Positions 1-63,613 of a stretch of DNA of 63,613 bases are shown here, piece after piece. The first letter of the stretch is position 1, and each line of letters starts with the position of its first letter. Source of the DNA: Nitrospiria bacterium (GTDB taxonomy: Bacteria; Nitrospirota; Nitrospiria; JACQBZ01); assembly GCA_035517655.1 (NCBI GenBank), contig DATIYJ010000006.1, positions 1-63,613 on the forward strand. The letters run 5' to 3'. The position numbers were made by a program, and so were the translations under genes. The notes under the pieces were generated by a model. It was not told where the DNA came from. It was given only the letters and a program-made list of their open reading frames with translations, and ran no database searches.

Positions 1-472
1 TACTTGCATAAATAGGCGGACCCGATGGTTCTATGATTTTATCGTCCATATGTAATAATATCTTCGCAATTTGCATCTTCATGGATGGCAGCAGTGAAAT
101 GGTTACTTTCAGAATTTGCTTTTCCTGAATAAAAGATTCACCATCTTTACCTCTACTGTGTGATGTTGTTATTTCAATATCTTCTATCTCAATCTTTAGA
201 TTGTTTTTCCGCTGTACTATTTCTCCTAATTCAGGAACTTTCCTAAAGTGCTGTTCATATATAAGATAACCAAACATTAAAAATCCAATCGGTATGCTTA
301 TCCAATATGAAGAAAAGGTCGGCATTGTTAAACCAACCTTGCTATAAATAATTTTAACCAATGGATCTGGACTAAACAAACTCCATACCGAAGCAAGCCA
401 TTGCGGAAGAAAAATGAAAAGGAATGAAAAACTAGTCCATAAAACAGGATGTCGCAAAATGAATTTTGACAT
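1..472 (-). CDS. Membrane protein of unknown function, 3' end cut by window edge
   Basis: An open frame starts at an ATG at 472 and runs off the left edge without a stop (157 codons visible). The N-terminus shows two hydrophobic segments at about residues 11-31 and 56-73 with a short loop between them. A hydrophilic part rich in Lys, Glu and Ile follows and looks like a beta-rich soluble domain. I do not recognise the family. The stretch is clearly AT-richer than the atp genes beside it, and the gene reads in the same direction, downstream of atpC. This suggests acquired DNA, but base composition alone does not prove transfer. Open frame and membrane segments are seen directly; function is unknown. 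Confidence 0.6.
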   Translation of the reverse strand, partial: MSKFILRHPVLWTSFSFLFIFLPQWLASVWSLFSPDPLVKIIYSKVGLTMPTFSSYWISIPIGFLMFGYLIYEQHFRKVPELGEIVQRKNNLKIEIEDIEITTSHSRGKDGESFIQEKQILKVTISLLPSMKMQIAKILLHMDDKIIEPSGPPIYAS

Positions 473-581
473 GCAGACATTTTAATCCTCCGCTTTCCCT
501 GTGTCAAGGTGATAAGCGTGGATTAATCAAACCCCTACGAGGCCGCGGCTCAGACCGGCGGAAGATCAGGCCAGACGATTC

Positions 582-654
582 AGGGTGTTCAAAAAGCTCC
601 GGATGCAAGGCCGCAGGGACCGAGAACGACGCAGATGGACTTTTTCAGCAGCCT
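582..654. repeat. Terminal-inverted-repeat intergenic element, copy A (internally deleted)
   Basis: This 73-base element lies directly beyond the atpC stop codon. Its right end is CTTTTTCAGCAGCCT and its left end is a decayed inverse (AGGGTGTTCAAAAAG). It matches the longer copy at 2507-2629, but the 50 bases between two direct GGGACCGAG repeats are missing, leaving one GGGACCGAG at 616-624. The deletion is therefore explained by recombination between short direct repeats. Confidence 0.8.
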
Positions 655-655
655 G

Positions 656-1060
656 CTATTGTTTCTTTCCGACCTTGAGTCGCAGAAGAGCCTTTTCAAG
701 TTGTGCGCGTGCGGCTTCCATCTCTTCGCTCTTCGAGGCGGCGGCAAGTTGTTGCTCAGCCGACTTGGCCGCGGCTTCGGCGCGGGCCAGATCGATCTCT
801 TCCGCCCGCTCCGCGATCTCGGCCAGGATCGTGACCCGTTTGGGTTCCACCTGGGCATAGCCCCAGCTCACGGACAGCCGCTTCCATTCCTCGCCCTTGC
901 GATAACGCAGCTCGCCGATCCGGAGCGTCGTCAGAAAATGGCAATGGCCGGGCAGCACGCCGAACTCGCCCTCCGCTCCGGGCGCGATCACTTCATCGAC
1001 CTCATCGCTGATCAGCAAGCGCTCGGGCGTCACAATATCCATATGAATTTTGCCGGCCAT
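656..1060 (-). CDS. atpC: F1Fo ATP synthase subunit epsilon
   Basis: The 134-residue product has the usual length for the epsilon subunit of the F1 central stalk, which couples rotation to catalysis and can inhibit ATP hydrolysis. The N-terminal beta-sandwich begins with the typical MDIVTPERLL and contains GEFGVLPGHCHFLTTL. The C-terminal half is the expected Ala/Glu-rich helical hairpin. The ATG at 1060 lies 3 bases beyond the atpD stop, so the two genes are translated together. It is the last gene of the F1 block, and a repeat element follows its stop codon immediately. Confidence 0.96.
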   Translation of the reverse strand: MAGKIHMDIVTPERLLISDEVDEVIAPGAEGEFGVLPGHCHFLTTLRIGELRYRKGEEWKRLSVSWGYAQVEPKRVTILAEIAERAEEIDLARAEAAAKSAEQQLAAASKSEEMEAARAQLEKALLRLKVGKKQ

Positions 1061-1063
1061 TGG

Positions 1064-2488
<1,425 letters not shown>

Positions 2489-2506
2489 TTACCTCCATTT
2501 GCTTTT

Positions 2507-2629
2507 AGGCTGCTCAAAAAGCTCCAGATGCGAGGCCGCAGGGACCGAGGAGACCGCAGCGTACTTAGGATGGTACGTGAGGATCTCCGAGGGACCGAGA
2601 ACGACGCAGATGGACTTTTTCAGCAGCCT
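2507..2629. repeat. Terminal-inverted-repeat intergenic element, copy B (full length)
   Basis: This 123-base element lies between atpG and atpD and ends one base before the atpG stop codon. Its ends are AGGCTGCTCAAAAAG and CTTTTTCAGCAGCCT, an inverted repeat of 15 bases with one mismatch. Two internal direct repeats GGGACCGAG lie at 2541-2549 and 2591-2599, and a small GTAC...GTAC pairing lies between them. It carries no coding frame of its own. In the mRNA it could fold into a long hairpin between the gamma and beta genes. The ends resemble dispersed elements I recall from Nitrospira genomes (recollection only). Confidence 0.8.
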
Positions 2630-2630
2630 G

Positions 2631-3497
2631 TTAACCTCCGCGCATTGCTTCGGCCCCGCCCACGATATCCATCAGCTCCTTGGTGATCACGGCCTGGCGC
2701 GTTTTGTTATAGACCAGCGTCATTTTGCGGATCAACTCGCCGGCATTCCGGGAGGCGGCGTCCATCGCCGTCATCCGGGCGCCCAGCTCCCCGGCCGCCG
2801 ATTCGAGAAGGGCGCGGAAGACCTGCACCTCGATATATTTCGGCAGCAAGCGGACCAGCACGGCCGTCTCATCGGGCTCGTACAAGTAATCCCCCGTCAC
2901 GGCCTCGGCCGTCTCCGGCGGCTCGATCGGGAACAGTTTTTCGACCGCGACCCGCTGCTGCATCACCGATTTAAATTCGTTGTACAAAAGGTAAAGCTCA
3001 TCGAAGGCCACGCCGGCGTACTGCGCGCTGAGGTCCCGGCCGATCTCGGCCCCGTGGGCGTAGCCCAGCCGGTCGAAGATCTGGACCCAGGTCCCCCGGG
3101 GGACGGTTCCCCGCCGTCTGAAGAAATCCCGGGCCTTCCGGCCGACGACCGAGACGCCCACCTCCAACCCGGCCGCGCGCTTCTCCCGAATGAACTCCTG
3201 CGCCCGCCGGAGAATATTGGCGTTGAACGCCCCGCAAAGCCCGCGATCGGCCGTGATGACGAGCAGCTCGACTTTGCGCGCGGATCGACGGCGGAGGAGG
3301 GGATGCAGATCACGGTTGACTCCCCGGCTCAGGCCCTTCAGGACCGCGGCCATTTTCTGGGCGTAGGGCCGGGCCGAGAGGATGCGGTCCTGCGCCCGCT
3401 TGAACTTGGCCGCGGCGACCATCTTCATGGCCTTCGTGATTTTTTGGGTGCTCTTGACCGAACTAATTTTTCGTCGGATATGCTGAAGACTGGGCAT
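2631..3497 (-). CDS. atpG: F1Fo ATP synthase subunit gamma
   Basis: The 288-residue gamma subunit forms the rotating central shaft of F1. The N-terminal helix (PSLQHIRRKISSVKSTQKITKAM) and the C-terminal helix (DAASRNAGELIRKMTLVYNKTRQAVITKEL) are the conserved coiled-coil pair. The middle GLCGAFN motif is also present. The length is normal. The gene lies 21 bases downstream of atpA, and the repeat copy B touches its stop codon. Assignment is by motif and operon position. Confidence 0.97.
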   Translation of the reverse strand: MPSLQHIRRKISSVKSTQKITKAMKMVAAAKFKRAQDRILSARPYAQKMAAVLKGLSRGVNRDLHPLLRRRSARKVELLVITADRGLCGAFNANILRRAQEFIREKRAAGLEVGVSVVGRKARDFFRRRGTVPRGTWVQIFDRLGYAHGAEIGRDLSAQYAGVAFDELYLLYNEFKSVMQQRVAVEKLFPIEPPETAEAVTGDYLYEPDETAVLVRLLPKYIEVQVFRALLESAAGELGARMTAMDAASRNAGELIRKMTLVYNKTRQAVITKELMDIVGGAEAMRGG

Positions 3498-3518
3498 GGG
3501 GGTTCGGCATCCAGGGGG

Positions 3519-5039
3519 CTAGACCGAAATTTTCTTGACGAAGTCCTGCTTCAGGCGTTCCAGCGCCTTCTTGACTTTATCGGTGAGATCCTTGTCCATG
3601 GTCTTCTTCGCGGCCACTTCCTTTTTAAGGTCCGCTCCCTCTTGGTCAAAATATTTGACCAATGCCTGCTCGAAGCGGCGCACCTGCTCGACCGGGAGAT
3701 CGTCGACGTACCCGTTGATCCCGGCAAAGATCGAGAGGATCTGGGCCTCCACCGGTAACGGTTGATACTGGTCCTGCTTCAACAACTCGACCATCCGCGC
3801 GCCGCGGGCCAGCATCGCCTGGGTGGTCTTGTCCAGCTCGGAACCGAACTGGGCGAAGGCCGCCATCTCGCGATACTGGGCCAGATCCAGCCTCAGGGTA
3901 CCGGCCACCTGCTTCATCGCCTTGATCTGGGCCGACCCTCCCACGCGGGAGACCGAGAGTCCGACGTTGATCGCCGGCCGGACGCCGGAATAAAAGAGAT
4001 CCGCCCCGAGATAGATCTGCCCGTCCGTGATCGAGATGACGTTGGTCGGGATGTAGGCCGAGACGTCCCCGGCCTGGGTCTCGATGATCGGCAGGGCCGT
4101 GAGCGAGCCGCCGCCCAGCGCGTCGCTGAGCTTGGCCGCGCGCTCCAGAAGGCGCGAATGAAGGTAGAAGACATCCCCGGGATAGGCCTCCCGGCCCGGA
4201 GGCCGCCGGAGAAGGAGCGACAGCTGCCGGTACGCGGCCGCGTGCTTGGAAAGATCGTCGTAGATCACCAGGGCGTGGCGCCCGTTGTCGCGGAAATATT
4301 CCCCGATCGCGCAGCCGATGTACGGCGCCAGAAACTGCAGCGACGCCGGCTCCGACGCGGTGGCCGAGACCACGATGCTGTACGCCATGGCGCCGGCGTC
4401 TTCCAGCGTCTTGATCACCCGCGCTACGGTCGAGCGCTTCTGCCCGACCGCGACGTAGATGCAGATCACGTTCTGGCCTTTTTGATTGATGATCGTGTCG
4501 ACCGCGATGGCCGTCTTCCCGGTCTGGCGGTCTCCGATGATCAGCTCGCGCTGGCCGCGCCCGATGGGGATCATCGCATCGATGGCCTTGAGCCCGGTCT
4601 GAAGCGGTTCGCGCACCGGCTGGCGATCGACCACGCCGGGAGCAACCACCTCGACCCGCCGGAACTCCTTGGCCTGGACGGGCCCTTTCCCGTCGATGGC
4701 CTGCCCGATCGCGTCGACCACGCGCCCGATGAGCGCGTCGCCCACCGGCACCTCGGCGATCCGGCCGGTCCGTTTGACCAGATCCCCTTCTTTGATTCCG
4801 ACATCCGACCCCAGAAGCACCGCGCCGACGTTGTCCTCCTCCAGGTTCAGGACGATCCCGTACACGGCGCCGGGGAATTCCAGCAGCTCTCCGGCCATCG
4901 CCTTTTCCAGCCCGTAAATCTTCGCGATGTTATCGCCGACCTGGAGAACCGTTCCGACCTCCTGGATGTCGACGCCCTTCTGGAAATCCTTGATCTGCTT
5001 TTTGATGATCTCGCTGATCTCTTCCGCGCGCATCTGCAT
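3519..5039 (-). CDS. atpA: F1Fo ATP synthase subunit alpha
   Basis: The 506-residue alpha subunit carries the non-catalytic nucleotide sites of F1. The P-loop GDRQTGKT is at residues 169-176, and the alpha signature with [17 protein letters not shown] is present. The frame begins at ATG 5039 (MQMRAEE); the second ATG at 5033 is equally possible. It follows atpH by 17 bases. Length and order (H-A-G-D-C) are those of a standard F1 block. Confidence 0.98.
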
Positions 5040-5056
5040 TGTTCTAGCTCCTGACC

Positions 5057-5593
5057 TTACTTGGCCAACTCACGCCGAAGCCCCTGAAGCTGTCCCCTCA
5101 CGCTTCCATCGTAGACACGGCTCCCCGCATAGATGACCATCCCTCCGAGAAGGGACGGATCGGATTCGACGATCAGATCCACATCCCGTTTCAGAATAGC
5201 CCCCAGTTCTCGTTTCAAACCGGACTCCTGTTCTTTGGACAAAGGCCGCGCCGCGCGTACCCGCACATGCTCCACGCCTTCAGCCTCGTCCACCAGAAGT
5301 CCGAAGACCTTCGTGATCTCGGGCAACTGCCCGAGCCGGTTTTTCTGGATCAGGAGATCCATGAAGCGTTTCAGGAGCGGCGGGCTTCCGATTCGACCGG
5401 CCAGCGATTCCAATACCCGCTTTTTCTCTTCCGGGTGATAGCGCGGGCTCCGGCAGAGGTCGCGCAGTTCGGGCTGGACGCGGATCATCTCATCCATCCG
5501 CCCAAGCCCCTCGCGGACCGGCGCTGGCTGCCCTTCCTGCCGGGCCAATTCGAAAAGCGCTTTCGCGTACCGTCGTGCCGTTGCGATGCTCAT
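5057..5593 (-). CDS. atpH: F1Fo ATP synthase subunit delta
   Basis: The 178-residue delta subunit links F1 to the peripheral stalk. I start it at ATG 5593 because the family N-terminus ([15 protein letters not shown]) begins there, although the frame stays open further upstream into the end of mnmA. The C-terminal motif [20 protein letters not shown] is characteristic. It is the first atp gene here. Genes for Fo subunits a, c and b, which often precede it, are not in the window, so the ATP synthase genes are split over at least two loci. Confidence 0.95.
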
Positions 5594-5642
5594 GACCTCA
5601 AACCAAGTCCGGGACCGTGATTCTCGACAAAAATGTGCTACC

Positions 5643-6824
5643 CTAACACAGGGCCGTTGTGTTGTCAAGCGGCCGGCTTGCGACTTCGGAGGGCCGAGGA
5701 AGCGCCGGGGATCCTCTCCGCGATAGGCTCCGGATGATGCCCCCGCCCAGCAGTTCATCGCCCCGATAGAAGACGACGGACTGCCCGGGGGTCACGGCCC
5801 GCTGGGGCCTTTGAAGCCCAACGCGGACGGTTTGGCCGTCCACCGGATCGATCCGGGCCGGCACCGATGCATGACGGTACCGAATTTTCACCTCCACCTC
5901 CATCGGATGCCTCAGGGGTTGCTCCACAAAAAAATTCAGGTCGTTCGCAACCAGTTCCTCGCAGAGCAGTTCGGACTCCTCGCCCACCACTACGGTGTTT
6001 TCATCCGGACGGATATCGACCACGTACAAACGATCCGGGGCCGAAAGGCCCAATCCCCGCCGCTGCCCGATGGTGTAGAAGGCCACGCCCGGGTGTTCTC
6101 CCAAAACCTCCCCTTGGGAGGTCACGATCCGGCCGGGTCGGACCGCTTGGGGCGCTTCGATCGACAAAAACTGCCGGTAATCCTGCTGTGTGACGAAGCA
6201 GATTTCCTGGCTCTCGCGCATCTCGTCGGCCGGAAGGTCCAGGGATTCGACGCGCCGCCACACCTCGGATTTGCGAAGGGAGCCCAAGGGGAAGATCAAG
6301 TGGGGCAGAATCTCCGGCCGGAGCCGGTAGAGGAAGTAACTCTGGTCTTTTTGTTCATCCACCGCGCGCTTGAGAACAGGCCGGCCCGTCCCTTCAGGCT
6401 TCTCCAGCCGGACGTAATGCCCGGTCGCGAGACAATCCGCCCCGAATTCCCGGGCGATCTCGAAGAGTCGGCCGAACTTGATCCGCTCATTGCATCGCAC
6501 ACAGGGGTTCGGCGTCTCTCCACCGAGATATCCGTCCACAAAGTCATCGACCACGGACCGTCGAAACTCCGGCTGGACGTCGACGACATGGTGTTCAATC
6601 CCGAGCCGTTGGGCCACGTAACGCGCCACCCCGACTTTACAACAGGACCGGTCCTGCCAACGCTTATCCGGGTTCTCCTCTTCCTTCCAGACCTTGAGCG
6701 TCACGCCGATCACCCGGTGGCCCTGTTCCTTCAACATCAGCGCCGCGGCGCAACTGTCCACGCCTCCGCTCATGCCGACCACAACCGTCTTGTTTTCCGT
6801 CCGACTCATCCGCTTCTGGGTCAT
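5643..6824 (-). CDS. mnmA: tRNA-specific 2-thiouridylase
   Basis: MnmA makes the 2-thio group of wobble uridine 34 in tRNAs for Lys, Glu and Gln. The ATP-binding PP-loop GMSGGVDS is near the N-terminus, the catalytic Cys is in NPCVRCN, and a second Cys lies in ESQEICF. The frame is open 36 codons further upstream, but that part overlaps the bactofilin gene. I prefer ATG 6824, with GCAGGAC just upstream and 8 bases after the bactofilin stop; ATG 6809 is an alternative. The product is 393 residues, slightly long because of a low-complexity C-terminus. MnmA works on the same wobble base as MnmE/MnmG, encoded nearby. Confidence 0.94.
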   Translation of the reverse strand: MTQKRMSRTENKTVVVGMSGGVDSCAAALMLKEQGHRVIGVTLKVWKEEENPDKRWQDRSCCKVGVARYVAQRLGIEHHVVDVQPEFRRSVVDDFVDGYLGGETPNPCVRCNERIKFGRLFEIAREFGADCLATGHYVRLEKPEGTGRPVLKRAVDEQKDQSYFLYRLRPEILPHLIFPLGSLRKSEVWRRVESLDLPADEMRESQEICFVTQQDYRQFLSIEAPQAVRPGRIVTSQGEVLGEHPGVAFYTIGQRRGLGLSAPDRLYVVDIRPDENTVVVGEESELLCEELVANDLNFFVEQPLRHPMEVEVKIRYRHASVPARIDPVDGQTVRVGLQRPQRAVTPGQSVVFYRGDELLGGGIIRSLSRRGSPALPRPSEVASRPLDNTTALC

Positions 6825-6832
6825 GTCCTGCT

Positions 6833-7273
6833 TCAGCGCGCCTCCTGCATGGCCTCCGCCACCTGTCCTTGAACCTGTCCCGATCCTTCCAGTCCCTTCC
6901 GCGACGTCGTTTCCGCTCCGCTCATTTGACAATGACCGTTAAACCGTACGCCTTCTTCAATGATGAGCACCGGCGTCTTGATCGATCCGTCCAAAATCGC
7001 CGTCGGCAGGAGCTGGATTTTTTCCAAGGCGGTGACGTTGCCCGTAATCTTGCCGCCGTTCACAACCGTGCCGGCGCTGATCTCGGCATGAATGACGGCG
7101 CCTTCGCCCACGACCAGCGTTCCCTCGGTGATGATCTCTCCTTCGACATGTCCATCGATCCGTATCGTGCCATGGTACGTGATCACCCCCTTGAATTCGG
7201 TGCCCTTTCCCAAAAAAGCGATGACCTCGTCGCCGACTCCGTCTCTTCGGTCTTTGTCATCCTTGCGCAGCAT
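6833..7273 (-). CDS. Bactofilin-family cytoskeletal protein
   Basis: Bactofilins polymerise without nucleotide into filaments used for cell shape, stalks or chromosome positioning. The central region shows the short-period beta-helix pattern (TEFKGVITYHGTIRIDGHVEG, then regular Gly/Val/Ile turns) flanked by polar tails. The ATG at 7273 has a strong ribosome site (AAGGAGG, 5 bases away), better than two in-frame ATGs upstream at 7306 and 7294. From there the product is 146 residues. It lies directly after parAB in the same direction. In some bacteria bactofilins are known to bind ParB-parS complexes, so a role in origin placement is a fair inference. Confidence 0.85.
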   Translation of the reverse strand: MLRKDDKDRRDGVGDEVIAFLGKGTEFKGVITYHGTIRIDGHVEGEIITEGTLVVGEGAVIHAEISAGTVVNGGKITGNVTALEKIQLLPTAILDGSIKTPVLIIEEGVRFNGHCQMSGAETTSRKGLEGSGQVQGQVAEAMQEAR

Positions 7274-7314
7274 GTGTTCCTCCTTGTCTATCATCTCGGC
7301 AGGCAACGCCTCGG

Positions 7315-8169
7315 CTATTTTAGAATGAGCTCCAGCAGCCGGTCCAGATCCGACGGGTTTTGATAGTGGATCGCGACCTGTCCTCCGCCGTTCATCATGG
7401 TGATTCGAACCCGCGTTCCCAGATATCGAATCAGCCGTTCTTCGGCTTCGGTCAGGGCCGCTTGAATCCCGGACGGTCCGCTCCGAGTCCGCGCGGGCGC
7501 TCGATTGGCGGCGGCTTCGGCGGCGCGCACCGAGAGCCCCTTCCGCATAATCCGTTGGGCCAACCGGAGTTGGGCCTGCAGTCCGGTCAGGGACAAGAGG
7601 ACCTTCGCATGGCCCATGGATAGCCGGTCCGACGCGATCGCCTCCTGTATTTCGGACGGGAGGTTTAACAGGCGCAGTGCATTGGTGACCGAAGACCGCT
7701 CTTTCCCCACCCGACGGGCGACTTCCTCCTGCGTCAAACGAAACTCGTCCGTCAAGCGGCGATAGGCCTTGGCGGTTTCGATCGGGTTGAGGTCTTGGCG
7801 TTGAAGGTTCTCAATCAGGGCCAACTCCACGGCATCGGGGTCCGAGGCCTCCTGAAGCACGGCAGGGATCTTGTCCAGACCGGCCAGCTTGGCCGCCCGC
7901 CAGCGACGTTCGCCGGCGATTAACTCGTAGCGGCCGTCTTCGGCGGGCCGGACGAGGACGGGCTGGAGAACCCCCCGTTCTTTGACGGAGGCGGCGAGCT
8001 CCTGCAGGTCCGCCTCCCGGAAGACCTTTCGGGGCTGATACCTATTAGGTATTATTTTTTGGACGTCCAGATCGAGGTATCGTCCGGTGGAACCCGCGGC
8101 GGACGCCCCCTCCGGAAGGGCCCGATCAAACAGGGCGTCCAGTCCTCTACCGAGTGCTTTCTTCTGCAT
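7315..8169 (-). CDS. parB: Chromosome-partitioning protein ParB
   Basis: ParB is a CTP-dependent clamp that loads at parS and spreads to form the partition complex. The 284-residue product begins with the typical KKALGRGLDALF. It has the ParB/Srx motif GERRWRAAK, then the helix-turn-helix LTQEEVARRVGKERSSVTNALRLL, then a C-terminal dimerisation part. The ATG at 8169 overlaps parA by 23 bases, so the pair is co-translated. Two parS sites at 9056 and 11665 lie just upstream. Confidence 0.96.
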   Translation of the reverse strand: MQKKALGRGLDALFDRALPEGASAAGSTGRYLDLDVQKIIPNRYQPRKVFREADLQELAASVKERGVLQPVLVRPAEDGRYELIAGERRWRAAKLAGLDKIPAVLQEASDPDAVELALIENLQRQDLNPIETAKAYRRLTDEFRLTQEEVARRVGKERSSVTNALRLLNLPSEIQEAIASDRLSMGHAKVLLSLTGLQAQLRLAQRIMRKGLSVRAAEAAANRAPARTRSGPSGIQAALTEAEERLIRYLGTRVRITMMNGGGQVAIHYQNPSDLDRLLELILK

Positions 8170-8923
8170 GGGCCATCACTTCCTTCGCAAGATTCAGATA
8201 GGCCTGAGCCCCCGTCGAACCGATGCCGTACAGGAGCACGGGCCGGCCATGGCTGGGCGCTTCCGCCAAGACCACGTTCCGCGGCACCATAACCTCAAAA
8301 ACCTGCTGTTTGAAATAACTTCGGACTTCCCGAACCACCTGATGGGCCAGATTGGTGCGGCCGTCGAACATCGTGAATAAAATTCCTTCAATTTTCAAGT
8401 CGGGATTATAACTCTCCCGAACCCGCCGGATCGTCCGCAACAGCTGCTGTAATCCCTCCATGGCATAATATTCGCACTGGACCGGGATCAAGACGGAATG
8501 GGCGGCCGTCAGCGCGTTGAGCGTCAGCAGCCCCAGCGAAGGCGGGCAGTCCAAGATCAGATAATCATACCGTTCCGCCACATTCCGCATCACGTTCTTC
8601 AAAATGGACTCGCGATGCGGAATCGAGACCAATTCCAGTTCCGCGCCCACCAAGTCGACCCGCGCCGGGACCAATTCCAAGCCCGCCAGTTCCGTTTTCC
8701 GTATGACATCCTCAAATGTTTTGTGTCCCATGAGGACGTCGTAGAGGCTGGCCGAGAGGCTTTCCCGATTGACTTGCAGGCCGCTTGTGGTGTTTCCCTG
8801 CGGATCGACATCGACCAGCAACACCTTTTTTTCGGCCACGGCGAGGGACGCCGCCAAATTGATGGCGGTGGTCGTCTTCCCGACCCCTCCTTTTTGATTG
8901 GCAATTGCGATAACGCTTCCCAT
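8147..8923 (-). CDS. parA: Chromosome-partitioning ATPase ParA (Soj)
   Basis: ParA is a deviant-Walker ATPase that moves ParB-parS complexes over the nucleoid. From ATG 8923 the protein (258 residues) starts MGSVIAIANQKGGVGKTTT, the exact family N-terminus with the Walker A motif. The frame is open 17 codons further upstream, but those codons look non-native. LVDVDPQGNTTSGL and YLILDCPPSLGLLTLNAL are the Walker A' and B regions. It sits between parS and parB in a normal parAB order. Confidence 0.96.
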   Translation of the reverse strand: MGSVIAIANQKGGVGKTTTAINLAASLAVAEKKVLLVDVDPQGNTTSGLQVNRESLSASLYDVLMGHKTFEDVIRKTELAGLELVPARVDLVGAELELVSIPHRESILKNVMRNVAERYDYLILDCPPSLGLLTLNALTAAHSVLIPVQCEYYAMEGLQQLLRTIRRVRESYNPDLKIEGILFTMFDGRTNLAHQVVREVRSYFKQQVFEVMVPRNVVLAEAPSHGRPVLLYGIGSTGAQAYLNLAKEVMAHAEESTR

Positions 8924-9055
8924 GTCGGCTGCGCAACCCGATGACCCGGCAGATCCTATCACAATAGAAAACAAAACAAAAGAATTTTTTATGCCCAGAC
9001 GTATCGGCCGTCTATCGACACAGGCTGCACTACAACAATGGCGGGGTTTTAAGAA

Positions 9056-9071
9056 TGTTCCACGTGGAACA
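9056..9071. promoter_or_regulatory. parS partition site 1
   Basis: The sequence TGTTCCACGTGGAACA is a perfect 16-base palindrome and fits the bacterial parS consensus (TGTTNCACGTGAAACA, allowing the symmetric variant). It lies between rsmG and parA, upstream of parAB, where ParB is expected to load. Confidence 0.93.
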
Positions 9072-9098
9072 TTGTCCGGACTGATTCGGGTCGAGGTG

Positions 9099-9749
9099 CT
9101 ATGACGGTCGCTTAAAGATCTCCAACCTCCTAAGGATTTTTGAAAACGGAAGCTCGTATTGCACTGTGGCTTCCCATTCCTTTATCCGATCAACCGGCAT
9201 GGCGGATTGAATACGTCCCTGATACAGAATCAATTTCCCATTAGGTCCTAATAACGGGAGGGCTTTACTCAATACCGTCTCTATTTTCGCGAAAGCCCTT
9301 GCAACAATCAAATCGTAGCGATTGTCACCGGTCGCCAGTTTCTCGATACGTTGATTTAAAATTCTGATCTCGGACAACTTAAGTTTGCCGATAAGATGAT
9401 GAAGAAATGCCGTCTTTTTCTCTGAAGATTCAAGGAGGGTTAGTTGCAATCCGGGAAGACCGATCTTTAATGGAACGCCAGGGAACCCCGCCCCGGTTCC
9501 GATGTCCAATAATGTTTGTCCCGGACGTTTTTCGATCGCTTTTAATCCGGCAAGGGAGTCCAGGAAATGCTTTTCAATGATCTCTTTATCGTCTAGGATC
9601 GAGGTCAAATTGACCCCACGACTCCATTCCTTTAGGTCTTCAAGATAGATCAAAAATTGACTGATCTGAAAATCGGATAATGGACTGCTCAGCGACTTCG
9701 AGCCGGTCGCAAAAAAGGTCGCAAGCTCAGATCGGCCCGGGCGGGGCAT
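9099..9749 (-). CDS. rsmG: 16S rRNA (guanine-527-N7) methyltransferase
   Basis: RsmG methylates N7 of G527 in 16S rRNA using SAM. The 216-residue product has the SAM motif [17 protein letters not shown] and the family's GVNLTSI and VARAFAKIE blocks. I use ATG 9749, which has AAGGGA 9 bases upstream; a TTG two codons earlier is the only nearby alternative. The start overlaps the end of mnmG by 23 bases, the classic gidA-gidB order beside an origin. Confidence 0.95.
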
Positions 9750-11658
9750 CGTCAATATTCCCTTGGCGCTTATTTTTGCCTTCTTTCGGGTTCAACCGAG
9801 CACGTTCCAGTGCAACTAAAATGAGCGAAAGCGCGGCAGGTGTGATCCCGGAAATTCGTGATGCTTGGCCAACAGAGATCGGTCTAATTTTATCCAGCTT
9901 CTCGCGTACTTCTGTTGAAAGGCCAATAACACTGTCATAATCAAATTCAGCATGAATTTTTCGATCTTCCATCCTTTTGAAACGGTCGACTTCCTTTAAT
10001 TGCCTCTGAATGTACCCGTCGTACTTGATTTCGATCTCCACCCGCTTTTTAATCTCATCGGAGAGAAGGGGTTCGCGGTTTGAAAGCGGCTCGATCATTT
10101 CGTAATCCAGTTCGGGGCGCTTGAGCAATTGCTCCAGCGTCTGGTCCGCCGTTTCTTCGAGGCCCAACAGGCCGCATTCATACAGGACCCCTGCTTTGAT
10201 CCGGGTCTTTTTCAACCGACCGATTTCATTTTTTATGGTTAATTGCTTATGAAGAAACGTTTGATACGAAGCCTGGGAGACGAGTCCAATTTGCAATCCC
10301 TTCTCCATTAATCGGACATCGGCATTATCATGTCGAAGTAATAATCGGTATTCCGCTCTTGAGGTAAACATCCGATAAGGCTCACGCGTCCCTTTTGTAA
10401 CAAGATCGTCGATAAGAACGCCTATATAGGCCTCTGAACGATCCAAAATCAACGCGGGTTTGTTCGAGATATTCAAGGCCGCGTTGATGCCGGCCATAAG
10501 CCCTTGGGCCGCCGCCTCTTCATAGCCGGAGGTACCGTTGATTTGACCGGCATGATACAGTCCATCCAATACTTTCGTTTCAAGTGTCGGCTTCAATTGG
10601 GTGGGCGGAAAGAAATCATATTCAACCGCATACCCAGGCTTTAACATTACGGCGCTTTCAAGGCCCGGAATGGTTTTTAATATTGCTCCTTGCACGTCCA
10701 CAGGCAGACTTGTAGAAATTCCGTTTGGATAAAACTCTTCCGAATTAATACCTTCAGGTTCCACAAACACCTGGTGGCGGTCACGCGCCGAAAATCGGAC
10801 CACTTTATCCTCGATGGATGGGCAGTATCGCGGTCCTGTCCCTTCGATGACACCGCTGTACATCGGTGATCGGTCGAGATTATCCATGATTATTTTGTGC
10901 GTTTCATTGTTTGTATAAGTGATATGGCATGGAACCTGTTTCGTCGCTATTCGCTCTGTTGAGTAGGAGAACGGGGGAGGGGGTTCATCGCCATATTGCG
11001 GAATCATTACGGAGAAATCGATAGAGCGACGGTCCAGGCGAGGCGGCGTTCCTGTTTTAAGGCGTCCTAACTTAAGTCCAAATCCTAGGAGGTCTTCAGA
11101 AAGGCCTTCGGCCGCCGCTTCGCCGGCTCTACCGGCCGGAAAACGGGTCATCCCTATATGGATCAACCCTCTTAAAAAAGTTCCAGTTGTCAATACAACA
11201 GCCTTGGCCTTTAGCCGAACTCCTGTGTCCGTTATGATTCCGGACACTTCTTGTCCACGTGTTAACAACCTAGATACAGTTCCCTTCCGGATTTCGAGCC
11301 TTTTTGTCACATCCAACGATGTCTTCATTTCATGACGGTAAGCGGCCTTATCGGCTTGAGCACGCACAGCCTGGACTGCAGGTCCCTTTCGAGTATTGAG
11401 CATGCGGAACTGAATACCGGCCTTATCTGTGTTCCTGGCCATTTCTCCACCAAGAGCATCTATTTCCCGTACGAGATGTCCTTTCGCTATACCACCGATG
11501 GCCGGATTGCATGACATATGTGCAATTTTATCCGGTTCCATAGTCAGTAACATCGTTGAACAACCCATGCGAGCGGCCGCAAGAGCAGCCTCGCATCCCG
11601 CATGGCCACCTCCGACCACAATGACATCGTAGGATCGATCGAACGTTTGGATCAGCAT
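9727..11658 (-). CDS. mnmG: tRNA uridine-5-carboxymethylaminomethyl modification enzyme MnmG
   Basis: MnmG (GidA) is the FAD protein that, with MnmE, adds the aminomethyl-type group to wobble uridine C5. The FAD-binding [19 protein letters not shown] is at the N-terminus. [22 protein letters not shown] and the C-terminal [16 protein letters not shown] region are family blocks. From ATG 11658 it is 643 residues. A TTG two codons upstream is less likely. The parS site at 11665-11680 ends 6 bases before this ATG, so a ParB clamp would sit over the translation start region. Confidence 0.97.
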
Positions 11659-11664
11659 GGCCAA

Positions 11665-11680
11665 TGTTCCACGTGGAACA
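11665..11680. promoter_or_regulatory. parS partition site 2
   Basis: A second exact copy of TGTTCCACGTGGAACA lies between mnmE and mnmG, 2.6 kb from the first site. Two identical palindromes in intergenic positions near parAB and the origin strongly support a functional centromere region. Confidence 0.93.
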
Positions 11681-11741
11681 TATCAGTTGTACTTTTTGCT
11701 TTCATAAAAATCATTTAATTATTAATTACCTATGTTCCAAT

Positions 11742-13208
11742 TCATTTTCCAATGCAAAAATTTTTGAATATTTTTTCGAGAAGATCGTCTGTAGTAGTCT
11801 CTCCGGTAATCTCCCCAAGTCGATCGATCGCGGTTCTAATATCAACAACAATTAATTCAGGCGGTGCGTTTCTATCGATAGATTCAATGGCATCTTGAAG
11901 CGACATTTTTGCATGAGTTAATAATGACTTGTGTCTATAATTAATCATGGCTTCGCGCTCTCCGCATGTCACAATGCCGCTCCGTATTTCTCTCACGATG
12001 GCCTCTCGGAGGTTGTCAAGCCCTTCTCCGGTACGCGCCGAAATACAGACAATTTTTTCGGCATGATGATTTTGAACCAGAAACCCCACCTGATCCTGAC
12101 TCCGAGCATTTTCCGGGAGGAGATCAATCTTTGTGCAGACAATCAACCGTCTTTTCTCATCCGTCTCTTCAATTAACCTCTGCTCTTCCTCGCCGAGTTT
12201 TTGGCTTAGGTCTAGAACTAACAAAATGAGATCCGCCTCTTTAATGGCTTGACGGGTTCGTAAAACACCCTCTCGTTCCACCAAATCCTCCGTCTCCCGT
12301 AATCCGGCCGTATCCATGATGCGAAGAGGAAGGCCGCCTAGATTGAGATAGTCTTCTATAATATCGCGGGTTGTCCCTGGAATTGGGGTTACGATCGCCC
12401 GGTTTTGCAGGAGCATCGCGTTGAGCAAACTGGATTTCCCGGCGTTCGGGCGACCGACGATCACGGTTGCAATCCCTTCTCTCAAGGCTTTACCGCTCGT
12501 CGCTGTTTTAGCAAGGGCATCCGCCCCGTTGACGAGGTCGGCAAGCAGGGCCCGCATCTGACCTTGATTTAGGAACTGAAGATCTTCTTCTGTAAAATCA
12601 ATTCCGGCCTCGATCTCCGCTAAAAGCCGGACGGCGGATTCGCGTAGATGTCTGATTCGGCGATGTAGTTCGCCGCCCAATTGTGCGAGCGCAGCCCGCT
12701 GGCCCGCTTCGGTCTTCGAATGAATCAAATCCATCACGGCCTCGGCCTGAGTCAGATCGATCCGACCGTTGAGAAATGCCCACTTCGTAAACTCCCCCGG
12801 GTCGGCCAGTCGTGCGCCTTGCTGCATTAAAACATCCAAAATCCGATGAAGGAGGAGTGGTCCACCATGGCCGTAAATTTCCACCGTATCCATGCGGGTG
12901 TAGGTTCTGGGCGCATGCATGACCGCGAGCATCACCTCATCCAGTCGTTCTCCGATGAAGGGATCGCGTATCACCCCAAGATGGATCGTGTGACTGGCCA
13001 GTTCGTTTACGGCGAGGCCGCTCCTGGGCTCAAAAACCTGTGCGGCAATCTCGATGGCCCGCCCGCCGCTGAGGCGGATGACTCCGATGCCTCCCTCCCC
13101 AACGGGGGTCGCGATCGCGCAGATGGTGTCTCCCGAAACGAGTCTATGACTTTTCTGGACCAGCTGCGGGCGTTTTTCCCGGCTCTTTTTTTCCGGACTC
13201 CTTTTCAT
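11742..13208 (-). CDS. mnmE: tRNA modification GTPase MnmE
   Basis: MnmE (TrmE) is the GTPase partner of MnmG. The N-terminal tetrahydrofolate-binding domain starts at SGDTICAIATPVGEGGIGVIRLSG. The inserted G domain has GRPNAGKSSLL, PGTTRD, DTAGL and CTKIDLL, and the protein ends in the required C-terminal FCIGK. I use ATG 13208 (488 residues), about 25 residues longer at the N-terminus than the conserved core. This overlaps yidC by about 65 bases, so a later non-ATG start is possible. Confidence 0.95.
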   Translation of the reverse strand: MKRSPEKKSREKRPQLVQKSHRLVSGDTICAIATPVGEGGIGVIRLSGGRAIEIAAQVFEPRSGLAVNELASHTIHLGVIRDPFIGERLDEVMLAVMHAPRTYTRMDTVEIYGHGGPLLLHRILDVLMQQGARLADPGEFTKWAFLNGRIDLTQAEAVMDLIHSKTEAGQRAALAQLGGELHRRIRHLRESAVRLLAEIEAGIDFTEEDLQFLNQGQMRALLADLVNGADALAKTATSGKALREGIATVIVGRPNAGKSSLLNAMLLQNRAIVTPIPGTTRDIIEDYLNLGGLPLRIMDTAGLRETEDLVEREGVLRTRQAIKEADLILLVLDLSQKLGEEEQRLIEETDEKRRLIVCTKIDLLPENARSQDQVGFLVQNHHAEKIVCISARTGEGLDNLREAIVREIRSGIVTCGEREAMINYRHKSLLTHAKMSLQDAIESIDRNAPPELIVVDIRTAIDRLGEITGETTTDDLLEKIFKNFCIGK

Positions 13209-14817
13209 GTTTGGTCTCAAAATATTTCATGGTGAAATACTGCTGACTCACGGTCAGGACATTGTTCGTGATCATGTAGAGGACTAACCCGGTGGGGAAA
13301 TTTAGAAATAAGAAGGTCATGAGTACGGGCATCATCAGAAATATCTTGGCTTGGGTGGGATCCATGGTGGTGGGTTGCATCTTTTGCTGGATCAGCATGG
13401 TGAAGCCCATGATGATGGGAAGGACAAAATAGGGGTCTTTGTCGGCCAGATCATGAATCCAGAGAATAAACGGGGCCTGACGAAGTTCGATGGTTGTGTA
13501 GAGCACGTTGAACAGCGCCACGAAAACGGGGATTTGGAGAATCATGGGAAGGCATCCCCCAACGGGATTGACCTTGTTCTTCTGGTACAATTCCATCATC
13601 TCGCGCTGCAGGCGTTGCCGATCCTCCTTGTATTTCTTCTGCAGCGCCTGCAGCTGGGGTTGAAGGGCCTGCATCGCCCTCATCGACCGATAGCTCTTGT
13701 GCGTGAGGGGAATGAACAGCACGCGAACGCCGACGGTCAACAGGACGATCGACACGCCATAGTTCCCGGTGAAACCGTGAAGGAACTGCAGAATATAGAA
13801 AAGCGGCCGGGCGATCCACCGGACGATGGCCCAGCTGCCATAAATAAACCATCCGAAATCGACCGTCTCCTCGAGTCCGACCCCGAGGGCTTTCAGGCGC
13901 TGGTGTTCCTTCGGTCCCGTGTAAAGGAGGAGGTGGTTGATCGCGGGGCCGGCTCCCGCGGACTTGAATTCCAATTCGGTATTTACCGATACGGGGGACA
14001 ACCGGCTGACCACCGCCGCGCCGGCCCCGGTCGTGATCGCCGCGGCAATAAAGTACTTGTCCTGCAGCGCCGTCCAGGCAATCGGGCCCTCGTGGCGGAC
14101 TTCCTTTTCCATTTTGGCCGGATTGTCTTTGACCAGCTCTCCACCGATATCGGTAACGGGTCCGACGAACCCGACGAACCCTCTTTTTTGTCCCCAGTCG
14201 GTGATGCCGAAGTTGCGGCCGATTGAAAACAGGTACCGATCGGGAACGCCTTCCGTTTCGATGTCCAGGCCGATCCGGTAACTGTCGCTCCAAAAGGAAA
14301 CCCGTTTTGAAACGCGAATGCCCGTGTCGGGGTCCTGGAAGCGGAAGGCGACGGTGCCCGTCTTGTTTTGTTCATCGAGCGTTAGATCGTGGCCGTCCAC
14401 GGTATAAAGCCCGCGGTCCATGCGCTCATTCAGTCCGGCATCCGGCGTTTGGATTGAAAAGGCCGGGGGCGCGCCGGCCCCCTCTTGATAAAGCTTGATC
14501 GGCGTTTTCCTGTCCAGGCCTGTATACTTTTTTAACTCAAACACGACCAGTTTCCCCCCGCGCGAGGAAAAACCGGCATGGTAGAGCGGTGTGTTTATTT
14601 GAATCGTCTGTTCCTCTCTGGGCGATACCGGGATTGCAAGTGGTTTTGCGCCGACAACGCCGGACGGCGGTTGAGCAAAGTCCTGTTTCTCCGCGGCCTT
14701 CTCCGGCTGTCCGAGTCCGGGCGAAGATGGAACCAGCCCGAGTTTCTCGACAACGTAGGGGTAGGCCATCATAATCGTAAATGACAAAACCAGAAAGAGA
14801 ATAAACCGCTTTTCCAT
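13144..14817 (-). CDS. yidC: Membrane protein insertase YidC
   Basis: YidC inserts and folds inner-membrane proteins, including ATP synthase subunits. The 557-residue product has the Gram-negative layout: an N-terminal signal anchor (ILFLVLSFTIMMAYPYVV), a large periplasmic beta domain to about residue 330, then the conserved core with the GNYGVSIVLLTVGVRVLFIPL and INPVGGCLP-like (KVNPVGGCLPMILQIPVF) segments and further membrane helices. A Lys-rich tail ends the protein. It lies 8 bases after yidD. Confidence 0.96.
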   Translation of the reverse strand: MEKRFILFLVLSFTIMMAYPYVVEKLGLVPSSPGLGQPEKAAEKQDFAQPPSGVVGAKPLAIPVSPREEQTIQINTPLYHAGFSSRGGKLVVFELKKYTGLDRKTPIKLYQEGAGAPPAFSIQTPDAGLNERMDRGLYTVDGHDLTLDEQNKTGTVAFRFQDPDTGIRVSKRVSFWSDSYRIGLDIETEGVPDRYLFSIGRNFGITDWGQKRGFVGFVGPVTDIGGELVKDNPAKMEKEVRHEGPIAWTALQDKYFIAAAITTGAGAAVVSRLSPVSVNTELEFKSAGAGPAINHLLLYTGPKEHQRLKALGVGLEETVDFGWFIYGSWAIVRWIARPLFYILQFLHGFTGNYGVSIVLLTVGVRVLFIPLTHKSYRSMRAMQALQPQLQALQKKYKEDRQRLQREMMELYQKNKVNPVGGCLPMILQIPVFVALFNVLYTTIELRQAPFILWIHDLADKDPYFVLPIIMGFTMLIQQKMQPTTMDPTQAKIFLMMPVLMTFLFLNFPTGLVLYMITNNVLTVSQQYFTMKYFETKHEKESGKKEPGKTPAAGPEKS

Positions 14818-14825
14818 TTATCCGC

Positions 14826-15035
14826 TTATTTGACGGGATCGTACCCGCCGGGGTGAAACGGCTGGCATTTCAATATTCGTACAACGGTGTACAGAAGGCC
14901 CTTGACCATTCCGTGCCGTTGCAGCGACTCCATGGCATAACAGGAGCAGGTCGGCGTGAATCGGCACGCTCTCGGCAAAAACGGGGAGACCGTCCATTTG
15001 TAGCACTTGATCATCCCGATCAACACGTGTTTCAT
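14826..15035 (-). CDS. yidD: Membrane protein insertion efficiency factor YidD
   Basis: YidD is a small membrane-associated helper of YidC. The 69-residue product has the hallmark motif [26 protein letters not shown] and HPGGYDPV. I use the ATG at 15035, which overlaps the rnpA stop in an ATGA arrangement; an in-frame start 5 codons upstream is less likely. Order rpmH-rnpA-yidD-yidC is standard. Confidence 0.94.
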
Positions 15036-15376
15036 ACGGGTTCCTGACATACCCGCGCTTGCCGGAGCGCGTTTTCAAAATCAACGGTCAATAAATCACG
15101 TCGCTGCGTAAGCAAGGCTATCCGAGGAAACAGGATGATATCGCAAGAAGGAGAGATTCTTTTTTGAAATTGATCGAAAAGAATTCGCGCAATTCGCTTG
15201 GCTTTATTCCTTCGAACCGCCGGCCCAAACCTTCGACCGACCACGGCAGCAAACCTAGAACAAGAACGGCGGTTTTCCCGGCACAAAATTCGAAACGTCT
15301 CGGCATCGACCGTAACCCCGTATCGATAAACACCCGTAAACTGCACCTTCCGATTCAACCGGTGTCTGCGATTCAT
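15032..15376 (-). CDS. rnpA: Ribonuclease P protein component
   Basis: This is the protein subunit of RNase P, which matures tRNA 5' ends. The 114-residue product from ATG 15376 has the family core [28 protein letters not shown] (the RNR motif) and a basic surface. The frame is open 75 codons upstream, but that part is a shadow of rpmH. An eight-base gap separates it from the rpmH stop, and the ATGA at its 3' end overlaps yidD. Confidence 0.93.
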
Positions 15377-15384
15377 AGTTACTC

Positions 15385-15522
15385 CTACGCGGTTAACTTT
15401 CTTCTTCCTTTCGACCGGCGTCGAGACAAAGCGCGACGACCCCCTTTCGATTTCATGCGGGTTAAAAATCCATGCGTCTTTTTTTTTCTCCTCTTGCTGG
15501 GCTGCCGGTACGTGATGGACAT
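15385..15522 (-). CDS. rpmH: 50S ribosomal protein L34
   Basis: I found this 45-codon gene by reading the reverse strand. From ATG 15522 the product begins [19 protein letters not shown] and continues [20 protein letters not shown], the unmistakable L34 pattern of mostly Arg/Lys with the HGF and RRR(S/A)KGR blocks. GAGGAGG lies 4 bases before the ATG. The N-terminus has SITYRQPS where many L34 proteins have KRTYQPS. It heads the long leftward gene run from the origin. Confidence 0.96.
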
Positions 15523-15551
15523 GTATCCTCCTCGATCTTTTAAAAAATTTC

Positions 15552-15580
15552 ATTATAGGCAGGTTTGTTTGGCGAGTCAA
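15552..15580 (-). promoter_or_regulatory. Sigma-70-type promoter of rpmH
   Basis: On the minus strand TTGACT and TATAAT are separated by 17 bases, placing the start of transcription near 15545, about 23 bases before the rpmH ATG. This promoter would drive rpmH-rnpA-yidD-yidC and possibly genes beyond. Confidence 0.8.
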
Positions 15581-15643
15581 TCGAAAACACGTCGGTTTCA
15601 TTCGGTCGTTTGTTACAGGAGAGAAATTGTAAATGAAATAAAA

Positions 15644-15658
15644 TAGTAGTAATAGTAG
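15644..15658 (+). promoter_or_regulatory. DnaA-trio-like triplet run
   Basis: The bases TAGTAGTAATAGTAG, read 3' to 5', give five consecutive G/A-A-T triplets, the form of the DnaA-trio element that guides DnaA onto single strands during origin opening. The run sits at the AT-rich side of the putative origin. The nearest good DnaA box is over 120 bases away, so this remains a candidate. Confidence 0.4.
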
Positions 15659-15736
15659 TGCTTGTTAAAAGAGGGAATTGAATCGGAACGGAATAAAAGA
15701 AAACACACTTCTCTGGGGGTTGGGGCTGAATAAAAC

Positions 15737-15765
15737 TTGCTTTGTTTGAATGGTTTTGTTATCTT
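15737..15765 (+). promoter_or_regulatory. Possible dnaA promoter
   Basis: TTGCTT and TATCTT are spaced by 17 bases. Transcription would start near 15772 and give a leader of about 145 bases that carries the DnaA boxes, which would suit autoregulation by DnaA. The hexamers are only moderate matches. Confidence 0.4.
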
Positions 15766-15874
15766 GGGCCGGGAATCAATTTAACCACAGGCAATAACGG
15801 CGATCATTTTTATGTAGGTGTTCTGAAGTGGATTTTAACCAGCATAGCTTATTGATTTATATTGCATTAATTTA

Positions 15875-15906
15875 TTATCAACAATTGTTGATAAAGCTGT
15901 TGATAA
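15875..15906. promoter_or_regulatory. Cluster of three DnaA boxes
   Basis: TTATCAACA at 15875-15883 is followed by the inverse TGTTGATAA at 15886-15894 and again at 15898-15906. Each differs by one base from the TTATCCACA consensus. They end 10 bases before the dnaA start codon, so they may act both in initiation and in repression of dnaA. Confidence 0.75.
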
Positions 15907-15916
15907 CCAGGCGGAA

Positions 15917-17251
15917 ATGAAACCGGAAGAAATCTGGCACCAAGCCAGTGAAAAGATGGAGACCCGTGTCAACAAGCAGACCCATGACACATGGTTCAAA
16001 CCTCTTTCCATCGAGTCCGTCGAAGGCAAGGAGGTCACGCTCGTCGCACCCAATCGGTTTTTCTGCGAATGGATTAGGGAGCACTACTATGAAATGCTTC
16101 TCGACGAAATAGGGCGGATTACGAAGATTGATGGATTAAGAATAAACCTGATCATAAAGAACGGCGAACAAACGCCGACCGAAAGTCCGATATCGGAAAA
16201 AACGGGAAGATCCCGAAGAGGAATTCAGCTCAATGCAAAGTACACCTTTGGCGGGTTCGTGGTCGGTTCCTGCAACCAGTTCGCCCATGCCGCGGCCTTG
16301 GCCGTGGCGGAATCTCCAGCCAGGGCCTACAACCCATTATTCCTGTATGGCGGTGTAGGGCTGGGAAAGACACACCTGCTGAATGCGATAGGGAATTTTA
16401 TAATCGAAAAGCGTCCCGGGACGAGGATCGCCTATCTCTCTTCCGAGCAATTCACGAACGAAGTCATCAATTCCATCCGGTACGACAAAATGCTGGAGTT
16501 TAGGAACAAATACCGGGGTGTTGATACGTTGCTTATGGATGACATCCAGTTCATCGCGGGAAAAGAACGGACGCAAGAAGAGTTTTTTCACACCTTCAAC
16601 GCCCTTTACGAAGCCCACAAACAAATTGTCTTGTCGAGCGATCGCTTTCCTAAAGAAATCCCGACGATTGAAGAACGGCTGAGATCTCGTTTTGAATGGG
16701 GTTTGATTGCGGATCTTCAAGTCCCGGACCTCGAAACCCGTATCGCCATTCTCCGAAAGAAAGCCGAGACCGAGGCGATCGATCTGCCAGACGCGGTGGC
16801 CCATCTGTTGGCCGAAAACATCCGTGGGAACGTCCGTGAATTGGAAGGGGCTCTGATTCGAGTCGGGGCCTTTTCTTCGTTGACGGGACAAGCCATAACG
16901 CTGGACTTGGCGAAGAAGATTCTTCGGGATTCGGTGCAAGTAAAGAAAATCCTTACCGCAGAAGAGATTCAAAGAGTCGTCGCGGAACGCTTCCACCTTC
17001 GGCAGGTCGATATGAAGTCGAAGAAAAGGACAAAAACGATCGTGCAGCCCAGGCAGATCACCATGTACCTCTGCCGAGAACTGACGTCCAATTCCTTCCC
17101 GGAAATCGGGCGACATTTCGGTGGGAAGGATCATACAACGGTTATCCATGCCTGTCGGCAGATCGAGAAACGAATGGAAGCCGACGCGAGTTTTAAACAA
17201 TTGGTGGAATCCATAACGAGGCAGTTGCAAGAAGGCCAGGGTTCGGCATAA
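15917..17251 (+). CDS. dnaA: Chromosomal replication initiator protein DnaA
   Basis: DnaA binds its boxes, opens the origin and helps load the helicase. The 444-residue product has domain I at residues 1-80 (with the WFKPL motif), a short linker, and the AAA+ core with Walker A GGVGLGKT at 145-152 and Walker B LLMDD at 205-209. The C-terminal DNA-binding domain carries the signature GRHFGGKDHTTVIHA. All key motifs are intact. DnaA boxes lie directly in front of the gene. Confidence 0.98.
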   Translation: MKPEEIWHQASEKMETRVNKQTHDTWFKPLSIESVEGKEVTLVAPNRFFCEWIREHYYEMLLDEIGRITKIDGLRINLIIKNGEQTPTESPISEKTGRSRRGIQLNAKYTFGGFVVGSCNQFAHAAALAVAESPARAYNPLFLYGGVGLGKTHLLNAIGNFIIEKRPGTRIAYLSSEQFTNEVINSIRYDKMLEFRNKYRGVDTLLMDDIQFIAGKERTQEEFFHTFNALYEAHKQIVLSSDRFPKEIPTIEERLRSRFEWGLIADLQVPDLETRIAILRKKAETEAIDLPDAVAHLLAENIRGNVRELEGALIRVGAFSSLTGQAITLDLAKKILRDSVQVKKILTAEEIQRVVAERFHLRQVDMKSKKRTKTIVQPRQITMYLCRELTSNSFPEIGRHFGGKDHTTVIHACRQIEKRMEADASFKQLVESITRQLQEGQGSA

Positions 17252-17282
17252 CAACGTACTCCAGGGGCACGAGGAGGTTTGT

Positions 17283-20931
<3,649 letters not shown>

Positions 20932-21041
20932 ATAGCGAGCGTCCAGCTCGGCTGGGGCGAGCGCGGGGATACCAGGGGGGCATTTGAGGACCTTGCTCTT
21001 CCCTTTGCCGCCGCGCTCCCCGATAAAAACAGAGGGATTCT

Positions 21042-23540
21042 GTGACGACCGAAACCCGAAAAATTGTGGTGGACATCGAAGACGAGATGAAGGCCTCGTA
21101 TCTCGATTACGCCATGAGCGTGATCGTGGGCCGGGCGCTCCCCGATGTCCGGGACGGCCTGAAGCCGGTTCATCGACGGATTCTTTACGGGATGCACGAA
21201 ATGGGCCTGCTCCATAATCGGCCCTATCGGAAGTCGGCCAAGGTCACGGGCGAGATTATGGGTAATTACCACCCGCATGGGGATGCCGCCATTTATGATA
21301 CCTTGGTCCGGATGGCCCAGGATTTCAACATGCGGTATCCCTTGATCGACGGACAAGGCAACTTCGGCTCCATCGACGGTGACCCACCGGCGGCCATGCG
21401 CTACACCGAATCGCGGCTGACCCAGCTGGCCGAGGAGATGCTGGCCGACATCGACAAGGATACGGTCAATTTCGTTCCCAACTACGACGAATCCCGCACC
21501 GAGCCGACCGTTCTCCCCTCCCGAGTTCCTAATTTGTTGATCAACGGATCATCGGGCATCGCGGTGGGGATGGCCACAAACATCCCCACACATAATCTGA
21601 CCGAAGTCGTTGACGCGCTGACCTTCATGATCGACAACCCCGAGGTCGCACTCGACAAGTTGACGCGCATCATCAAGGGGCCGGACTTCCCGACCGGCGG
21701 GTTCATTTGCGGGACGCAGGGGATCAAGGACGCGTACAAGACCGGTCGGGGCATCCTGACGTTGAGGGGAAAGGCCACGATCGAGGTTCATCCCAAAACC
21801 GAAAAAGAGACGATCATCGTTACAGAATTGCCGTACCAAGTGAACAAGGCCCGGTTGATTGAGAAAATCGCAGAACTGGTCCGCGACCGAAAGATCGATG
21901 GCATTGCCGATGTTCGGGATGAGTCCGACCGGGACGGGATGCGAATCGTCGTGGAGCTCCGGCGCGGGGAGGTGGCGGCCGTTATCCTCAATCAGCTCTA
22001 CAAACATACCCAGCTCCAGACGACGTTCGGCGTGATCATGCTCGCTTTGGTCGACAATCAGCCCCGTGTCTTAAATCTGGCGGAGATCCTCCAGGCCTTT
22101 GTACGGCACCGCCGTGACGTGGTGGTGCGGCGGACGCAGTACGAGCTGCGGAAAGCCGAGGAGAAGGCGCATATCTTAGAAGGATTGAAGATTGCGCTGG
22201 ACCATCTGGATCGCGTGATCGCCCTGATCCGACGCGCGGCCTCGCCCGAGGTGGCCCGCACGGGCCTCGTTCAACAGTTCGGACTCTCGCAGGTCCAGGC
22301 CCAGGCGATTCTGGACATGAGGCTTCAACGGTTGACTCAACTCGAACGGGAAAAACTGGTGACGGAGTATCAAGAGACGATCAAGCGGATCGAGTACCTT
22401 CGGTCGGTGCTGGGCAGCGAGGCCTTGGTCCGAAAGATGATCAAGGACGAGTTGCTGGAAATCCGGGAGAAGTACCAGGATGCCCGGCGGACCGAAATCA
22501 TGGCGGCGGCGGAAGAGATTGATCCGGAAGACCTGATTGCCGAGGAGGACATGGTCATCACGATCTCCAACACCGGCTACATCAAACGCAACCCCGTGGG
22601 GATCTACCGAAGCCAGCGCCGAGGCGGGAAGGGAAAAATCGGCATGGGCGTCCGAGAGGAGGACTTTGTCGAGCATTTGTTCGTCGCCTCGACGCACGAC
22701 TACCTCCTCTTTTTCACAGATGCCGGAAAAGTATACTGGCAAAAAGTTCATCAGATCCCCGAGGCGGGACGCGCGACCAAAGGAAAAGCGATCGTCAACC
22801 TTCTTCAGCTGGCGCAGGGTGAAAAAATCACGGCGATTCTTCCCGTCGTCGAGTTCCGGGAAGACCGATACGTGGTGATGGCGACCCGGCAGGGGGTCAT
22901 CAAGAAGACGCCGCTTCAGGCGTACAGCAATCCGAGAGCGGGCGGCATCATTGCGTTGACTCTGGAACCGGGAGACAAGCTGGTCGCGGTACGGCTGACG
23001 GACGGAAGTAAAGAAGTTCTGATCGGAACGAAAAAAGGATTGGTAATTCGCTTTCCGGAAAAACAGGTCAGACCGATGGGGCGCACCGCGGTGGGTGTGA
23101 AAGGAATCACCCTGACCGGGGATAACGAAGTGATCGGGATGGAGGTCTTGGGCGAGGATACGGGAGCCGGCGTTCTGACTGTGACCGAGCGCGGGTTCGG
23201 CAAGCGGACGGATCCGAAGGAGTACCGTTCCCAGGGTCGGGGCGGGAAGGGCATTATCAGCATCCGTACAACGCCGAAAAACGGAAATGCGGTGGCCGTT
23301 CTTCAGGTGATGGAGGACGGAGAAATTATGATGATGACGGCCGAAGGCAAAATCATCCGTCTTAAGATCGGGGACATCCGCCAAATCGGCCGCAACACGC
23401 AGGGCGTACGGCTGATCGGCCTGGATCCGAACGATCGTGTGGTGGGTGTCGCTCCATTGGCGGAGAGAGCCGACCCCGATGAAACCCCCGACGAGCCCGT
23501 GTCGCAACAGGACGGCCAGGATGGGGAACCGTCGGCCTAA
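21042..23540 (+). CDS. gyrA: DNA gyrase subunit A
   Basis: This is the DNA-cleaving subunit of gyrase (832 residues). The start is GTG 21042 with AGAGGGA upstream, chosen because DIEDEMKASYLDYAMSVIVGRALPDVRDGLKPVHRR must be included. The catalytic Tyr is residue 121 (RYTESR). The GyrA box (QRRGGKG) required for DNA wrapping is present. In the quinolone-resistance region the sequence is HPHGDAAIYDT: Ala82 replaces the Ser83 of E. coli, while the acidic Asp86 is kept. It follows gyrB by 110 non-coding bases. Confidence 0.97.
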   Translation: MTTETRKIVVDIEDEMKASYLDYAMSVIVGRALPDVRDGLKPVHRRILYGMHEMGLLHNRPYRKSAKVTGEIMGNYHPHGDAAIYDTLVRMAQDFNMRYPLIDGQGNFGSIDGDPPAAMRYTESRLTQLAEEMLADIDKDTVNFVPNYDESRTEPTVLPSRVPNLLINGSSGIAVGMATNIPTHNLTEVVDALTFMIDNPEVALDKLTRIIKGPDFPTGGFICGTQGIKDAYKTGRGILTLRGKATIEVHPKTEKETIIVTELPYQVNKARLIEKIAELVRDRKIDGIADVRDESDRDGMRIVVELRRGEVAAVILNQLYKHTQLQTTFGVIMLALVDNQPRVLNLAEILQAFVRHRRDVVVRRTQYELRKAEEKAHILEGLKIALDHLDRVIALIRRAASPEVARTGLVQQFGLSQVQAQAILDMRLQRLTQLEREKLVTEYQETIKRIEYLRSVLGSEALVRKMIKDELLEIREKYQDARRTEIMAAAEEIDPEDLIAEEDMVITISNTGYIKRNPVGIYRSQRRGGKGKIGMGVREEDFVEHLFVASTHDYLLFFTDAGKVYWQKVHQIPEAGRATKGKAIVNLLQLAQGEKITAILPVVEFREDRYVVMATRQGVIKKTPLQAYSNPRAGGIIALTLEPGDKLVAVRLTDGSKEVLIGTKKGLVIRFPEKQVRPMGRTAVGVKGITLTGDNEVIGMEVLGEDTGAGVLTVTERGFGKRTDPKEYRSQGRGGKGIISIRTTPKNGNAVAVLQVMEDGEIMMMTAEGKIIRLKIGDIRQIGRNTQGVRLIGLDPNDRVVGVAPLAERADPDETPDEPVSQQDGQDGEPSA

Positions 23541-24372
23541 AACCGGTCCGCAGTGTTGGTTGAGCCTGGGCGTGGTTTTCCTGGTTGTGGTAACAGGATG
23601 CGAACAGATGCCCAAGGCCATTCTCGACGCGGCTGAAGCCCGATGGAAAGCGGGAGATTACCTAGGCGCGGTTCAGGACTATGAACGTCTGGTCGAAGAT
23701 TACCCCAAGAGCGTTTATGCCGATGATGCCTATTACGCCATCGGGACGCTCGAATATCTCTACCTGAATGATTACCCGAAAGCCATCGAAGCCTTCCGCA
23801 AAGTCGTAACGGAACATCCCAACAGCCCACTGGTCATGCAAGCCGAGCAAACACTGGCCGAGATATACGAAAAGAAATATCACGATTATCGGCGGACCGT
23901 TGCGGAGTACCAGAAACTGTTGGAGCGGACCAAGGATCGGGCCGTTGCTGAGGAAGTACAGTATCGCATTGGCGAGGTCTATTTTGATCAGGGTGATTAC
24001 GATCAAGCCCGGAATGAATGGGACCAGCTTCTCAAACAGTCACCCAACAGCGAGTGGGCGGACAATGCGCTTTACCGAACCGGAAGCAGTTATTTCCTCC
24101 AAGGGCGGTACAATGAAGCCCTGGTGATTTATCAAGAGACGATCAAGCGCTACCCTCACAGCGATGTAAGGATCGAAGTCCGCTTCTGGCTGGCCAATTG
24201 TTTGGAGGAGCTTGATCGACTGGACGAAGCGTTACGTGAATATCGGTCGCTGGCCAAAATTTATCCGAATCCGAAAGTAGTTGGAATTAAGATCCAAAGT
24301 ATCGAAAGTCGCTTGAGAACGGTCATCGGCAAACCGCCGGTCACAAGCGGTCCCCCTGCGGAGCCAGAATAA
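23521..24372 (+). CDS. TPR-repeat outer-membrane lipoprotein (BamD/YbgF-like)
   Basis: From ATG 23521 the 283-residue product has a lipoprotein signal (LGVVFLVVVTGC, Cys at the lipobox). At least five tetratricopeptide units follow, with A..A.W..GDY..A...Y..L....P.S pattern typical of BamD and YbgF. It ends in a Pro-rich tail. BamD assists outer-membrane protein assembly and YbgF works with Tol-Pal; the sequence alone does not decide between them. The start overlaps the gyrA end by 20 bases, suggesting co-transcription. The longer upstream frame lacks a signal at its end and was not used. Confidence 0.8.
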   Translation: MGNRRPKTGPQCWLSLGVVFLVVVTGCEQMPKAILDAAEARWKAGDYLGAVQDYERLVEDYPKSVYADDAYYAIGTLEYLYLNDYPKAIEAFRKVVTEHPNSPLVMQAEQTLAEIYEKKYHDYRRTVAEYQKLLERTKDRAVAEEVQYRIGEVYFDQGDYDQARNEWDQLLKQSPNSEWADNALYRTGSSYFLQGRYNEALVIYQETIKRYPHSDVRIEVRFWLANCLEELDRLDEALREYRSLAKIYPNPKVVGIKIQSIESRLRTVIGKPPVTSGPPAEPE

Positions 24373-24476
24373 CGGGTGAACGATTGAGGACGACGCGCTG
24401 CATCTAAAGATAGCCTTTCACGGCCCCATTATTTTTTACGTTTTTCCCATGGGGAGGGCACAGGCGGGATGAAAGT

Positions 24477-24809
24477 TCAAAGGCCAAGTTGTAGAATGAC
24501 TTCTTGAATCTGAAAATCGGCCTGAAACCGGTGCAAGGCGGCATTCACCTTATCCACGAGCGTCGGTTTTAAGAAGGCCAACTCTTGCATCCAGGCGGGG
24601 CTGTCTACCGATAAGTAGAGCTTTCGGAAACGGATCTTGCCCGGCTGGGCATGCCCCGCGATTTGATCTCCGACGATCTCGGCCCAGTGCTCCCGAAGGC
24701 GGTGTTCCGCCAGCGGACCTTCTAAACCATACTGGGCGATCAGACGTAGAAGGACTTGGCTTGCGGGAGTGAATGACGATCCTTTGGTCATGTGGTCATG
24801 CAGGCTCAT
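24477..24809 (-). CDS. dciA: DciA-like helicase loader (DUF721)
   Basis: The 110-residue product fits the DUF721 family: a C-terminal-type fold with HWAEIVGDQIAGHAQPGKIRFRKLYLSVDSPAWMQELAFLKPTLVDKVN. DciA proteins help load the replicative helicase DnaB in most bacteria that lack DnaC or DnaI. Position close to dnaA-gyrAB suits that role. The gene is convergent with the TPR lipoprotein. No good ribosome site is visible at ATG 24809; the ATG at 24791 is an alternative. Confidence 0.8.
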   Translation of the reverse strand: MSLHDHMTKGSSFTPASQVLLRLIAQYGLEGPLAEHRLREHWAEIVGDQIAGHAQPGKIRFRKLYLSVDSPAWMQELAFLKPTLVDKVNAALHRFQADFQIQEVILQLGL

Positions 24810-25291
24810 CGGTTTATTTTAGACCCATTTTACCCGAGAGCTCCTGGCAATGCAACCCATGCGCAAACGAAAGACGATTGCGCAACCCCCTGCGGCCTAT
24901 TCCAAACGAATTGCAATCGGAGATACGGGTCTAAATCTATTGACATAAATCGAAAGGAGCGTTACTTTAAAACTGGAAAGTTGAAACCGATCATGTTACC
25001 TGGTCGGCGCTTAAAATAGAGAAAGCCAATCTGGACCAGGGAGAATGGAAGATGAAAGCTCCTCAAAAATCTTCGATAACATTGGCTTTATTTCGGAAAT
25101 CTAAAGACGGAGCCGGCCTCTCTATTTGTTCGGGATAAAGGTGTGTCGAGGCCATGCTGACTCTCCTTCATTGCCCGGGCGTGGCCGGATCATAACAGCC
25201 CTTCAACAGTACGACGAAGTAATGTCGATAAAGGCTTGTTCTATCCGCTTTTGCGCGCCGACGAAGACAAAAGTATCGGACGATCAATGGC
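24810..25291. other. Gene-poor spacer between dciA and smpB
   Basis: No convincing gene is visible in these 482 bases. There is a promoter-like pair TTGACA (24940-24945) and TACTTT (24963-24968) with 17-base spacing. Downstream is one short frame at 25052-25138 (28 residues, beginning MKAPQKSS and ending SICSG) with AGGGAG 11 bases upstream of its ATG. The combination could be a small RNA or a small peptide gene, but nothing shows that it is expressed. Confidence 0.4.
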
Positions 25292-25320
25292 TTGCAAAAT
25301 TTATTATTTTGTGTTATAAA
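25292..25320 (+). promoter_or_regulatory. Sigma-70-type promoter of smpB
   Basis: TTGCAA and TATAAA are separated by 17 bases, placing the transcription start near 25327, about 36 bases before the smpB ATG. Confidence 0.65.
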
Positions 25321-25362
25321 GGTGCACGCGATGTTCAACCTCCGGTCTAACAAAGCGGTCTC

Positions 25363-25821
25363 ATGGCAAATGATTCGGTGGTGGCTACCAACTCAAAGGC
25401 CTTTCATGATTACCATATCGAAGAAAAGTACGAAGTCGGGATCGTTTTGATCGGGACGGAGGTCAAGGCATTAAGAGAAGGCCGGGCGAATCTTCGAGAC
25501 AGCTACGCCAGCATCCAAGGCAACGAGGTGTTTCTATATCATTGTCACATCAGCCCTTACAGTCATGGAAACATTGCGAACCACGATCCGTTGAGGGTGA
25601 GAAAGCTTTTGTTGAACCGGAACGAGATCAATAAGCTGATCGGGAAAACGCAGCAGCGCGGTTTTACCTTAGTGCCGTTGAAGATCTATTTCAAGAAAGG
25701 CTTGGCCAAGGTGGAATTGGCCCTTGCGCTTGGGAAGCAGGCTGCGGATAAACGCGAGACGCTGAGGCGTAAGATCGCACAACGGGAAATCCAGAAGGCT
25801 TTTAAACAGAGACAACGGTAG
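25363..25821 (+). CDS. smpB: SsrA-binding protein SmpB
   Basis: SmpB binds tmRNA and guides it into stalled ribosomes for trans-translation. The 152-residue product has the OB-fold core with [48 protein letters not shown] and the basic C-terminal tail [23 protein letters not shown]. Length and motifs are normal. The tmRNA gene begins only 34 bases after its stop, so protein and RNA partner are neighbours. Confidence 0.97.
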
Positions 25822-25855
25822 CGTGATTATCGGTTATTGGATACTAAAATAAGGA

Positions 25856-26205
25856 GGGGGCGACCGGATTCGACGGAGATCAAGAGGTTTCGGGCGGCAT
25901 GCCGAGGTCCCACAGGGGCTCGTTAAACACCTGTGGAAACAAGTAACTGCCAATTCTGAATTGGCCCTCGCTGCTTAAGAGCGGCGCGTCCACCTGATTG
26001 TTGTCTGTGCGGTCAGACTGGATGTCACGATAGCAGGCTGGTCCCGCGGGTTTTCCAGGCCCGCAGGATGAGACGAACTGGAATAGCGGCTCATCGGGTT
26101 TGTGGCTGTACCCGAAGAGCGGCGAATTTAAAACAGCCACTACGCATGTAGTCTCCTGGGGCTGAGGTTCTTCGGACGCGGGTTCAACTCCCGCCGCCTC
26201 CACCA
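25856..26205 (+). ncRNA. ssrA: Transfer-messenger RNA (tmRNA)
   Basis: The 5' end GGGGGCGACCGGATTCGACG and the 3' end with T-arm GGGTTCAACTCCC and CGCCTCC-A-CCA form a 7-base-pair acceptor stem (one G-U), which fixes both mature ends (350 bases). The tag frame at 25949-25978 reads ANSELALAA and then TAA, following the GTAACT sequence usual before the resume codon. The ALAA ending is the recognised degradation signal. The encoded part of the tag is only nine residues. SmpB is encoded just upstream. Confidence 0.96.
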
Positions 26206-26306
26206 GTTTAGTCTCTTTTCCTTCACGATTTGGCCTGATGCTCTGACGAGGATCGGATAGCCCCTCACGCAGAGGTTGCGGCATCATCCGAGATCGTTCC
26301 TTCCCA

Positions 26307-26334
26307 GCGCATTGTCGGTAGAGAGACAATGCGC
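26307..26334. other. Perfect 10-base-pair inverted repeat
   Basis: GCGCATTGTC and GACAATGCGC flank an 8-base loop, 102 bases after the tmRNA end. No T-run follows, so it may be a processing hairpin, an operator or a weak terminator. The rest of 26206-26421 shows no gene. Confidence 0.4.
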
Positions 26335-26421
26335 GCTCGACAGATTTCTACAATCCAGAAAAGAAGAGCCACAGGTCGATCATAGACGCGGTTGCGTATC
26401 CACACTTGAAGGGGCCATGGC

Positions 26422-27753
26422 ATGGTATCCACGGTGTTTCATGAGCGGCGTAACGAGTACAAAGCGATCGATTTTGGAGATCGCCGAAGGGTTCAACGGC
26501 GGCTTCAGAAAGGAGCCTTCCTGCCTGAACGGAGACGACTCATCTCTGTAGAGCGATCCAAGGAGGAGAGTTTCCCGGCGCCCCAGGTCCCGTTAGGGGC
26601 AAGGTTTGAATTAACCGGAGAACAAAAAAACCTGCAAAACAAAGTGCGGCAGTTTACCCAAAGCCAGATCGCACCTGTGGCGGCTCACTACGATCGGATC
26701 GGGGAATTTCCATGGGAGGTGATTCGCGGAGCGTTCGATATCGGAATTTTTACTAATTACATTCCTAAAAAATACGGCGGGGATGGATTGGGAGTTTTCG
26801 AGACAGCGATCGTGACCGAAGAACTCGCCGCGGGATGCATGGCGATGGGAACATCGATCATGATCAATGTTCTGGGAACGGCGCCACTTCTTATCGCCGG
26901 CACCGAAGAACAGAAAGAACGGTTTTTTATTCCTTATTGTCGTCAACAAAGATTGGTCTCGTTCTGCTTCACCGAACCGGATGCGGGGTCCGATCCAGGC
27001 CGAATTACGACCCGTGCCGAGTTGAAAGGAGACCGGTATGTTCTCAACGGATCAAAGTGCTTCATCACCAATGGGGGTGTCGCGGATTACTACGTTGTCT
27101 TCGCGACGATCGATAAGAATTTAGGAACAAAAGGCCTTACCGCGTTTTTAACCCCCTCCAGAGTAGAAGGGATTAAAATTGGGAAGATCCTGGACAAGAT
27201 GGGACAGCGGGCGGCCAATACGGCCGAGATCTTCTTTAAAGATGTCGGGGTTCCCGTTGAAAACAGAATCGGGGGTGAAGGCGAAGGATACAAAATTGCG
27301 TTGCAATCTATTTCGAAATCGCGAATTAATGTTGCGGCCGGTTCGGTGGGTATAGCGAGGACCGCCATGGAGTGCGCGTTGAGGCACGTTCATAAACGGG
27401 TACAGTTCAACCAACCCCTGGCCAATTTTCAATATGTTCATTTTCGATTGGCCGATATGGCCACCCAGATTGATGCCGCCCGATTAATGGCATGGCGAGC
27501 GGCATGGGCACACGACCAAGGCCATCGATATGCCAAGGAATCCTCCATGGCGAAAGATTTTGCCGGGGATGTCGTGATGAAGGTGACAAGCGAAGCGTTG
27601 GACCTGTTGGGCGGCTATGGTTATTCCAAAGAGTACCCGATGGAAAAATTAATGAGGGATGCCAAGCTCATGCAGATTTATGAAGGTCCTTCCCCGATTC
27701 ATAAAACGATTGTCTATAGAGAGCTGGCTAAAGAATATGGTTTATTAAAATAA
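26422..27753 (+). CDS. Acyl-CoA dehydrogenase
   Basis: This flavoenzyme family oxidises acyl-CoA to trans-2-enoyl-CoA. The middle domain has FCFTEPDAGSDPGRITTRA and NGSKCFITNGGVADYYVVFA. The C-terminal helical domain has GYKIALQSISKSRINVAAGSVGIA and LLGGYGYSKEYPMEKLMRDAKLMQIYEGPS, with the catalytic Glu in IYEG. The conserved part begins near residue 60 (FELTGEQKNLQNKVRQF). The first 55 residues from ATG 26422 do not look like the family, so the true start may lie further in. It may form an operon with the next gene (25-base gap). The substrate is unknown. Confidence 0.88.
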   Translation: MVSTVFHERRNEYKAIDFGDRRRVQRRLQKGAFLPERRRLISVERSKEESFPAPQVPLGARFELTGEQKNLQNKVRQFTQSQIAPVAAHYDRIGEFPWEVIRGAFDIGIFTNYIPKKYGGDGLGVFETAIVTEELAAGCMAMGTSIMINVLGTAPLLIAGTEEQKERFFIPYCRQQRLVSFCFTEPDAGSDPGRITTRAELKGDRYVLNGSKCFITNGGVADYYVVFATIDKNLGTKGLTAFLTPSRVEGIKIGKILDKMGQRAANTAEIFFKDVGVPVENRIGGEGEGYKIALQSISKSRINVAAGSVGIARTAMECALRHVHKRVQFNQPLANFQYVHFRLADMATQIDAARLMAWRAAWAHDQGHRYAKESSMAKDFAGDVVMKVTSEALDLLGGYGYSKEYPMEKLMRDAKLMQIYEGPSPIHKTIVYRELAKEYGLLK

Positions 27754-27778
27754 TACCTGCTGTCATGGTTGATCATCG

Positions 27779-30694
27779 ATGAAAAACCAGCCGGAAGCTT
27801 TGAAGAATTACCCCAAAAACGACTCTCGGGAATACCTTCGAAGAAACTGCTACCTGCCGATTATAGAACATGAGCAAAAGACCAAACCATTTGGCAACGT
27901 CCTCAATCTAAGCACATCCGGCCTGTTCGTTGTAGCAAAAGAAGCCAAAGACCAAGCCGAGCCGTTGAAGGCGCGGTTCTTTGTCCCAAACGTCTCCGGT
28001 CCGATAAACTTCCTGGGAAAGGTGGTTTATGTAAAGAGTGAAGGGGGAGGGCAGTTTCTGGGAATGGGTGTGAGGTTTTTGGAGCTCGACGGCGAACATA
28101 AAAAGACTCTAAGGAACTATGTCTTAAATCACGGCTTCAACGAAACACTCAGCGGCTTCCAAAAAAAATCAAATTCCTCGGTACAAAATCTTAAACCTTT
28201 CAATGACCTCGGTGCCATCCAATCGATTTTTTACTCGGCAGCCCGGCAGCAGGCGGCGGTCCAGATTTTTTGGTGCCGTCATTATATTTCGGTTATGACG
28301 CTTCTTCAGGACGTCGGAAAATACCACCTGTCATTGAAACTTCCGAAAAATTCCGATCGGGATGCCGTTGACCGATACGATCATCTTTATTTGGGGATGA
28401 CTCATCAAGGCACGTCGTACTTTTTCGAAGCCACGGTCAAGTATAAAGGGAATGATTCGCTGACCATTACAAAACCGGATACGATCTATTTTGAGGAAAG
28501 ACGGGTCGAAACGCGCTATGGCAATGAACCGAACGGGGATGATAGAACCAGGGTGGAATTGCAGTTGACCCAAGACGGAGGGGCACCATCGGTTCAGCAG
28601 GTCGCTGATTTTAACTCTTCGGGTTTGTCCTTCCATATTCCCTTGGGTGATAGTTATTTCTCAGCCGGTAGAGTGATCCATGAAATAAATGTTATAAAAA
28701 ATAAAAAGATTGACCATCACGATAGCGCAACGGTAGTCCACGTCACTCCGGTCGGTCGTAACCAAGTAAAAGTGGGCCTTGAATTTCATGTTGAAAGAGA
28801 GCCATACGAGTTCAAACAGACTGACCCTCAGATTGAAAACACGGTTGAAAAATACCCCGGTATTTCACGGATAGTTAAAATGACCACAAATATTCTTAAG
28901 GTCGCGGAAAGCATTTATAGGCGATTTCTGGGCCTTCAAGACGATGTCCAATTGCTGAAGTATTCTAACGAGAAAGGTGAAAAAATCGTCGCTATCGTAA
29001 ACGCGACGTTTGACATAACCTCAACGAGTGGGAAGCGGAGCACTCCTGTTGTGATCATTCCGCCCGCGTATGCAAGAAGGAAGGAAACAACGGGGCTTTT
29101 AGCCATGGTCATCGTGGAGACTTTTCGGAAATATAAAAAGGATGTTGTCGTGATACGTTTCGACGGGATAAGAAGCATCGGTGAAAGCTACAACGACCAA
29201 GAGTGCGCACACGATGGCAAGGAAATGATTCATTATACGTTAACCCAGTTAGCGAGCGATATTGGCACGACGGTAGACTACGCAAAAAGGAACCCAGGGT
29301 TTCAGCCATCTAGTATTGTCTTAATCTCTTTCAGTATGGCGTCCATAGCGGCCAGGAGATCTATTTTGGTTAATGGACAAAAGGACATTGATTACTGGAT
29401 AAGCTGCATGGGCGCATCCGACCCGGACGACCTGATGAAGAATTCGACGGGCGGCATAGATTACTTAATGGAGTTCAGGCAAGGAGAAAAACTTTCAGTG
29501 AAGCAAGTATTAGGTCATATGGTGAATCTTGACAATTACTGCAATGACATTGAGTCGAACGATATAGCCTATTTGGAAGATGCGCGAAAAGATATGGCAA
29601 AGATAAAGATACCTGTTACATGGATTTACGGAAGATATGACTATTGGATAAATAGGAACAGAATACTTGATATCATGAGTATTAAGTCAAAAGGCCCGCG
29701 CCAGGTCCGTGAAGTGCCTTGCGGTCACATTGTCAAGACCAGTAATGAAGCGATCGAGGTTTTTAAACTAATCGTGCAGCATATTTGGGAACAGCTTTAT
29801 CATGAAAATGTTATTCCAAGCGTTCCAGCCGCGGCGGAACGGGCCGCATTTGAAAGGGCGGAATGGGCGAGAATCCGACAGAAGGAAATGGACCATAAGA
29901 ATTACTGGCGGTCCTATCTATTGGGACAAGAAAAAGGAGAAATAGGATTTGATATCATAACCTTAACAGATGAATATCATGAACTGATGGAGAAACAGTT
30001 GGCGCTTTTGGAATTAAATGAAACCGATTTGTTGATTGACATGGGTGGGGGCACCGGTAATTTCATGCAATGTTATTTGGAGTCCGAAAAACCTAAAAAG
30101 ACTTTTGGCTCGGAACGGGGTCCTAAAATTTACACAGCTGATTTTGTTAAGGAGGCCTTGCTGCGAGCGAGAGAAAAGCACAAAAGAATCATCGGTGCGG
30201 ATGTTTTCAGACGGTCGGGTTTTGGTTATGTGACAGCGGATCTTAATGTGGTCAATCCCGTATTGAAGTTGCCATTTAAGGATAACAGCCTTGATAAAAT
30301 ACTGGCGAGTTTGTTTATTTCCTACGTTAAAAACGCTCAGGGGACGCTGGAGGAGTTTTTTAGAATTCTGAAACCGGATGGAATGGTCGTTGTATCATCG
30401 CTGAAACCTGATACGGATATGTCAAAACCGATACAATCGTTGATTGATAAGATTAAAGCCGCCGATGAGCTCCCTTATTTTGAGGGTAAAACCAGGGAAG
30501 AGTTGTTGACGGCCGTGCAGTATTATATCAACACCGCCGCATACTTAACAGATCTCGAGGAAGAAAAAATGTTCAAGTTCTATAATACGGAAGAGCTGAC
30601 CCAATTACTGATAGAATCCGGTTTTAGAAATATCCGATCCTATGATAGTTTTGGCAGCCCGGCACAGGCGGTCATTGCTATTGGGTTTAAATAG
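27779..30694 (+). CDS. PilZ-PilZ-alpha/beta hydrolase-methyltransferase fusion protein
   Basis: This 971-residue protein joins four modules. PilZ 1 (about residues 15-120) has REYLRR and NLSTSG. A YcgR-like region plus PilZ 2 (about 140-340) has RRVETR and DFNSSG. Both fit the c-di-GMP-binding RxxxR plus (D/N)xSxxG pattern, the second with Asn for the first Ser. The alpha/beta hydrolase part (about 390-675) resembles LuxD-type acyl transferases or thioesterases: putative nucleophile Ser519 (SFSMA), Asp621 (GRYD) and His650 (CGH). A class I SAM methyltransferase (about 740-960) has LLIDMGGGTGNF and ILKPDGMVVVSSLKP. No signal or membrane segment is seen, so it is cytoplasmic. It sits between an acyl-CoA dehydrogenase and two kinases. 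I infer c-di-GMP control over modification of an acyl compound; the substrate is unknown. Confidence 0.8.
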   Translation: MKNQPEALKNYPKNDSREYLRRNCYLPIIEHEQKTKPFGNVLNLSTSGLFVVAKEAKDQAEPLKARFFVPNVSGPINFLGKVVYVKSEGGGQFLGMGVRFLELDGEHKKTLRNYVLNHGFNETLSGFQKKSNSSVQNLKPFNDLGAIQSIFYSAARQQAAVQIFWCRHYISVMTLLQDVGKYHLSLKLPKNSDRDAVDRYDHLYLGMTHQGTSYFFEATVKYKGNDSLTITKPDTIYFEERRVETRYGNEPNGDDRTRVELQLTQDGGAPSVQQVADFNSSGLSFHIPLGDSYFSAGRVIHEINVIKNKKIDHHDSATVVHVTPVGRNQVKVGLEFHVEREPYEFKQTDPQIENTVEKYPGISRIVKMTTNILKVAESIYRRFLGLQDDVQLLKYSNEKGEKIVAIVNATFDITSTSGKRSTPVVIIPPAYARRKETTGLLAMVIVETFRKYKKDVVVIRFDGIRSIGESYNDQECAHDGKEMIHYTLTQLASDIGTTVDYAKRNPGFQPSSIVLISFSMASIAARRSILVNGQKDIDYWISCMGASDPDDLMKNSTGGIDYLMEFRQGEKLSVKQVLGHMVNLDNYCNDIESNDIAYLEDARKDMAKIKIPVTWIYGRYDYWINRNRILDIMSIKSKGPRQVREVPCGHIVKTSNEAIEVFKLIVQHIWEQLYHENVIPSVPAAAERAAFERAEWARIRQKEMDHKNYWRSYLLGQEKGEIGFDIITLTDEYHELMEKQLALLELNETDLLIDMGGGTGNFMQCYLESEKPKKTFGSERGPKIYTADFVKEALLRAREKHKRIIGADVFRRSGFGYVTADLNVVNPVLKLPFKDNSLDKILASLFISYVKNAQGTLEEFFRILKPDGMVVVSSLKPDTDMSKPIQSLIDKIKAADELPYFEGKTREELLTAVQYYINTAAYLTDLEEEKMFKFYNTEELTQLLIESGFRNIRSYDSFGSPAQAVIAIGFK

Positions 30695-30714
30695 GCACCA
30701 TTCATGAGAAAGTA

Positions 30715-33516
30715 ATGGAAGATAACGCAAACAAAAAAATAAGGGAAGAATTCGAGAGCGAAACCCGTTCGCTCAGTATCGCCCGGACAAAAATTATTTG
30801 TGCATTGGCTGTGCCGTTTTTCCCGGCATTTAACGTGCTGGACTATTTCGTCACTCCTGAGAATTTCCGCTTTTTCTTGTCGTTGAGAGTGATTAGTGCA
30901 TCAATAAATCTGGTCGTCCTCTTTTTGTGTTTTACAAAGCACGCCGAGCGGCATGCCTATTTTTGGGGCGCGCTCAGCATACTGCCCATGAGTTTTTTCA
31001 TCTCGACGATGACCCAATACACCGGAGGCCATACCAGTACCTATTACGCCGGATTAAACCTGATGTTTCTCGCCTTTAGCCTTCTTATGCCATGGAGCTT
31101 AGCACGAACTCTGGGAGTGTACTTGGCCATCGATCTATCCTATATTATCCCAATAGTTTTATTTGAAAAAATTACGGCTTGGCCACTCTTTCTCAATAAC
31201 ATCTTTTTTCTCAACATGACGATGATCATTGCGGCCACGGCAACATTCTTTTCGTACAAATTGAGGCATCGAGAATTTAAGGCTCGGTTTGAGCTTAAAA
31301 GCACCAATGTGAATTTAGAGGAAACAAAGAACAGCTTGGAAAAAGCCTATGAAAAACTCAAAGAACTCGATGCGATAAAGACGAAGTTCTTCGCAAACGT
31401 TTCGCACGAACTTCGGACACCGTTGACGCTGGTGCTGGCGCCGCTGGAGTCGATGCTCAAGGGCGAGATGGGCAAGTTGGAGGGATCGCAGGAAGGGCAC
31501 GTCCGGATCATGTACCAGAATTCGCTGCGGCTGCTCAAGATGATCAACAATTTGTTGGACCTGGCCAAGATCGATGCCGGCAAAATGAAGCTGACCCTCG
31601 ACCAGGTGAATCTGACCGAGTTTATCCGAGGCATCGTGGCCTCCGTGTCCCCGATGGCCGAGAAGAAACAGATACGGCTGTCGTTCACAAACGGCGATCA
31701 CCTGCCGGACATGGCATGCGATAAGGAAAAGATCGAGAGGATTCTTTTAAACTTGATCTTCAATTCGCTTAAATTCACCGATCCGGGCGGAACCGTAACC
31801 GTCCGGTGCGGACTGACCCGGCTCGAGGATGAAAACGGGCAAGGCGACCGTTTCCTCGTTTCGGTCACCGACACCGGGATCGGATTCCCGAAAGAATACC
31901 GCACCAAAATCTTCGAGCGGTTCTCCCAGGTGGACGCCTCCGCCAGCCGGAAGTACGAAGGCTCCGGGATCGGTCTGGCGTTGGCGAAGGAAATGGTCGA
32001 ACTCCACCACGGCCGGATCTGGGCCGACAGCGAGCCCGGGAAGGGAACCGTCATGACCTTTACGCTGCCGATGGACCTCAAGCTGTCGGAGCCGGAAAGC
32101 TCAACGGAGGATCGTCGGGCGGCCAACCGCCGCGCGCGGGAGCGACGGGAGAGCGAGGGGCGCCGTTCGGAGGATTGGACGCGGGCCATTCACACCGCGG
32201 CAGAATATTCTGCATCGGATATATTGAAAGAGGGCGCCGATGTCCCGATGCCGGCTCCGGCCTTGTCGGAGTCCAAGGACCATACCGTTCTCTTAATCGA
32301 GGACAACGCCGACATGCGAAGCTTCATCGTCTTCCAACTCCAGGAAGCGTTCAATCTGATCCAGGCCCGGGACGGGATCGAGGGCGTTGATCTGGCCGTC
32401 CGACACCATCCGGATCTCATCATTTCGGACGTCATGATGCCGGGCAAGGACGGCTATCAGGTCTGTCGGGAGATCAAAGCGGATCCCCATACCCGCCATA
32501 TCCCGGTCATCCTCCTGACGGCGAAGGCCGAGCTCTCTGAAAAGATTTCAGGATTGGAGTACGGCGCGGACGACTATCTGACCAAACCGTTCAACGCGCA
32601 GGAGCTTAAGGCCAAAATCCGGTCGTTGATACAGCTTCGTCGTCTGGAACGCGAGATCCAAAATAGGAGTGAGGAACTGGAACGCACCCTGAAGATGCTT
32701 CAAGAAACCCAGACCCAACTCGTCCATTCGGAAAAGATGGCGGCGCTGGGACTGCTCGTCGCCGGCATCGCGCATGAGGTGAACAATCCCGTGAGTTTCG
32801 CAAAGGGCAGCCTCTCCAATCTCCGACGTTACCTGGGCCAGGTGCGCGACGCGCTGGAACGGCAGCCGGAAACACGTCACGTGCTGCTCCAGTTCAACAA
32901 ACTTCTTCAGGACATCGAGCAATCCCTCAATATTGTCAAGGCCGGCTTGGACCGTACGGAGGGAATCGTGACGGACCTTAAAACCTTTGCCCGAAAAGAC
33001 GAACAGCACACCAAGCGGGTCGATGTTCAAGACGGCTTGGAGGCCACGATTAAGCTGATCCAGCACGAAATGGCGGAACGGATCACGTTGCACCGTGACT
33101 ACGGCATCCGGGAGGCGGTTGAAATCATCCCGGGGCAGATCAACCAGGTCTTCATGAACCTGCTTCAAAACGCGATTCATGCCATTCCGGGAAAGGGCGA
33201 CATTTGGATACGCTCCTGGGAAGACGCGGACCGGGTTTATATCGCGGTCCGCGATAACGGGGCCGGGATAAAAAAAGATCATCTGGGTCGGATCTTCGAG
33301 CCGTTCTTCACCACCAAAGCGGTGGGTCAAGGCACAGGTCTGGGTTTGTCGGTCAGCTACCGGATCATCGAGAACCACGGCGGGAAGATCGAGGTCAGCA
33401 GCGAAGAGGGAAAGGGCGCCGAGTTTGTCGTCACGCTCCCCAAACGTCAGCCGGCGAACCCGCCGACCGCCGGGATTTCTTCCGAACCGGCATCGAGTAA
33501 AGGAGACGCGCGATGA
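30715..33516 (+). CDS. Hybrid sensor histidine kinase with two kinase cores
   Basis: The 933-residue product has about six membrane helices in the first 180 residues with almost no periplasmic domain. A coiled linker leads to kinase core 1 (His231 in FANVSHELRTP, N box LLNLIFNSLKF, VTDTGIGF, GSGIGLAL). Next come an Arg/Glu-rich linker (465-490), a receiver domain (Asp572 in SDVMMPGKDG, Lys in TKPF), and kinase core 2 (His687 in GIAHEVNNP, LLQNAIHA, VRDNGAGI, GTGLGLS). All catalytic motifs of both cores are intact. It follows the PilZ fusion by 20 bases and overlaps the next kinase gene by 4 bases. The membrane part probably senses a hydrophobic or membrane signal (inference). Confidence 0.9.
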   Translation: MEDNANKKIREEFESETRSLSIARTKIICALAVPFFPAFNVLDYFVTPENFRFFLSLRVISASINLVVLFLCFTKHAERHAYFWGALSILPMSFFISTMTQYTGGHTSTYYAGLNLMFLAFSLLMPWSLARTLGVYLAIDLSYIIPIVLFEKITAWPLFLNNIFFLNMTMIIAATATFFSYKLRHREFKARFELKSTNVNLEETKNSLEKAYEKLKELDAIKTKFFANVSHELRTPLTLVLAPLESMLKGEMGKLEGSQEGHVRIMYQNSLRLLKMINNLLDLAKIDAGKMKLTLDQVNLTEFIRGIVASVSPMAEKKQIRLSFTNGDHLPDMACDKEKIERILLNLIFNSLKFTDPGGTVTVRCGLTRLEDENGQGDRFLVSVTDTGIGFPKEYRTKIFERFSQVDASASRKYEGSGIGLALAKEMVELHHGRIWADSEPGKGTVMTFTLPMDLKLSEPESSTEDRRAANRRARERRESEGRRSEDWTRAIHTAAEYSASDILKEGADVPMPAPALSESKDHTVLLIEDNADMRSFIVFQLQEAFNLIQARDGIEGVDLAVRHHPDLIISDVMMPGKDGYQVCREIKADPHTRHIPVILLTAKAELSEKISGLEYGADDYLTKPFNAQELKAKIRSLIQLRRLEREIQNRSEELERTLKMLQETQTQLVHSEKMAALGLLVAGIAHEVNNPVSFAKGSLSNLRRYLGQVRDALERQPETRHVLLQFNKLLQDIEQSLNIVKAGLDRTEGIVTDLKTFARKDEQHTKRVDVQDGLEATIKLIQHEMAERITLHRDYGIREAVEIIPGQINQVFMNLLQNAIHAIPGKGDIWIRSWEDADRVYIAVRDNGAGIKKDHLGRIFEPFFTTKAVGQGTGLGLSVSYRIIENHGGKIEVSSEEGKGAEFVVTLPKRQPANPPTAGISSEPASSKGDAR

Positions 33517-34727
33517 AGCCGTTGTTGCGAACAGAAGAGTACCTGCGCTTCCCCATCCTCTATGTCGACGATGAGCCGCTGGCTTTGGAAACGTTCCGCC
33601 TCCAGTTCAAAGAAGACTTTACCATCCATACCTCCCAGAACGGGGAAGACGCGCAACGCATCCTGCGGGAAAACGAAATCGCCGTCATCTTGACGGATCA
33701 GCGGATGCCGCAGACCACCGGGGTCGAACTCTTAAAGCAGGTGAAAGAGCACCATCCGGACACCGTGCGCATGTTAATGACGGCCTACTCCGATATGGAT
33801 GTCGTGATTGAGGCGATCAACGAAGGGAACGTTTATCGGTACGTAACCAAGCCCTACAACGAAGACGACCTGCGGAACACGATTCGCCAGGGGATCGACA
33901 CCTACTATTTGATTCGAGAACGGGAGCGGCTCGAGGCCGAGAAGATTGAAACCGCGAAGCGCATGGCCCGGGCCAACCGGCTGTCCGCGGTCGGGACCTT
34001 GGCGGCCGGAATGGCCCACGAGATCAACAATCCCTTGACCGCGGTGAGCGCTTTTCTCCAGATGCTCCCGCAAAAATATGACGAGAGTTCCCGGGACAGG
34101 GAGTATTGGGATCAGTTCTACCGAAGGGTGTGCGAGGAGTTGGATCGTATCCACAACCTCATTACGCGGATGCTTCGATACTCGCGGTTCACGGGGCAGG
34201 AGGAGTATAATTTTCAGGAAACGCACCTGAACGAGCTTTTGGAAGACATGGTCGCGCTTCTGGTGCCGGAAGCCAAAAAGAAACTGAACGTTTTCAAGAA
34301 AGATTTTGATCCCGCTCTTCCAACCGGGTGGATGGATCAGGAACGCATGAAACAGGTCTTCATGAACCTGTTATTAAATGCGATCCAGGCCACGGAACGG
34401 GGAACGATCACGGTCCGCAGCCGTCGGGTTTCGCAAGGGTCCGACCGAACGGCACTGGAGGTGGCCGTCATCGACACCGGGTCCGGAATCGCGGAAGAGC
34501 ACCTCCCGAAACTCTTTGATCCATTTTTCACGACCAAACATCATGAAGGCAGCGGCCTCGGCCTGTTGACCTGTCATCAGATCATTGAGGCCCACCGCGG
34601 ATACATTGACGTGCAATCCCAACCGGGAAAAGGGTCCACCTTCACGGTCGTCATCCCCCTCAACCCCCAAGAGCACGACCGTCGGGTCAGCGACCGCCGA
34701 AACGAGCCGGATGAGGTCTCGATCTAG
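33513..34727 (+). CDS. Response-regulator-type histidine kinase (REC-HisKA-HATPase)
   Basis: This soluble 404-residue protein has an N-terminal receiver domain with Asp62 (ILTDQRMP) and Lys in VTKPY, a coiled linker, and a kinase core with His169 (GMAHEINNP), MNLLLNAIQA, VIDTGSGI and GSGLGL. It overlaps the preceding hybrid kinase in an ATGA arrangement, so the two are translated together and probably form one phosphorelay. No output domain or separate regulator is encoded next to them. The PilZ fusion protein upstream is the nearest candidate for a linked function. Confidence 0.9.
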   Translation: MKPLLRTEEYLRFPILYVDDEPLALETFRLQFKEDFTIHTSQNGEDAQRILRENEIAVILTDQRMPQTTGVELLKQVKEHHPDTVRMLMTAYSDMDVVIEAINEGNVYRYVTKPYNEDDLRNTIRQGIDTYYLIRERERLEAEKIETAKRMARANRLSAVGTLAAGMAHEINNPLTAVSAFLQMLPQKYDESSRDREYWDQFYRRVCEELDRIHNLITRMLRYSRFTGQEEYNFQETHLNELLEDMVALLVPEAKKKLNVFKKDFDPALPTGWMDQERMKQVFMNLLLNAIQATERGTITVRSRRVSQGSDRTALEVAVIDTGSGIAEEHLPKLFDPFFTTKHHEGSGLGLLTCHQIIEAHRGYIDVQSQPGKGSTFTVVIPLNPQEHDRRVSDRRNEPDEVSI

Positions 34728-34751
34728 CGTCTTTTCCCCCGACGACTCGCC

Positions 34752-34780
34752 TTGACAGAATTCCACCGGTAGGCTATGAT
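34752..34780 (+). promoter_or_regulatory. Sigma-70 promoter of rpiB-glyA-nrdR
   Basis: TTGACA and TATGAT are separated by 17 bases, a near-consensus promoter. Transcription would start near 34787, 21 bases before the rpiB ATG. Confidence 0.8.
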
Positions 34781-34807
34781 AACACTCCTTTCCTGCGGGG
34801 GTTTTGG

Positions 34808-35272
34808 ATGGACGGCAAGACCGACGTAGCCATTGCCAGCGATCATGCGGGTTTGGATTTGAAAAACAAGATCACCCGTTTCTTAAAGGAGCAAGGGCTG
34901 GCGGTATCGGATTTCGGTACGAACAACCACGACTCGGTCGACTACCCGGACTACGGCGTTCCCGTGGCGCGGGCCGTTTCGGAAGGTCAGATCCAGCGGG
35001 GCATTCTCATCTGCGGAACGGGCATCGGCATGTCCATCGTGGCCAACAAGTTTCCCGGTGTGCGGGCGGCGCTCTGTTTTGACCCGTTTACGGCGAAAGT
35101 CAGCCGTCTCCACAACGACGCGAACATTCTTGTCCTGGGACAACGCGTGCTGGACGAGAAGACGGCTTTGGAGATCGTACGTTTGTGGCTGGCGACCGGT
35201 TTCGACGGAGGGCGACATGCCCGGCGTCTGGCCAAGATCGAAGAGATCGAAAAGAAGGTCGTACGGGGATAA
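34808..35272 (+). CDS. rpiB: Ribose-5-phosphate isomerase B
   Basis: RpiB interconverts ribose 5-phosphate and ribulose 5-phosphate in the pentose phosphate pathway. The 154-residue product has [19 protein letters not shown], the catalytic Cys69 in [10 protein letters not shown], and [12 protein letters not shown]. Length is normal. It leads a likely operon with glyA (22 bases on) and nrdR, a common grouping linking ribose, one-carbon and nucleotide supply. Confidence 0.96.
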
Positions 35273-35294
35273 CTCCGTTAAAGGTGAAGGAACC

Positions 35295-36530
35295 ATGTCC
35301 GCATTGAAGAAAACCGATCCCGAGATTTATCGCGCGATCCAGGGCGAGAAAAAACGGGAACGCGAACAGATCATCCTGATCGCTTCCGAAAATTACGCCA
35401 GCAAGGCCGTTCTGGAAGCGCAAGGAAGTCTTCTGACGAACAAATATGCCGAAGGCCTTCCCGGAAAACGATACTACGGCGGATGCGAATTCGTGGACGT
35501 GGCCGAATCCCTGGCGATCAGCCGCGCGAAAGAGCTGTTCGGCGTCGAACACGTCAACGTTCAACCCCATTCCGGGACCCAGGCCAACATGGCGGTCTAC
35601 CTGGCCATGCTCAAGCCGGGCGACACGATTCTTTCGATGAGCCTGGCCCATGGAGGCCATCTCTCGCACGGGCATCCGGTGAACTTTTCGGGCAGCCTCT
35701 ATCGGCCGGTCTTCTACGGCGTCCGTCGTGAAACCGGTCTCATCGACTACGACGAGATCGCCCGCCTGGCCGATGAGCACCGGCCGCGAATCATCGTGAC
35801 CGGGGCCAGCGCCTACCCCCGCGTTTTCGATTTCAAACGCCTTGGAGAAATTGCGGGTCGCTGCGGCGCATTCCTGATGGCCGATATTGCCCATATCGCG
35901 GGACTGGTCGCGGCCGGCGTGCACCCCAGCCCGGTTCCCTATGCGGATTTTGTAACGACCACGACCCAGAAGACCTTGCGGGGGCCGAGGGGCGGAATGG
36001 TCATGTGCAAGGACCAATTTGCGAAAGCGATCGACAAGGCCGTCTTCCCCGGCCTTCAAGGCGGGCCGCTCATGCACGTCATCGCGGCCAAGGCCGTGGC
36101 TTTTAAGGAAGCGCTGGCGCCGGCCTTCCGGGGTTATCAGCGGCAGATCGTGGCCAACGCACAGGCCCTGGCCGAGGGACTGATCAAGCGCGGCTTCCGG
36201 CTCGTTTCGGGAGGGACGGACAATCATCTCATGCTCGTGGATCTATCGAACCGGAATGTGACCGGAAAAGAGGCCGAAGCGGCGCTCGATCGGGCCGGCA
36301 TCACGGTCAATAAAAACGCCATTCCCTTCGACGAAAAACCGCCGGCCGTCGCCAGCGGGGTTCGTCTTGGAACGCCGGCCGTTACGACGCGCGGGATGAA
36401 GGAGCGCGAGATGGGAATCATCGCGGAGGCGATCGATCGGGTGACGGCCCATCCAAACGACGAGACCGTGATCCGGGAAACGCGCAGACGGATGAAGCAA
36501 CTCTGCCGACGGTTCCCGCTGAAGGATTGA
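35295..36530 (+). CDS. glyA: Serine hydroxymethyltransferase
   Basis: GlyA converts serine and tetrahydrofolate to glycine and 5,10-methylene-tetrahydrofolate using PLP. From ATG 35295 (AAGGTGAAGG just upstream) it is 411 residues. The family blocks [29 protein letters not shown] and the PLP-lysine motif [14 protein letters not shown] are present. The frame is open far upstream through rpiB, but only as a shadow. Confidence 0.97.
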
Positions 36531-36545
36531 ACTCCGAGAAGCACG

Positions 36546-37076
36546 ATGAAATGCCCCCATTGCGAATCGCTCGATAACAAGGTGGTCGACTCCCGGCTGA
36601 GCCAGGAAGGCGCCGTCATTCGGCGCCGGCGCGAATGCTTCAAGTGTGAGCGACGCTTCACGACGTACGAGCGCGTGGAGGAGATGTCGCCGATGGTGAT
36701 CAAAAAAGACGGCCGCCGGGAACATCTCGATCGCCAAAAGATCCTCGCCGGCCTGAAGAAGGCGTGTGAAAAGCGGCCGATCAGCATGGATACGCTGGAT
36801 GTCGTCGCCACGCGGATCGAGAAAAAGTTGCAGGAAAACGGCGAGACCGAAATTCCCAGTCGGGCGATCGGCGAAGCGGTCATGGCCGAGCTGTATCGTT
36901 TGGACCAGGTGGCCTACGTGCGATTCGCCTCGGTCTACCGGGAGTTCAAGGATTTGAACCAGTTCATGTCCGAGTTGAAGGGTCTCCTGGATCGGGAACC
37001 CAACGACTCGAGTGATCGAGCCGCCCGCCCCCTTACGGTCAAGGAAGGCGGGTCCTCCACCAAAGCATCGGTATGA
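36546..37076 (+). CDS. nrdR: Transcriptional repressor NrdR
   Basis: NrdR represses ribonucleotide reductase genes in response to ATP/dATP. The 176-residue product has the N-terminal zinc ribbon with Cys3, Cys6, Cys31 and Cys34, then RRFTTYE. An ATP-cone follows ([30 protein letters not shown]). The C-terminal tail of about 25 residues is longer than usual and polar. It lies 15 bases after glyA. Confidence 0.95.
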
Positions 37077-37122
37077 GCCGGTCCGACGATTGCGACCGCG
37101 ACCCCGTTCAGTCACGGCCCCC

Positions 37123-38199
37123 ATGAATAAAACCCATGTTGCCATTATCGGAGCCGGCCGCGGCGGGACCTCTCTCATCGAAATCTTCCATCCCGATCCG
37201 CTGGTCAAGATCGTCGGCGTGGCCGATCTGGAACCCCGCGCGCCCGGGATCCTGCTCGCAAAACGCCTCTCGATCCCGACGACAAGAGATTACCAACGGC
37301 TCCTCCGCCTAAAAAAAGTGGATCTCCTCATCGATGTGACGGGCAACCCGAAGGTGGAACGGAGCCTCCGGGAGCTCGAGCGTCCGGAAGTGGCCGTGAT
37401 CGGCGGGCCCACCGCCAAGATGATGTGGCAGTTGATCGAGGCCCACATCAAGGACAAGGAGGAGATCGAGAAACACCTTCGCGAATACCAGGCGCTCTAC
37501 GGCTTGTACCTGCGGGAGATCCAGCATGCCATCGCCGAAGAGCGAACCCGGATCGCGCTGGACATCCATGACGGACTGGTTCAAACGCTGGTGGGGCTCA
37601 ATTACAAGCTGGACCTCTGCGGCGAATTGTTGGAGAAAGATCCGGCCCAGAGCCGTGCGTTGATTCTGGATACGCGGGACCTTTTGAAGGCCGCGATCGA
37701 AGAGGCGCGTCAGGTGGTCTTTAATCTCCGCCCCTTGCATTTCGACCGGATGGAGCTCCTGCCGGCGATCCGAAATTATCTGAAGACGTATTCGAAACAG
37801 TATCAGATCGAGACCGATTTCAAGGTCCGGGGGAATGAACATCGCATCCCCTCCCGGGTCAAGATCTTCCTGTTTCGGATCATTCAAGAGGCGTTGTCGA
37901 ACGTTCAGCGACACGCCAAGGCCACGCGGGTTGGAGTGGAATTGACGATCGGGTTATCGGATCTCCAGACGACGCTCTCGGATAACGGCCGCGGCTTCGA
38001 CCTGGATGCGGTGTCGTCGCATCCGGAAAAGTGGGCCTCGTTCGGGCTGAAAGGAATCATGGAGCGGGCCCGGCTTTTGGGCGGGACGGCCGTGATCGAT
38101 ACCAAACTGGGGCAGGGAACGAAGATCATGCTTCGGGTCCCGCTCCTGGGGAAGGAGGGACGCCTCCGTGAGCAAGATCAGGGTGTTAATCGCCGATGA
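37123..38199 (+). CDS. Histidine kinase with N-terminal NAD(P)-binding-type Rossmann domain
   Basis: From ATG 37123 the 358-residue product starts with a Rossmann fold: VAIIGAGRGGTSLIEIF (Gly-rich loop 10-15), then VKIVGVADLEPRAPG with the acidic residue after strand 2, and VDLLIDVTGNPKVERSL as in dehydrogenases of the homoserine/Gfo-Idh kind. A helical linker leads to a NarL-type HisKA_3 domain with His149 (ALDIHDGLVQTLVGLNYKL) and a HATPase (IQEALSNVQRHAKA, LSDNGRGF, GLKGIMERARLLGG). There is no membrane segment. It overlaps the next response regulator gene. I infer a cytoplasmic sensor of NAD(P)(H) or a related ligand; ligand binding is not shown. Confidence 0.85.
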   Translation: MNKTHVAIIGAGRGGTSLIEIFHPDPLVKIVGVADLEPRAPGILLAKRLSIPTTRDYQRLLRLKKVDLLIDVTGNPKVERSLRELERPEVAVIGGPTAKMMWQLIEAHIKDKEEIEKHLREYQALYGLYLREIQHAIAEERTRIALDIHDGLVQTLVGLNYKLDLCGELLEKDPAQSRALILDTRDLLKAAIEEARQVVFNLRPLHFDRMELLPAIRNYLKTYSKQYQIETDFKVRGNEHRIPSRVKIFLFRIIQEALSNVQRHAKATRVGVELTIGLSDLQTTLSDNGRGFDLDAVSSHPEKWASFGLKGIMERARLLGGTAVIDTKLGQGTKIMLRVPLLGKEGRLREQDQGVNRR

Positions 38200-38839
38200 C
38201 CATCAGGTGGTTCGGGAAGGACTCTCGGCCATCCTGAAGACCAAGGAAGAAATCGAGGTGGTGGGGGTCGCCAAGGACGGTTTGGAGGCGGTCGAGAAAG
38301 CCCGCGAGCTGATTCCCGACGTGGTCTTGATGGACATCAGCATGCCCCGGATGAACGGGGTGGAGGCCACCCGCGAGATCAAACGGGAGAACCCCCACAT
38401 CGGCGTCGTGGTCCTCACGATGTATGCCGAGGAGGAGTATATCTTCGATCTGGTCAAGGCGGGGGCGACCGGCTACCTGCTCAAAGACGCCGACTCGGCC
38501 CAAATCGTCAAGGCCATCCGGGCCATCGCCGAGGGGGAGTCGTTGATTCATCCGTCCGTGGCGAGCAAGATCTTAAACGAGTTTTCGCTCCTGGCCGAAG
38601 GCAAGGGACGAAGGCCGGGGCGCCTCGAACACGGCCTGACGGACCGCGAGATCACGGTTCTCAAGCTGGTGGCGCAGGGCAAGACAAACAAGGAGATCGC
38701 GAACGCACTTGAGCTGAGCGAGAAGACGGTCAAGAACCACGTCCGGAACATCTTCCACAAGCTCCATGTCTACGACCGCACGCAGGCCGCGATTCATGCC
38801 ATCCGGAAAGGCCTGATCGAGCTCGATCCCAAAATGTAG
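38168..38839 (+). CDS. NarL/FixJ-family response regulator
   Basis: The 223-residue product starts at GTG 38168 (SKIRVLIADDHQVVREGL). The receiver domain has the phospho-acceptor Asp in VVLMDISMPRMNG and Lys in LLKDAD. The C-terminal LuxR-type helix-turn-helix is LTDREITVLKLVAQGKTNKEIANALELSEKTVKNHV. It overlaps the Rossmann kinase by 32 bases, so it is clearly that kinase's partner and a DNA-binding output. Target genes are unknown. Confidence 0.95.
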   Translation: MSKIRVLIADDHQVVREGLSAILKTKEEIEVVGVAKDGLEAVEKARELIPDVVLMDISMPRMNGVEATREIKRENPHIGVVVLTMYAEEEYIFDLVKAGATGYLLKDADSAQIVKAIRAIAEGESLIHPSVASKILNEFSLLAEGKGRRPGRLEHGLTDREITVLKLVAQGKTNKEIANALELSEKTVKNHVRNIFHKLHVYDRTQAAIHAIRKGLIELDPKM

Positions 38840-38881
38840 CATGCCCCGATCCCTTCATCAAAGGAAGATGAGCCTCTTCGC

Positions 38882-38911
38882 TTGCTCCATCCCTGGCACC
38901 TTTGATATGAT
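38882..38911 (+). promoter_or_regulatory. Possible promoter of the exported protein gene
   Basis: TTGCTC and TATGAT are 18 bases apart, with the transcription start expected near 38918, 30 bases before the ATG at 38948. The -10 box is good and the -35 box is moderate. Confidence 0.5.
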
Positions 38912-38947
38912 GACCCCATCGTAACCCTACGACAGGAGGGAGTGTCC

Positions 38948-39292
38948 ATGAAAAATCAGTCTCGAATTTCCACCGTCGCCGCGTCTTTTCTGATCGGCTC
39001 GGCGGTTGTTGCGGTCCTGATCCTCAGGACGCCGGCGCTGAGTGCCGACATCCCCTATTCCGGACAGGTGGTAAAGGTCGACGCCGCCGAACATCAGATG
39101 ATCGTGAAAAATCCCCAGTCGGGCGGCCGCATCAAGTTCGCCGTGACCGACGGCACCGCGATCACCGCCGGGAATGAGAAGAAACGTCTCGGGGATATTA
39201 AGGCCGGCGAGGCGGTCGATATCGAGTACGCCTTGGAAGGCAGCAAGTACATCGCTCATAAAATCACGCTGAAACCTTCCGGAGGAAAGTAA
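38948..39292 (+). CDS. Small exported protein of unknown function
   Basis: The 114-residue product has a clear signal peptide (hydrophobic ASFLIGSAVVAVLILRTPAL, cleavage near LSA-DI). A small beta-rich domain follows (YSGQVVKVDAAEHQMIVKNP, FAVTDGTAITAG, LGDIKAGEAVDIEY). This is the pattern of small OB-like periplasmic proteins in which a metal- or ligand-dependent term is followed by a K-x-G-(D/E)-x-V element. AGGAGGG lies 7 bases before ATG 38948, which I prefer to the GTG at 38942. I do not recognise the exact family. Confidence 0.75.
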   Translation: MKNQSRISTVAASFLIGSAVVAVLILRTPALSADIPYSGQVVKVDAAEHQMIVKNPQSGGRIKFAVTDGTAITAGNEKKRLGDIKAGEAVDIEYALEGSKYIAHKITLKPSGGK

Positions 39293-39321
39293 AGGCGGAT
39301 TCCAACGGGGAAAGGAGAATC

Positions 39322-39885
39322 ATGGGCGACGTGATTGTATTGGATCTGGAGACGCAGAAGACCTTCGATGAAGTGGGCGGGAGGGGAAACCTTCACCTGC
39401 TCCGGGTCTCCGTGGTGGGCATCTATTCCTATCACCAGGACCTCTTCCGAACGTTCACCGAATGGGAGACCCCGTCCCTTCGCGGGATCCTCGAAGACGC
39501 GGGCCTGGTGGTCGGATTCAACGTCAAGCGGTTTGACTACTTGGTGCTGGAGCCTTACCTCAAGCGGAGCCTCAAGAACCTTCCAACGCTGGATATCATG
39601 GAAGAGGTCGAGCGGTTCCTCGGCCACCGGCTGAGCCTCGACACCCTCGTCAAGGCGACGCTCGGCGAGGGAAAGACGGGACACGGACTGGATGCGATCC
39701 GCTACTTCCGGGAAGGGGATATGGAAAAGCTCAAAAGCTACTGCCTGGCGGATGTGCGGCTGACCCGCGACCTGTACGAGTACGGAAAACATCACGGGCA
39801 GCTGCGCTACCAGAAGAACAACGAGTACCACAGCATTCCCGTCAACTGGAGCAAAGCGGCCGCGGTTCAAGGCGCGCCCAAGTAG
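39322..39885 (+). CDS. RNase H-fold 3'-5' exonuclease-like protein (YprB type)
   Basis: The 187-residue product begins VIVLDLETQKTFDEVGG, giving the first two acidic residues of a DEDD exonuclease. VGFNVKRFDYLVLEPYL supplies the third (Asp in FNxxxFD). YCLADVRLTRDLYEYG supplies the last Asp, with Tyr and Arg nearby. Such stand-alone domains occur as predicted exonucleases or near helicases. All four acidic positions appear intact, so activity is plausible. The substrate is unknown. Confidence 0.75.
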   Translation: MGDVIVLDLETQKTFDEVGGRGNLHLLRVSVVGIYSYHQDLFRTFTEWETPSLRGILEDAGLVVGFNVKRFDYLVLEPYLKRSLKNLPTLDIMEEVERFLGHRLSLDTLVKATLGEGKTGHGLDAIRYFREGDMEKLKSYCLADVRLTRDLYEYGKHHGQLRYQKNNEYHSIPVNWSKAAAVQGAPK

Positions 39886-39903
39886 CGGCGCGCGGGCCGA
39901 TGG

Positions 39904-40698
39904 TCATCGGAGTTGTTCGAGTCGGTCCGTGTTGACCGTCACGTTATTCGCAGCACGGAGGGCCTGGATCTCCTCCTGCAGGACGGCCCGTTTGATTTCC
40001 TCCAAGACCGGGGTCGGCAGTTCCTCAAATCGTTTGGCTTCGGGCGCGTCGGTCACCTTGATCAGATGGTATCCGTAGTATGATTTGACCGGCTCGCTGA
40101 TCTCGTTCACCCGCAGGCGGAAGGCGGCGTTCGCGATCTCGGGAATCATCCGCCCTTTCGTGAAATAGCCCAGATCCCCTCCGGTCGGGCCGGATCGCGC
40201 GTCTTGCGAAAACTTTCGCGCCAGTTCCGCGAAATCCGCCCCGGCATTCAGTTGTTGCTTGAGATTTCGGGCCTCCTCCTCCTTCTCGACCAGGATGTGG
40301 CTGGCCCGGATTTCTCGGAACTCGTTTCGGTGTGACGCATAATAATCTTTGAGGGTATTCCCCGCAGTCATCCGCGCCGTCAACCGATCCATCATCGCTT
40401 CGACCAGAACCGAGCGGCGGGCCTCGGCCATCTTGGCCTGAATCACACGCTCCTTTTCAAGATGACGCTTGACGGCTTCTTGGTACAGCAACTCCCGTGT
40501 AATCAGGATGTCCAGGATTTCCCGGCGGCCTTCCGGCGAATGGATCGATTCCTTCAGAGGGGCGGGCGGCTCGGCCAGTTTTTGCCTGAGCGCCTCCGTG
40601 GTGATGGGCGTTCCATTCACGGAGGCCAGCTCATCGGCGAGCGCGGACCCGATGATCAACCCGGCGCCCATCACGCCGACCCAAAATCGATAACGCAT
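39904..40698 (-). CDS. Exported peptidyl-prolyl isomerase (SurA/PpiC type)
   Basis: From ATG 40698, with AAGGAGGA 7 bases upstream, the 264-residue product starts with a signal peptide (RFWVGVMGAGLIIGSALA). A SurA-like N-terminal helical part follows (ASVNGTPITTEALRQKL, ILDILITRELLYQEAVKR), then one parvulin domain (IRASHILVEKEEEARNLKQQL, FAELARKFSQDARSGPTGGDLGYFTKGRM). It likely assists folding of periplasmic or outer-membrane proteins. It is divergent from priA with a 113-base spacer. Confidence 0.9.
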   Translation of the reverse strand: MRYRFWVGVMGAGLIIGSALADELASVNGTPITTEALRQKLAEPPAPLKESIHSPEGRREILDILITRELLYQEAVKRHLEKERVIQAKMAEARRSVLVEAMMDRLTARMTAGNTLKDYYASHRNEFREIRASHILVEKEEEARNLKQQLNAGADFAELARKFSQDARSGPTGGDLGYFTKGRMIPEIANAAFRLRVNEISEPVKSYYGYHLIKVTDAPEAKRFEELPTPVLEEIKRAVLQEEIQALRAANNVTVNTDRLEQLR

Positions 40699-40776
40699 CC
40701 GGCGATCCTCCTTCGCTTCAAAATGCCCGCACTCTACCATCCCCGCGATCGAAAAGCAACCCGCCGGCATTCCCGA

Positions 40777-40805
40777 TTGTGTTTGTTCGGAAGAGTTGTT
40801 AGAAT
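40777..40805 (+). promoter_or_regulatory. Promoter of priA giving a leaderless transcript
   Basis: TTGTGT and TAGAAT are 17 bases apart. The expected transcription start, about 7 bases after the -10 box, falls on the priA start codon at 40812, and no ribosome site precedes that codon. This fits a leaderless mRNA. Confidence 0.5.
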
Positions 40806-40811
40806 CCGGCC

Positions 40812-43073
40812 ATGATGAATCGCGAAGTCGCACCCCGGGAGGCTCCGTCCATCGCCGCGGTGGCGTTGCTCGAACACCTCGACCGGGTCTTCCATTATCT
40901 CATTCCGGAGAATTTCCGCGATCGGATTGAACCCGGCATGCGCGTGCTGGTTCCGTTTCGGAACCGATGGCGGACCGGGATCGTCATCCGCCGCCTCCAT
41001 CGGGCCGACGTGGCCCACGTGAAGCCGATCCTGCGTCTTCTCGATTCAGGCCCGCTGCTGGATCGATCGATGATGGCGCTGGCCCGTTGGCTTTCGGAAT
41101 ACTACGTGACGGGGTTGGGTACGGCGATGAAGACCATCCTCCCGCCGGGCCTGGAGATAAAGATCGGGCGGCATTTTCGGATTACCCCGGCGGGCCGAAA
41201 AGCCGTTTCGGGGCCCTCTCCGAAAGGGGACCGACGGCTTTTAGCCATACTGGAACGCGTTCCTCGAGGAATGAGGCTTGAGACCCTGTTGCGGCGAACG
41301 ACGGCGGATGTCCAAACCGCTCAAAGCGGCGCGGCGCGATTATCCGGACCGCTTTCCGTTCTTGTCCGAAAAGGCTGGGTCGAGGAGACCAACGTCTTGC
41401 CGCGTCCCCGTTCATCGAACCCTCCTCTTTCCAGATCCGTCGCGGACTTCAAGCCTTGCGACGGTCCGATGCCCGCGGGGACGTCTCTGCCGGAAGATCT
41501 CTATCAGGCCGCCGGCTCCGGCCGGTTTGCGGCGGTTTGTCTTGAGGGCGCAGCGGAGCGGTCCCGGCCGGAGGTCATGGCCCTCATTACGGCCACGAGG
41601 CGCCGAAACCGGTCCGTGATCCTGCTCGTGCCCGAAATCGACCGTGTTTCCGATTGGGCCGAGCGGCTGAAGGGCCGGATCGACGGCATCGTCGGGATAC
41701 TCCATAGCGGGCTTTCGGACCGCGAGCGTCGGGCGCAATGGGAGCGGGTTCGTCAAGGCGCCGGTTCGATCGTGATCGGGACGCGTCTCGCCGTGTTTGC
41801 TCCGGTTTTGAATCCGGGCCTGATCGTGGTGGAAGAAGAGCAGGATCCGGCCTACAAGCAGCCGGAGGCGCCGAGGTACCATGCGCGCGACGTGGCGGTC
41901 CTGCGGGGCGCGCATGACGGCGCGCTCGTGCTTCTGACCAGCACGTCGCCGTCGATCGAGACGTACGCCAATATCCGGAACGGGAAGTACCGGTCCGTCC
42001 CATTGGACGGACCGGGGTCCGGACACGCGGTCCGTCCCGTAGTGAGAATCATCGGCCTGGCGGGCGAGTCGCCCGGGACCTTTGTCTCGGACGACCTTCT
42101 CTCGGCCGTGGCCGGCCGGCTCGAAAAAAAGGAGCCGGTTGTGCTGCTTCTGAACCGTCGGGGGTTTGGAGGGGCGCTGTGCTGTCGGGACTGCGGCGCC
42201 GTGGTCCGGTGCCCTCGTTGCCAGGTGGCGATGCCCTACTCCAAGCGGAGGCGGCAACTGACCTGTCATTACTGTGGAACGGTTTCCGACCCGCCCGCGG
42301 CCTGTCTTGAATGCCGTGGAACCCGTTTGGAGATCGTCGGCGCCGGGACCGAACAGGCCGAGGAATTTTTCAAGTCGCGGTTTCCGTCCGCGAGGATCGC
42401 GCGGCTGGACCGGGACACGGTGCGTCTGAGCGAGGCGTCGGCCGCGATCGAGCGGCTGAATCGGGACCAGATCGACCTGGTGATCGGGACGCAGCTCCTG
42501 CTCAACGGCCCCCGCATGGCCCGGCCGGGTCTGATCGGTCTGTTGCAGGCGGACGGAGCATTTCATCTGCCGGATTTCCGGGCCGGTGAACAGACGTTTC
42601 AACTGATCCGACGGATCCTGAATTTTTCGGCCGGCGGCGAGGTGCTTCTCCAGACCCGGCATCCCGATCATGAGGCGATCGCCTGGGCCGCGGCCGGAGA
42701 GCCGGGAGCGTTTTACGAGAAAGAACTTGCTCAGCGAAAGGCCTTGGGCTATCCGCCCTTTGCTCGCCTTGCGGTCGTAACCGTGAAGTCTCTGAGCGAG
42801 GCGAAAGCCCAGGCGGTGGCCCAGCGGCTGGCGGAGGGGATGAGGCCGACGGCACGTCCGGATGATCCCCACCCTCCGTTTCAAGTCCTCGGACCGGCCG
42901 CCGGAATTAAGCCGCGCCTGCACGGAAAGTTTCGCTGCCGGATCCTGATCAAAGCGCCGAACAGCCGTGTCCTTCACGAGGCGCTTCAGGCCGGTTTGAG
43001 CGCCGTTCGATCGGGATCGGACCGAGCCCGGGTCTGGTTCGAGGTGGATGTCGATCCCCAGAGGATCGCCTAG
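40812..43073 (+). CDS. priA: PriA-like primosomal protein with lost helicase motifs
   Basis: The 753-residue product is collinear with PriA, the protein that reloads the replisome at stalled forks. It has the N-terminal 3'-DNA-binding domain (VFHYLIPENFRDRIEPGMRVLVPFRNR), the helicase region, and the zinc part with Cys458, 461, 467, 470, 485, 488, 498 and 501. A C-terminal domain follows. The ATPase motifs are broken: the Walker A GxTGSGKTE is LEGAAERSRPEV (244-255), DEEH is EEEQ (341-344), and AGRAGR near 600-609 is RRILNFSAGG. TSTSPSIE and LQADGAFHLPDFRAGEQTFQL are kept. I infer a structural, non-helicase PriA of the kind known from actinobacteria and Deinococcus. Confidence 0.88.
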   Translation: MMNREVAPREAPSIAAVALLEHLDRVFHYLIPENFRDRIEPGMRVLVPFRNRWRTGIVIRRLHRADVAHVKPILRLLDSGPLLDRSMMALARWLSEYYVTGLGTAMKTILPPGLEIKIGRHFRITPAGRKAVSGPSPKGDRRLLAILERVPRGMRLETLLRRTTADVQTAQSGAARLSGPLSVLVRKGWVEETNVLPRPRSSNPPLSRSVADFKPCDGPMPAGTSLPEDLYQAAGSGRFAAVCLEGAAERSRPEVMALITATRRRNRSVILLVPEIDRVSDWAERLKGRIDGIVGILHSGLSDRERRAQWERVRQGAGSIVIGTRLAVFAPVLNPGLIVVEEEQDPAYKQPEAPRYHARDVAVLRGAHDGALVLLTSTSPSIETYANIRNGKYRSVPLDGPGSGHAVRPVVRIIGLAGESPGTFVSDDLLSAVAGRLEKKEPVVLLLNRRGFGGALCCRDCGAVVRCPRCQVAMPYSKRRRQLTCHYCGTVSDPPAACLECRGTRLEIVGAGTEQAEEFFKSRFPSARIARLDRDTVRLSEASAAIERLNRDQIDLVIGTQLLLNGPRMARPGLIGLLQADGAFHLPDFRAGEQTFQLIRRILNFSAGGEVLLQTRHPDHEAIAWAAAGEPGAFYEKELAQRKALGYPPFARLAVVTVKSLSEAKAQAVAQRLAEGMRPTARPDDPHPPFQVLGPAAGIKPRLHGKFRCRILIKAPNSRVLHEALQAGLSAVRSGSDRARVWFEVDVDPQRIA

Positions 43074-43151
43074 CCGAAGAAAGATTGACACCGTAAGGAA
43101 TGATGGGATATCTTTGAGCCGAATTTCGCATTTTCCCAGGAGCCGCTTCCC

Positions 43152-44534
43152 TTGGATGCAAAACGCCCCACCGTTCTGATCGTCGACGACGACGAAAGCA
43201 CCCGGGACACGTTGGAAGCGATCCTTCAAAAGAACTACAACGTTCTCAAGGCCCCGAACGGTCATACGGGGCTCCAGCTGATTCATGCGCACGAGGTTCA
43301 GATCGTCCTGCTCGATATTCTGCTTCCCGATCTTAACGGCCTGGAGATTCTCAGGCAGATCAAGGACCGGTTTTCGGACATCGAAGTGATCATGATCACG
43401 GCCGTAAAAGAAGTGGGTACGGCGGTGCAGGCCATGAAGCTGGGTGCCTATCACTATATTACGAAGGACTTCGACTATGACGAGGTTCTGGCCCTCATTG
43501 AGAAGGTGGCGGAACGGCAGCGGAACGCACGCGAACTCTTATACCTGCGGTCCGAGGTCGAACAGCTGTCGGGGGCCGAATTCATTGCCGGCCGGACCAA
43601 GCGGATGCGGGAGATCGACGACCTGGTGCAGCGCGTGGCGAAGCTTCCGACCACCATCCTGATCTTGGGGGAGAGCGGCACCGGAAAGCAACTCCTCGCA
43701 CGGTACATCCATAAGCAGAGCGCCCTCGCCGACCGCCCCTTTGTCACCGTCGATCTTACGGCGATTCCCGAAACGCTGGTCGAAAGCACGCTGTTCGGTC
43801 ACGAAAGGGGATCCTTCACCGGGGCCTATCGCCAGCACATCGGAAAATTCGAATTGGCGGACGGGGGGACTCTTTTTTTGGATGAGGTCGGAAGTCTAAG
43901 GCTCGAGCTTCAGGGCAAGCTCCTGCGGGCCGTCCAGGAAGGCGAGATCGAGCGGGTGGGGGGCACAAAAACCATCCGGGTCGATGTCCGCCTGATTTCG
44001 GCCACCAATGTGGATCTGGCCCTTGCGGTACAAAAGGGGGCCTTCCGGGAAGACTTGTATTACCGGCTGAACGTCATCCCGATCAAGCTTCCCCCGCTTC
44101 GGGAACGGATTGCGGATCTTCCCGCGCTCGTGGAATTTTTTCTTCAGCGATACAATCGGCGGTTTAAAAAAAATATTGCGCATGTCAACCCGTCGGCGAT
44201 CGAAATGCTCTCGTCCTACGACTGGCCCGGCAATATCCGCGAGTTGGAAAATCTGGTCGAGCGGCTTGTGGCGCTCTCCGACGGAGACACACTTCGGACG
44301 GAGCACATCCCGATCGAATACAGTCTCAGCGGCCTGCGAGGGGCGCATCAGAAGGAAGGGTTGTTTCAAAAGGCGGTCGAGGCCTTTGAGGAGAACTTGA
44401 TCCTGAAAACCCTGGAGAAAGAAAAGTGGAGCCGAGGGGCCGCCGCCCGTATCCTCGGGATACCCGTAAGCACGCTGAAGTATAAGATGAAAAAGTTCAA
44501 GCTTCTCGGCCGATCCCCAAAACGAGAAAAGTAA
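43152..44534 (+). CDS. NtrC-family sigma-54-dependent response regulator
   Basis: The 460-residue product starts at TTG 43152 (AGGAG about 11 bases upstream); no in-frame ATG precedes the receiver domain. Domains are REC (Asp55 in LLDILLP, Lys in ITKD), AAA+ (Walker A GESGTGKQ 173-180, the sigma-54 contact loop GSFTGA 220-225, Walker B LFLDEV 241-246, arginine-finger region near EDLYYRLNVIPI), and a C-terminal Fis-type HTH (AAARILGIPVSTLKYKMKKF). The usual GAFTGA loop has Ser for Ala. It is an obvious candidate activator of the sigma-54-type promoters at 46869 and 51883. No kinase gene is adjacent. Confidence 0.95.
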   Translation: MDAKRPTVLIVDDDESTRDTLEAILQKNYNVLKAPNGHTGLQLIHAHEVQIVLLDILLPDLNGLEILRQIKDRFSDIEVIMITAVKEVGTAVQAMKLGAYHYITKDFDYDEVLALIEKVAERQRNARELLYLRSEVEQLSGAEFIAGRTKRMREIDDLVQRVAKLPTTILILGESGTGKQLLARYIHKQSALADRPFVTVDLTAIPETLVESTLFGHERGSFTGAYRQHIGKFELADGGTLFLDEVGSLRLELQGKLLRAVQEGEIERVGGTKTIRVDVRLISATNVDLALAVQKGAFREDLYYRLNVIPIKLPPLRERIADLPALVEFFLQRYNRRFKKNIAHVNPSAIEMLSSYDWPGNIRELENLVERLVALSDGDTLRTEHIPIEYSLSGLRGAHQKEGLFQKAVEAFEENLILKTLEKEKWSRGAAARILGIPVSTLKYKMKKFKLLGRSPKREK

Positions 44535-44546
44535 CTCCGAGGCGCC

Positions 44547-46505
44547 GTGAATCCTTATCCGCCCTTTTCTGCTTCCGGCAAGGTCATTGTCCTTCTCATC
44601 GGGTTGATCCTGTCCGCGCTGACCGGTCTTCCGGTTTCGGCCGACGAAAACGCGGCCGGGCCCGAAATTCAACTCGGCGTGACGGCCACGACACCGAGCC
44701 GTCTGGAGGAGCCGGCGGATGAATCGTCGGGTTCCGTCACGGTGTTGTCCGGGCCCGAGATCGGGGCCCAGAACCCCGTGTCCGCGCCGGAGGTTTTGCG
44801 GGATCTCCCGGGCGTGAGCCTTCAAGAGTCGGGCACGATGGGGGAATCGGCCGCGCTGACCCTCCGCGGATCAAACCCCAATCAAACGTTGATTATGCTG
44901 GACGGCATACGTTTGAATTCACCTTTTCGGGGTGACTTTGATCTGTATTTGGGCGGCCTGATGATGGATCAGATCGGGCAGATCGAGGTTGTTCGAGGCG
45001 CCCAGTCGGCTCTGTACGGCTCCGATGCGATGGGCGGTGTCGTCAATCTAAAAACCCAGGGGGCGCAAGGACCGCCGGAATCCTCCTTCACGCAAGAGGT
45101 CGGGAACGAAGGAACGTTTCGCGAAGCTGTTTCGATGAGCGAGAAGCGATCTCAAATGGATTATGCGCTGACCTTTGCGCGCACCGACACCGAGGGTCAG
45201 TTCGATCGGGACCGTTTCGGGGCGTCGTCCTTTACGGGACAGGTGGGGGTTCCCGTGCGCGAGAACGGTCGGCTTCAGTTCATCTCGCGGCTCCAGAGCG
45301 ACAGCAAAGAACTGGCGATCGATGTGGTTCCTGTTACGGCCGACGCGGTTCAGGTGTTTTTCGACCAAAACGATGAGATCCGGAAGCGATTCTTTTTCAA
45401 TACCCTCCAATATGAAGACCGGCTCGCGCCACGGTTTGAGCTGTCCTGGAAAGTGGCGGCGGTGGACACAAAGTTAAACTGGGACAATCCGCCCGATCCC
45501 TCGTCTGGAAATTCCGACGATTATTTTGAAAACACCGATACGCGCACCGTTATTGTCGACCTCCAGCAAAATGTTCTGGTGAGCGACACTGATACGCTTT
45601 CATTCGGGTTCGACCGGCAACGAGATGAAGTGGACAGTGAAATCAAGTATTTCGGTACGGCCCTTCCGGTCAATCAATCCAGAGACAACACGGGGTATTA
45701 TTTACAGAACTTGTTCAAATGGGGAAAACAATTCGTCCTTCAAGCCGGGGTGAGAACGGACGACAACCAAAGCTTCGGGACCGTGACGAATCCCAAGGTT
45801 TCTTCCGCGTATGATTTTCAAAACACGGGGACGAAACTGAGGGCCAGCTGGGGCACAGGATTTCGGGCCCCGACCATCCAGGAGTTGTTCTTCCCCGCCG
45901 TTGGAAACCCGGACCTCCAGCCGGAGAAAAGCCGGAGCTGGGAGGCCGGTGTTCAACAGAAGGTCTTCGGTGAGACGATGCTTCTGGATGCGGCCTATTT
46001 CAGGATTGACTATCGGGATCTGATTCAGATCGGCCCGACCACCATCGTCAACATCGGGGAGGCCCGCACGCAGGGTGTCGAATCAAGCCTCGAGGTCCGG
46101 CTTCTTTCAACCCTGACGGCCAAGGCGAATTACACGTATCTTGACGCGAAAGACAGGACAACGGACGAGGAACTTCCCTTTCGTCCGAGACAGATAGGAA
46201 ACATCGGCCTTCTTTACGCGCCCACGGCCAACTTCGTCGCCCATCTCGATATCAATATGGCATCAAGCCAGGCGATTTCGGCCGATTTTATACTGCCGGA
46301 CGGCTCTCTGCTCCAGGGTCGATGCCCGGGTTACACGCGCGTGGACCTGTCGGCCGCCTACCATCTCTTCCGGAGTTACTGGGGGGTTCATGAAACCCGA
46401 TTTTTCGTCAAACTCAAAAATCTTTTCGACCAGAAATATCAGGAAGTCCCGGGTTTCCCGGCCCCCGGCATCAATTATTTGGCGGGCCTGACGGCCGCAT
46501 TGTAG
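44547..46505 (+). CDS. TonB-dependent outer-membrane receptor (BtuB-like)
   Basis: The 652-residue product starts at GTG 44547, 12 bases after the activator gene. It has a signal peptide (VIVLLIGLILSALTGLPVSA), a plug domain (SGSVTVLSGPEIGAQNPVSAPEVLRDLPGVSLQ, QTLIMLDGIRLNSP, IEVVRGAQSALYGSDAMGGVVNL) and a C-terminal barrel of alternating strands with FRAPTIQELFFP and a final FVKLKNLFDQKYQEVPGF block. BtuB-type receptors take up cobalamin or other scarce ligands, but the ligand here cannot be read from sequence. A peptide or metal complex is possible given its neighbours. Confidence 0.9.
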   Translation: MNPYPPFSASGKVIVLLIGLILSALTGLPVSADENAAGPEIQLGVTATTPSRLEEPADESSGSVTVLSGPEIGAQNPVSAPEVLRDLPGVSLQESGTMGESAALTLRGSNPNQTLIMLDGIRLNSPFRGDFDLYLGGLMMDQIGQIEVVRGAQSALYGSDAMGGVVNLKTQGAQGPPESSFTQEVGNEGTFREAVSMSEKRSQMDYALTFARTDTEGQFDRDRFGASSFTGQVGVPVRENGRLQFISRLQSDSKELAIDVVPVTADAVQVFFDQNDEIRKRFFFNTLQYEDRLAPRFELSWKVAAVDTKLNWDNPPDPSSGNSDDYFENTDTRTVIVDLQQNVLVSDTDTLSFGFDRQRDEVDSEIKYFGTALPVNQSRDNTGYYLQNLFKWGKQFVLQAGVRTDDNQSFGTVTNPKVSSAYDFQNTGTKLRASWGTGFRAPTIQELFFPAVGNPDLQPEKSRSWEAGVQQKVFGETMLLDAAYFRIDYRDLIQIGPTTIVNIGEARTQGVESSLEVRLLSTLTAKANYTYLDAKDRTTDEELPFRPRQIGNIGLLYAPTANFVAHLDINMASSQAISADFILPDGSLLQGRCPGYTRVDLSAAYHLFRSYWGVHETRFFVKLKNLFDQKYQEVPGFPAPGINYLAGLTAAL

Positions 46506-46868
46506 AAAATAACCATTCCGATTAGATGGAATCTTGTCCCGTCCGGACAGTTTTTTGTCGCCAAGGACACAAATCCATATACAGAAGCGGTTTTTATAAA
46601 TTTACGAAGGGATTTGGGACCGGTTCGGATGAGTTTTGCGTCGTGTCTTCCAATAAGAACCCCGGCAATGATTCCGTCGCTTTCCTGAAATTTTTATAAT
46701 CCGAATACCATCGACATCCCGATCGGGATCATCCTTCGTCTGAATCCCATCCCGTTGAAAACCATGCCATCCCAACGATCCGGTTGTTTTTCAGGTGATG
46801 TAATTGAGCCGGCGGAGGCCGGAGAAATGATTCGATACACGGAAGCAGAAAGTCGGCCTGTCGAATTA
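46506..46868. other. Intergenic spacer before the radical SAM gene
   Basis: These 363 bases hold no convincing gene. There is a TCCCGATCGGGA palindrome near 46716-46727. A short frame at 46827-46889 (20 residues, ending HASCS, with GGAG before its ATG) overlaps the sigma-54-like motif. A long spacer is expected where an enhancer-binding activator must reach a sigma-54 promoter. Confidence 0.4.
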
Positions 46869-46884
46869 AGGCACGCGTCTTGCT
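46869..46884 (+). promoter_or_regulatory. Sigma-54-type promoter candidate for the radical SAM operon
   Basis: AGGCACGCGTCTTGCT keeps the -24 GG and -12 GC at the exact spacing of YTGGCACGRNNNTTGCW, with mismatches at the T before GG and the purine after GGCACG. Transcription would start near 46895, about 37 bases before the ATG at 46932. A sigma-54 activator is encoded two genes upstream. Confidence 0.55.
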
Positions 46885-46931
46885 CTTAACCGTAAGCGGG
46901 TTCTGTAAGAGCACAAGAGGCGGGATCGACA

Positions 46932-48281
46932 ATGAAGCTTTCCAAGTTCAATGTCCTGATTCCAAATTTCCCCGCGTCGGGTGAGTATCTGGTCTTTAAC
47001 ACCTTCTCCGATTCACGGGTGGTGATCAATGAGCCGCTCAAGAATGTGATGGAAAAGGCGGAAGGCCTGACCGATTTGAGTGTCTTATCCGAGCCCGAGC
47101 GAAACAACCTGGAGGTGCTTCGCGAACTCGGGGTCATGGTGGATGAAGCGGTGGATGAAGACCGCGAGCTAGAGTACTGGTTCCAGAGGCTGAAGTTCGA
47201 CAACGCCGTTTTGGACCTGATCATCCTGACCACCTCGGCCTGCAACTTGGGGTGCACGTATTGTTTTGAAAACGGTATCGATCTGAAGGGGTTTATGAGG
47301 GTGGAGACCTGTTCGCGTGTGGCGTCCTGGGTTGGCCGGACACTCGACAGGGTTCGTCCGCGGAGTCTCCACCTGACCCTCTTCGGCGGTGAGCCGCTCT
47401 TGAATCCAGAGGCTGCCCGATTCTTGAGCCGCTCACTATATAATTTAGCCCGCGAACGGGGAATCGAACACCGGATCAGCATCATCACGAACGGGGTTCT
47501 TCTCACCGAAGCAATCATCAACGATCTGATCCCGTTGGGCCTTAAGCGGGTTAAGGTGACTCTCGACGGAGATGAAACGGCCCACGATTCCAAGCGCCGC
47601 CACAAAAACGGTAAGGGGTCTTTTCAAGTCATCCTCAAGAATCTTCTCGCCCTCAAGGGCAAGGCGCCCATTTCGATCGGGGGCAATTTTGACGAAACCA
47701 CAAAAGACAGCATTCCCCGCCTGCTGGATCTGTTGGTCAAGCTCGGCTTCACCCCCGACGACATCCTGGACATCACGTTTAAGCCGATTCTTGCAGCGAC
47801 CAACCGGCTGCCCGTCTTGAACAATGCGATGGACTCCGGCCATGCCTGCACCTTTTCGGATATCAAGGTTTCCGATATCGCATGGTTGCATGACGAAGTC
47901 GGTAAAAGGGGCTTCAAAACGACCGACCATGTCGCGATCGGTCCCTGCTGCGCCACCCGGGAACACACCTACACGATCGATCCGTGGGGAAGCATCTATA
48001 AATGCCCGGCGCTGGTGGGGCGAAAGGAGTTTATGATCGGAGATGTTCGTGAGCCGGAGACCAATCACCGGAACACCCAGTTTATGACGGTCGACCTCTG
48101 GCGCGATCCCTTCTGCCAGCCCTGTGCTTACCGTCCGATCTGCGGCGGCGGCTGCCGTGGCAGCTCCGTCACCCAGTCGGGGGATTTCAGAAAGATCGCG
48201 TGTGAAAAAAACTATTTCGAAAATGTGGCCCTCGAGTTGGTCAAGAAAGAGTATTTTAATGAGCAAAATACGATGGATTGA
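46932..48281 (+). CDS. Radical SAM/SPASM peptide maturase
   Basis: The 449-residue product has an N-terminal helper domain of about 90 residues (FNVLIPNFPASGEYLVFNTFSDSRV), as in peptide maturases. The radical SAM core has the 4Fe-4S motif CNLGCTYC (Cys104, 108, 111) and FGGEPLL. A SPASM domain carries Cys339/340, 358 (GSIYKC), 395, 398, 404, 408 (CQPCAYRPICGGGC) and 424 for auxiliary clusters. This is the layout of enzymes that modify ribosomally made peptides (sactipeptide, geopeptide or related). A 25-codon gene with a strong ribosome site begins 16 bases after its stop and is the likely substrate. The modification is not known. Confidence 0.9.
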   Translation: MKLSKFNVLIPNFPASGEYLVFNTFSDSRVVINEPLKNVMEKAEGLTDLSVLSEPERNNLEVLRELGVMVDEAVDEDRELEYWFQRLKFDNAVLDLIILTTSACNLGCTYCFENGIDLKGFMRVETCSRVASWVGRTLDRVRPRSLHLTLFGGEPLLNPEAARFLSRSLYNLARERGIEHRISIITNGVLLTEAIINDLIPLGLKRVKVTLDGDETAHDSKRRHKNGKGSFQVILKNLLALKGKAPISIGGNFDETTKDSIPRLLDLLVKLGFTPDDILDITFKPILAATNRLPVLNNAMDSGHACTFSDIKVSDIAWLHDEVGKRGFKTTDHVAIGPCCATREHTYTIDPWGSIYKCPALVGRKEFMIGDVREPETNHRNTQFMTVDLWRDPFCQPCAYRPICGGGCRGSSVTQSGDFRKIACEKNYFENVALELVKKEYFNEQNTMD

Positions 48282-48297
48282 AGGAGGAGGTGAGGCC

Positions 48298-48375
48298 ATG
48301 AAGATGAAGATCGTCAAGAAGGGGGAACGGAAGACCCGATCAGCGCCACCGTCATGCCCCGTGTTTATACGCTGA
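48298..48375 (+). CDS. Putative radical-SAM-modified precursor peptide, 25 residues
   Basis: I found this small gene directly behind the maturase gene. It reads MKMKIVKKGERKTR, then SAPPSCPVFIR and stop: a basic leader-like half and a Pro/Ser core half with a single Cys. AAGGAGGAGGT lies 6 bases before the ATG, one of the strongest ribosome sites in the window. A terminator hairpin follows 21 bases after the stop. Genes for such peptides are typically short and unlisted beside their SPASM maturase. The pairing is inferred from context; I cannot say which residues are modified or whether a leader is removed. Confidence 0.7.
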   Translation: MKMKIVKKGERKTRSAPPSCPVFIR

Positions 48376-48396
48376 GGTCCACGGGTCTTTAGGATG

Positions 48397-48424
48397 GGGA
48401 TTGCGGATCTGCGATCCCTTTCTT
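48397..48424 (+). terminator. Rho-independent terminator after the mini-peptide gene
   Basis: GGGATTGC and GCGATCCC can pair over 8 bases (one G-U) with a 6-base loop, followed by TTTCTT. It would close the radical SAM-peptide transcript. Confidence 0.6.
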
Positions 48425-48431
48425 ATCGTTG

Positions 48432-48460
48432 TTGACTTCTCTTGAGGTCCTGCCTAATCT
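48432..48460 (+). promoter_or_regulatory. Sigma-70 promoter of the solute-binding protein gene
   Basis: TTGACT and TAATCT are spaced by 17 bases. The expected transcription start coincides with the ATG at 48467, and no ribosome site is visible before that ATG, pointing to a leaderless transcript. Confidence 0.6.
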
Positions 48461-48466
48461 AGTGTC

Positions 48467-50089
48467 ATGCCTCGGGAGATCAGACGGTTCCTTTTCATCC
48501 CCATTCTTGTGTTTATCGTCGCGTCTGTCTCGTGTCAATCCACATCGGCAACCGATGAAAAAGCGACGGGCGATATGCTCGTTGTTCCCGACACTGAAAA
48601 GTTTGCCTTCCTGAATCCCCTGCTGACGACCACGACACTGTCGGCCCGCTTAATCGACATCGTCTTCGACGGTTTGATAAAACTTGACGACCGCTTCGAG
48701 CCCAAACCGCAGTTGGCGGAATCCTGGGAACGGCCGGTCGATGGCCGGACCTGGACCTTCCATTTGAGGCCGGGGGTAAAATTCCATGACGGCGTGGAAC
48801 TGACGGCCGACGACGTGGCCTTCACGTTTGAAAAAATGAAGCGGTTTTCAATCGCTCCGACCTCCTTTAATTCTCAGGATATGCAAGAGGTTCATGTCGT
48901 CGATCACTATACGGTTCAAATCACGTCAAAGACCCCCCTCGCCTCCTTTCTCCAATCGCTGGATGTGCCGATTCTGCCAAAACACCTGCTGGAAGGAAAG
49001 GAGATCGAAAATACTTCATTCAACCTTCATCCCGTCGGCACCGGGCCGTTCAAGGTCAAATCATGGTCCGATCAAGAGATCGTTCTGGAAGCCAATGAGT
49101 CTTATTTTTTGGGCAGACCCTACCTCGATAAAATCCGCGCGATCGCGTACCCCGATCGTGAAGCCATCTGGGCCAAGTTGATGGCCGGGGAAGTCGACTT
49201 TTTTGACTATCTCAGCGCCGGTGACTATGAAATTACAAAGCAGGTTCCAAACGTTCGTTTCTACTCGGTTCCCATGCCGTATTATTATCTTGTGGCCCTT
49301 AATATGGAGGATCGTCTTTTTGCGGATCGGCGTGTCCGGCAGGCTTTGAATTACGCCGTCAATAAGGAGGAGATCGTGGCGAAGGTCTTGGAGGGCCAAG
49401 GCCGGATCGCCGCCGGGACGATCTTTCCCGGTTCATGGGCTTACAATCCAAACATCGCACCTTATCCCTACGATCCCAAGAAAGCCCTCGCTCTTCTCGC
49501 GGAAGCCGGCTGGCGGGATCATGACGGCGATCATTTTCTTGATAAAGACGGACGACCGTTTGAATTTACGGTGCAGGTCAACGCCGGAGACGACGCGAAA
49601 AAGAAAACGTTCCTTCTCATCCAACAGCAGCTTCTGGACATTGGAATCAAGGCGAGGCTGAATTTTTTTGACGCGGCCGATATCGGGTTCTATTTTAAGA
49701 AGCAGTTTCAGGCCGTTTTTCCCGAGACACGAGCCGGCGGCGATCCCGATAGTAGTTACAAGTTCTGGCACTCTTCCCAGATTCAAGGCGGGTTTAACGT
49801 AACGTCCTATCATAACAAAACGGTCGACAAACTATTGGAAGAAGGGAGATCCGAATTTGACCAGGAAAGAAGAAAGGCGATATATTTTAATTTCCAAGAA
49901 GAAATCCTCAAGGACCCCCCCGGGATTTTTCTGTATTGGACAAATTATCTCGTCGGAATTCAGAAGCGCTTCAAAGGGGTGAAAATAAGCTCGGTGAGCC
50001 CTTTTGAGAATATTCAGGAATGGTACGTCCCGAAGGCGGAGCAGCGACATCCGGAATCTGAAAGCCCGAGTAGCGCCAGGAAACAATGA
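48467..50089 (+). CDS. Peptide/oligopeptide-type solute-binding lipoprotein
   Basis: The 540-residue product is a family 5 extracellular solute-binding protein (DppA/OppA type). It has a lipoprotein signal (FIPILVFIVASVSC), then FLNPLLTTTTLSARLIDIVFDGLIKLD, LAESWERPVDGRTWTFHLRPGVKFHDGVELTADDVAFTFEK (the family signature) and VRQALNYAVNKEEIV. No ABC permease or ATPase genes are nearby. Instead the gene overlaps a Cache-domain histidine kinase by 4 bases. I infer that it delivers a ligand, perhaps a peptide, to that sensor rather than to a transporter. It lies 91 bases after the mini-peptide gene. Confidence 0.9.
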   Translation: MPREIRRFLFIPILVFIVASVSCQSTSATDEKATGDMLVVPDTEKFAFLNPLLTTTTLSARLIDIVFDGLIKLDDRFEPKPQLAESWERPVDGRTWTFHLRPGVKFHDGVELTADDVAFTFEKMKRFSIAPTSFNSQDMQEVHVVDHYTVQITSKTPLASFLQSLDVPILPKHLLEGKEIENTSFNLHPVGTGPFKVKSWSDQEIVLEANESYFLGRPYLDKIRAIAYPDREAIWAKLMAGEVDFFDYLSAGDYEITKQVPNVRFYSVPMPYYYLVALNMEDRLFADRRVRQALNYAVNKEEIVAKVLEGQGRIAAGTIFPGSWAYNPNIAPYPYDPKKALALLAEAGWRDHDGDHFLDKDGRPFEFTVQVNAGDDAKKKTFLLIQQQLLDIGIKARLNFFDAADIGFYFKKQFQAVFPETRAGGDPDSSYKFWHSSQIQGGFNVTSYHNKTVDKLLEEGRSEFDQERRKAIYFNFQEEILKDPPGIFLYWTNYLVGIQKRFKGVKISSVSPFENIQEWYVPKAEQRHPESESPSSARKQ

Positions 50090-51858
50090 ACAAGGTCTCC
50101 ACGAAACTGATCCTGCTGTTGGTCCTTTCCGCGCTGGTCCCGATGACCCTTTTCGGGATGATCGCCGTCTGGACGGCCCGCGAGACGGCACGACAAATCG
50201 TGGCCGAGGAAAACCTTCAGGTGGCCGACCGCGCCGCCCGCCAGATCGAACAGTACGTCAACAACAGCCAGTCCATCTTGGAAGCCCTGGTTCAGAACCT
50301 GGCCAAGACGGATCTCAAGAACTGGCAAAAGGAACGGATGGTCAGGAATTATACTCTCCAGTTTGAGCGGTTCCGGTCGATTGATCTGGTGGATGAGACC
50401 GGCCGGCTGCTGGTGACCAGCCGGCTGGATTTGACCCGAGAAGACCAACCGGAGATGGCGTCGATCCAGGCCGCACTGGCCGGGCGGGTCTACCGGTCCG
50501 GAGTGTTTATTTCGCGGAACTTCGAGCCGAGCATGACTCTTGCCATTCCCTTGAAGGTGTTGGGTGAAGTTCAGGGCGCCGTCGTGGGGCAGCTGAATCT
50601 GATTGAGATGTGGAAATTGGTGGACAGCATTCGGATCGGGCAGGATGGGCATGCGTTTGTGGTGTCGAAGGAAGGCCTGCTGATCGCCCATGGGCTCAAC
50701 TCGGCCAAAGAGCGGGTTTTTCGCCAGGAGCGTGCAGGCCCTCTCGCGGTCGTCGAGGCGGCTTTGAAGGGAGAAAGGCGGTCCTTCATCTACAACGACC
50801 AGGGAGGCTTTGAACAGATCGGCGTCTCCGCTCCCGTCGAGAGTCTGGGTTGGGGGTTGGTAATCGAGCAGCCGACCCGAGAGGCCTACGCCGCCTCGAC
50901 GCGGCTGACCGGTCAGTTGACCCTTCTTGTGCTGATATTCCTTCTGCTGATGATCCTGATCGGTATGGTCGGAGGAAGACGATCCGTCGTCGCGCCGATC
51001 CGGGAGCTGATCCGAGGCATACGCGAAGTGGGCGGCGGAAATTTAGCTAAAAAGGTCAAAATCTTGACGGGGGATGAGTTTCTGGAGCTCGGGGAAGCGT
51101 TTAATGCCATGACGGACCGCCTGTCAACGTTGGAAGAGAATATCCGGCGCAACGAGCGGGCCGTCTTGCTGGGACGCATCGCGGGCGGGCTGGTGCATGA
51201 TCTTCAACATCCGATTAAAAACCTGGAAAACAGCAGCCGCCTTATGATTCAAAAATATGAAGATCCCAAGGTGCGTGACGTCTATCAGGGCGTCGTAAAA
51301 CGGGAGCTTGGAAATTTGGACCGCTTTTTGGAGAATCTCCTGCACTTAAGCCGCCCCACCCCGATCCAACCCGTCAGCGTCAACCTTTATAATTTTTTCG
51401 AGGATTTCCTCGGGTCCCTTCGAATCGATCCCCGCTGCGTGATTCAAAAATTCGGTGAAGGGTCTTTGGAGCCCTTGGTCGACGGAAAAGTCCGGGTTTC
51501 GGCCGATGTCCATCCGCCGGAGCTAACGGTCTGGGCGGATCGGTTTGCTCTCGAACGCATCTTGAAGAATTTGGTCGCCAACGCCCTTGAGGCGATGCCG
51601 AATGGAGGCCGGCTGGATATTTCGGCCCGGCCGGCCCCGCCGAACCTAACCGAGATTTCGGTTTCGGATACCGGCGGCGGTATTCCTCCGGACCGGCTGG
51701 ACAATTTGTTTGAAGACTTTATCACCACCAAACGCAAAGGGCTGGGTCTCGGCTTGGCGATCTGTAAAAAAATTGTGGACGAGCACAGGGCCGCCATTCA
51801 TGTTCAAAACCGCCCCAGTTATGGAACCACGTTTATCCTGCGCTTCCCCAATCCCTGA
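50086..51858 (+). CDS. Cache-HAMP sensor histidine kinase
   Basis: The 590-residue product has a first membrane helix at about residues 8-29, a periplasmic double-Cache sensor (about 30-275), a second membrane helix at about 277-297, HAMP (about 298-350), and a kinase core. The core has His371 (GRIAGGLVHDLQHPIKNLEN), VANALEAMPNGG, VSDTGGGIPPDRL and GLGLGLAI. All catalytic motifs are present. The ATGA overlap with the solute-binding protein gene suggests the lipoprotein is its ligand-presenting partner. No receiver follows in the same unit; the REC-containing protein at 52048 is the nearest possible partner. Confidence 0.9.
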   Translation: MNKVSTKLILLLVLSALVPMTLFGMIAVWTARETARQIVAEENLQVADRAARQIEQYVNNSQSILEALVQNLAKTDLKNWQKERMVRNYTLQFERFRSIDLVDETGRLLVTSRLDLTREDQPEMASIQAALAGRVYRSGVFISRNFEPSMTLAIPLKVLGEVQGAVVGQLNLIEMWKLVDSIRIGQDGHAFVVSKEGLLIAHGLNSAKERVFRQERAGPLAVVEAALKGERRSFIYNDQGGFEQIGVSAPVESLGWGLVIEQPTREAYAASTRLTGQLTLLVLIFLLLMILIGMVGGRRSVVAPIRELIRGIREVGGGNLAKKVKILTGDEFLELGEAFNAMTDRLSTLEENIRRNERAVLLGRIAGGLVHDLQHPIKNLENSSRLMIQKYEDPKVRDVYQGVVKRELGNLDRFLENLLHLSRPTPIQPVSVNLYNFFEDFLGSLRIDPRCVIQKFGEGSLEPLVDGKVRVSADVHPPELTVWADRFALERILKNLVANALEAMPNGGRLDISARPAPPNLTEISVSDTGGGIPPDRLDNLFEDFITTKRKGLGLGLAICKKIVDEHRAAIHVQNRPSYGTTFILRFPNP

Positions 51859-51882
51859 GATCGATTGGATCTAAGGCATCCG

Positions 51883-51899
51883 TTGGCACGAGGTTTGCT
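51883..51899 (+). promoter_or_regulatory. Sigma-54 promoter of the REC-pseudokinase gene
   Basis: TTGGCACGAGGTTTGCT matches the sigma-54 consensus YTGGCACGRNNNTTGCW at every defined position. Transcription would start near 51911, leaving a leader of about 137 bases before ATG 52048. The leader holds no clear gene. Confidence 0.88.
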
Positions 51900-52047
51900 T
51901 GTCTTTTATCGGCATCCCCGGCGCCCAACGTCTTCAGAAGCATTCCGATCGGATATGTTTCTGGTGGCAGGACAGCGGGCGCCGGGGCTGTTTTCGGATG
52001 CAGCGGGACCTGCGGAATCCGGTTAGCAGCAAAACGATCGCTCTAAC

Positions 52048-53217
52048 ATGAAGACGAATAAAAAAACCATCGGGCCGGTCGGATCAAGGGAAATGTTTAA
52101 GGTTCGAGACGATGTCCATACCGCCCCGGCTGTCCCTCCGATGATTCACCAAGATCACCGCGCCTCTCCGCCCAAAATTCTTGTCATCGCCGATTACCCC
52201 GACACCCGGTCCCTGCTGAGAAAAGAACTCCAGGCGGCGCATTACGATGTGATCGCGGCGGAAAGCGACGTCGAAGGCCTGAACCTTTCGGCGGCCGTGC
52301 ATCCCGACCTCATCCTTGTCGATCTGCCGATCCTTTCCATGGACGGCGTTCAATCCTGGAAACGGCTAAACAGTCATTCGACGACCCGGCCGACGCCTTT
52401 AATTTTTCTGACCTCCGTGAGCCGGGTGGAAGAGATCCTGACCGGTTCGGGTTTAGACGCCGTGGATTGCGTGGTGAAGCCCTATCGCCTGAAGGAACTT
52501 CGGTCGCGCATTCGCAGGGCGCTTACGGTCCGGGATGAACAGGAAAAACGCCATGAAGAGATCCAACAGTTCAAGAACCGGTTTGTCGCCAAGGTGCTGA
52601 GCGAGCTTCGCACCCCCGTGACGGTCATCGCCGGATTTTGCTCTCTGCTGGAGCAGAAGCTGGGCCGGTTGGCTCCCTCGGTGTCCGGCGCTTATCTGCG
52701 GGAGATTATCCGACACGTGAATGATCTCCTGGATCTGGCGGACGGACTCGAGGGCGTTTCCCGCACGCGTTCTGCTTTCGAGAAAGTCGGCCTCACTCAA
52801 GTCCTCCGGGAGGCGGTTGAAAAATTCCGCCGCCGTCTGGATAAAAAAGGAGTGCGCCTGGTGTTCAAGTCTCCCACGAAAGACCGGCTGATGCTTGAGG
52901 GGAGCCGGCGTGATTTGTTCCTGGCCTTCGGCTATCTCTTGTCGAACGCCCACCGCTTCACGGCCGCGGGCGGGACCGTCACCATCCGGATCTTGCCCCT
53001 GGGGCATGAGGCCCGGATTGAGATGGCCTGCACGGGTTCCGGTGTTCCTCCGGAGCCGTCGGGCCGGGGAATCTCCGATGGAGAAACGGGCCCCCTCGGC
53101 CTGACGATCGCCCGATCGATCGCCGAACGGCACCGCGGGGAGCTTGGAGTTGAAAACCGGTCCGGGCAGGAAAGTCGCATCTGGATGACGCTTCCCTTGA
53201 ATCCCCCTCTTGTTTGA
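52048..53217 (+). CDS. Receiver domain fused to a degenerate histidine kinase
   Basis: The 389-residue product has a receiver domain (Asp92 in LILVDLPIL, Thr122, Lys144) and then a histidine-kinase-like part. At the phospho-acceptor site the usual VSHELRTP reads VLSELRTP, so Ser185 replaces His. In the ATPase part the N-box Asn300 is kept, but the DTGxG motif is CTGSG (328-332), losing the key Asp. It therefore looks unable to autophosphorylate. The gene stands behind a consensus sigma-54 promoter. I infer a regulatory pseudokinase, perhaps binding the neighbouring Cache kinase or the GGDEF-EAL protein. Confidence 0.85.
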   Translation: MKTNKKTIGPVGSREMFKVRDDVHTAPAVPPMIHQDHRASPPKILVIADYPDTRSLLRKELQAAHYDVIAAESDVEGLNLSAAVHPDLILVDLPILSMDGVQSWKRLNSHSTTRPTPLIFLTSVSRVEEILTGSGLDAVDCVVKPYRLKELRSRIRRALTVRDEQEKRHEEIQQFKNRFVAKVLSELRTPVTVIAGFCSLLEQKLGRLAPSVSGAYLREIIRHVNDLLDLADGLEGVSRTRSAFEKVGLTQVLREAVEKFRRRLDKKGVRLVFKSPTKDRLMLEGSRRDLFLAFGYLLSNAHRFTAAGGTVTIRILPLGHEARIEMACTGSGVPPEPSGRGISDGETGPLGLTIARSIAERHRGELGVENRSGQESRIWMTLPLNPPLV

Positions 53218-53286
53218 TTTAAATCGGCGCGGCACCCTCGCCTGCGGTTTCTCCCATGGCGCCGTTCTCCCGGCGATCCATCCGTT

Positions 53287-53315
53287 TTTACAAAACGCAA
53301 GGTCTATGGTAAGCT
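53287..53315 (+). promoter_or_regulatory. Possible promoter of the GGDEF-EAL gene
   Basis: TTTACA and TAAGCT are 17 bases apart, about 54 bases before ATG 53369. Both boxes are moderate. Confidence 0.35.
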
Positions 53316-53368
53316 ATGCCCGCCGTACGCCAAAATACCGGTCGACGAGTCTTGGAGCATGGAAGATT

Positions 53369-55084
53369 ATGGGTAGACCGCTGCGCGTATTGATGGTTGA
53401 GGATTCGGAAGCGGACGCTTTATTGGTGATCCGCAAACTGAACCAGGCCGGTTACGATCCGATCGTCAAACGAGTGGACACACACGCCGCGATGGCCAAG
53501 GTTCTTTTAGATCAGGCCTGGGACATCGTCCTTTGCGACTACGACCTGCCGAAGTTCAGCGCGCCCGATGCCTTGGCGCTCGTTAAAAAAAGCGGGCTGG
53601 ACCTCCCGTTCATCATCGTGTCCGGGAAGATCGCAGAAGATATGGCCGTCGCCGCCATGAAAAGCGGGGCCCAGGATTACATCTTAAAGAACGATCTCTC
53701 CCGACTGGGCCTCGTTATTGAACGGGAGTTGCGCGAGGTCAGGGTCAGAAGGGAACGGGAGCAAGCGGCGCGAACCATAAAGTACTTGGCGTATTACGAC
53801 CCGCTGACCGCCTTTCCCAACCGGATTCTGCTTCTGGAGCATCTGCAACGGGCCATTGTCGACGGGCGGCAGGCCAAACACGCGGTGGCGCTGATCCTCA
53901 TGGACCTGGACCGATTCAAGGAGATTAACGATACCCTGGGACATGATCACGGCGACAACCTTCTCTACCAGGTCGGATCGCGCTTAAAGCGCGTGCTGTT
54001 TGAGCCGGACATCGTTTCGCGTCTCGGCGGAGACGAGTTTGCCGTGATGCTTCCGAGGCTGGCGGCGGCTGAACACATCACGGTGGTGGTCCAAAAAATC
54101 CTGAAAGCCCTGGAAGACCCCTTCATGATCGAGAAGCTGCCCATCGCGGTTGAAACCAGCATCGGCATCGCGCTCTACCCCGATCACGGCGCGGACGCCG
54201 AGACGCTCTTTCAGCGGGCCGATGTGGCCATGTACGAGGCCAAACGCACCGGCAGCGGATATACCCTTTATGCCGCGGAACTGGATCAGCACAGTCCCCG
54301 CCGGCTGGCCTTGATGGGGGCCTTGCGCAAGGGGATCGAGCGGAACCAATTATTCCTGCACTACCAACCGAAGGTCAGTCTGACCACGGGTCGGGTGATC
54401 GGCTTGGAGGGGCTGGTTCGCTGGCGGCATCCGGAATATGGATTAATTCCTCCCGAGCAATTCATCGGCCCGGCGGAGCAAACGGGGTTGATCGGTCCGC
54501 TGACTCAGTGGGTCATCACGACGGCGCTGAACGATGATCGAGCCTGGCGGGACGCGCAGATCCCGCTCACGGTATCGGTCAATTTATCGACCCGAAGCCT
54601 CCATGATTCAAGGCTTCCGGTCCAGCTTGCGGAATGGCTGCGGCTTCACGGCGGCTCACCGGAACGCCTCGAACTGGAGATTACGGAGAGCGCGATCATG
54701 GCCGATCCGGGACAGGCCCTGGAAATCCTTTTCAAAGTCTACGAGATGGGCGTCCGGTTTTCGATTGACGACTTCGGCACCGGGTATTCCTCGTTGGCCT
54801 ATCTCCGAAAACTGCCGGTGGACGCCATCAAAATCGATAAATCCTTTGTCATCAACATGGCGAGCGACCCCAACGATTTAGTGATCGTGCGCTCGACCAT
54901 TGAGCTCGGTCACAACATGGGCATCAAGGTGGTGGCGGAGGGCGTGGAAAACAAGGAGACCTATCAACGACTGATTGAACTGGGTTGCGACGCGGCTCAG
55001 GGTTATTACATGAGCCGGCCACTCCCCTTGGCCGAGCTAAACCGATGGCTGGACGAATCGCCCTGGGGATCGAAGCAAGCCTGA
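53369..55084 (+). CDS. REC-GGDEF-EAL protein (c-di-GMP turnover)
   Basis: From ATG 53369 the 571-residue product has a receiver domain (Asp57 in VLCDYDLP), a diguanylate cyclase domain with intact GGDEF (220-224), and an EAL phosphodiesterase domain. The EAL motif reads EGL, with NLSTRS, EITESA, IDDFGTGYSSL, KIDKSF and AEGVEN all present. Both activities are therefore possible. The product-inhibition site before GGDEF reads FEPD instead of RxxD, so feedback is probably lost. It would control c-di-GMP, the ligand expected for the PilZ fusion at 27779. The frame is open further upstream, but that part overlaps the previous gene. Confidence 0.92.
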   Translation: MGRPLRVLMVEDSEADALLVIRKLNQAGYDPIVKRVDTHAAMAKVLLDQAWDIVLCDYDLPKFSAPDALALVKKSGLDLPFIIVSGKIAEDMAVAAMKSGAQDYILKNDLSRLGLVIERELREVRVRREREQAARTIKYLAYYDPLTAFPNRILLLEHLQRAIVDGRQAKHAVALILMDLDRFKEINDTLGHDHGDNLLYQVGSRLKRVLFEPDIVSRLGGDEFAVMLPRLAAAEHITVVVQKILKALEDPFMIEKLPIAVETSIGIALYPDHGADAETLFQRADVAMYEAKRTGSGYTLYAAELDQHSPRRLALMGALRKGIERNQLFLHYQPKVSLTTGRVIGLEGLVRWRHPEYGLIPPEQFIGPAEQTGLIGPLTQWVITTALNDDRAWRDAQIPLTVSVNLSTRSLHDSRLPVQLAEWLRLHGGSPERLELEITESAIMADPGQALEILFKVYEMGVRFSIDDFGTGYSSLAYLRKLPVDAIKIDKSFVINMASDPNDLVIVRSTIELGHNMGIKVVAEGVENKETYQRLIELGCDAAQGYYMSRPLPLAELNRWLDESPWGSKQA

Positions 55085-55109
55085 GATGCCCGGGACCCCC
55101 TTCCTCTAA

Positions 55110-55138
55110 TTGACAAGGGCCCCTCGGCTTTCTATAAT
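55110..55138 (+). promoter_or_regulatory. Consensus sigma-70 promoter of tRNA-Leu
   Basis: TTGACA and TATAAT are both perfect and 17 bases apart, ending 22 bases before the tRNA. This is the strongest housekeeping promoter in the window. Confidence 0.9.
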
Positions 55139-55160
55139 ACCATTTCTACAAACATCGGGA

Positions 55161-55244
55161 GCCGAAGTGGCGGAATGGCAGACGCGCACGTTTGAGGGGC
55201 GTGTGGGGAAACCCGTGGGGGTTCAACTCCCCCCTTCGGCACCA
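55161..55244 (+). tRNA. tRNA-Leu (anticodon GAG)
   Basis: The acceptor stem GCCGAAG/CTTCGGC, anticodon loop TTGAGGG (anticodon GAG), a long variable arm (class II) and T-arm GGGGGTTCAACTCCCCC are all visible. The CCA end is encoded. It reads leucine codons CUC and CUU. The gene stands alone behind a consensus promoter. Confidence 0.97.
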
Positions 55245-55270
55245 GAAAATTTTCCGCGCGGGAAATTTTC
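55245..55270. terminator. 11-base-pair hairpin directly after tRNA-Leu
   Basis: GAAAATTTTCC and GGGAAATTTTC pair fully (one G-U) around a GCGC loop, beginning at the base after CCA. No T-run follows, so termination is uncertain; it may guide 3' processing. Confidence 0.5.
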
Positions 55271-55340
55271 CGGTGAATCGTGAATGGCAAATCGTCGGTT
55301 GTTTTTCGGCCCGTAACGCCAACCCTGCCCAAGTTTCTTC

Positions 55341-55967
55341 ATGGCCAACCGCATCACACTTCTCCGAGTTGCCCTGCTCTTTATCGCGATCGGATTTATT
55401 TATACCGACACGGTTTTGGGTGAACTGATTGCGTTCGGAGTCGTCCTCGTCGTTGTTCTGCTGGACGGCCTGGACGGGATGATCGCGCGACGGACCGGAC
55501 GGGCCGATGAGACCGGCGCGGTGATGGACATTTTCGCGGACCGGGTTGTTGAGAACGCGCTTTGGATCGTCTTCGCCCATATCGGGCTGATCCCCGTTTG
55601 GATCCCGATCACGGTGATGGTCCGGGGGCTGGCGACGGATGCGGTCCGGTCGATCGCCCGGACCCGCGGCGAGACGGCTTTCGGGACGATGCTGCGCTCC
55701 GGGATCGGCCGCCGGGTGGTGGCCTCGCGCGCCTCCCGCGCGGTTTATGCCGCGGCGAAAGCCGTCACCTTCGGATATCTCCTTTTGTACATGGCCCTGA
55801 TCCGGGCCCAGGCGGTCGGACTGGATCTTGGCGGGATGGAAAACGGGCTTCCGTGGGCGTACAAGTTCGGGATGGGGCTTGTCTACTTCACCGTCGCATG
55901 CTGTCTGGCGCGCGGGATACCGGTTCTGATCGAAGGCCGACGCTATGTCCGAACCGAAGCGAAGTAA
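55341..55967 (+). CDS. CDP-alcohol phosphatidyltransferase (PgsA-like)
   Basis: This 208-residue inner-membrane protein has five to six hydrophobic segments. It has the complete CDP-alcohol signature [18 protein letters not shown] followed by AVMDIFAD, i.e. D-x2-D-G-x2-A-R-x8-G-x3-D-x3-D. The family joins a CDP-activated lipid to an alcohol such as glycerol phosphate, serine or inositol phosphate. Glycerol phosphate (PgsA) is a fair guess because the next gene, overlapping by 23 bases, encodes a HAD-IB phosphatase like PgpC. The exact acceptor is not decided by sequence. Confidence 0.85.
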
Positions 55968-56646
55968 GGATGTTCGCCCCTCCGTCGCGTCCGGGAAGTC
56001 CCCCGTATCGGTCATTCTGGACCTTGACTACACACTGGTTCCCCGAACATCGGTTGAACGGATATTTATACGGTTTCTCTGGAACCGCGGCTGGCTCCGG
56101 CTTCCGGACTTCCTCCGAACGATCCGAAGTCTCCTGATCGATAGCCGGGGCCCGTTAACGATCCGTCTTAAGACGAACAAATGCTATCTGGCCGGCCGTT
56201 CCGTCCGGGCCATGGAGGAATTGGCGGGTGCCTTTGTTTTGGACGAGATCCGTCCGGTCGTGTCGCCGAAGGCCCTGGCCGTATTGGAGGATCACCGTCG
56301 GCAGGGACACCGCCTTCTGTTGCTGACGGGTTGTCCGGAGTTTTTGATCCGCCCGCTGGCGGACAAACTCGGCATCGATTCCGTCATCGGCTCGCGGCTG
56401 GAGGAGAGAGGCGGACGATGGACCGGCCGGTTGATTCCGCCTCACCCCTACGGTGAGGCCAAGCGCCGGCTGTTGGAAACGTGGGCCGAGATGGAAACCG
56501 TTCGACTGGATCAATCCCACGCGTATGCGGACAGCTCCGCGGATGTCCCCATTTTTGAGGCGGTGGGCTACCCGCATGTCGTTAATCCCGGCCGGTCGAT
56601 GAAACGGTTGGCGGCCGTCCGCGGTTGGCCCGTTTTGAATTGGTAA
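55945..56646 (+). CDS. HAD-IB family phosphatase (possible phosphatidylglycerophosphatase)
   Basis: The 233-residue product has HAD motifs I (ILDLDYTLV), II (LLLLTGCPE), III (Lys in GEAKRRLL) and IV (AYADSSADVPIFEAV), all intact, with a helical cap after motif I. SerB, PgpC and CicA belong to this class. Overlap with the CDP-alcohol phosphatidyltransferase gene suggests a two-step pathway to phosphatidylglycerol (inference). Confidence 0.82.
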   Translation: MSEPKRSKDVRPSVASGKSPVSVILDLDYTLVPRTSVERIFIRFLWNRGWLRLPDFLRTIRSLLIDSRGPLTIRLKTNKCYLAGRSVRAMEELAGAFVLDEIRPVVSPKALAVLEDHRRQGHRLLLLTGCPEFLIRPLADKLGIDSVIGSRLEERGGRWTGRLIPPHPYGEAKRRLLETWAEMETVRLDQSHAYADSSADVPIFEAVGYPHVVNPGRSMKRLAAVRGWPVLNW

Positions 56647-56714
56647 ATGGGGTCCCCGGCCCCCGCCATCCCCGCGCGGGCGTCGGGCTGCGGTTTCCAA
56701 GGGAACTTTTCCCC

Positions 56715-56743
56715 TTGATTTGCAACGGGTCGCTTGGCATAAT
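56715..56743 (+). promoter_or_regulatory. Possible promoter of queE
   Basis: TTGATT and CATAAT are 17 bases apart, about 107 bases before the queE ATG. The leader includes an AT-rich stretch at 56789-56812. I see no clear preQ1 riboswitch in it. Confidence 0.5.
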
Positions 56744-56850
56744 GAACCGTCGGATGGAAGGCCGGCCCCAAAAAATCCCGCCGCCTTTGAATATTATAAT
56801 ATATAATATAAAAGCGGAGTCCGAGCCGGTGCGCGATCAATCTGTCGGCC

Positions 56851-57486
56851 ATGAAGATCAACGAAATATATAAAAGCATCCAGGGCGAATCGACGTATGT
56901 CGGACAACCCTGCCTTTTTATCCGAACCACGGGCTGCAACCTTCGTTGCGAGTGGTGTGATACGCCGCACGCCTTCTATGAAGGCCTGGAGATGACCCTG
57001 GAGGCCATCCTGTCCCGGGTCGAGACGTCGGCCTGCCGGCTGGTGGAGTTGACCGGGGGAGAACCGCTGCTGCAGAAGGAGGCCCCGTTGTTGGTGACCC
57101 GGCTGCTGGACGGCGGCTACACGGTGCTGATCGAAACCAGCGGAAGCCTCGACATCCGGGCCGTTGATCCGAGGGCGATCGTCATTATGGATATCAAATG
57201 CCCCGCGAGCGGCATGTCGGGCGCCATGCGCTGGGATAACATCCAGGCGCTCCGATCGCTCGATCAGGTCAAGTTCGTCATCAAGGATCGCGCCGATTAC
57301 GACTGGGCCCTGGAGATCTTGGATCAATACCCCGTTCTGAGCCAACGCGTCGTTCTCTTTTCGCCGGTGTTCGGCGCCCTGGATCCCCGGCAGCTGGCCG
57401 ACTGGATCCTTGAAGACGGCCGGCCGGTCCGTCTCCAGCTGCAGATCCACAAATATATCTGGCATCCGGAGGCTCGGGGCGTCTGA
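56851..57486 (+). CDS. queE: 7-carboxy-7-deazaguanine synthase
   Basis: QueE is a radical SAM enzyme that makes the 7-deazaguanine core of queuosine. The 211-residue product starts INEIYKSIQGESTYVGQPCLFIRTTGCNLRCEWCDTPHAFYEG, with cluster Cys29, 33 and 36, followed by TGGEPLL. Length is normal. Other queuosine genes are not in the window. The following gene starts within the stop (TGATG), so they are co-translated. Confidence 0.95.
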   Translation: MKINEIYKSIQGESTYVGQPCLFIRTTGCNLRCEWCDTPHAFYEGLEMTLEAILSRVETSACRLVELTGGEPLLQKEAPLLVTRLLDGGYTVLIETSGSLDIRAVDPRAIVIMDIKCPASGMSGAMRWDNIQALRSLDQVKFVIKDRADYDWALEILDQYPVLSQRVVLFSPVFGALDPRQLADWILEDGRPVRLQLQIHKYIWHPEARGV

Positions 57487-57941
57487 TGGAAAAACCGACC
57501 GAATCCAATTTGTCCGGAGATCAGGCGGTGCTTCATGTGCGGGCGGGGAAACTGCTGAAGGGTTTGATCATCGGTTTTACCCCCACGGCCGAGACGGTCC
57601 ATCTCCAGATCGAATCGGAACCGGCCCAATCGCCGATCGAGGTAAGGGTTTCCGACCTGAAGGCGATATACTACGTGCGGTCCCTGGCCGGCAACAAACA
57701 GTACAAGAAGAAGCGGTATTTCGGCGTAGCCGAGGGGAAGGGAAAAAGGGTTATGGTGCGGTTTAAGGACGGCGAGATACTGTGCGGGTTCGTCGAGGGC
57801 GAGTTTCCCTGGAAGGACGGGTTTCTGGCATCGGCCGATCCGGATCTCAAGGGGTTCTTTGTATTCCCGGCCGATCCGGAGGGGAACAATACGAAGGTCT
57901 TTGTGGTGACGACGGCCGTCGAGGATGTCCGTCGATTGTAG
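57486..57941 (+). CDS. Conserved small protein of unknown function
   Basis: The 151-residue product is beta-rich with two related halves: VRAGKLLKGLIIGFTPTAETVHLQI near the N-terminus and VRFKDGEILCGFVEGEFPWKDGFLA near residue 90. The pattern G-x-x-L-x-G-x-x-x-x-F occurs in both, suggesting duplicated small barrels. There is no signal peptide. It overlaps queE by one base and precedes pepA directly. I do not recognise a function. Confidence 0.7.
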   Translation: MEKPTESNLSGDQAVLHVRAGKLLKGLIIGFTPTAETVHLQIESEPAQSPIEVRVSDLKAIYYVRSLAGNKQYKKKRYFGVAEGKGKRVMVRFKDGEILCGFVEGEFPWKDGFLASADPDLKGFFVFPADPEGNNTKVFVVTTAVEDVRRL

Positions 57942-57968
57942 ATGACCGTGAAAGGAGTTCAAGACGAA

Positions 57969-59480
57969 ATGGACATCAAGATCAAGAAGGGCAAGATGGA
58001 GGAAGAGGCGGCCGAGGCGATTGTCCTGAGCCATTTTGAAGGCGAAAAATCTCTTTCGGAAGAAACCGCGGCCGTGGACCGGGCGCTGGGGGGGCAGATC
58101 AGGGGATTGATCGCCGCCGGCGAATTCACCGGAAAGCTCAACCAAGTGCTGCTGCTTCATCTTCGGGGCGAGCTCCCGGCCCAACGGGTTTTGCTCGTCG
58201 GACTGGGAAAGAAAAAAGAGGTCGGTACCGAGAAAATCCGTCAGGCGATGGGCACGGCCAGCCGGCAACTTCGCGACAGCGGGATCAAGTCCTTTTCAAC
58301 GCCCCTTCACGGGCACGGACAGAACAAAATCTCGACCTTTGAATCGGCCCAAGCCATCGTGGAGGGATGCCTGCTGGGTCTCTATCAATTTACCGCCTAC
58401 CGGACCGAAAAACGTTCGGAGATCAAAGAGGTGCAACAAATTACCCTGGTGGATCGGGCCGAGGGGAAGATTGCGGAGGTGGCCGGCGGGAGCCGCACGG
58501 GGCAGATCCTGGCCGACGCGACCAATTTCGTCCGAGACCTGTGCAACCATCCTTCCAACGTGGTGACTCCCTCCCGGCTGGCCGAGGAGGCGAGAGCGAT
58601 CGCAAAGGAATTCGGGCTGACCTGCCGGGTGATCGAGAAGGACGAGGCCGAATCGCTGGGCATGGGCGCCTTCCTCGGCGTTGCGAAAGGGAGTCAGGAG
58701 CCGCCCAAGTTCATCATCCTGGAGTATCACGGCGGGAAGAAGAAAGAGGCGCCGGTGGCGATCGTCGGCAAATCCATCACGTTCGATTCCGGCGGCATCT
58801 CGATCAAGCCGGCCGAAAAAATGGAGCAGATGAAAACCGATATGTCCGGCGGGGCCACCGTGCTGGGAACGATGAAGGCCCTGGCTCAACTCAAACTTCC
58901 CGTGTCGATCGTGGGCCTTCTCCCCGCGACCGAGAACATGCCTTCCGGAACGGCGGTCAAGCCCGGCGACGTGGTGCGCGCCATGTCCGGGAAGACGATC
59001 GAGGTGATCAATACCGACGCGGAGGGGCGGATGATTCTGGCCGACGCCCTCGCCTACGCCGCGCGCTACAAGCCGTCCGCCATTGTCGATCTGGCGACCC
59101 TCACCGGCGCCTGCGTGGTGGCGCTGGGAAACCGCGCGACGGGAGTGATGGGAACGAACCCGAAATTGATCGAACGTCTTAAACGGGCCGGAGAACGCTG
59201 CGGCGAGCGGCTCTGGGAGCTGCCGTTGTGGGAGGAGTATCAGGAACAGATCAAGAGCGACGTGGCGGACATGAAAAATGTGGGCGGGCGCGGCGCCGGC
59301 GCCATCACCGCGGCGGCCTTCCTCCAGAAATTCGTGGGTGATATTCCCTGGGCCCATCTCGACATCGCCGGCACCTCTTGGAATGACGATCCCCGCCCCT
59401 ACGCGCCCAAAGGCGCCACGGGCGTGGGGGTGCGGCTTCTGATCCAATGGCTGACCGATGCCACGCGGGAGAAGGCATGA
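57969..59480 (+). CDS. pepA: Leucyl aminopeptidase
   Basis: PepA removes N-terminal residues from peptides using two metal ions. From ATG 57969 (AAAGGAG 11 bases upstream) it is 503 residues; an in-frame ATG at 57942, directly after the previous stop, is the alternative. The metal and catalytic motifs VGKSITFDSGGISIKP, MKTDMSGGA and the signature NTDAEGRMILADALAYA are intact. Some PepA proteins also bind DNA; nothing here shows that. It overlaps nagZ in an ATGA arrangement. Confidence 0.96.
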   Translation: MDIKIKKGKMEEEAAEAIVLSHFEGEKSLSEETAAVDRALGGQIRGLIAAGEFTGKLNQVLLLHLRGELPAQRVLLVGLGKKKEVGTEKIRQAMGTASRQLRDSGIKSFSTPLHGHGQNKISTFESAQAIVEGCLLGLYQFTAYRTEKRSEIKEVQQITLVDRAEGKIAEVAGGSRTGQILADATNFVRDLCNHPSNVVTPSRLAEEARAIAKEFGLTCRVIEKDEAESLGMGAFLGVAKGSQEPPKFIILEYHGGKKKEAPVAIVGKSITFDSGGISIKPAEKMEQMKTDMSGGATVLGTMKALAQLKLPVSIVGLLPATENMPSGTAVKPGDVVRAMSGKTIEVINTDAEGRMILADALAYAARYKPSAIVDLATLTGACVVALGNRATGVMGTNPKLIERLKRAGERCGERLWELPLWEEYQEQIKSDVADMKNVGGRGAGAITAAAFLQKFVGDIPWAHLDIAGTSWNDDPRPYAPKGATGVGVRLLIQWLTDATREKA

Positions 59481-60580
59481 CACTCAAGGAAAAGATCGGC
59501 CAGCTCTTCATGGTGGGTTTCAACGGCGTCGGTCCCTCCAAAGCCGTCGTCCGGCTGATCACGGAGTTTCAGATCGGCGGGGTGATTCTGTTCGCCCGGA
59601 ACCTCCAGTCGCCGTCCCAAACCGCCAAACTGTGCAACGCCCTCCAGTCGCAATCGCCCCGGATGCCCCTGTTGATTTCGATCGATCAGGAAGGCGGGCG
59701 CGTCTCAAGGCTCCCGAAAGGCTTCACGCTTTTTCCCGGCGGCGCTCAGCTGGCCGCCTGCCGCTCGACGGAACTGGTCTATCGCGTTGCCGAGGCGACG
59801 GCCCGGGAGCTGCGGTCGGTCGGGATCAATATGAACTTGGCCCCGGTTCTGGACGTCCATACCAACCCCTCCAACCCGATCATCGGCGACCGCGCGTTCG
59901 GCGACAGCCCCACATTGGTCAGCACGCTGGGGCTGACGATGATCGCGGGTTTTCAGGACAACAACGTGATCGCCTGCGGAAAACACTTTCCGGGGCACGG
60001 GGACACCGGCGCCGATTCACACAAGGAGCTGCCCCGCGTTTCGCACGGCCTCCGGCGGCTGCGCGAAGTGGAGCTGCGGCCCTTTCTCCACGTCATCCCG
60101 AACGGCCTGGCCTCGATCATGACGGCCCACGTGCTCTATCCCCAGTTGGATCCCGACGAGCCGGCCACCTTGTCCAAACGGATCGTGACCGGGCTGCTCC
60201 GCGAGAGCATGGGGTTCAAGGGCGTCGTGATCACGGACGATCTGCAGATGAAGGCGATCTCGCAGACGCACGGACCGGGCGAAGCGGCCGTCAAGGCGAT
60301 CGAGGCCGGCGTGGACCTCCTTCTGATCTGCAACGACGAAGAGGACCCGTTGAAAGCGCTGGAGGCCGTGGCCCGGGCCGTCAGACAAAAACGGATCAGC
60401 GAGGCCCGTATCGAGCAGTCGCTGCTCCGAATCCTTCAGATGAAGGAAAAGTACATCCTCCCCTATCAGCCGTCCGATCTCGCGCAGGTCAAGGAGATCG
60501 TAGGCTCCTCTTCCAACAAACACCTTCTCGAGGAAATCAAGGAAAGATCCGAGGCCCCGGTGGCTGTGAAGGCGGGCTGA
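59477..60580 (+). CDS. nagZ: Beta-N-acetylhexosaminidase NagZ (GH3)
   Basis: NagZ cleaves N-acetylglucosamine from muropeptides in cell-wall recycling. From ATG 59477 the 367-residue product has MVGFNGV, ISIDQEGGRVSRL, NMNLAPVLDVHTNP, the GH3 NagZ motif KHFPGHGDTGADSHKELP and the nucleophile Asp in GVVITDDLQM. No signal peptide is present, so it is cytoplasmic as usual. It is longer than E. coli NagZ by a C-terminal helical tail. Confidence 0.95.
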   Translation: MTLKEKIGQLFMVGFNGVGPSKAVVRLITEFQIGGVILFARNLQSPSQTAKLCNALQSQSPRMPLLISIDQEGGRVSRLPKGFTLFPGGAQLAACRSTELVYRVAEATARELRSVGINMNLAPVLDVHTNPSNPIIGDRAFGDSPTLVSTLGLTMIAGFQDNNVIACGKHFPGHGDTGADSHKELPRVSHGLRRLREVELRPFLHVIPNGLASIMTAHVLYPQLDPDEPATLSKRIVTGLLRESMGFKGVVITDDLQMKAISQTHGPGEAAVKAIEAGVDLLLICNDEEDPLKALEAVARAVRQKRISEARIEQSLLRILQMKEKYILPYQPSDLAQVKEIVGSSSNKHLLEEIKERSEAPVAVKAG

Positions 60581-60695
60581 ACGCTGCTTGTCTGTTCCAC
60601 TGCACGGCGAAGCAATATGCAATCCAAAAAGTCAATGAGACAAGTCTGATTCTTTTCTTTTTTATGTTCTTTTTTTACTGAAGTTTCTTTTTCTC

Positions 60696-60724
60696 TTGAC
60701 ACCTGTATGAAATTACAGTATAAG
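60696..60724 (+). promoter_or_regulatory. lexA promoter
   Basis: TTGACA and TATAAG are 17 bases apart, with an SOS box filling the spacer. Transcription would start near 60731, close to the first ribosome-site bases of lexA. The preceding 60581-60695 is T-rich and holds no gene. Confidence 0.85.
60703..60718. promoter_or_regulatory. LexA-binding SOS box
   Basis: CTGTATGAAATTACAG matches the CTGT-N8-ACAG operator of E. coli-type LexA. It lies exactly between the -35 and -10 boxes, so bound LexA would block its own promoter. Confidence 0.88.
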
Positions 60725-60747
60725 GGTGGCAAACATGGAGATCACCC

Positions 60748-61398
60748 TTGCCTACCTCGACAAAAGAGGTTGGATTAACGGAACGTCAAGATGAAATCTT
60801 AGCGTTCATTAAGACCCATATCGAGAAGTCAGGTTTTCCACCCACCGTTTTAGAAATCCAAAAAGAATTTTCCTTCAAATCCCCTAACGCCGTCCAGGAA
60901 CATGTAAAGGCCATCGCCCGCAAGGGCTATATCCGCAGGAACCCGAACAAGTGGAGAGGGTTGGAACTTGTTGGTGTTGCCAAGAAGGAACCCGTGGCAC
61001 CTCCCACCGTCCTCGTTCCATTGATCGGTCGCGTAGCCGCAGGGTCACCCATTCTGGCGGAAGAAAACATTGAAGGGATGATTTCCATAGACCGTTCTCT
61101 TGTTAATCGTCCGACAAAACTGTTTGCCCTTCATGTCAAAGGCGATAGCATGATAAAGGCCGGCATTTATGACGGCAATATCGTGATTGCACACCAACAG
61201 TCCGCTGCAGAGAATGGGGACATTGTAGTTGCTTTGCTCGGCGATGAAGCCACGGTAAAAAGATTTTACCACAAAAATAAAATGATCCTCTTACAACCTG
61301 AAAACGACAAGATGTCACCGATAAAAATTACCAAACAGGTAGATTTAAGTATCTTGGGTAAGGTAGTCGCAACTTTACGGAGGATAAGTGGCTCTTGA
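60748..61398 (+). CDS. lexA: LexA repressor
   Basis: LexA represses the SOS regulon and cleaves itself when RecA is activated. The 216-residue product starts at TTG 60748 with GGAG 7 bases upstream. The winged-helix domain (LTERQDEILAFIKTHIEKSGFPPTVLEIQKEF) is followed by the cleavage site Ala98-Gly99 (GRVAAGSP) and the Ser134/Lys171 dyad (KGDSMIKAG, EATVKRF). All functional residues are intact. It is flanked on the right by accessory genes that may share SOS control. Confidence 0.95.
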   Translation: MPTSTKEVGLTERQDEILAFIKTHIEKSGFPPTVLEIQKEFSFKSPNAVQEHVKAIARKGYIRRNPNKWRGLELVGVAKKEPVAPPTVLVPLIGRVAAGSPILAEENIEGMISIDRSLVNRPTKLFALHVKGDSMIKAGIYDGNIVIAHQQSAAENGDIVVALLGDEATVKRFYHKNKMILLQPENDKMSPIKITKQVDLSILGKVVATLRRISGS

Positions 61399-61481
61399 TA
61401 TAAACAATGCTGTCCGATACCATTTTATATTTAAACCTAAATTAAGAACTAATCTAACGCTTATCTTTTGGAATAGGGCCT

Positions 61482-62111
61482 ATGGGAGCAATTCCAACAT
61501 CTGAGATGCCAGGTCACAAGAGTCTACACGAGAGAGCACTCTCTGCTCTTGATCGTTGTCAGGAATTACAAGGTGTAGACTTTAAGGAGTCGGCAGCTTG
61601 GCAAGTACTGCAATGGAAGATTATCAAGACTGTATTGGGAATGGGAAATCTTCGTGATGGAGGGATCATTGTTATTGGCGCTTCCGAACGTAGCGAAACT
61701 TGGGACCTCACAGGTATTGCGCCTGACCATCTTTTAACTTACGACGTAGATGATATCATCGGCAAAACGAATGCCTATGTGTCCCCACACGTTGATTTAG
61801 ACATTGTGACCGTACGGTACCGGAATGGGAAGATTTTTCTTGTGATCCAAATAAGGGAGATTGAAGACACGCCTTTAGTCTGTAAGAAGAATGGACCAGA
61901 TGATGAAGACCTATACGAGGGAACAGTCTATGTTCGGCCGCCTGGCATGGCGAGAACAACAAAAATCACCAATGCAACACAGATGCACGATTTGCTCGAA
62001 CTCGCGGCTGAAAAGCGGGCTCGACGTATTCTTGAAGTGTCGAGACGAGTAGGTCTTGTATCTTCTCCATCTTTTTCTGAGCAATTCGACAGAGAACTAG
62101 AAGGTTTATAA
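61482..62111 (+). CDS. AlbA_2/Schlafen-type putative DNA- or nucleotide-binding protein
   Basis: The 209-residue product has the AlbA_2 (divergent AAA_4) pattern: VDFKESAAWQVLQWKIIKTVLGMGNLRDGGIIVIGASERSETWDLTGI, then VSPHVDLDIVTVRYRNGKIFLVIQIREIEDTPLVCKK and GTVYVRPPGMART. The domain occurs in Schlafen-like proteins and in many defence and mobile genes. There is no extra catalytic domain here. It is AT-richer than the core genes, begins 83 bases after lexA, and is followed 5 bases later by an unknown gene. Function is unknown. Confidence 0.7.
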   Translation: MGAIPTSEMPGHKSLHERALSALDRCQELQGVDFKESAAWQVLQWKIIKTVLGMGNLRDGGIIVIGASERSETWDLTGIAPDHLLTYDVDDIIGKTNAYVSPHVDLDIVTVRYRNGKIFLVIQIREIEDTPLVCKKNGPDDEDLYEGTVYVRPPGMARTTKITNATQMHDLLELAAEKRARRILEVSRRVGLVSSPSFSEQFDRELEGL

Positions 62112-62116
62112 ATCCC

Positions 62117-62851
62117 ATGACAATTTCATTGCGGGATCAAATTCTTCATGCTCCTCATTGGCGAGTTAATTTGCGTCCTGAAAAATACGAGCCGGAATTG
62201 ATTCCTTCATTAAAAGAGTGCTTTGAACAAATCGAAAAGGCCAAGGTAAGCCTAAGAGGCTGGGACTATCCGCACTTGAGTAATAGGCAAATCGAGCGCG
62301 ATCAAGGCTTGAACTGGGTGGCATCTTGGTCAGATTTTTGGGGTCACAAAGAATATTGGCGTCTTTACCAAAGCGGTCAGTTTATACATCTCTTTACAGT
62401 AAGAGAAGCTTCAGAACAGGAATGGAGAAATAAACTTGAGGCCGACACCAAAAAGCATCTGGGGAGAATGAAAGATATAGATTGGTCAAAGGTACCTGGA
62501 TTCATTTCCATTATTAATTTTATATACACGGTCACTGAAATTTTTGAATTTGCAGCTCGATTATCACAAAAGTCCATCTATCATGGCACGATTACGATCA
62601 CGATCGAGTTGAAAGGCATTAGAGGCTTTGTGCTTACGATGGATGCACAGCGTTTTTGGCACGGTTACTATGCTACGAGTGAGAATAAATTGGGAAGATC
62701 TTGGGTTGGACCAAGCAATGAATTGGTCGCTAACAGTGCAGAAATATCTCTGGAGGTAGTAAACTGGTTCTTCGAACGGTTTGGATGGTTAGATATACGA
62801 CCCGATTTGCTCAGAAGCGATCAGGAAAATTTCCTGAAGCGCCGAATCTAA
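62117..62851 (+). CDS. Protein of unknown function beside the AlbA_2-type gene
   Basis: The 244-residue product is rich in aromatic residues (WDYPHLSNRQIERDQGLNWVASW, WGHKEYWRLYQSGQFIHLF). A helical middle part comes next, then GTITITIELKGIRGFVLTMDAQRFWHGYYAT near residue 155. There is no signal or membrane segment. It is probably co-transcribed with the preceding gene (5-base gap), which suggests a two-gene module. I do not recognise the family. Confidence 0.65.
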   Translation: MTISLRDQILHAPHWRVNLRPEKYEPELIPSLKECFEQIEKAKVSLRGWDYPHLSNRQIERDQGLNWVASWSDFWGHKEYWRLYQSGQFIHLFTVREASEQEWRNKLEADTKKHLGRMKDIDWSKVPGFISIINFIYTVTEIFEFAARLSQKSIYHGTITITIELKGIRGFVLTMDAQRFWHGYYATSENKLGRSWVGPSNELVANSAEISLEVVNWFFERFGWLDIRPDLLRSDQENFLKRRI

Positions 62852-62872
62852 GATGACTTTGATAAAAAAGTT

Positions 62873-63613
62873 ATGGCTGTTCCAAAAGAAACAATCTGGG
62901 AATTAGATCCTCACGGTCGTGCAAAACACGAGATACTCCGTAGATACTTAGGCGCTTGGTTCCCTATTTTGAATAGCTACAGAGACCGGATACTATACGT
63001 TGACGGATTCTGTGGCCCTGGCCGGTATAAGGGCGGTGAACCAGGGTCACCTATCATTGCCTTGGAAGTAGCCAAAAACCACCGTCGGACATTAAAGGGT
63101 GAGCTTCTTTTCTGGTTTATAGACGAGCGCGCAGACCGTATTGAACATCTAAAAAGTGAACTCTCAACCATGCAATTGCCGTCTCATTTCAAGGTACATC
63201 CTGAAATTGGGCGCTTTGATGAAAAGTTTATACCTGTATTATCTCAACTCAAGGCTAAAAGGAAACAGCTTGCACCAACTTTTGCTTTTATTGATCCCTT
63301 TGGATTTTCCGGAATTCCTTTTGGTTTGATCTCTCAATTTCTCAAGCAGCCAAGTTGCGAGGCATTTATCACTTTCATGGTGGATGCGATAAACCGTTGG
63401 CTTGAGCACCCGAATCCTGAGATTGGTCAACACATTGTTGAAGTCTTCGGAACACAGGAAGCATTGACGATTGCCAATGGTCCCGGCGACCGAGTGGCTA
63501 ACCTAAGGGTACTATACCAAAAACAACTCCAGACGGTAGCGAAGTTTGTTAGGTACTTTGAGATGCGTGATATCCACGATCGGATACAATATTACCTTTT
63601 CTTTGCCTCAAAC
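62873..63613 (+). CDS. tcmP: Three-Cys-motif partner protein TcmP, 3' end cut by window edge
   Basis: I found this frame by reading to the right edge: ATG 62873 and 247 codons without a stop. The product begins MAVPKETIWELDPHGRAKHE and continues ILRRYLGAWFPILNSYRDRI, LYVDGFCGPGRYKGGEPGSP, then TFAFIDPFGFSG. This is the TcmP pattern (K-x2-I-L-x2-Y-L-x-A-W, DGFxGPG, IDPFG) with a methyltransferase-like fold. TcmP genes are usually paired with a Gp37/Gp68-type radical-SAM-like gene, expected just outside the window. They occur on mobile and defence-related DNA; their role is unknown. Confidence 0.85.
   Translation, partial: MAVPKETIWELDPHGRAKHEILRRYLGAWFPILNSYRDRILYVDGFCGPGRYKGGEPGSPIIALEVAKNHRRTLKGELLFWFIDERADRIEHLKSELSTMQLPSHFKVHPEIGRFDEKFIPVLSQLKAKRKQLAPTFAFIDPFGFSGIPFGLISQFLKQPSCEAFITFMVDAINRWLEHPNPEIGQHIVEVFGTQEALTIANGPGDRVANLRVLYQKQLQTVAKFVRYFEMRDIHDRIQYYLFFASN

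Follow-up and report, generated by a model that had tools for sequence, protein, structure and literature searches.

A PilZ–LuxD–methyltransferase fusion encoded beside a membrane sensor in Nitrospirota: a candidate c-di-GMP-gated synthase of a fatty-acid-derived signal

LuxD, the myristoyl-ACP thioesterase of Vibrio (structure 1THT, Pfam family PF02273), is a free-standing protein that supplies the LuxCE fatty acid reductase. The BcsA cellulose synthase is a PilZ effector with an enzymatic domain, while YcgR of Escherichia coli combines a PilZN and a PilZ domain. In Ralstonia, a 3-hydroxy fatty acid methyl ester is produced by PhcB and sensed by PhcS (PMC8578825, PMC6989110). In this study, we analyzed a 63,613-nt stretch of a Nitrospiria bacterium genome (contig DATIYJ010000006.1, hereafter the window), in which one gene encodes PilZ-type, LuxD-like hydrolase and S-adenosyl methionine (SAM)-dependent methyltransferase domains. 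The features of this locus, together with four large paralogues from relatives, are collected in Table 1.

The closest worked-out analogue is the PhcB-PhcS-PhcR system, to which the locus is likened by gene order and proposed product, with no claim made for or against homology. In both cases, a methyltransferase gene is followed by a gene of a sensor histidine kinase and then by a response regulator gene, and the Phc system yields a fatty acid methyl ester, as is proposed here for the fusion. The two differ in that the Phc reports consulted mention no PilZ domain in PhcB (PMC8578825, PMC6989110), and in that the window operon contains an acyl-CoA dehydrogenase gene. Moreover, phcB comprises at most about 470 codons, as judged from mutation coordinates (PMC6989110), and is thus shorter than even the bare LuxD-methyltransferase core of the family described below (about 550 codons).

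Table 1. Features of the analyzed locus (positions in the window) and of the large Nitrospira paralogues (positions in the respective loci)
Feature	Position	Strand	Remarks
Acyl-CoA dehydrogenase, first gene of the putative operon	26422..27753	+	25 bp gap to the fusion gene
Fusion of PilZ, aa 125-235 stretch, PilZ-like domain, LuxD-like hydrolase and SAM methyltransferase	27779..30694	+	971 aa
PilZ domain 1, aa 16-116	27824..28126	+	Pfam 50.8 bits alone; motifs invariant in 4 orthologues
Beta-rich stretch, aa 125-235	28151..28483	+	low-confidence beta strands in the model
PilZ-like domain 2, aa ~238-345	28490..28813	+	homology to dehydrogenase domain (G005/G125); tandem PilZ alignment
Predicted LuxD-type alpha/beta hydrolase, aa 392-680	28952..29818	+	profile, fold, triad
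S519 codon	29333-29335	+	predicted catalytic triad
D621 codon	29639-29641	+	predicted catalytic triad
H650 codon	29726-29728	+	predicted catalytic triad
Class I SAM-dependent methyltransferase, aa ~740-960	29996..30658	+	Pfam, SAM motif
Membrane hybrid histidine kinase	30715..33516	+	HisKA-HATPase-receiver-second HATPase; 20 bp after the fusion gene
Response regulator receiver with C-terminal HisKA-HATPase	33513..34727	+	4-bp overlap with the kinase gene
~1,400-aa paralogue (N. defluvii)	L132:4253-8512		followed by a histidine kinase gene
~1,400-aa paralogue	L133:3767-8011		followed by a histidine kinase gene
~1,400-aa paralogue	L134:4033-7755		followed by a histidine kinase gene
~1,400-aa paralogue	L135:6093-10328		followed by a histidine kinase gene

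The fusion gene is an open reading frame with an ATG start and 971 open codons. Full-length counterparts of its product were found in only three other genomes among the 270 of the host's class. Identity is 67% in a genome of the same genus, 55% within the family and 42% in another family, and these counterparts speak against a chance fusion. All four genomes have the genes in the order acyl-CoA dehydrogenase – fusion – hybrid kinase – receiver-kinase, a further indication that the fusion is real and maintained. This confirmed that the four-part fusion gene is a genuine, evolutionarily conserved entity and not a product of chance; of the original prediction of two PilZ modules followed by a hydrolase and a methyltransferase, the first PilZ module, the triad and the SAM motif were recovered, the second PilZ module with weaker support. 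The four-gene arrangement, judged from gene spacing and order, looks like an operon.

Within the N-terminal part, the assignment of the first PilZ domain is solid. In the full protein, Pfam recovered it at aa 17-116 (E 9e-16, in two stretches), with both the RxxxR (R17..R21) and NxSxxG (N43-S45-G48) motifs. The second module is weaker: on its own, it gave no Pfam match above the cut-off. Its RxxxR motif (R242..R246) is invariant, and its second motif, D277-x-N-x-x-G282 (DFNSSG), carries Asn where the canonical (D/N)xSxxG has Ser. These motifs align with the second of the tandem PilZ domains in Nitrospira relatives, the corresponding profile comparison being weak (probability 3%). Better support for its PilZ-like nature comes from the N-terminal domain of the acyl-CoA dehydrogenases of the orthologous loci in genomes G005 and G125, to which the module is homologous by phmmer (E 5e-11 and 7e-9). 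AlphaFold modelled the N-terminal 391 aa too poorly (pLDDT 48) to bring out a PilZ2 barrel, and no PilZ entry came up when the PDB was searched with the N-terminal profile.

The two PilZ modules are, moreover, separated by about 110 aa (aa 125-235), so the earlier description of two such domains in a row was slightly simplified. This stretch has no Pfam match. A beta-rich segment ahead of a PilZ-like domain resembles the arrangement of E. coli YcgR, and a YcgR-N-like barrel was considered for it; hhalign of aa 125-345 against YcgR gave no profile match, and the model of aa 125-235 is poor. The fusion shares with BcsA-type effectors a PilZ domain joined to an enzyme as a putative c-di-GMP switch, whereas it differs from them in its enzymatic output and in the missing canonical Ser of its second module. 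The motifs of the first PilZ domain suggest that the fusion may bind c-di-GMP; since 29 GGDEF matches were found in the genome, this nucleotide is likely made in the host.

Pfam detected no domain in the window hydrolase, while PF02273 was recognized (at a threshold of E 0.001) in 37 of the 38 cores compared, but not in that of the window. A profile built from 21 family cores matched LuxD (1THT) over the whole domain (E 8e-38) with the triads aligned, and 1THT was also the best PDB fold match (E 2.5e-12, TM by target 0.77-0.80) of the AlphaFold model of the window core (pLDDT 83.5, pTM 0.80). The residues named previously as the Ser519-Asp621-His650 triad proved exact: they are conserved across the 21 family members, and in the wider set of 38 cores, 34 retain Ser and 37 retain Asp, and His, as read from the motifs, is missing from about one. 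On profile and modelled fold, the hydrolase is predicted to be an acyl-ACP thioesterase of the LuxD type, albeit a divergent one. It resembles LuxD in fold, positions of the triad and sequence profile, but is joined to a methyltransferase and PilZ modules and paired with a sensor kinase. The methyltransferase itself was recognized by Pfam (E 8e-10), and the SAM-binding motif, also noted earlier as intact (DMGGGTG, i.e., D-x-G-x-G-x-G, aa 754-760, positions 30038-30058), is invariant in all 38 cores. The best NCBIfam matches of this domain are UbiE/MenG, far below the cut-off.

Scanning of genome contigs with the single window protein gave no match; an alignment-based scan, in turn, found family members, and 64 named loci were identified with the core as a query. 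The LuxD-methyltransferase core is present in 94 of the 396 sampled Nitrospirota genomes, in at least one copy each. Its hosts are Nitrospira (including N. defluvii, with one or two copies per genome in this genus) and other Nitrospirota, as well as metagenome-assembled genomes (MAGs) labelled Omnitrophota, Opitutaceae, Nitrospinota, Deltaproteobacteria and Proteobacteria; among 395 sampled genomes of the phylum to which the host of locus L116 belongs, no further member was found. Plasmids and phages searched with the window protein yielded no relative, and the bare core matched one plasmid LuxD (E 8e-19).

In all members examined, both catalytic domains are fused, which may be taken as support for the earlier proposal that the two enzymes act on one small-molecule product. 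The N-terminal modules vary: PilZ was found in 27 of 51 proteins, PAS in four and START/polyketide-cyclase-like domains in two, many having no known domain, and eight loci are devoid of any N-terminal module. With the catalytic pair constant and the N-terminal module variable, regulation is modular and the LuxD and methyltransferase domains form the unit, and since several members have no PilZ domain, the c-di-GMP input is optional for the family. In an Omnitrophota enzyme (L056:7455-9635), a polyketide-cyclase/START-like N-terminus replaces PilZ. The PilZ-PilZ-LuxD-methyltransferase order recurs in Nitrospira and relatives, so it is not confined to the window protein. In keeping with the original prediction, which knew of no described enzyme with this order, no description of this architecture, or of the enzyme–sensor pairing, was found in the open-licence literature, which does not in itself prove novelty.

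Besides the catalytic pair, its neighbor is a constant feature of the family. The next gene downstream, in the same orientation, encodes a protein whose 7TM input domain (Pfam HisKA_7TM where tested) usually precedes GAF and histidine kinase domains. Where 1.2 kb or more of sequence was available beyond the core (51 loci), such a sensor was present directly downstream in 45, and likewise, on inspection, in L083; reciprocally, 54 of the 57 ORFs with a 7TM domain in 848 kb of relatives' DNA directly adjoin the enzyme downstream on the same strand. The 7TM input is constant and the output varies, being a histidine kinase and, in one case, GGDEF (locus L060, E 2e-40). In that locus (L060:7080-12237, bacterium Cli_8), an enzyme with the PilZ-START-LuxD-methyltransferase arrangement is encoded beside the 7TM-diguanylate cyclase, and the two could possibly constitute a closed c-di-GMP loop. 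A single 1,666-aa ORF of another genome (L093, G297:C43) comprises PilZ-PilZ-LuxD-methyltransferase and a 7TM histidine kinase; as it comes from one MAG, this fusion may be an assembly error.

While most relatives thus have a partner sensor of the HisKA_7TM (PF16927) type, the window kinase and its orthologues carry a MASE8-like membrane domain instead. This domain has about six TM segments with weak similarity to MASE8. The kinase is conserved in genomes G002, G005 and G125, and in the same three genomes orthologues of the receiver-kinase occupy the same place. The kinase and receiver domains of the window kinase are joined by an Arg-rich linker (EDRRAANRRARERRESEGRR), and the ERR/DRRR-rich N-terminus of the acyl-CoA dehydrogenase is similar to this linker. 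The dehydrogenase possesses the IYEG motif with the catalytic Glu. Two of its relatives bear an N-terminal PilZ-like domain (L035:10891-12393 and L036:11815-13305), which in the window and in G002 is cut down to a basic remnant of about 60 residues. In G005, this domain contains a DISQTG motif and its Pfam PilZ match is sub-threshold (E 0.13). Given the homology of this domain to PilZ2 in G005 and G125, both operon enzymes carry the same PilZ-like domain there.

The reading that we prefer, and to which we would assign nearly an even chance, is that the fusion synthesizes, under c-di-GMP gating, a diffusible signal derived from fatty acids, which the neighboring kinase reads. The LuxD-like domain would cleave an acyl thioester (acyl-ACP or acyl-CoA) to the free acid; in the window, the acyl substrate would perhaps be 2,3-desaturated beforehand by the co-encoded acyl-CoA dehydrogenase. 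The fused methyltransferase would then modify the free acid, most simply to a methyl ester, and the membrane kinase of the next gene would perceive the product and signal via the receiver-kinase that the fourth gene encodes. Through the PilZ domains, c-di-GMP would turn signal production on or off. The LuxD similarity and the acyl-CoA dehydrogenase point to a fatty acyl substrate class, and the methyl ester is presumably the simplest product, carboxylate methylation being a property not readable from sequence. Perception of the product by the adjacent kinase is deduced from their association.

This proposal is motivated by the fact that the enzymatic half is almost always found beside a membrane sensor, and so probably makes a fatty-acid-derived signal that this sensor detects. 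A catalytic pair and an adjacent sensor that both stay constant, while the regulatory input varies, agree with an enzyme producing the sensor's ligand, and the LuxD-type thioesterase, the methyltransferase and the window's acyl-CoA dehydrogenase fit a ligand derived from fatty acids; the START-like lipid-binding domains of two family enzymes are also counted in favor of a lipid signal. The original prediction of PilZ input, acyl hydrolysis and methylation holds in these three elements but missed the strict sensor link, the PilZ-like domain of the dehydrogenase and the PilZ-less members, which together argue for signal synthesis and not for an isolated metabolic enzyme. On the other side, adjacent genes can share regulation without any ligand–receptor relation, the window hydrolase is divergent, and the membrane domain of the window sensor is unlike the 7TM domain of its relatives.

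The neighborhood could also be that of an ordinary lipid or quinone tailoring enzyme, acting on membrane lipids or a menaquinone-like compound, in which case the kinases would regulate it or monitor the state of the membrane. The UbiE/MenG similarity of the methyltransferase and the neighboring acyl-CoA dehydrogenase are in line with this, yet we regard it as unlikely: the linkage to the sensor, which includes an enzyme–sensor fusion, is far stricter than expected of a typical metabolic gene, and the family, despite its one or two copies in Nitrospira, is absent from most of the phylum sample and therefore does not belong to core metabolism. The close association with a membrane sensor, once in a single chain, and the union of a methyltransferase with an esterase-type triad in one protein would also suit a chemotaxis-like adaptation system, in which the neighboring sensor is methylated by the methyltransferase and demethylated by the hydrolase, as a methylesterase, with no diffusible molecule involved. 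This we consider quite improbable, because the hydrolase is closest to acyl-ACP thioesterases and not to CheB, the methyltransferase matches UbiE/small-molecule families and not CheR, and the dehydrogenase of the window and the START-like domains of relatives fit a lipid substrate.

A different role is suggested by the large Nitrospira paralogues (Table 1), which begin with a receiver/PAS-like N-terminus and continue through a degenerate kinase-like stretch and two PilZ-like segments to the same core (the domain names other than those of the kinase and the core were assigned by eye from the sequence). In all four examined, the nucleophile Ser is replaced by Asp; it is also lost in L088, L091, L104 and L111, whose sensor partners are unusual, missing or past the contig end. 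The replacement suggests that the ~1,400-aa protein may be an enzyme turned sensor, which would fit a ligand-sensing theme. These proteins speak for the view that the enzymatic half binds or destroys an acyl signal, by quorum quenching or as a pseudo-enzyme, and informs the kinase. As an explanation of the locus it seems quite unlikely, since the window protein and most relatives retain the full triad and the SAM motif.

If the fusion is indeed a signal synthase, the locus may represent an undescribed class of cell-cell signalling, widespread in nitrite-oxidizing and related Nitrospirota, in which a c-di-GMP-controlled LuxD-methyltransferase synthase is combined with a dedicated 7TM or MASE8-like receptor kinase and, once, with a diguanylate cyclase receptor that would close the loop through c-di-GMP. 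We put this forward tentatively, as a possibility somewhat short of an even chance. Were it true, a protein family found in about a quarter of the sampled Nitrospirota genomes would gain a function and a partner, and c-di-GMP would be linked to lipid-signal synthesis at the level of the enzyme. Nitrospira and their relatives are slow-growing nitrifiers, whose communication biology is little known, and their signalling would then become directly testable from a defined enzyme–receptor pair.
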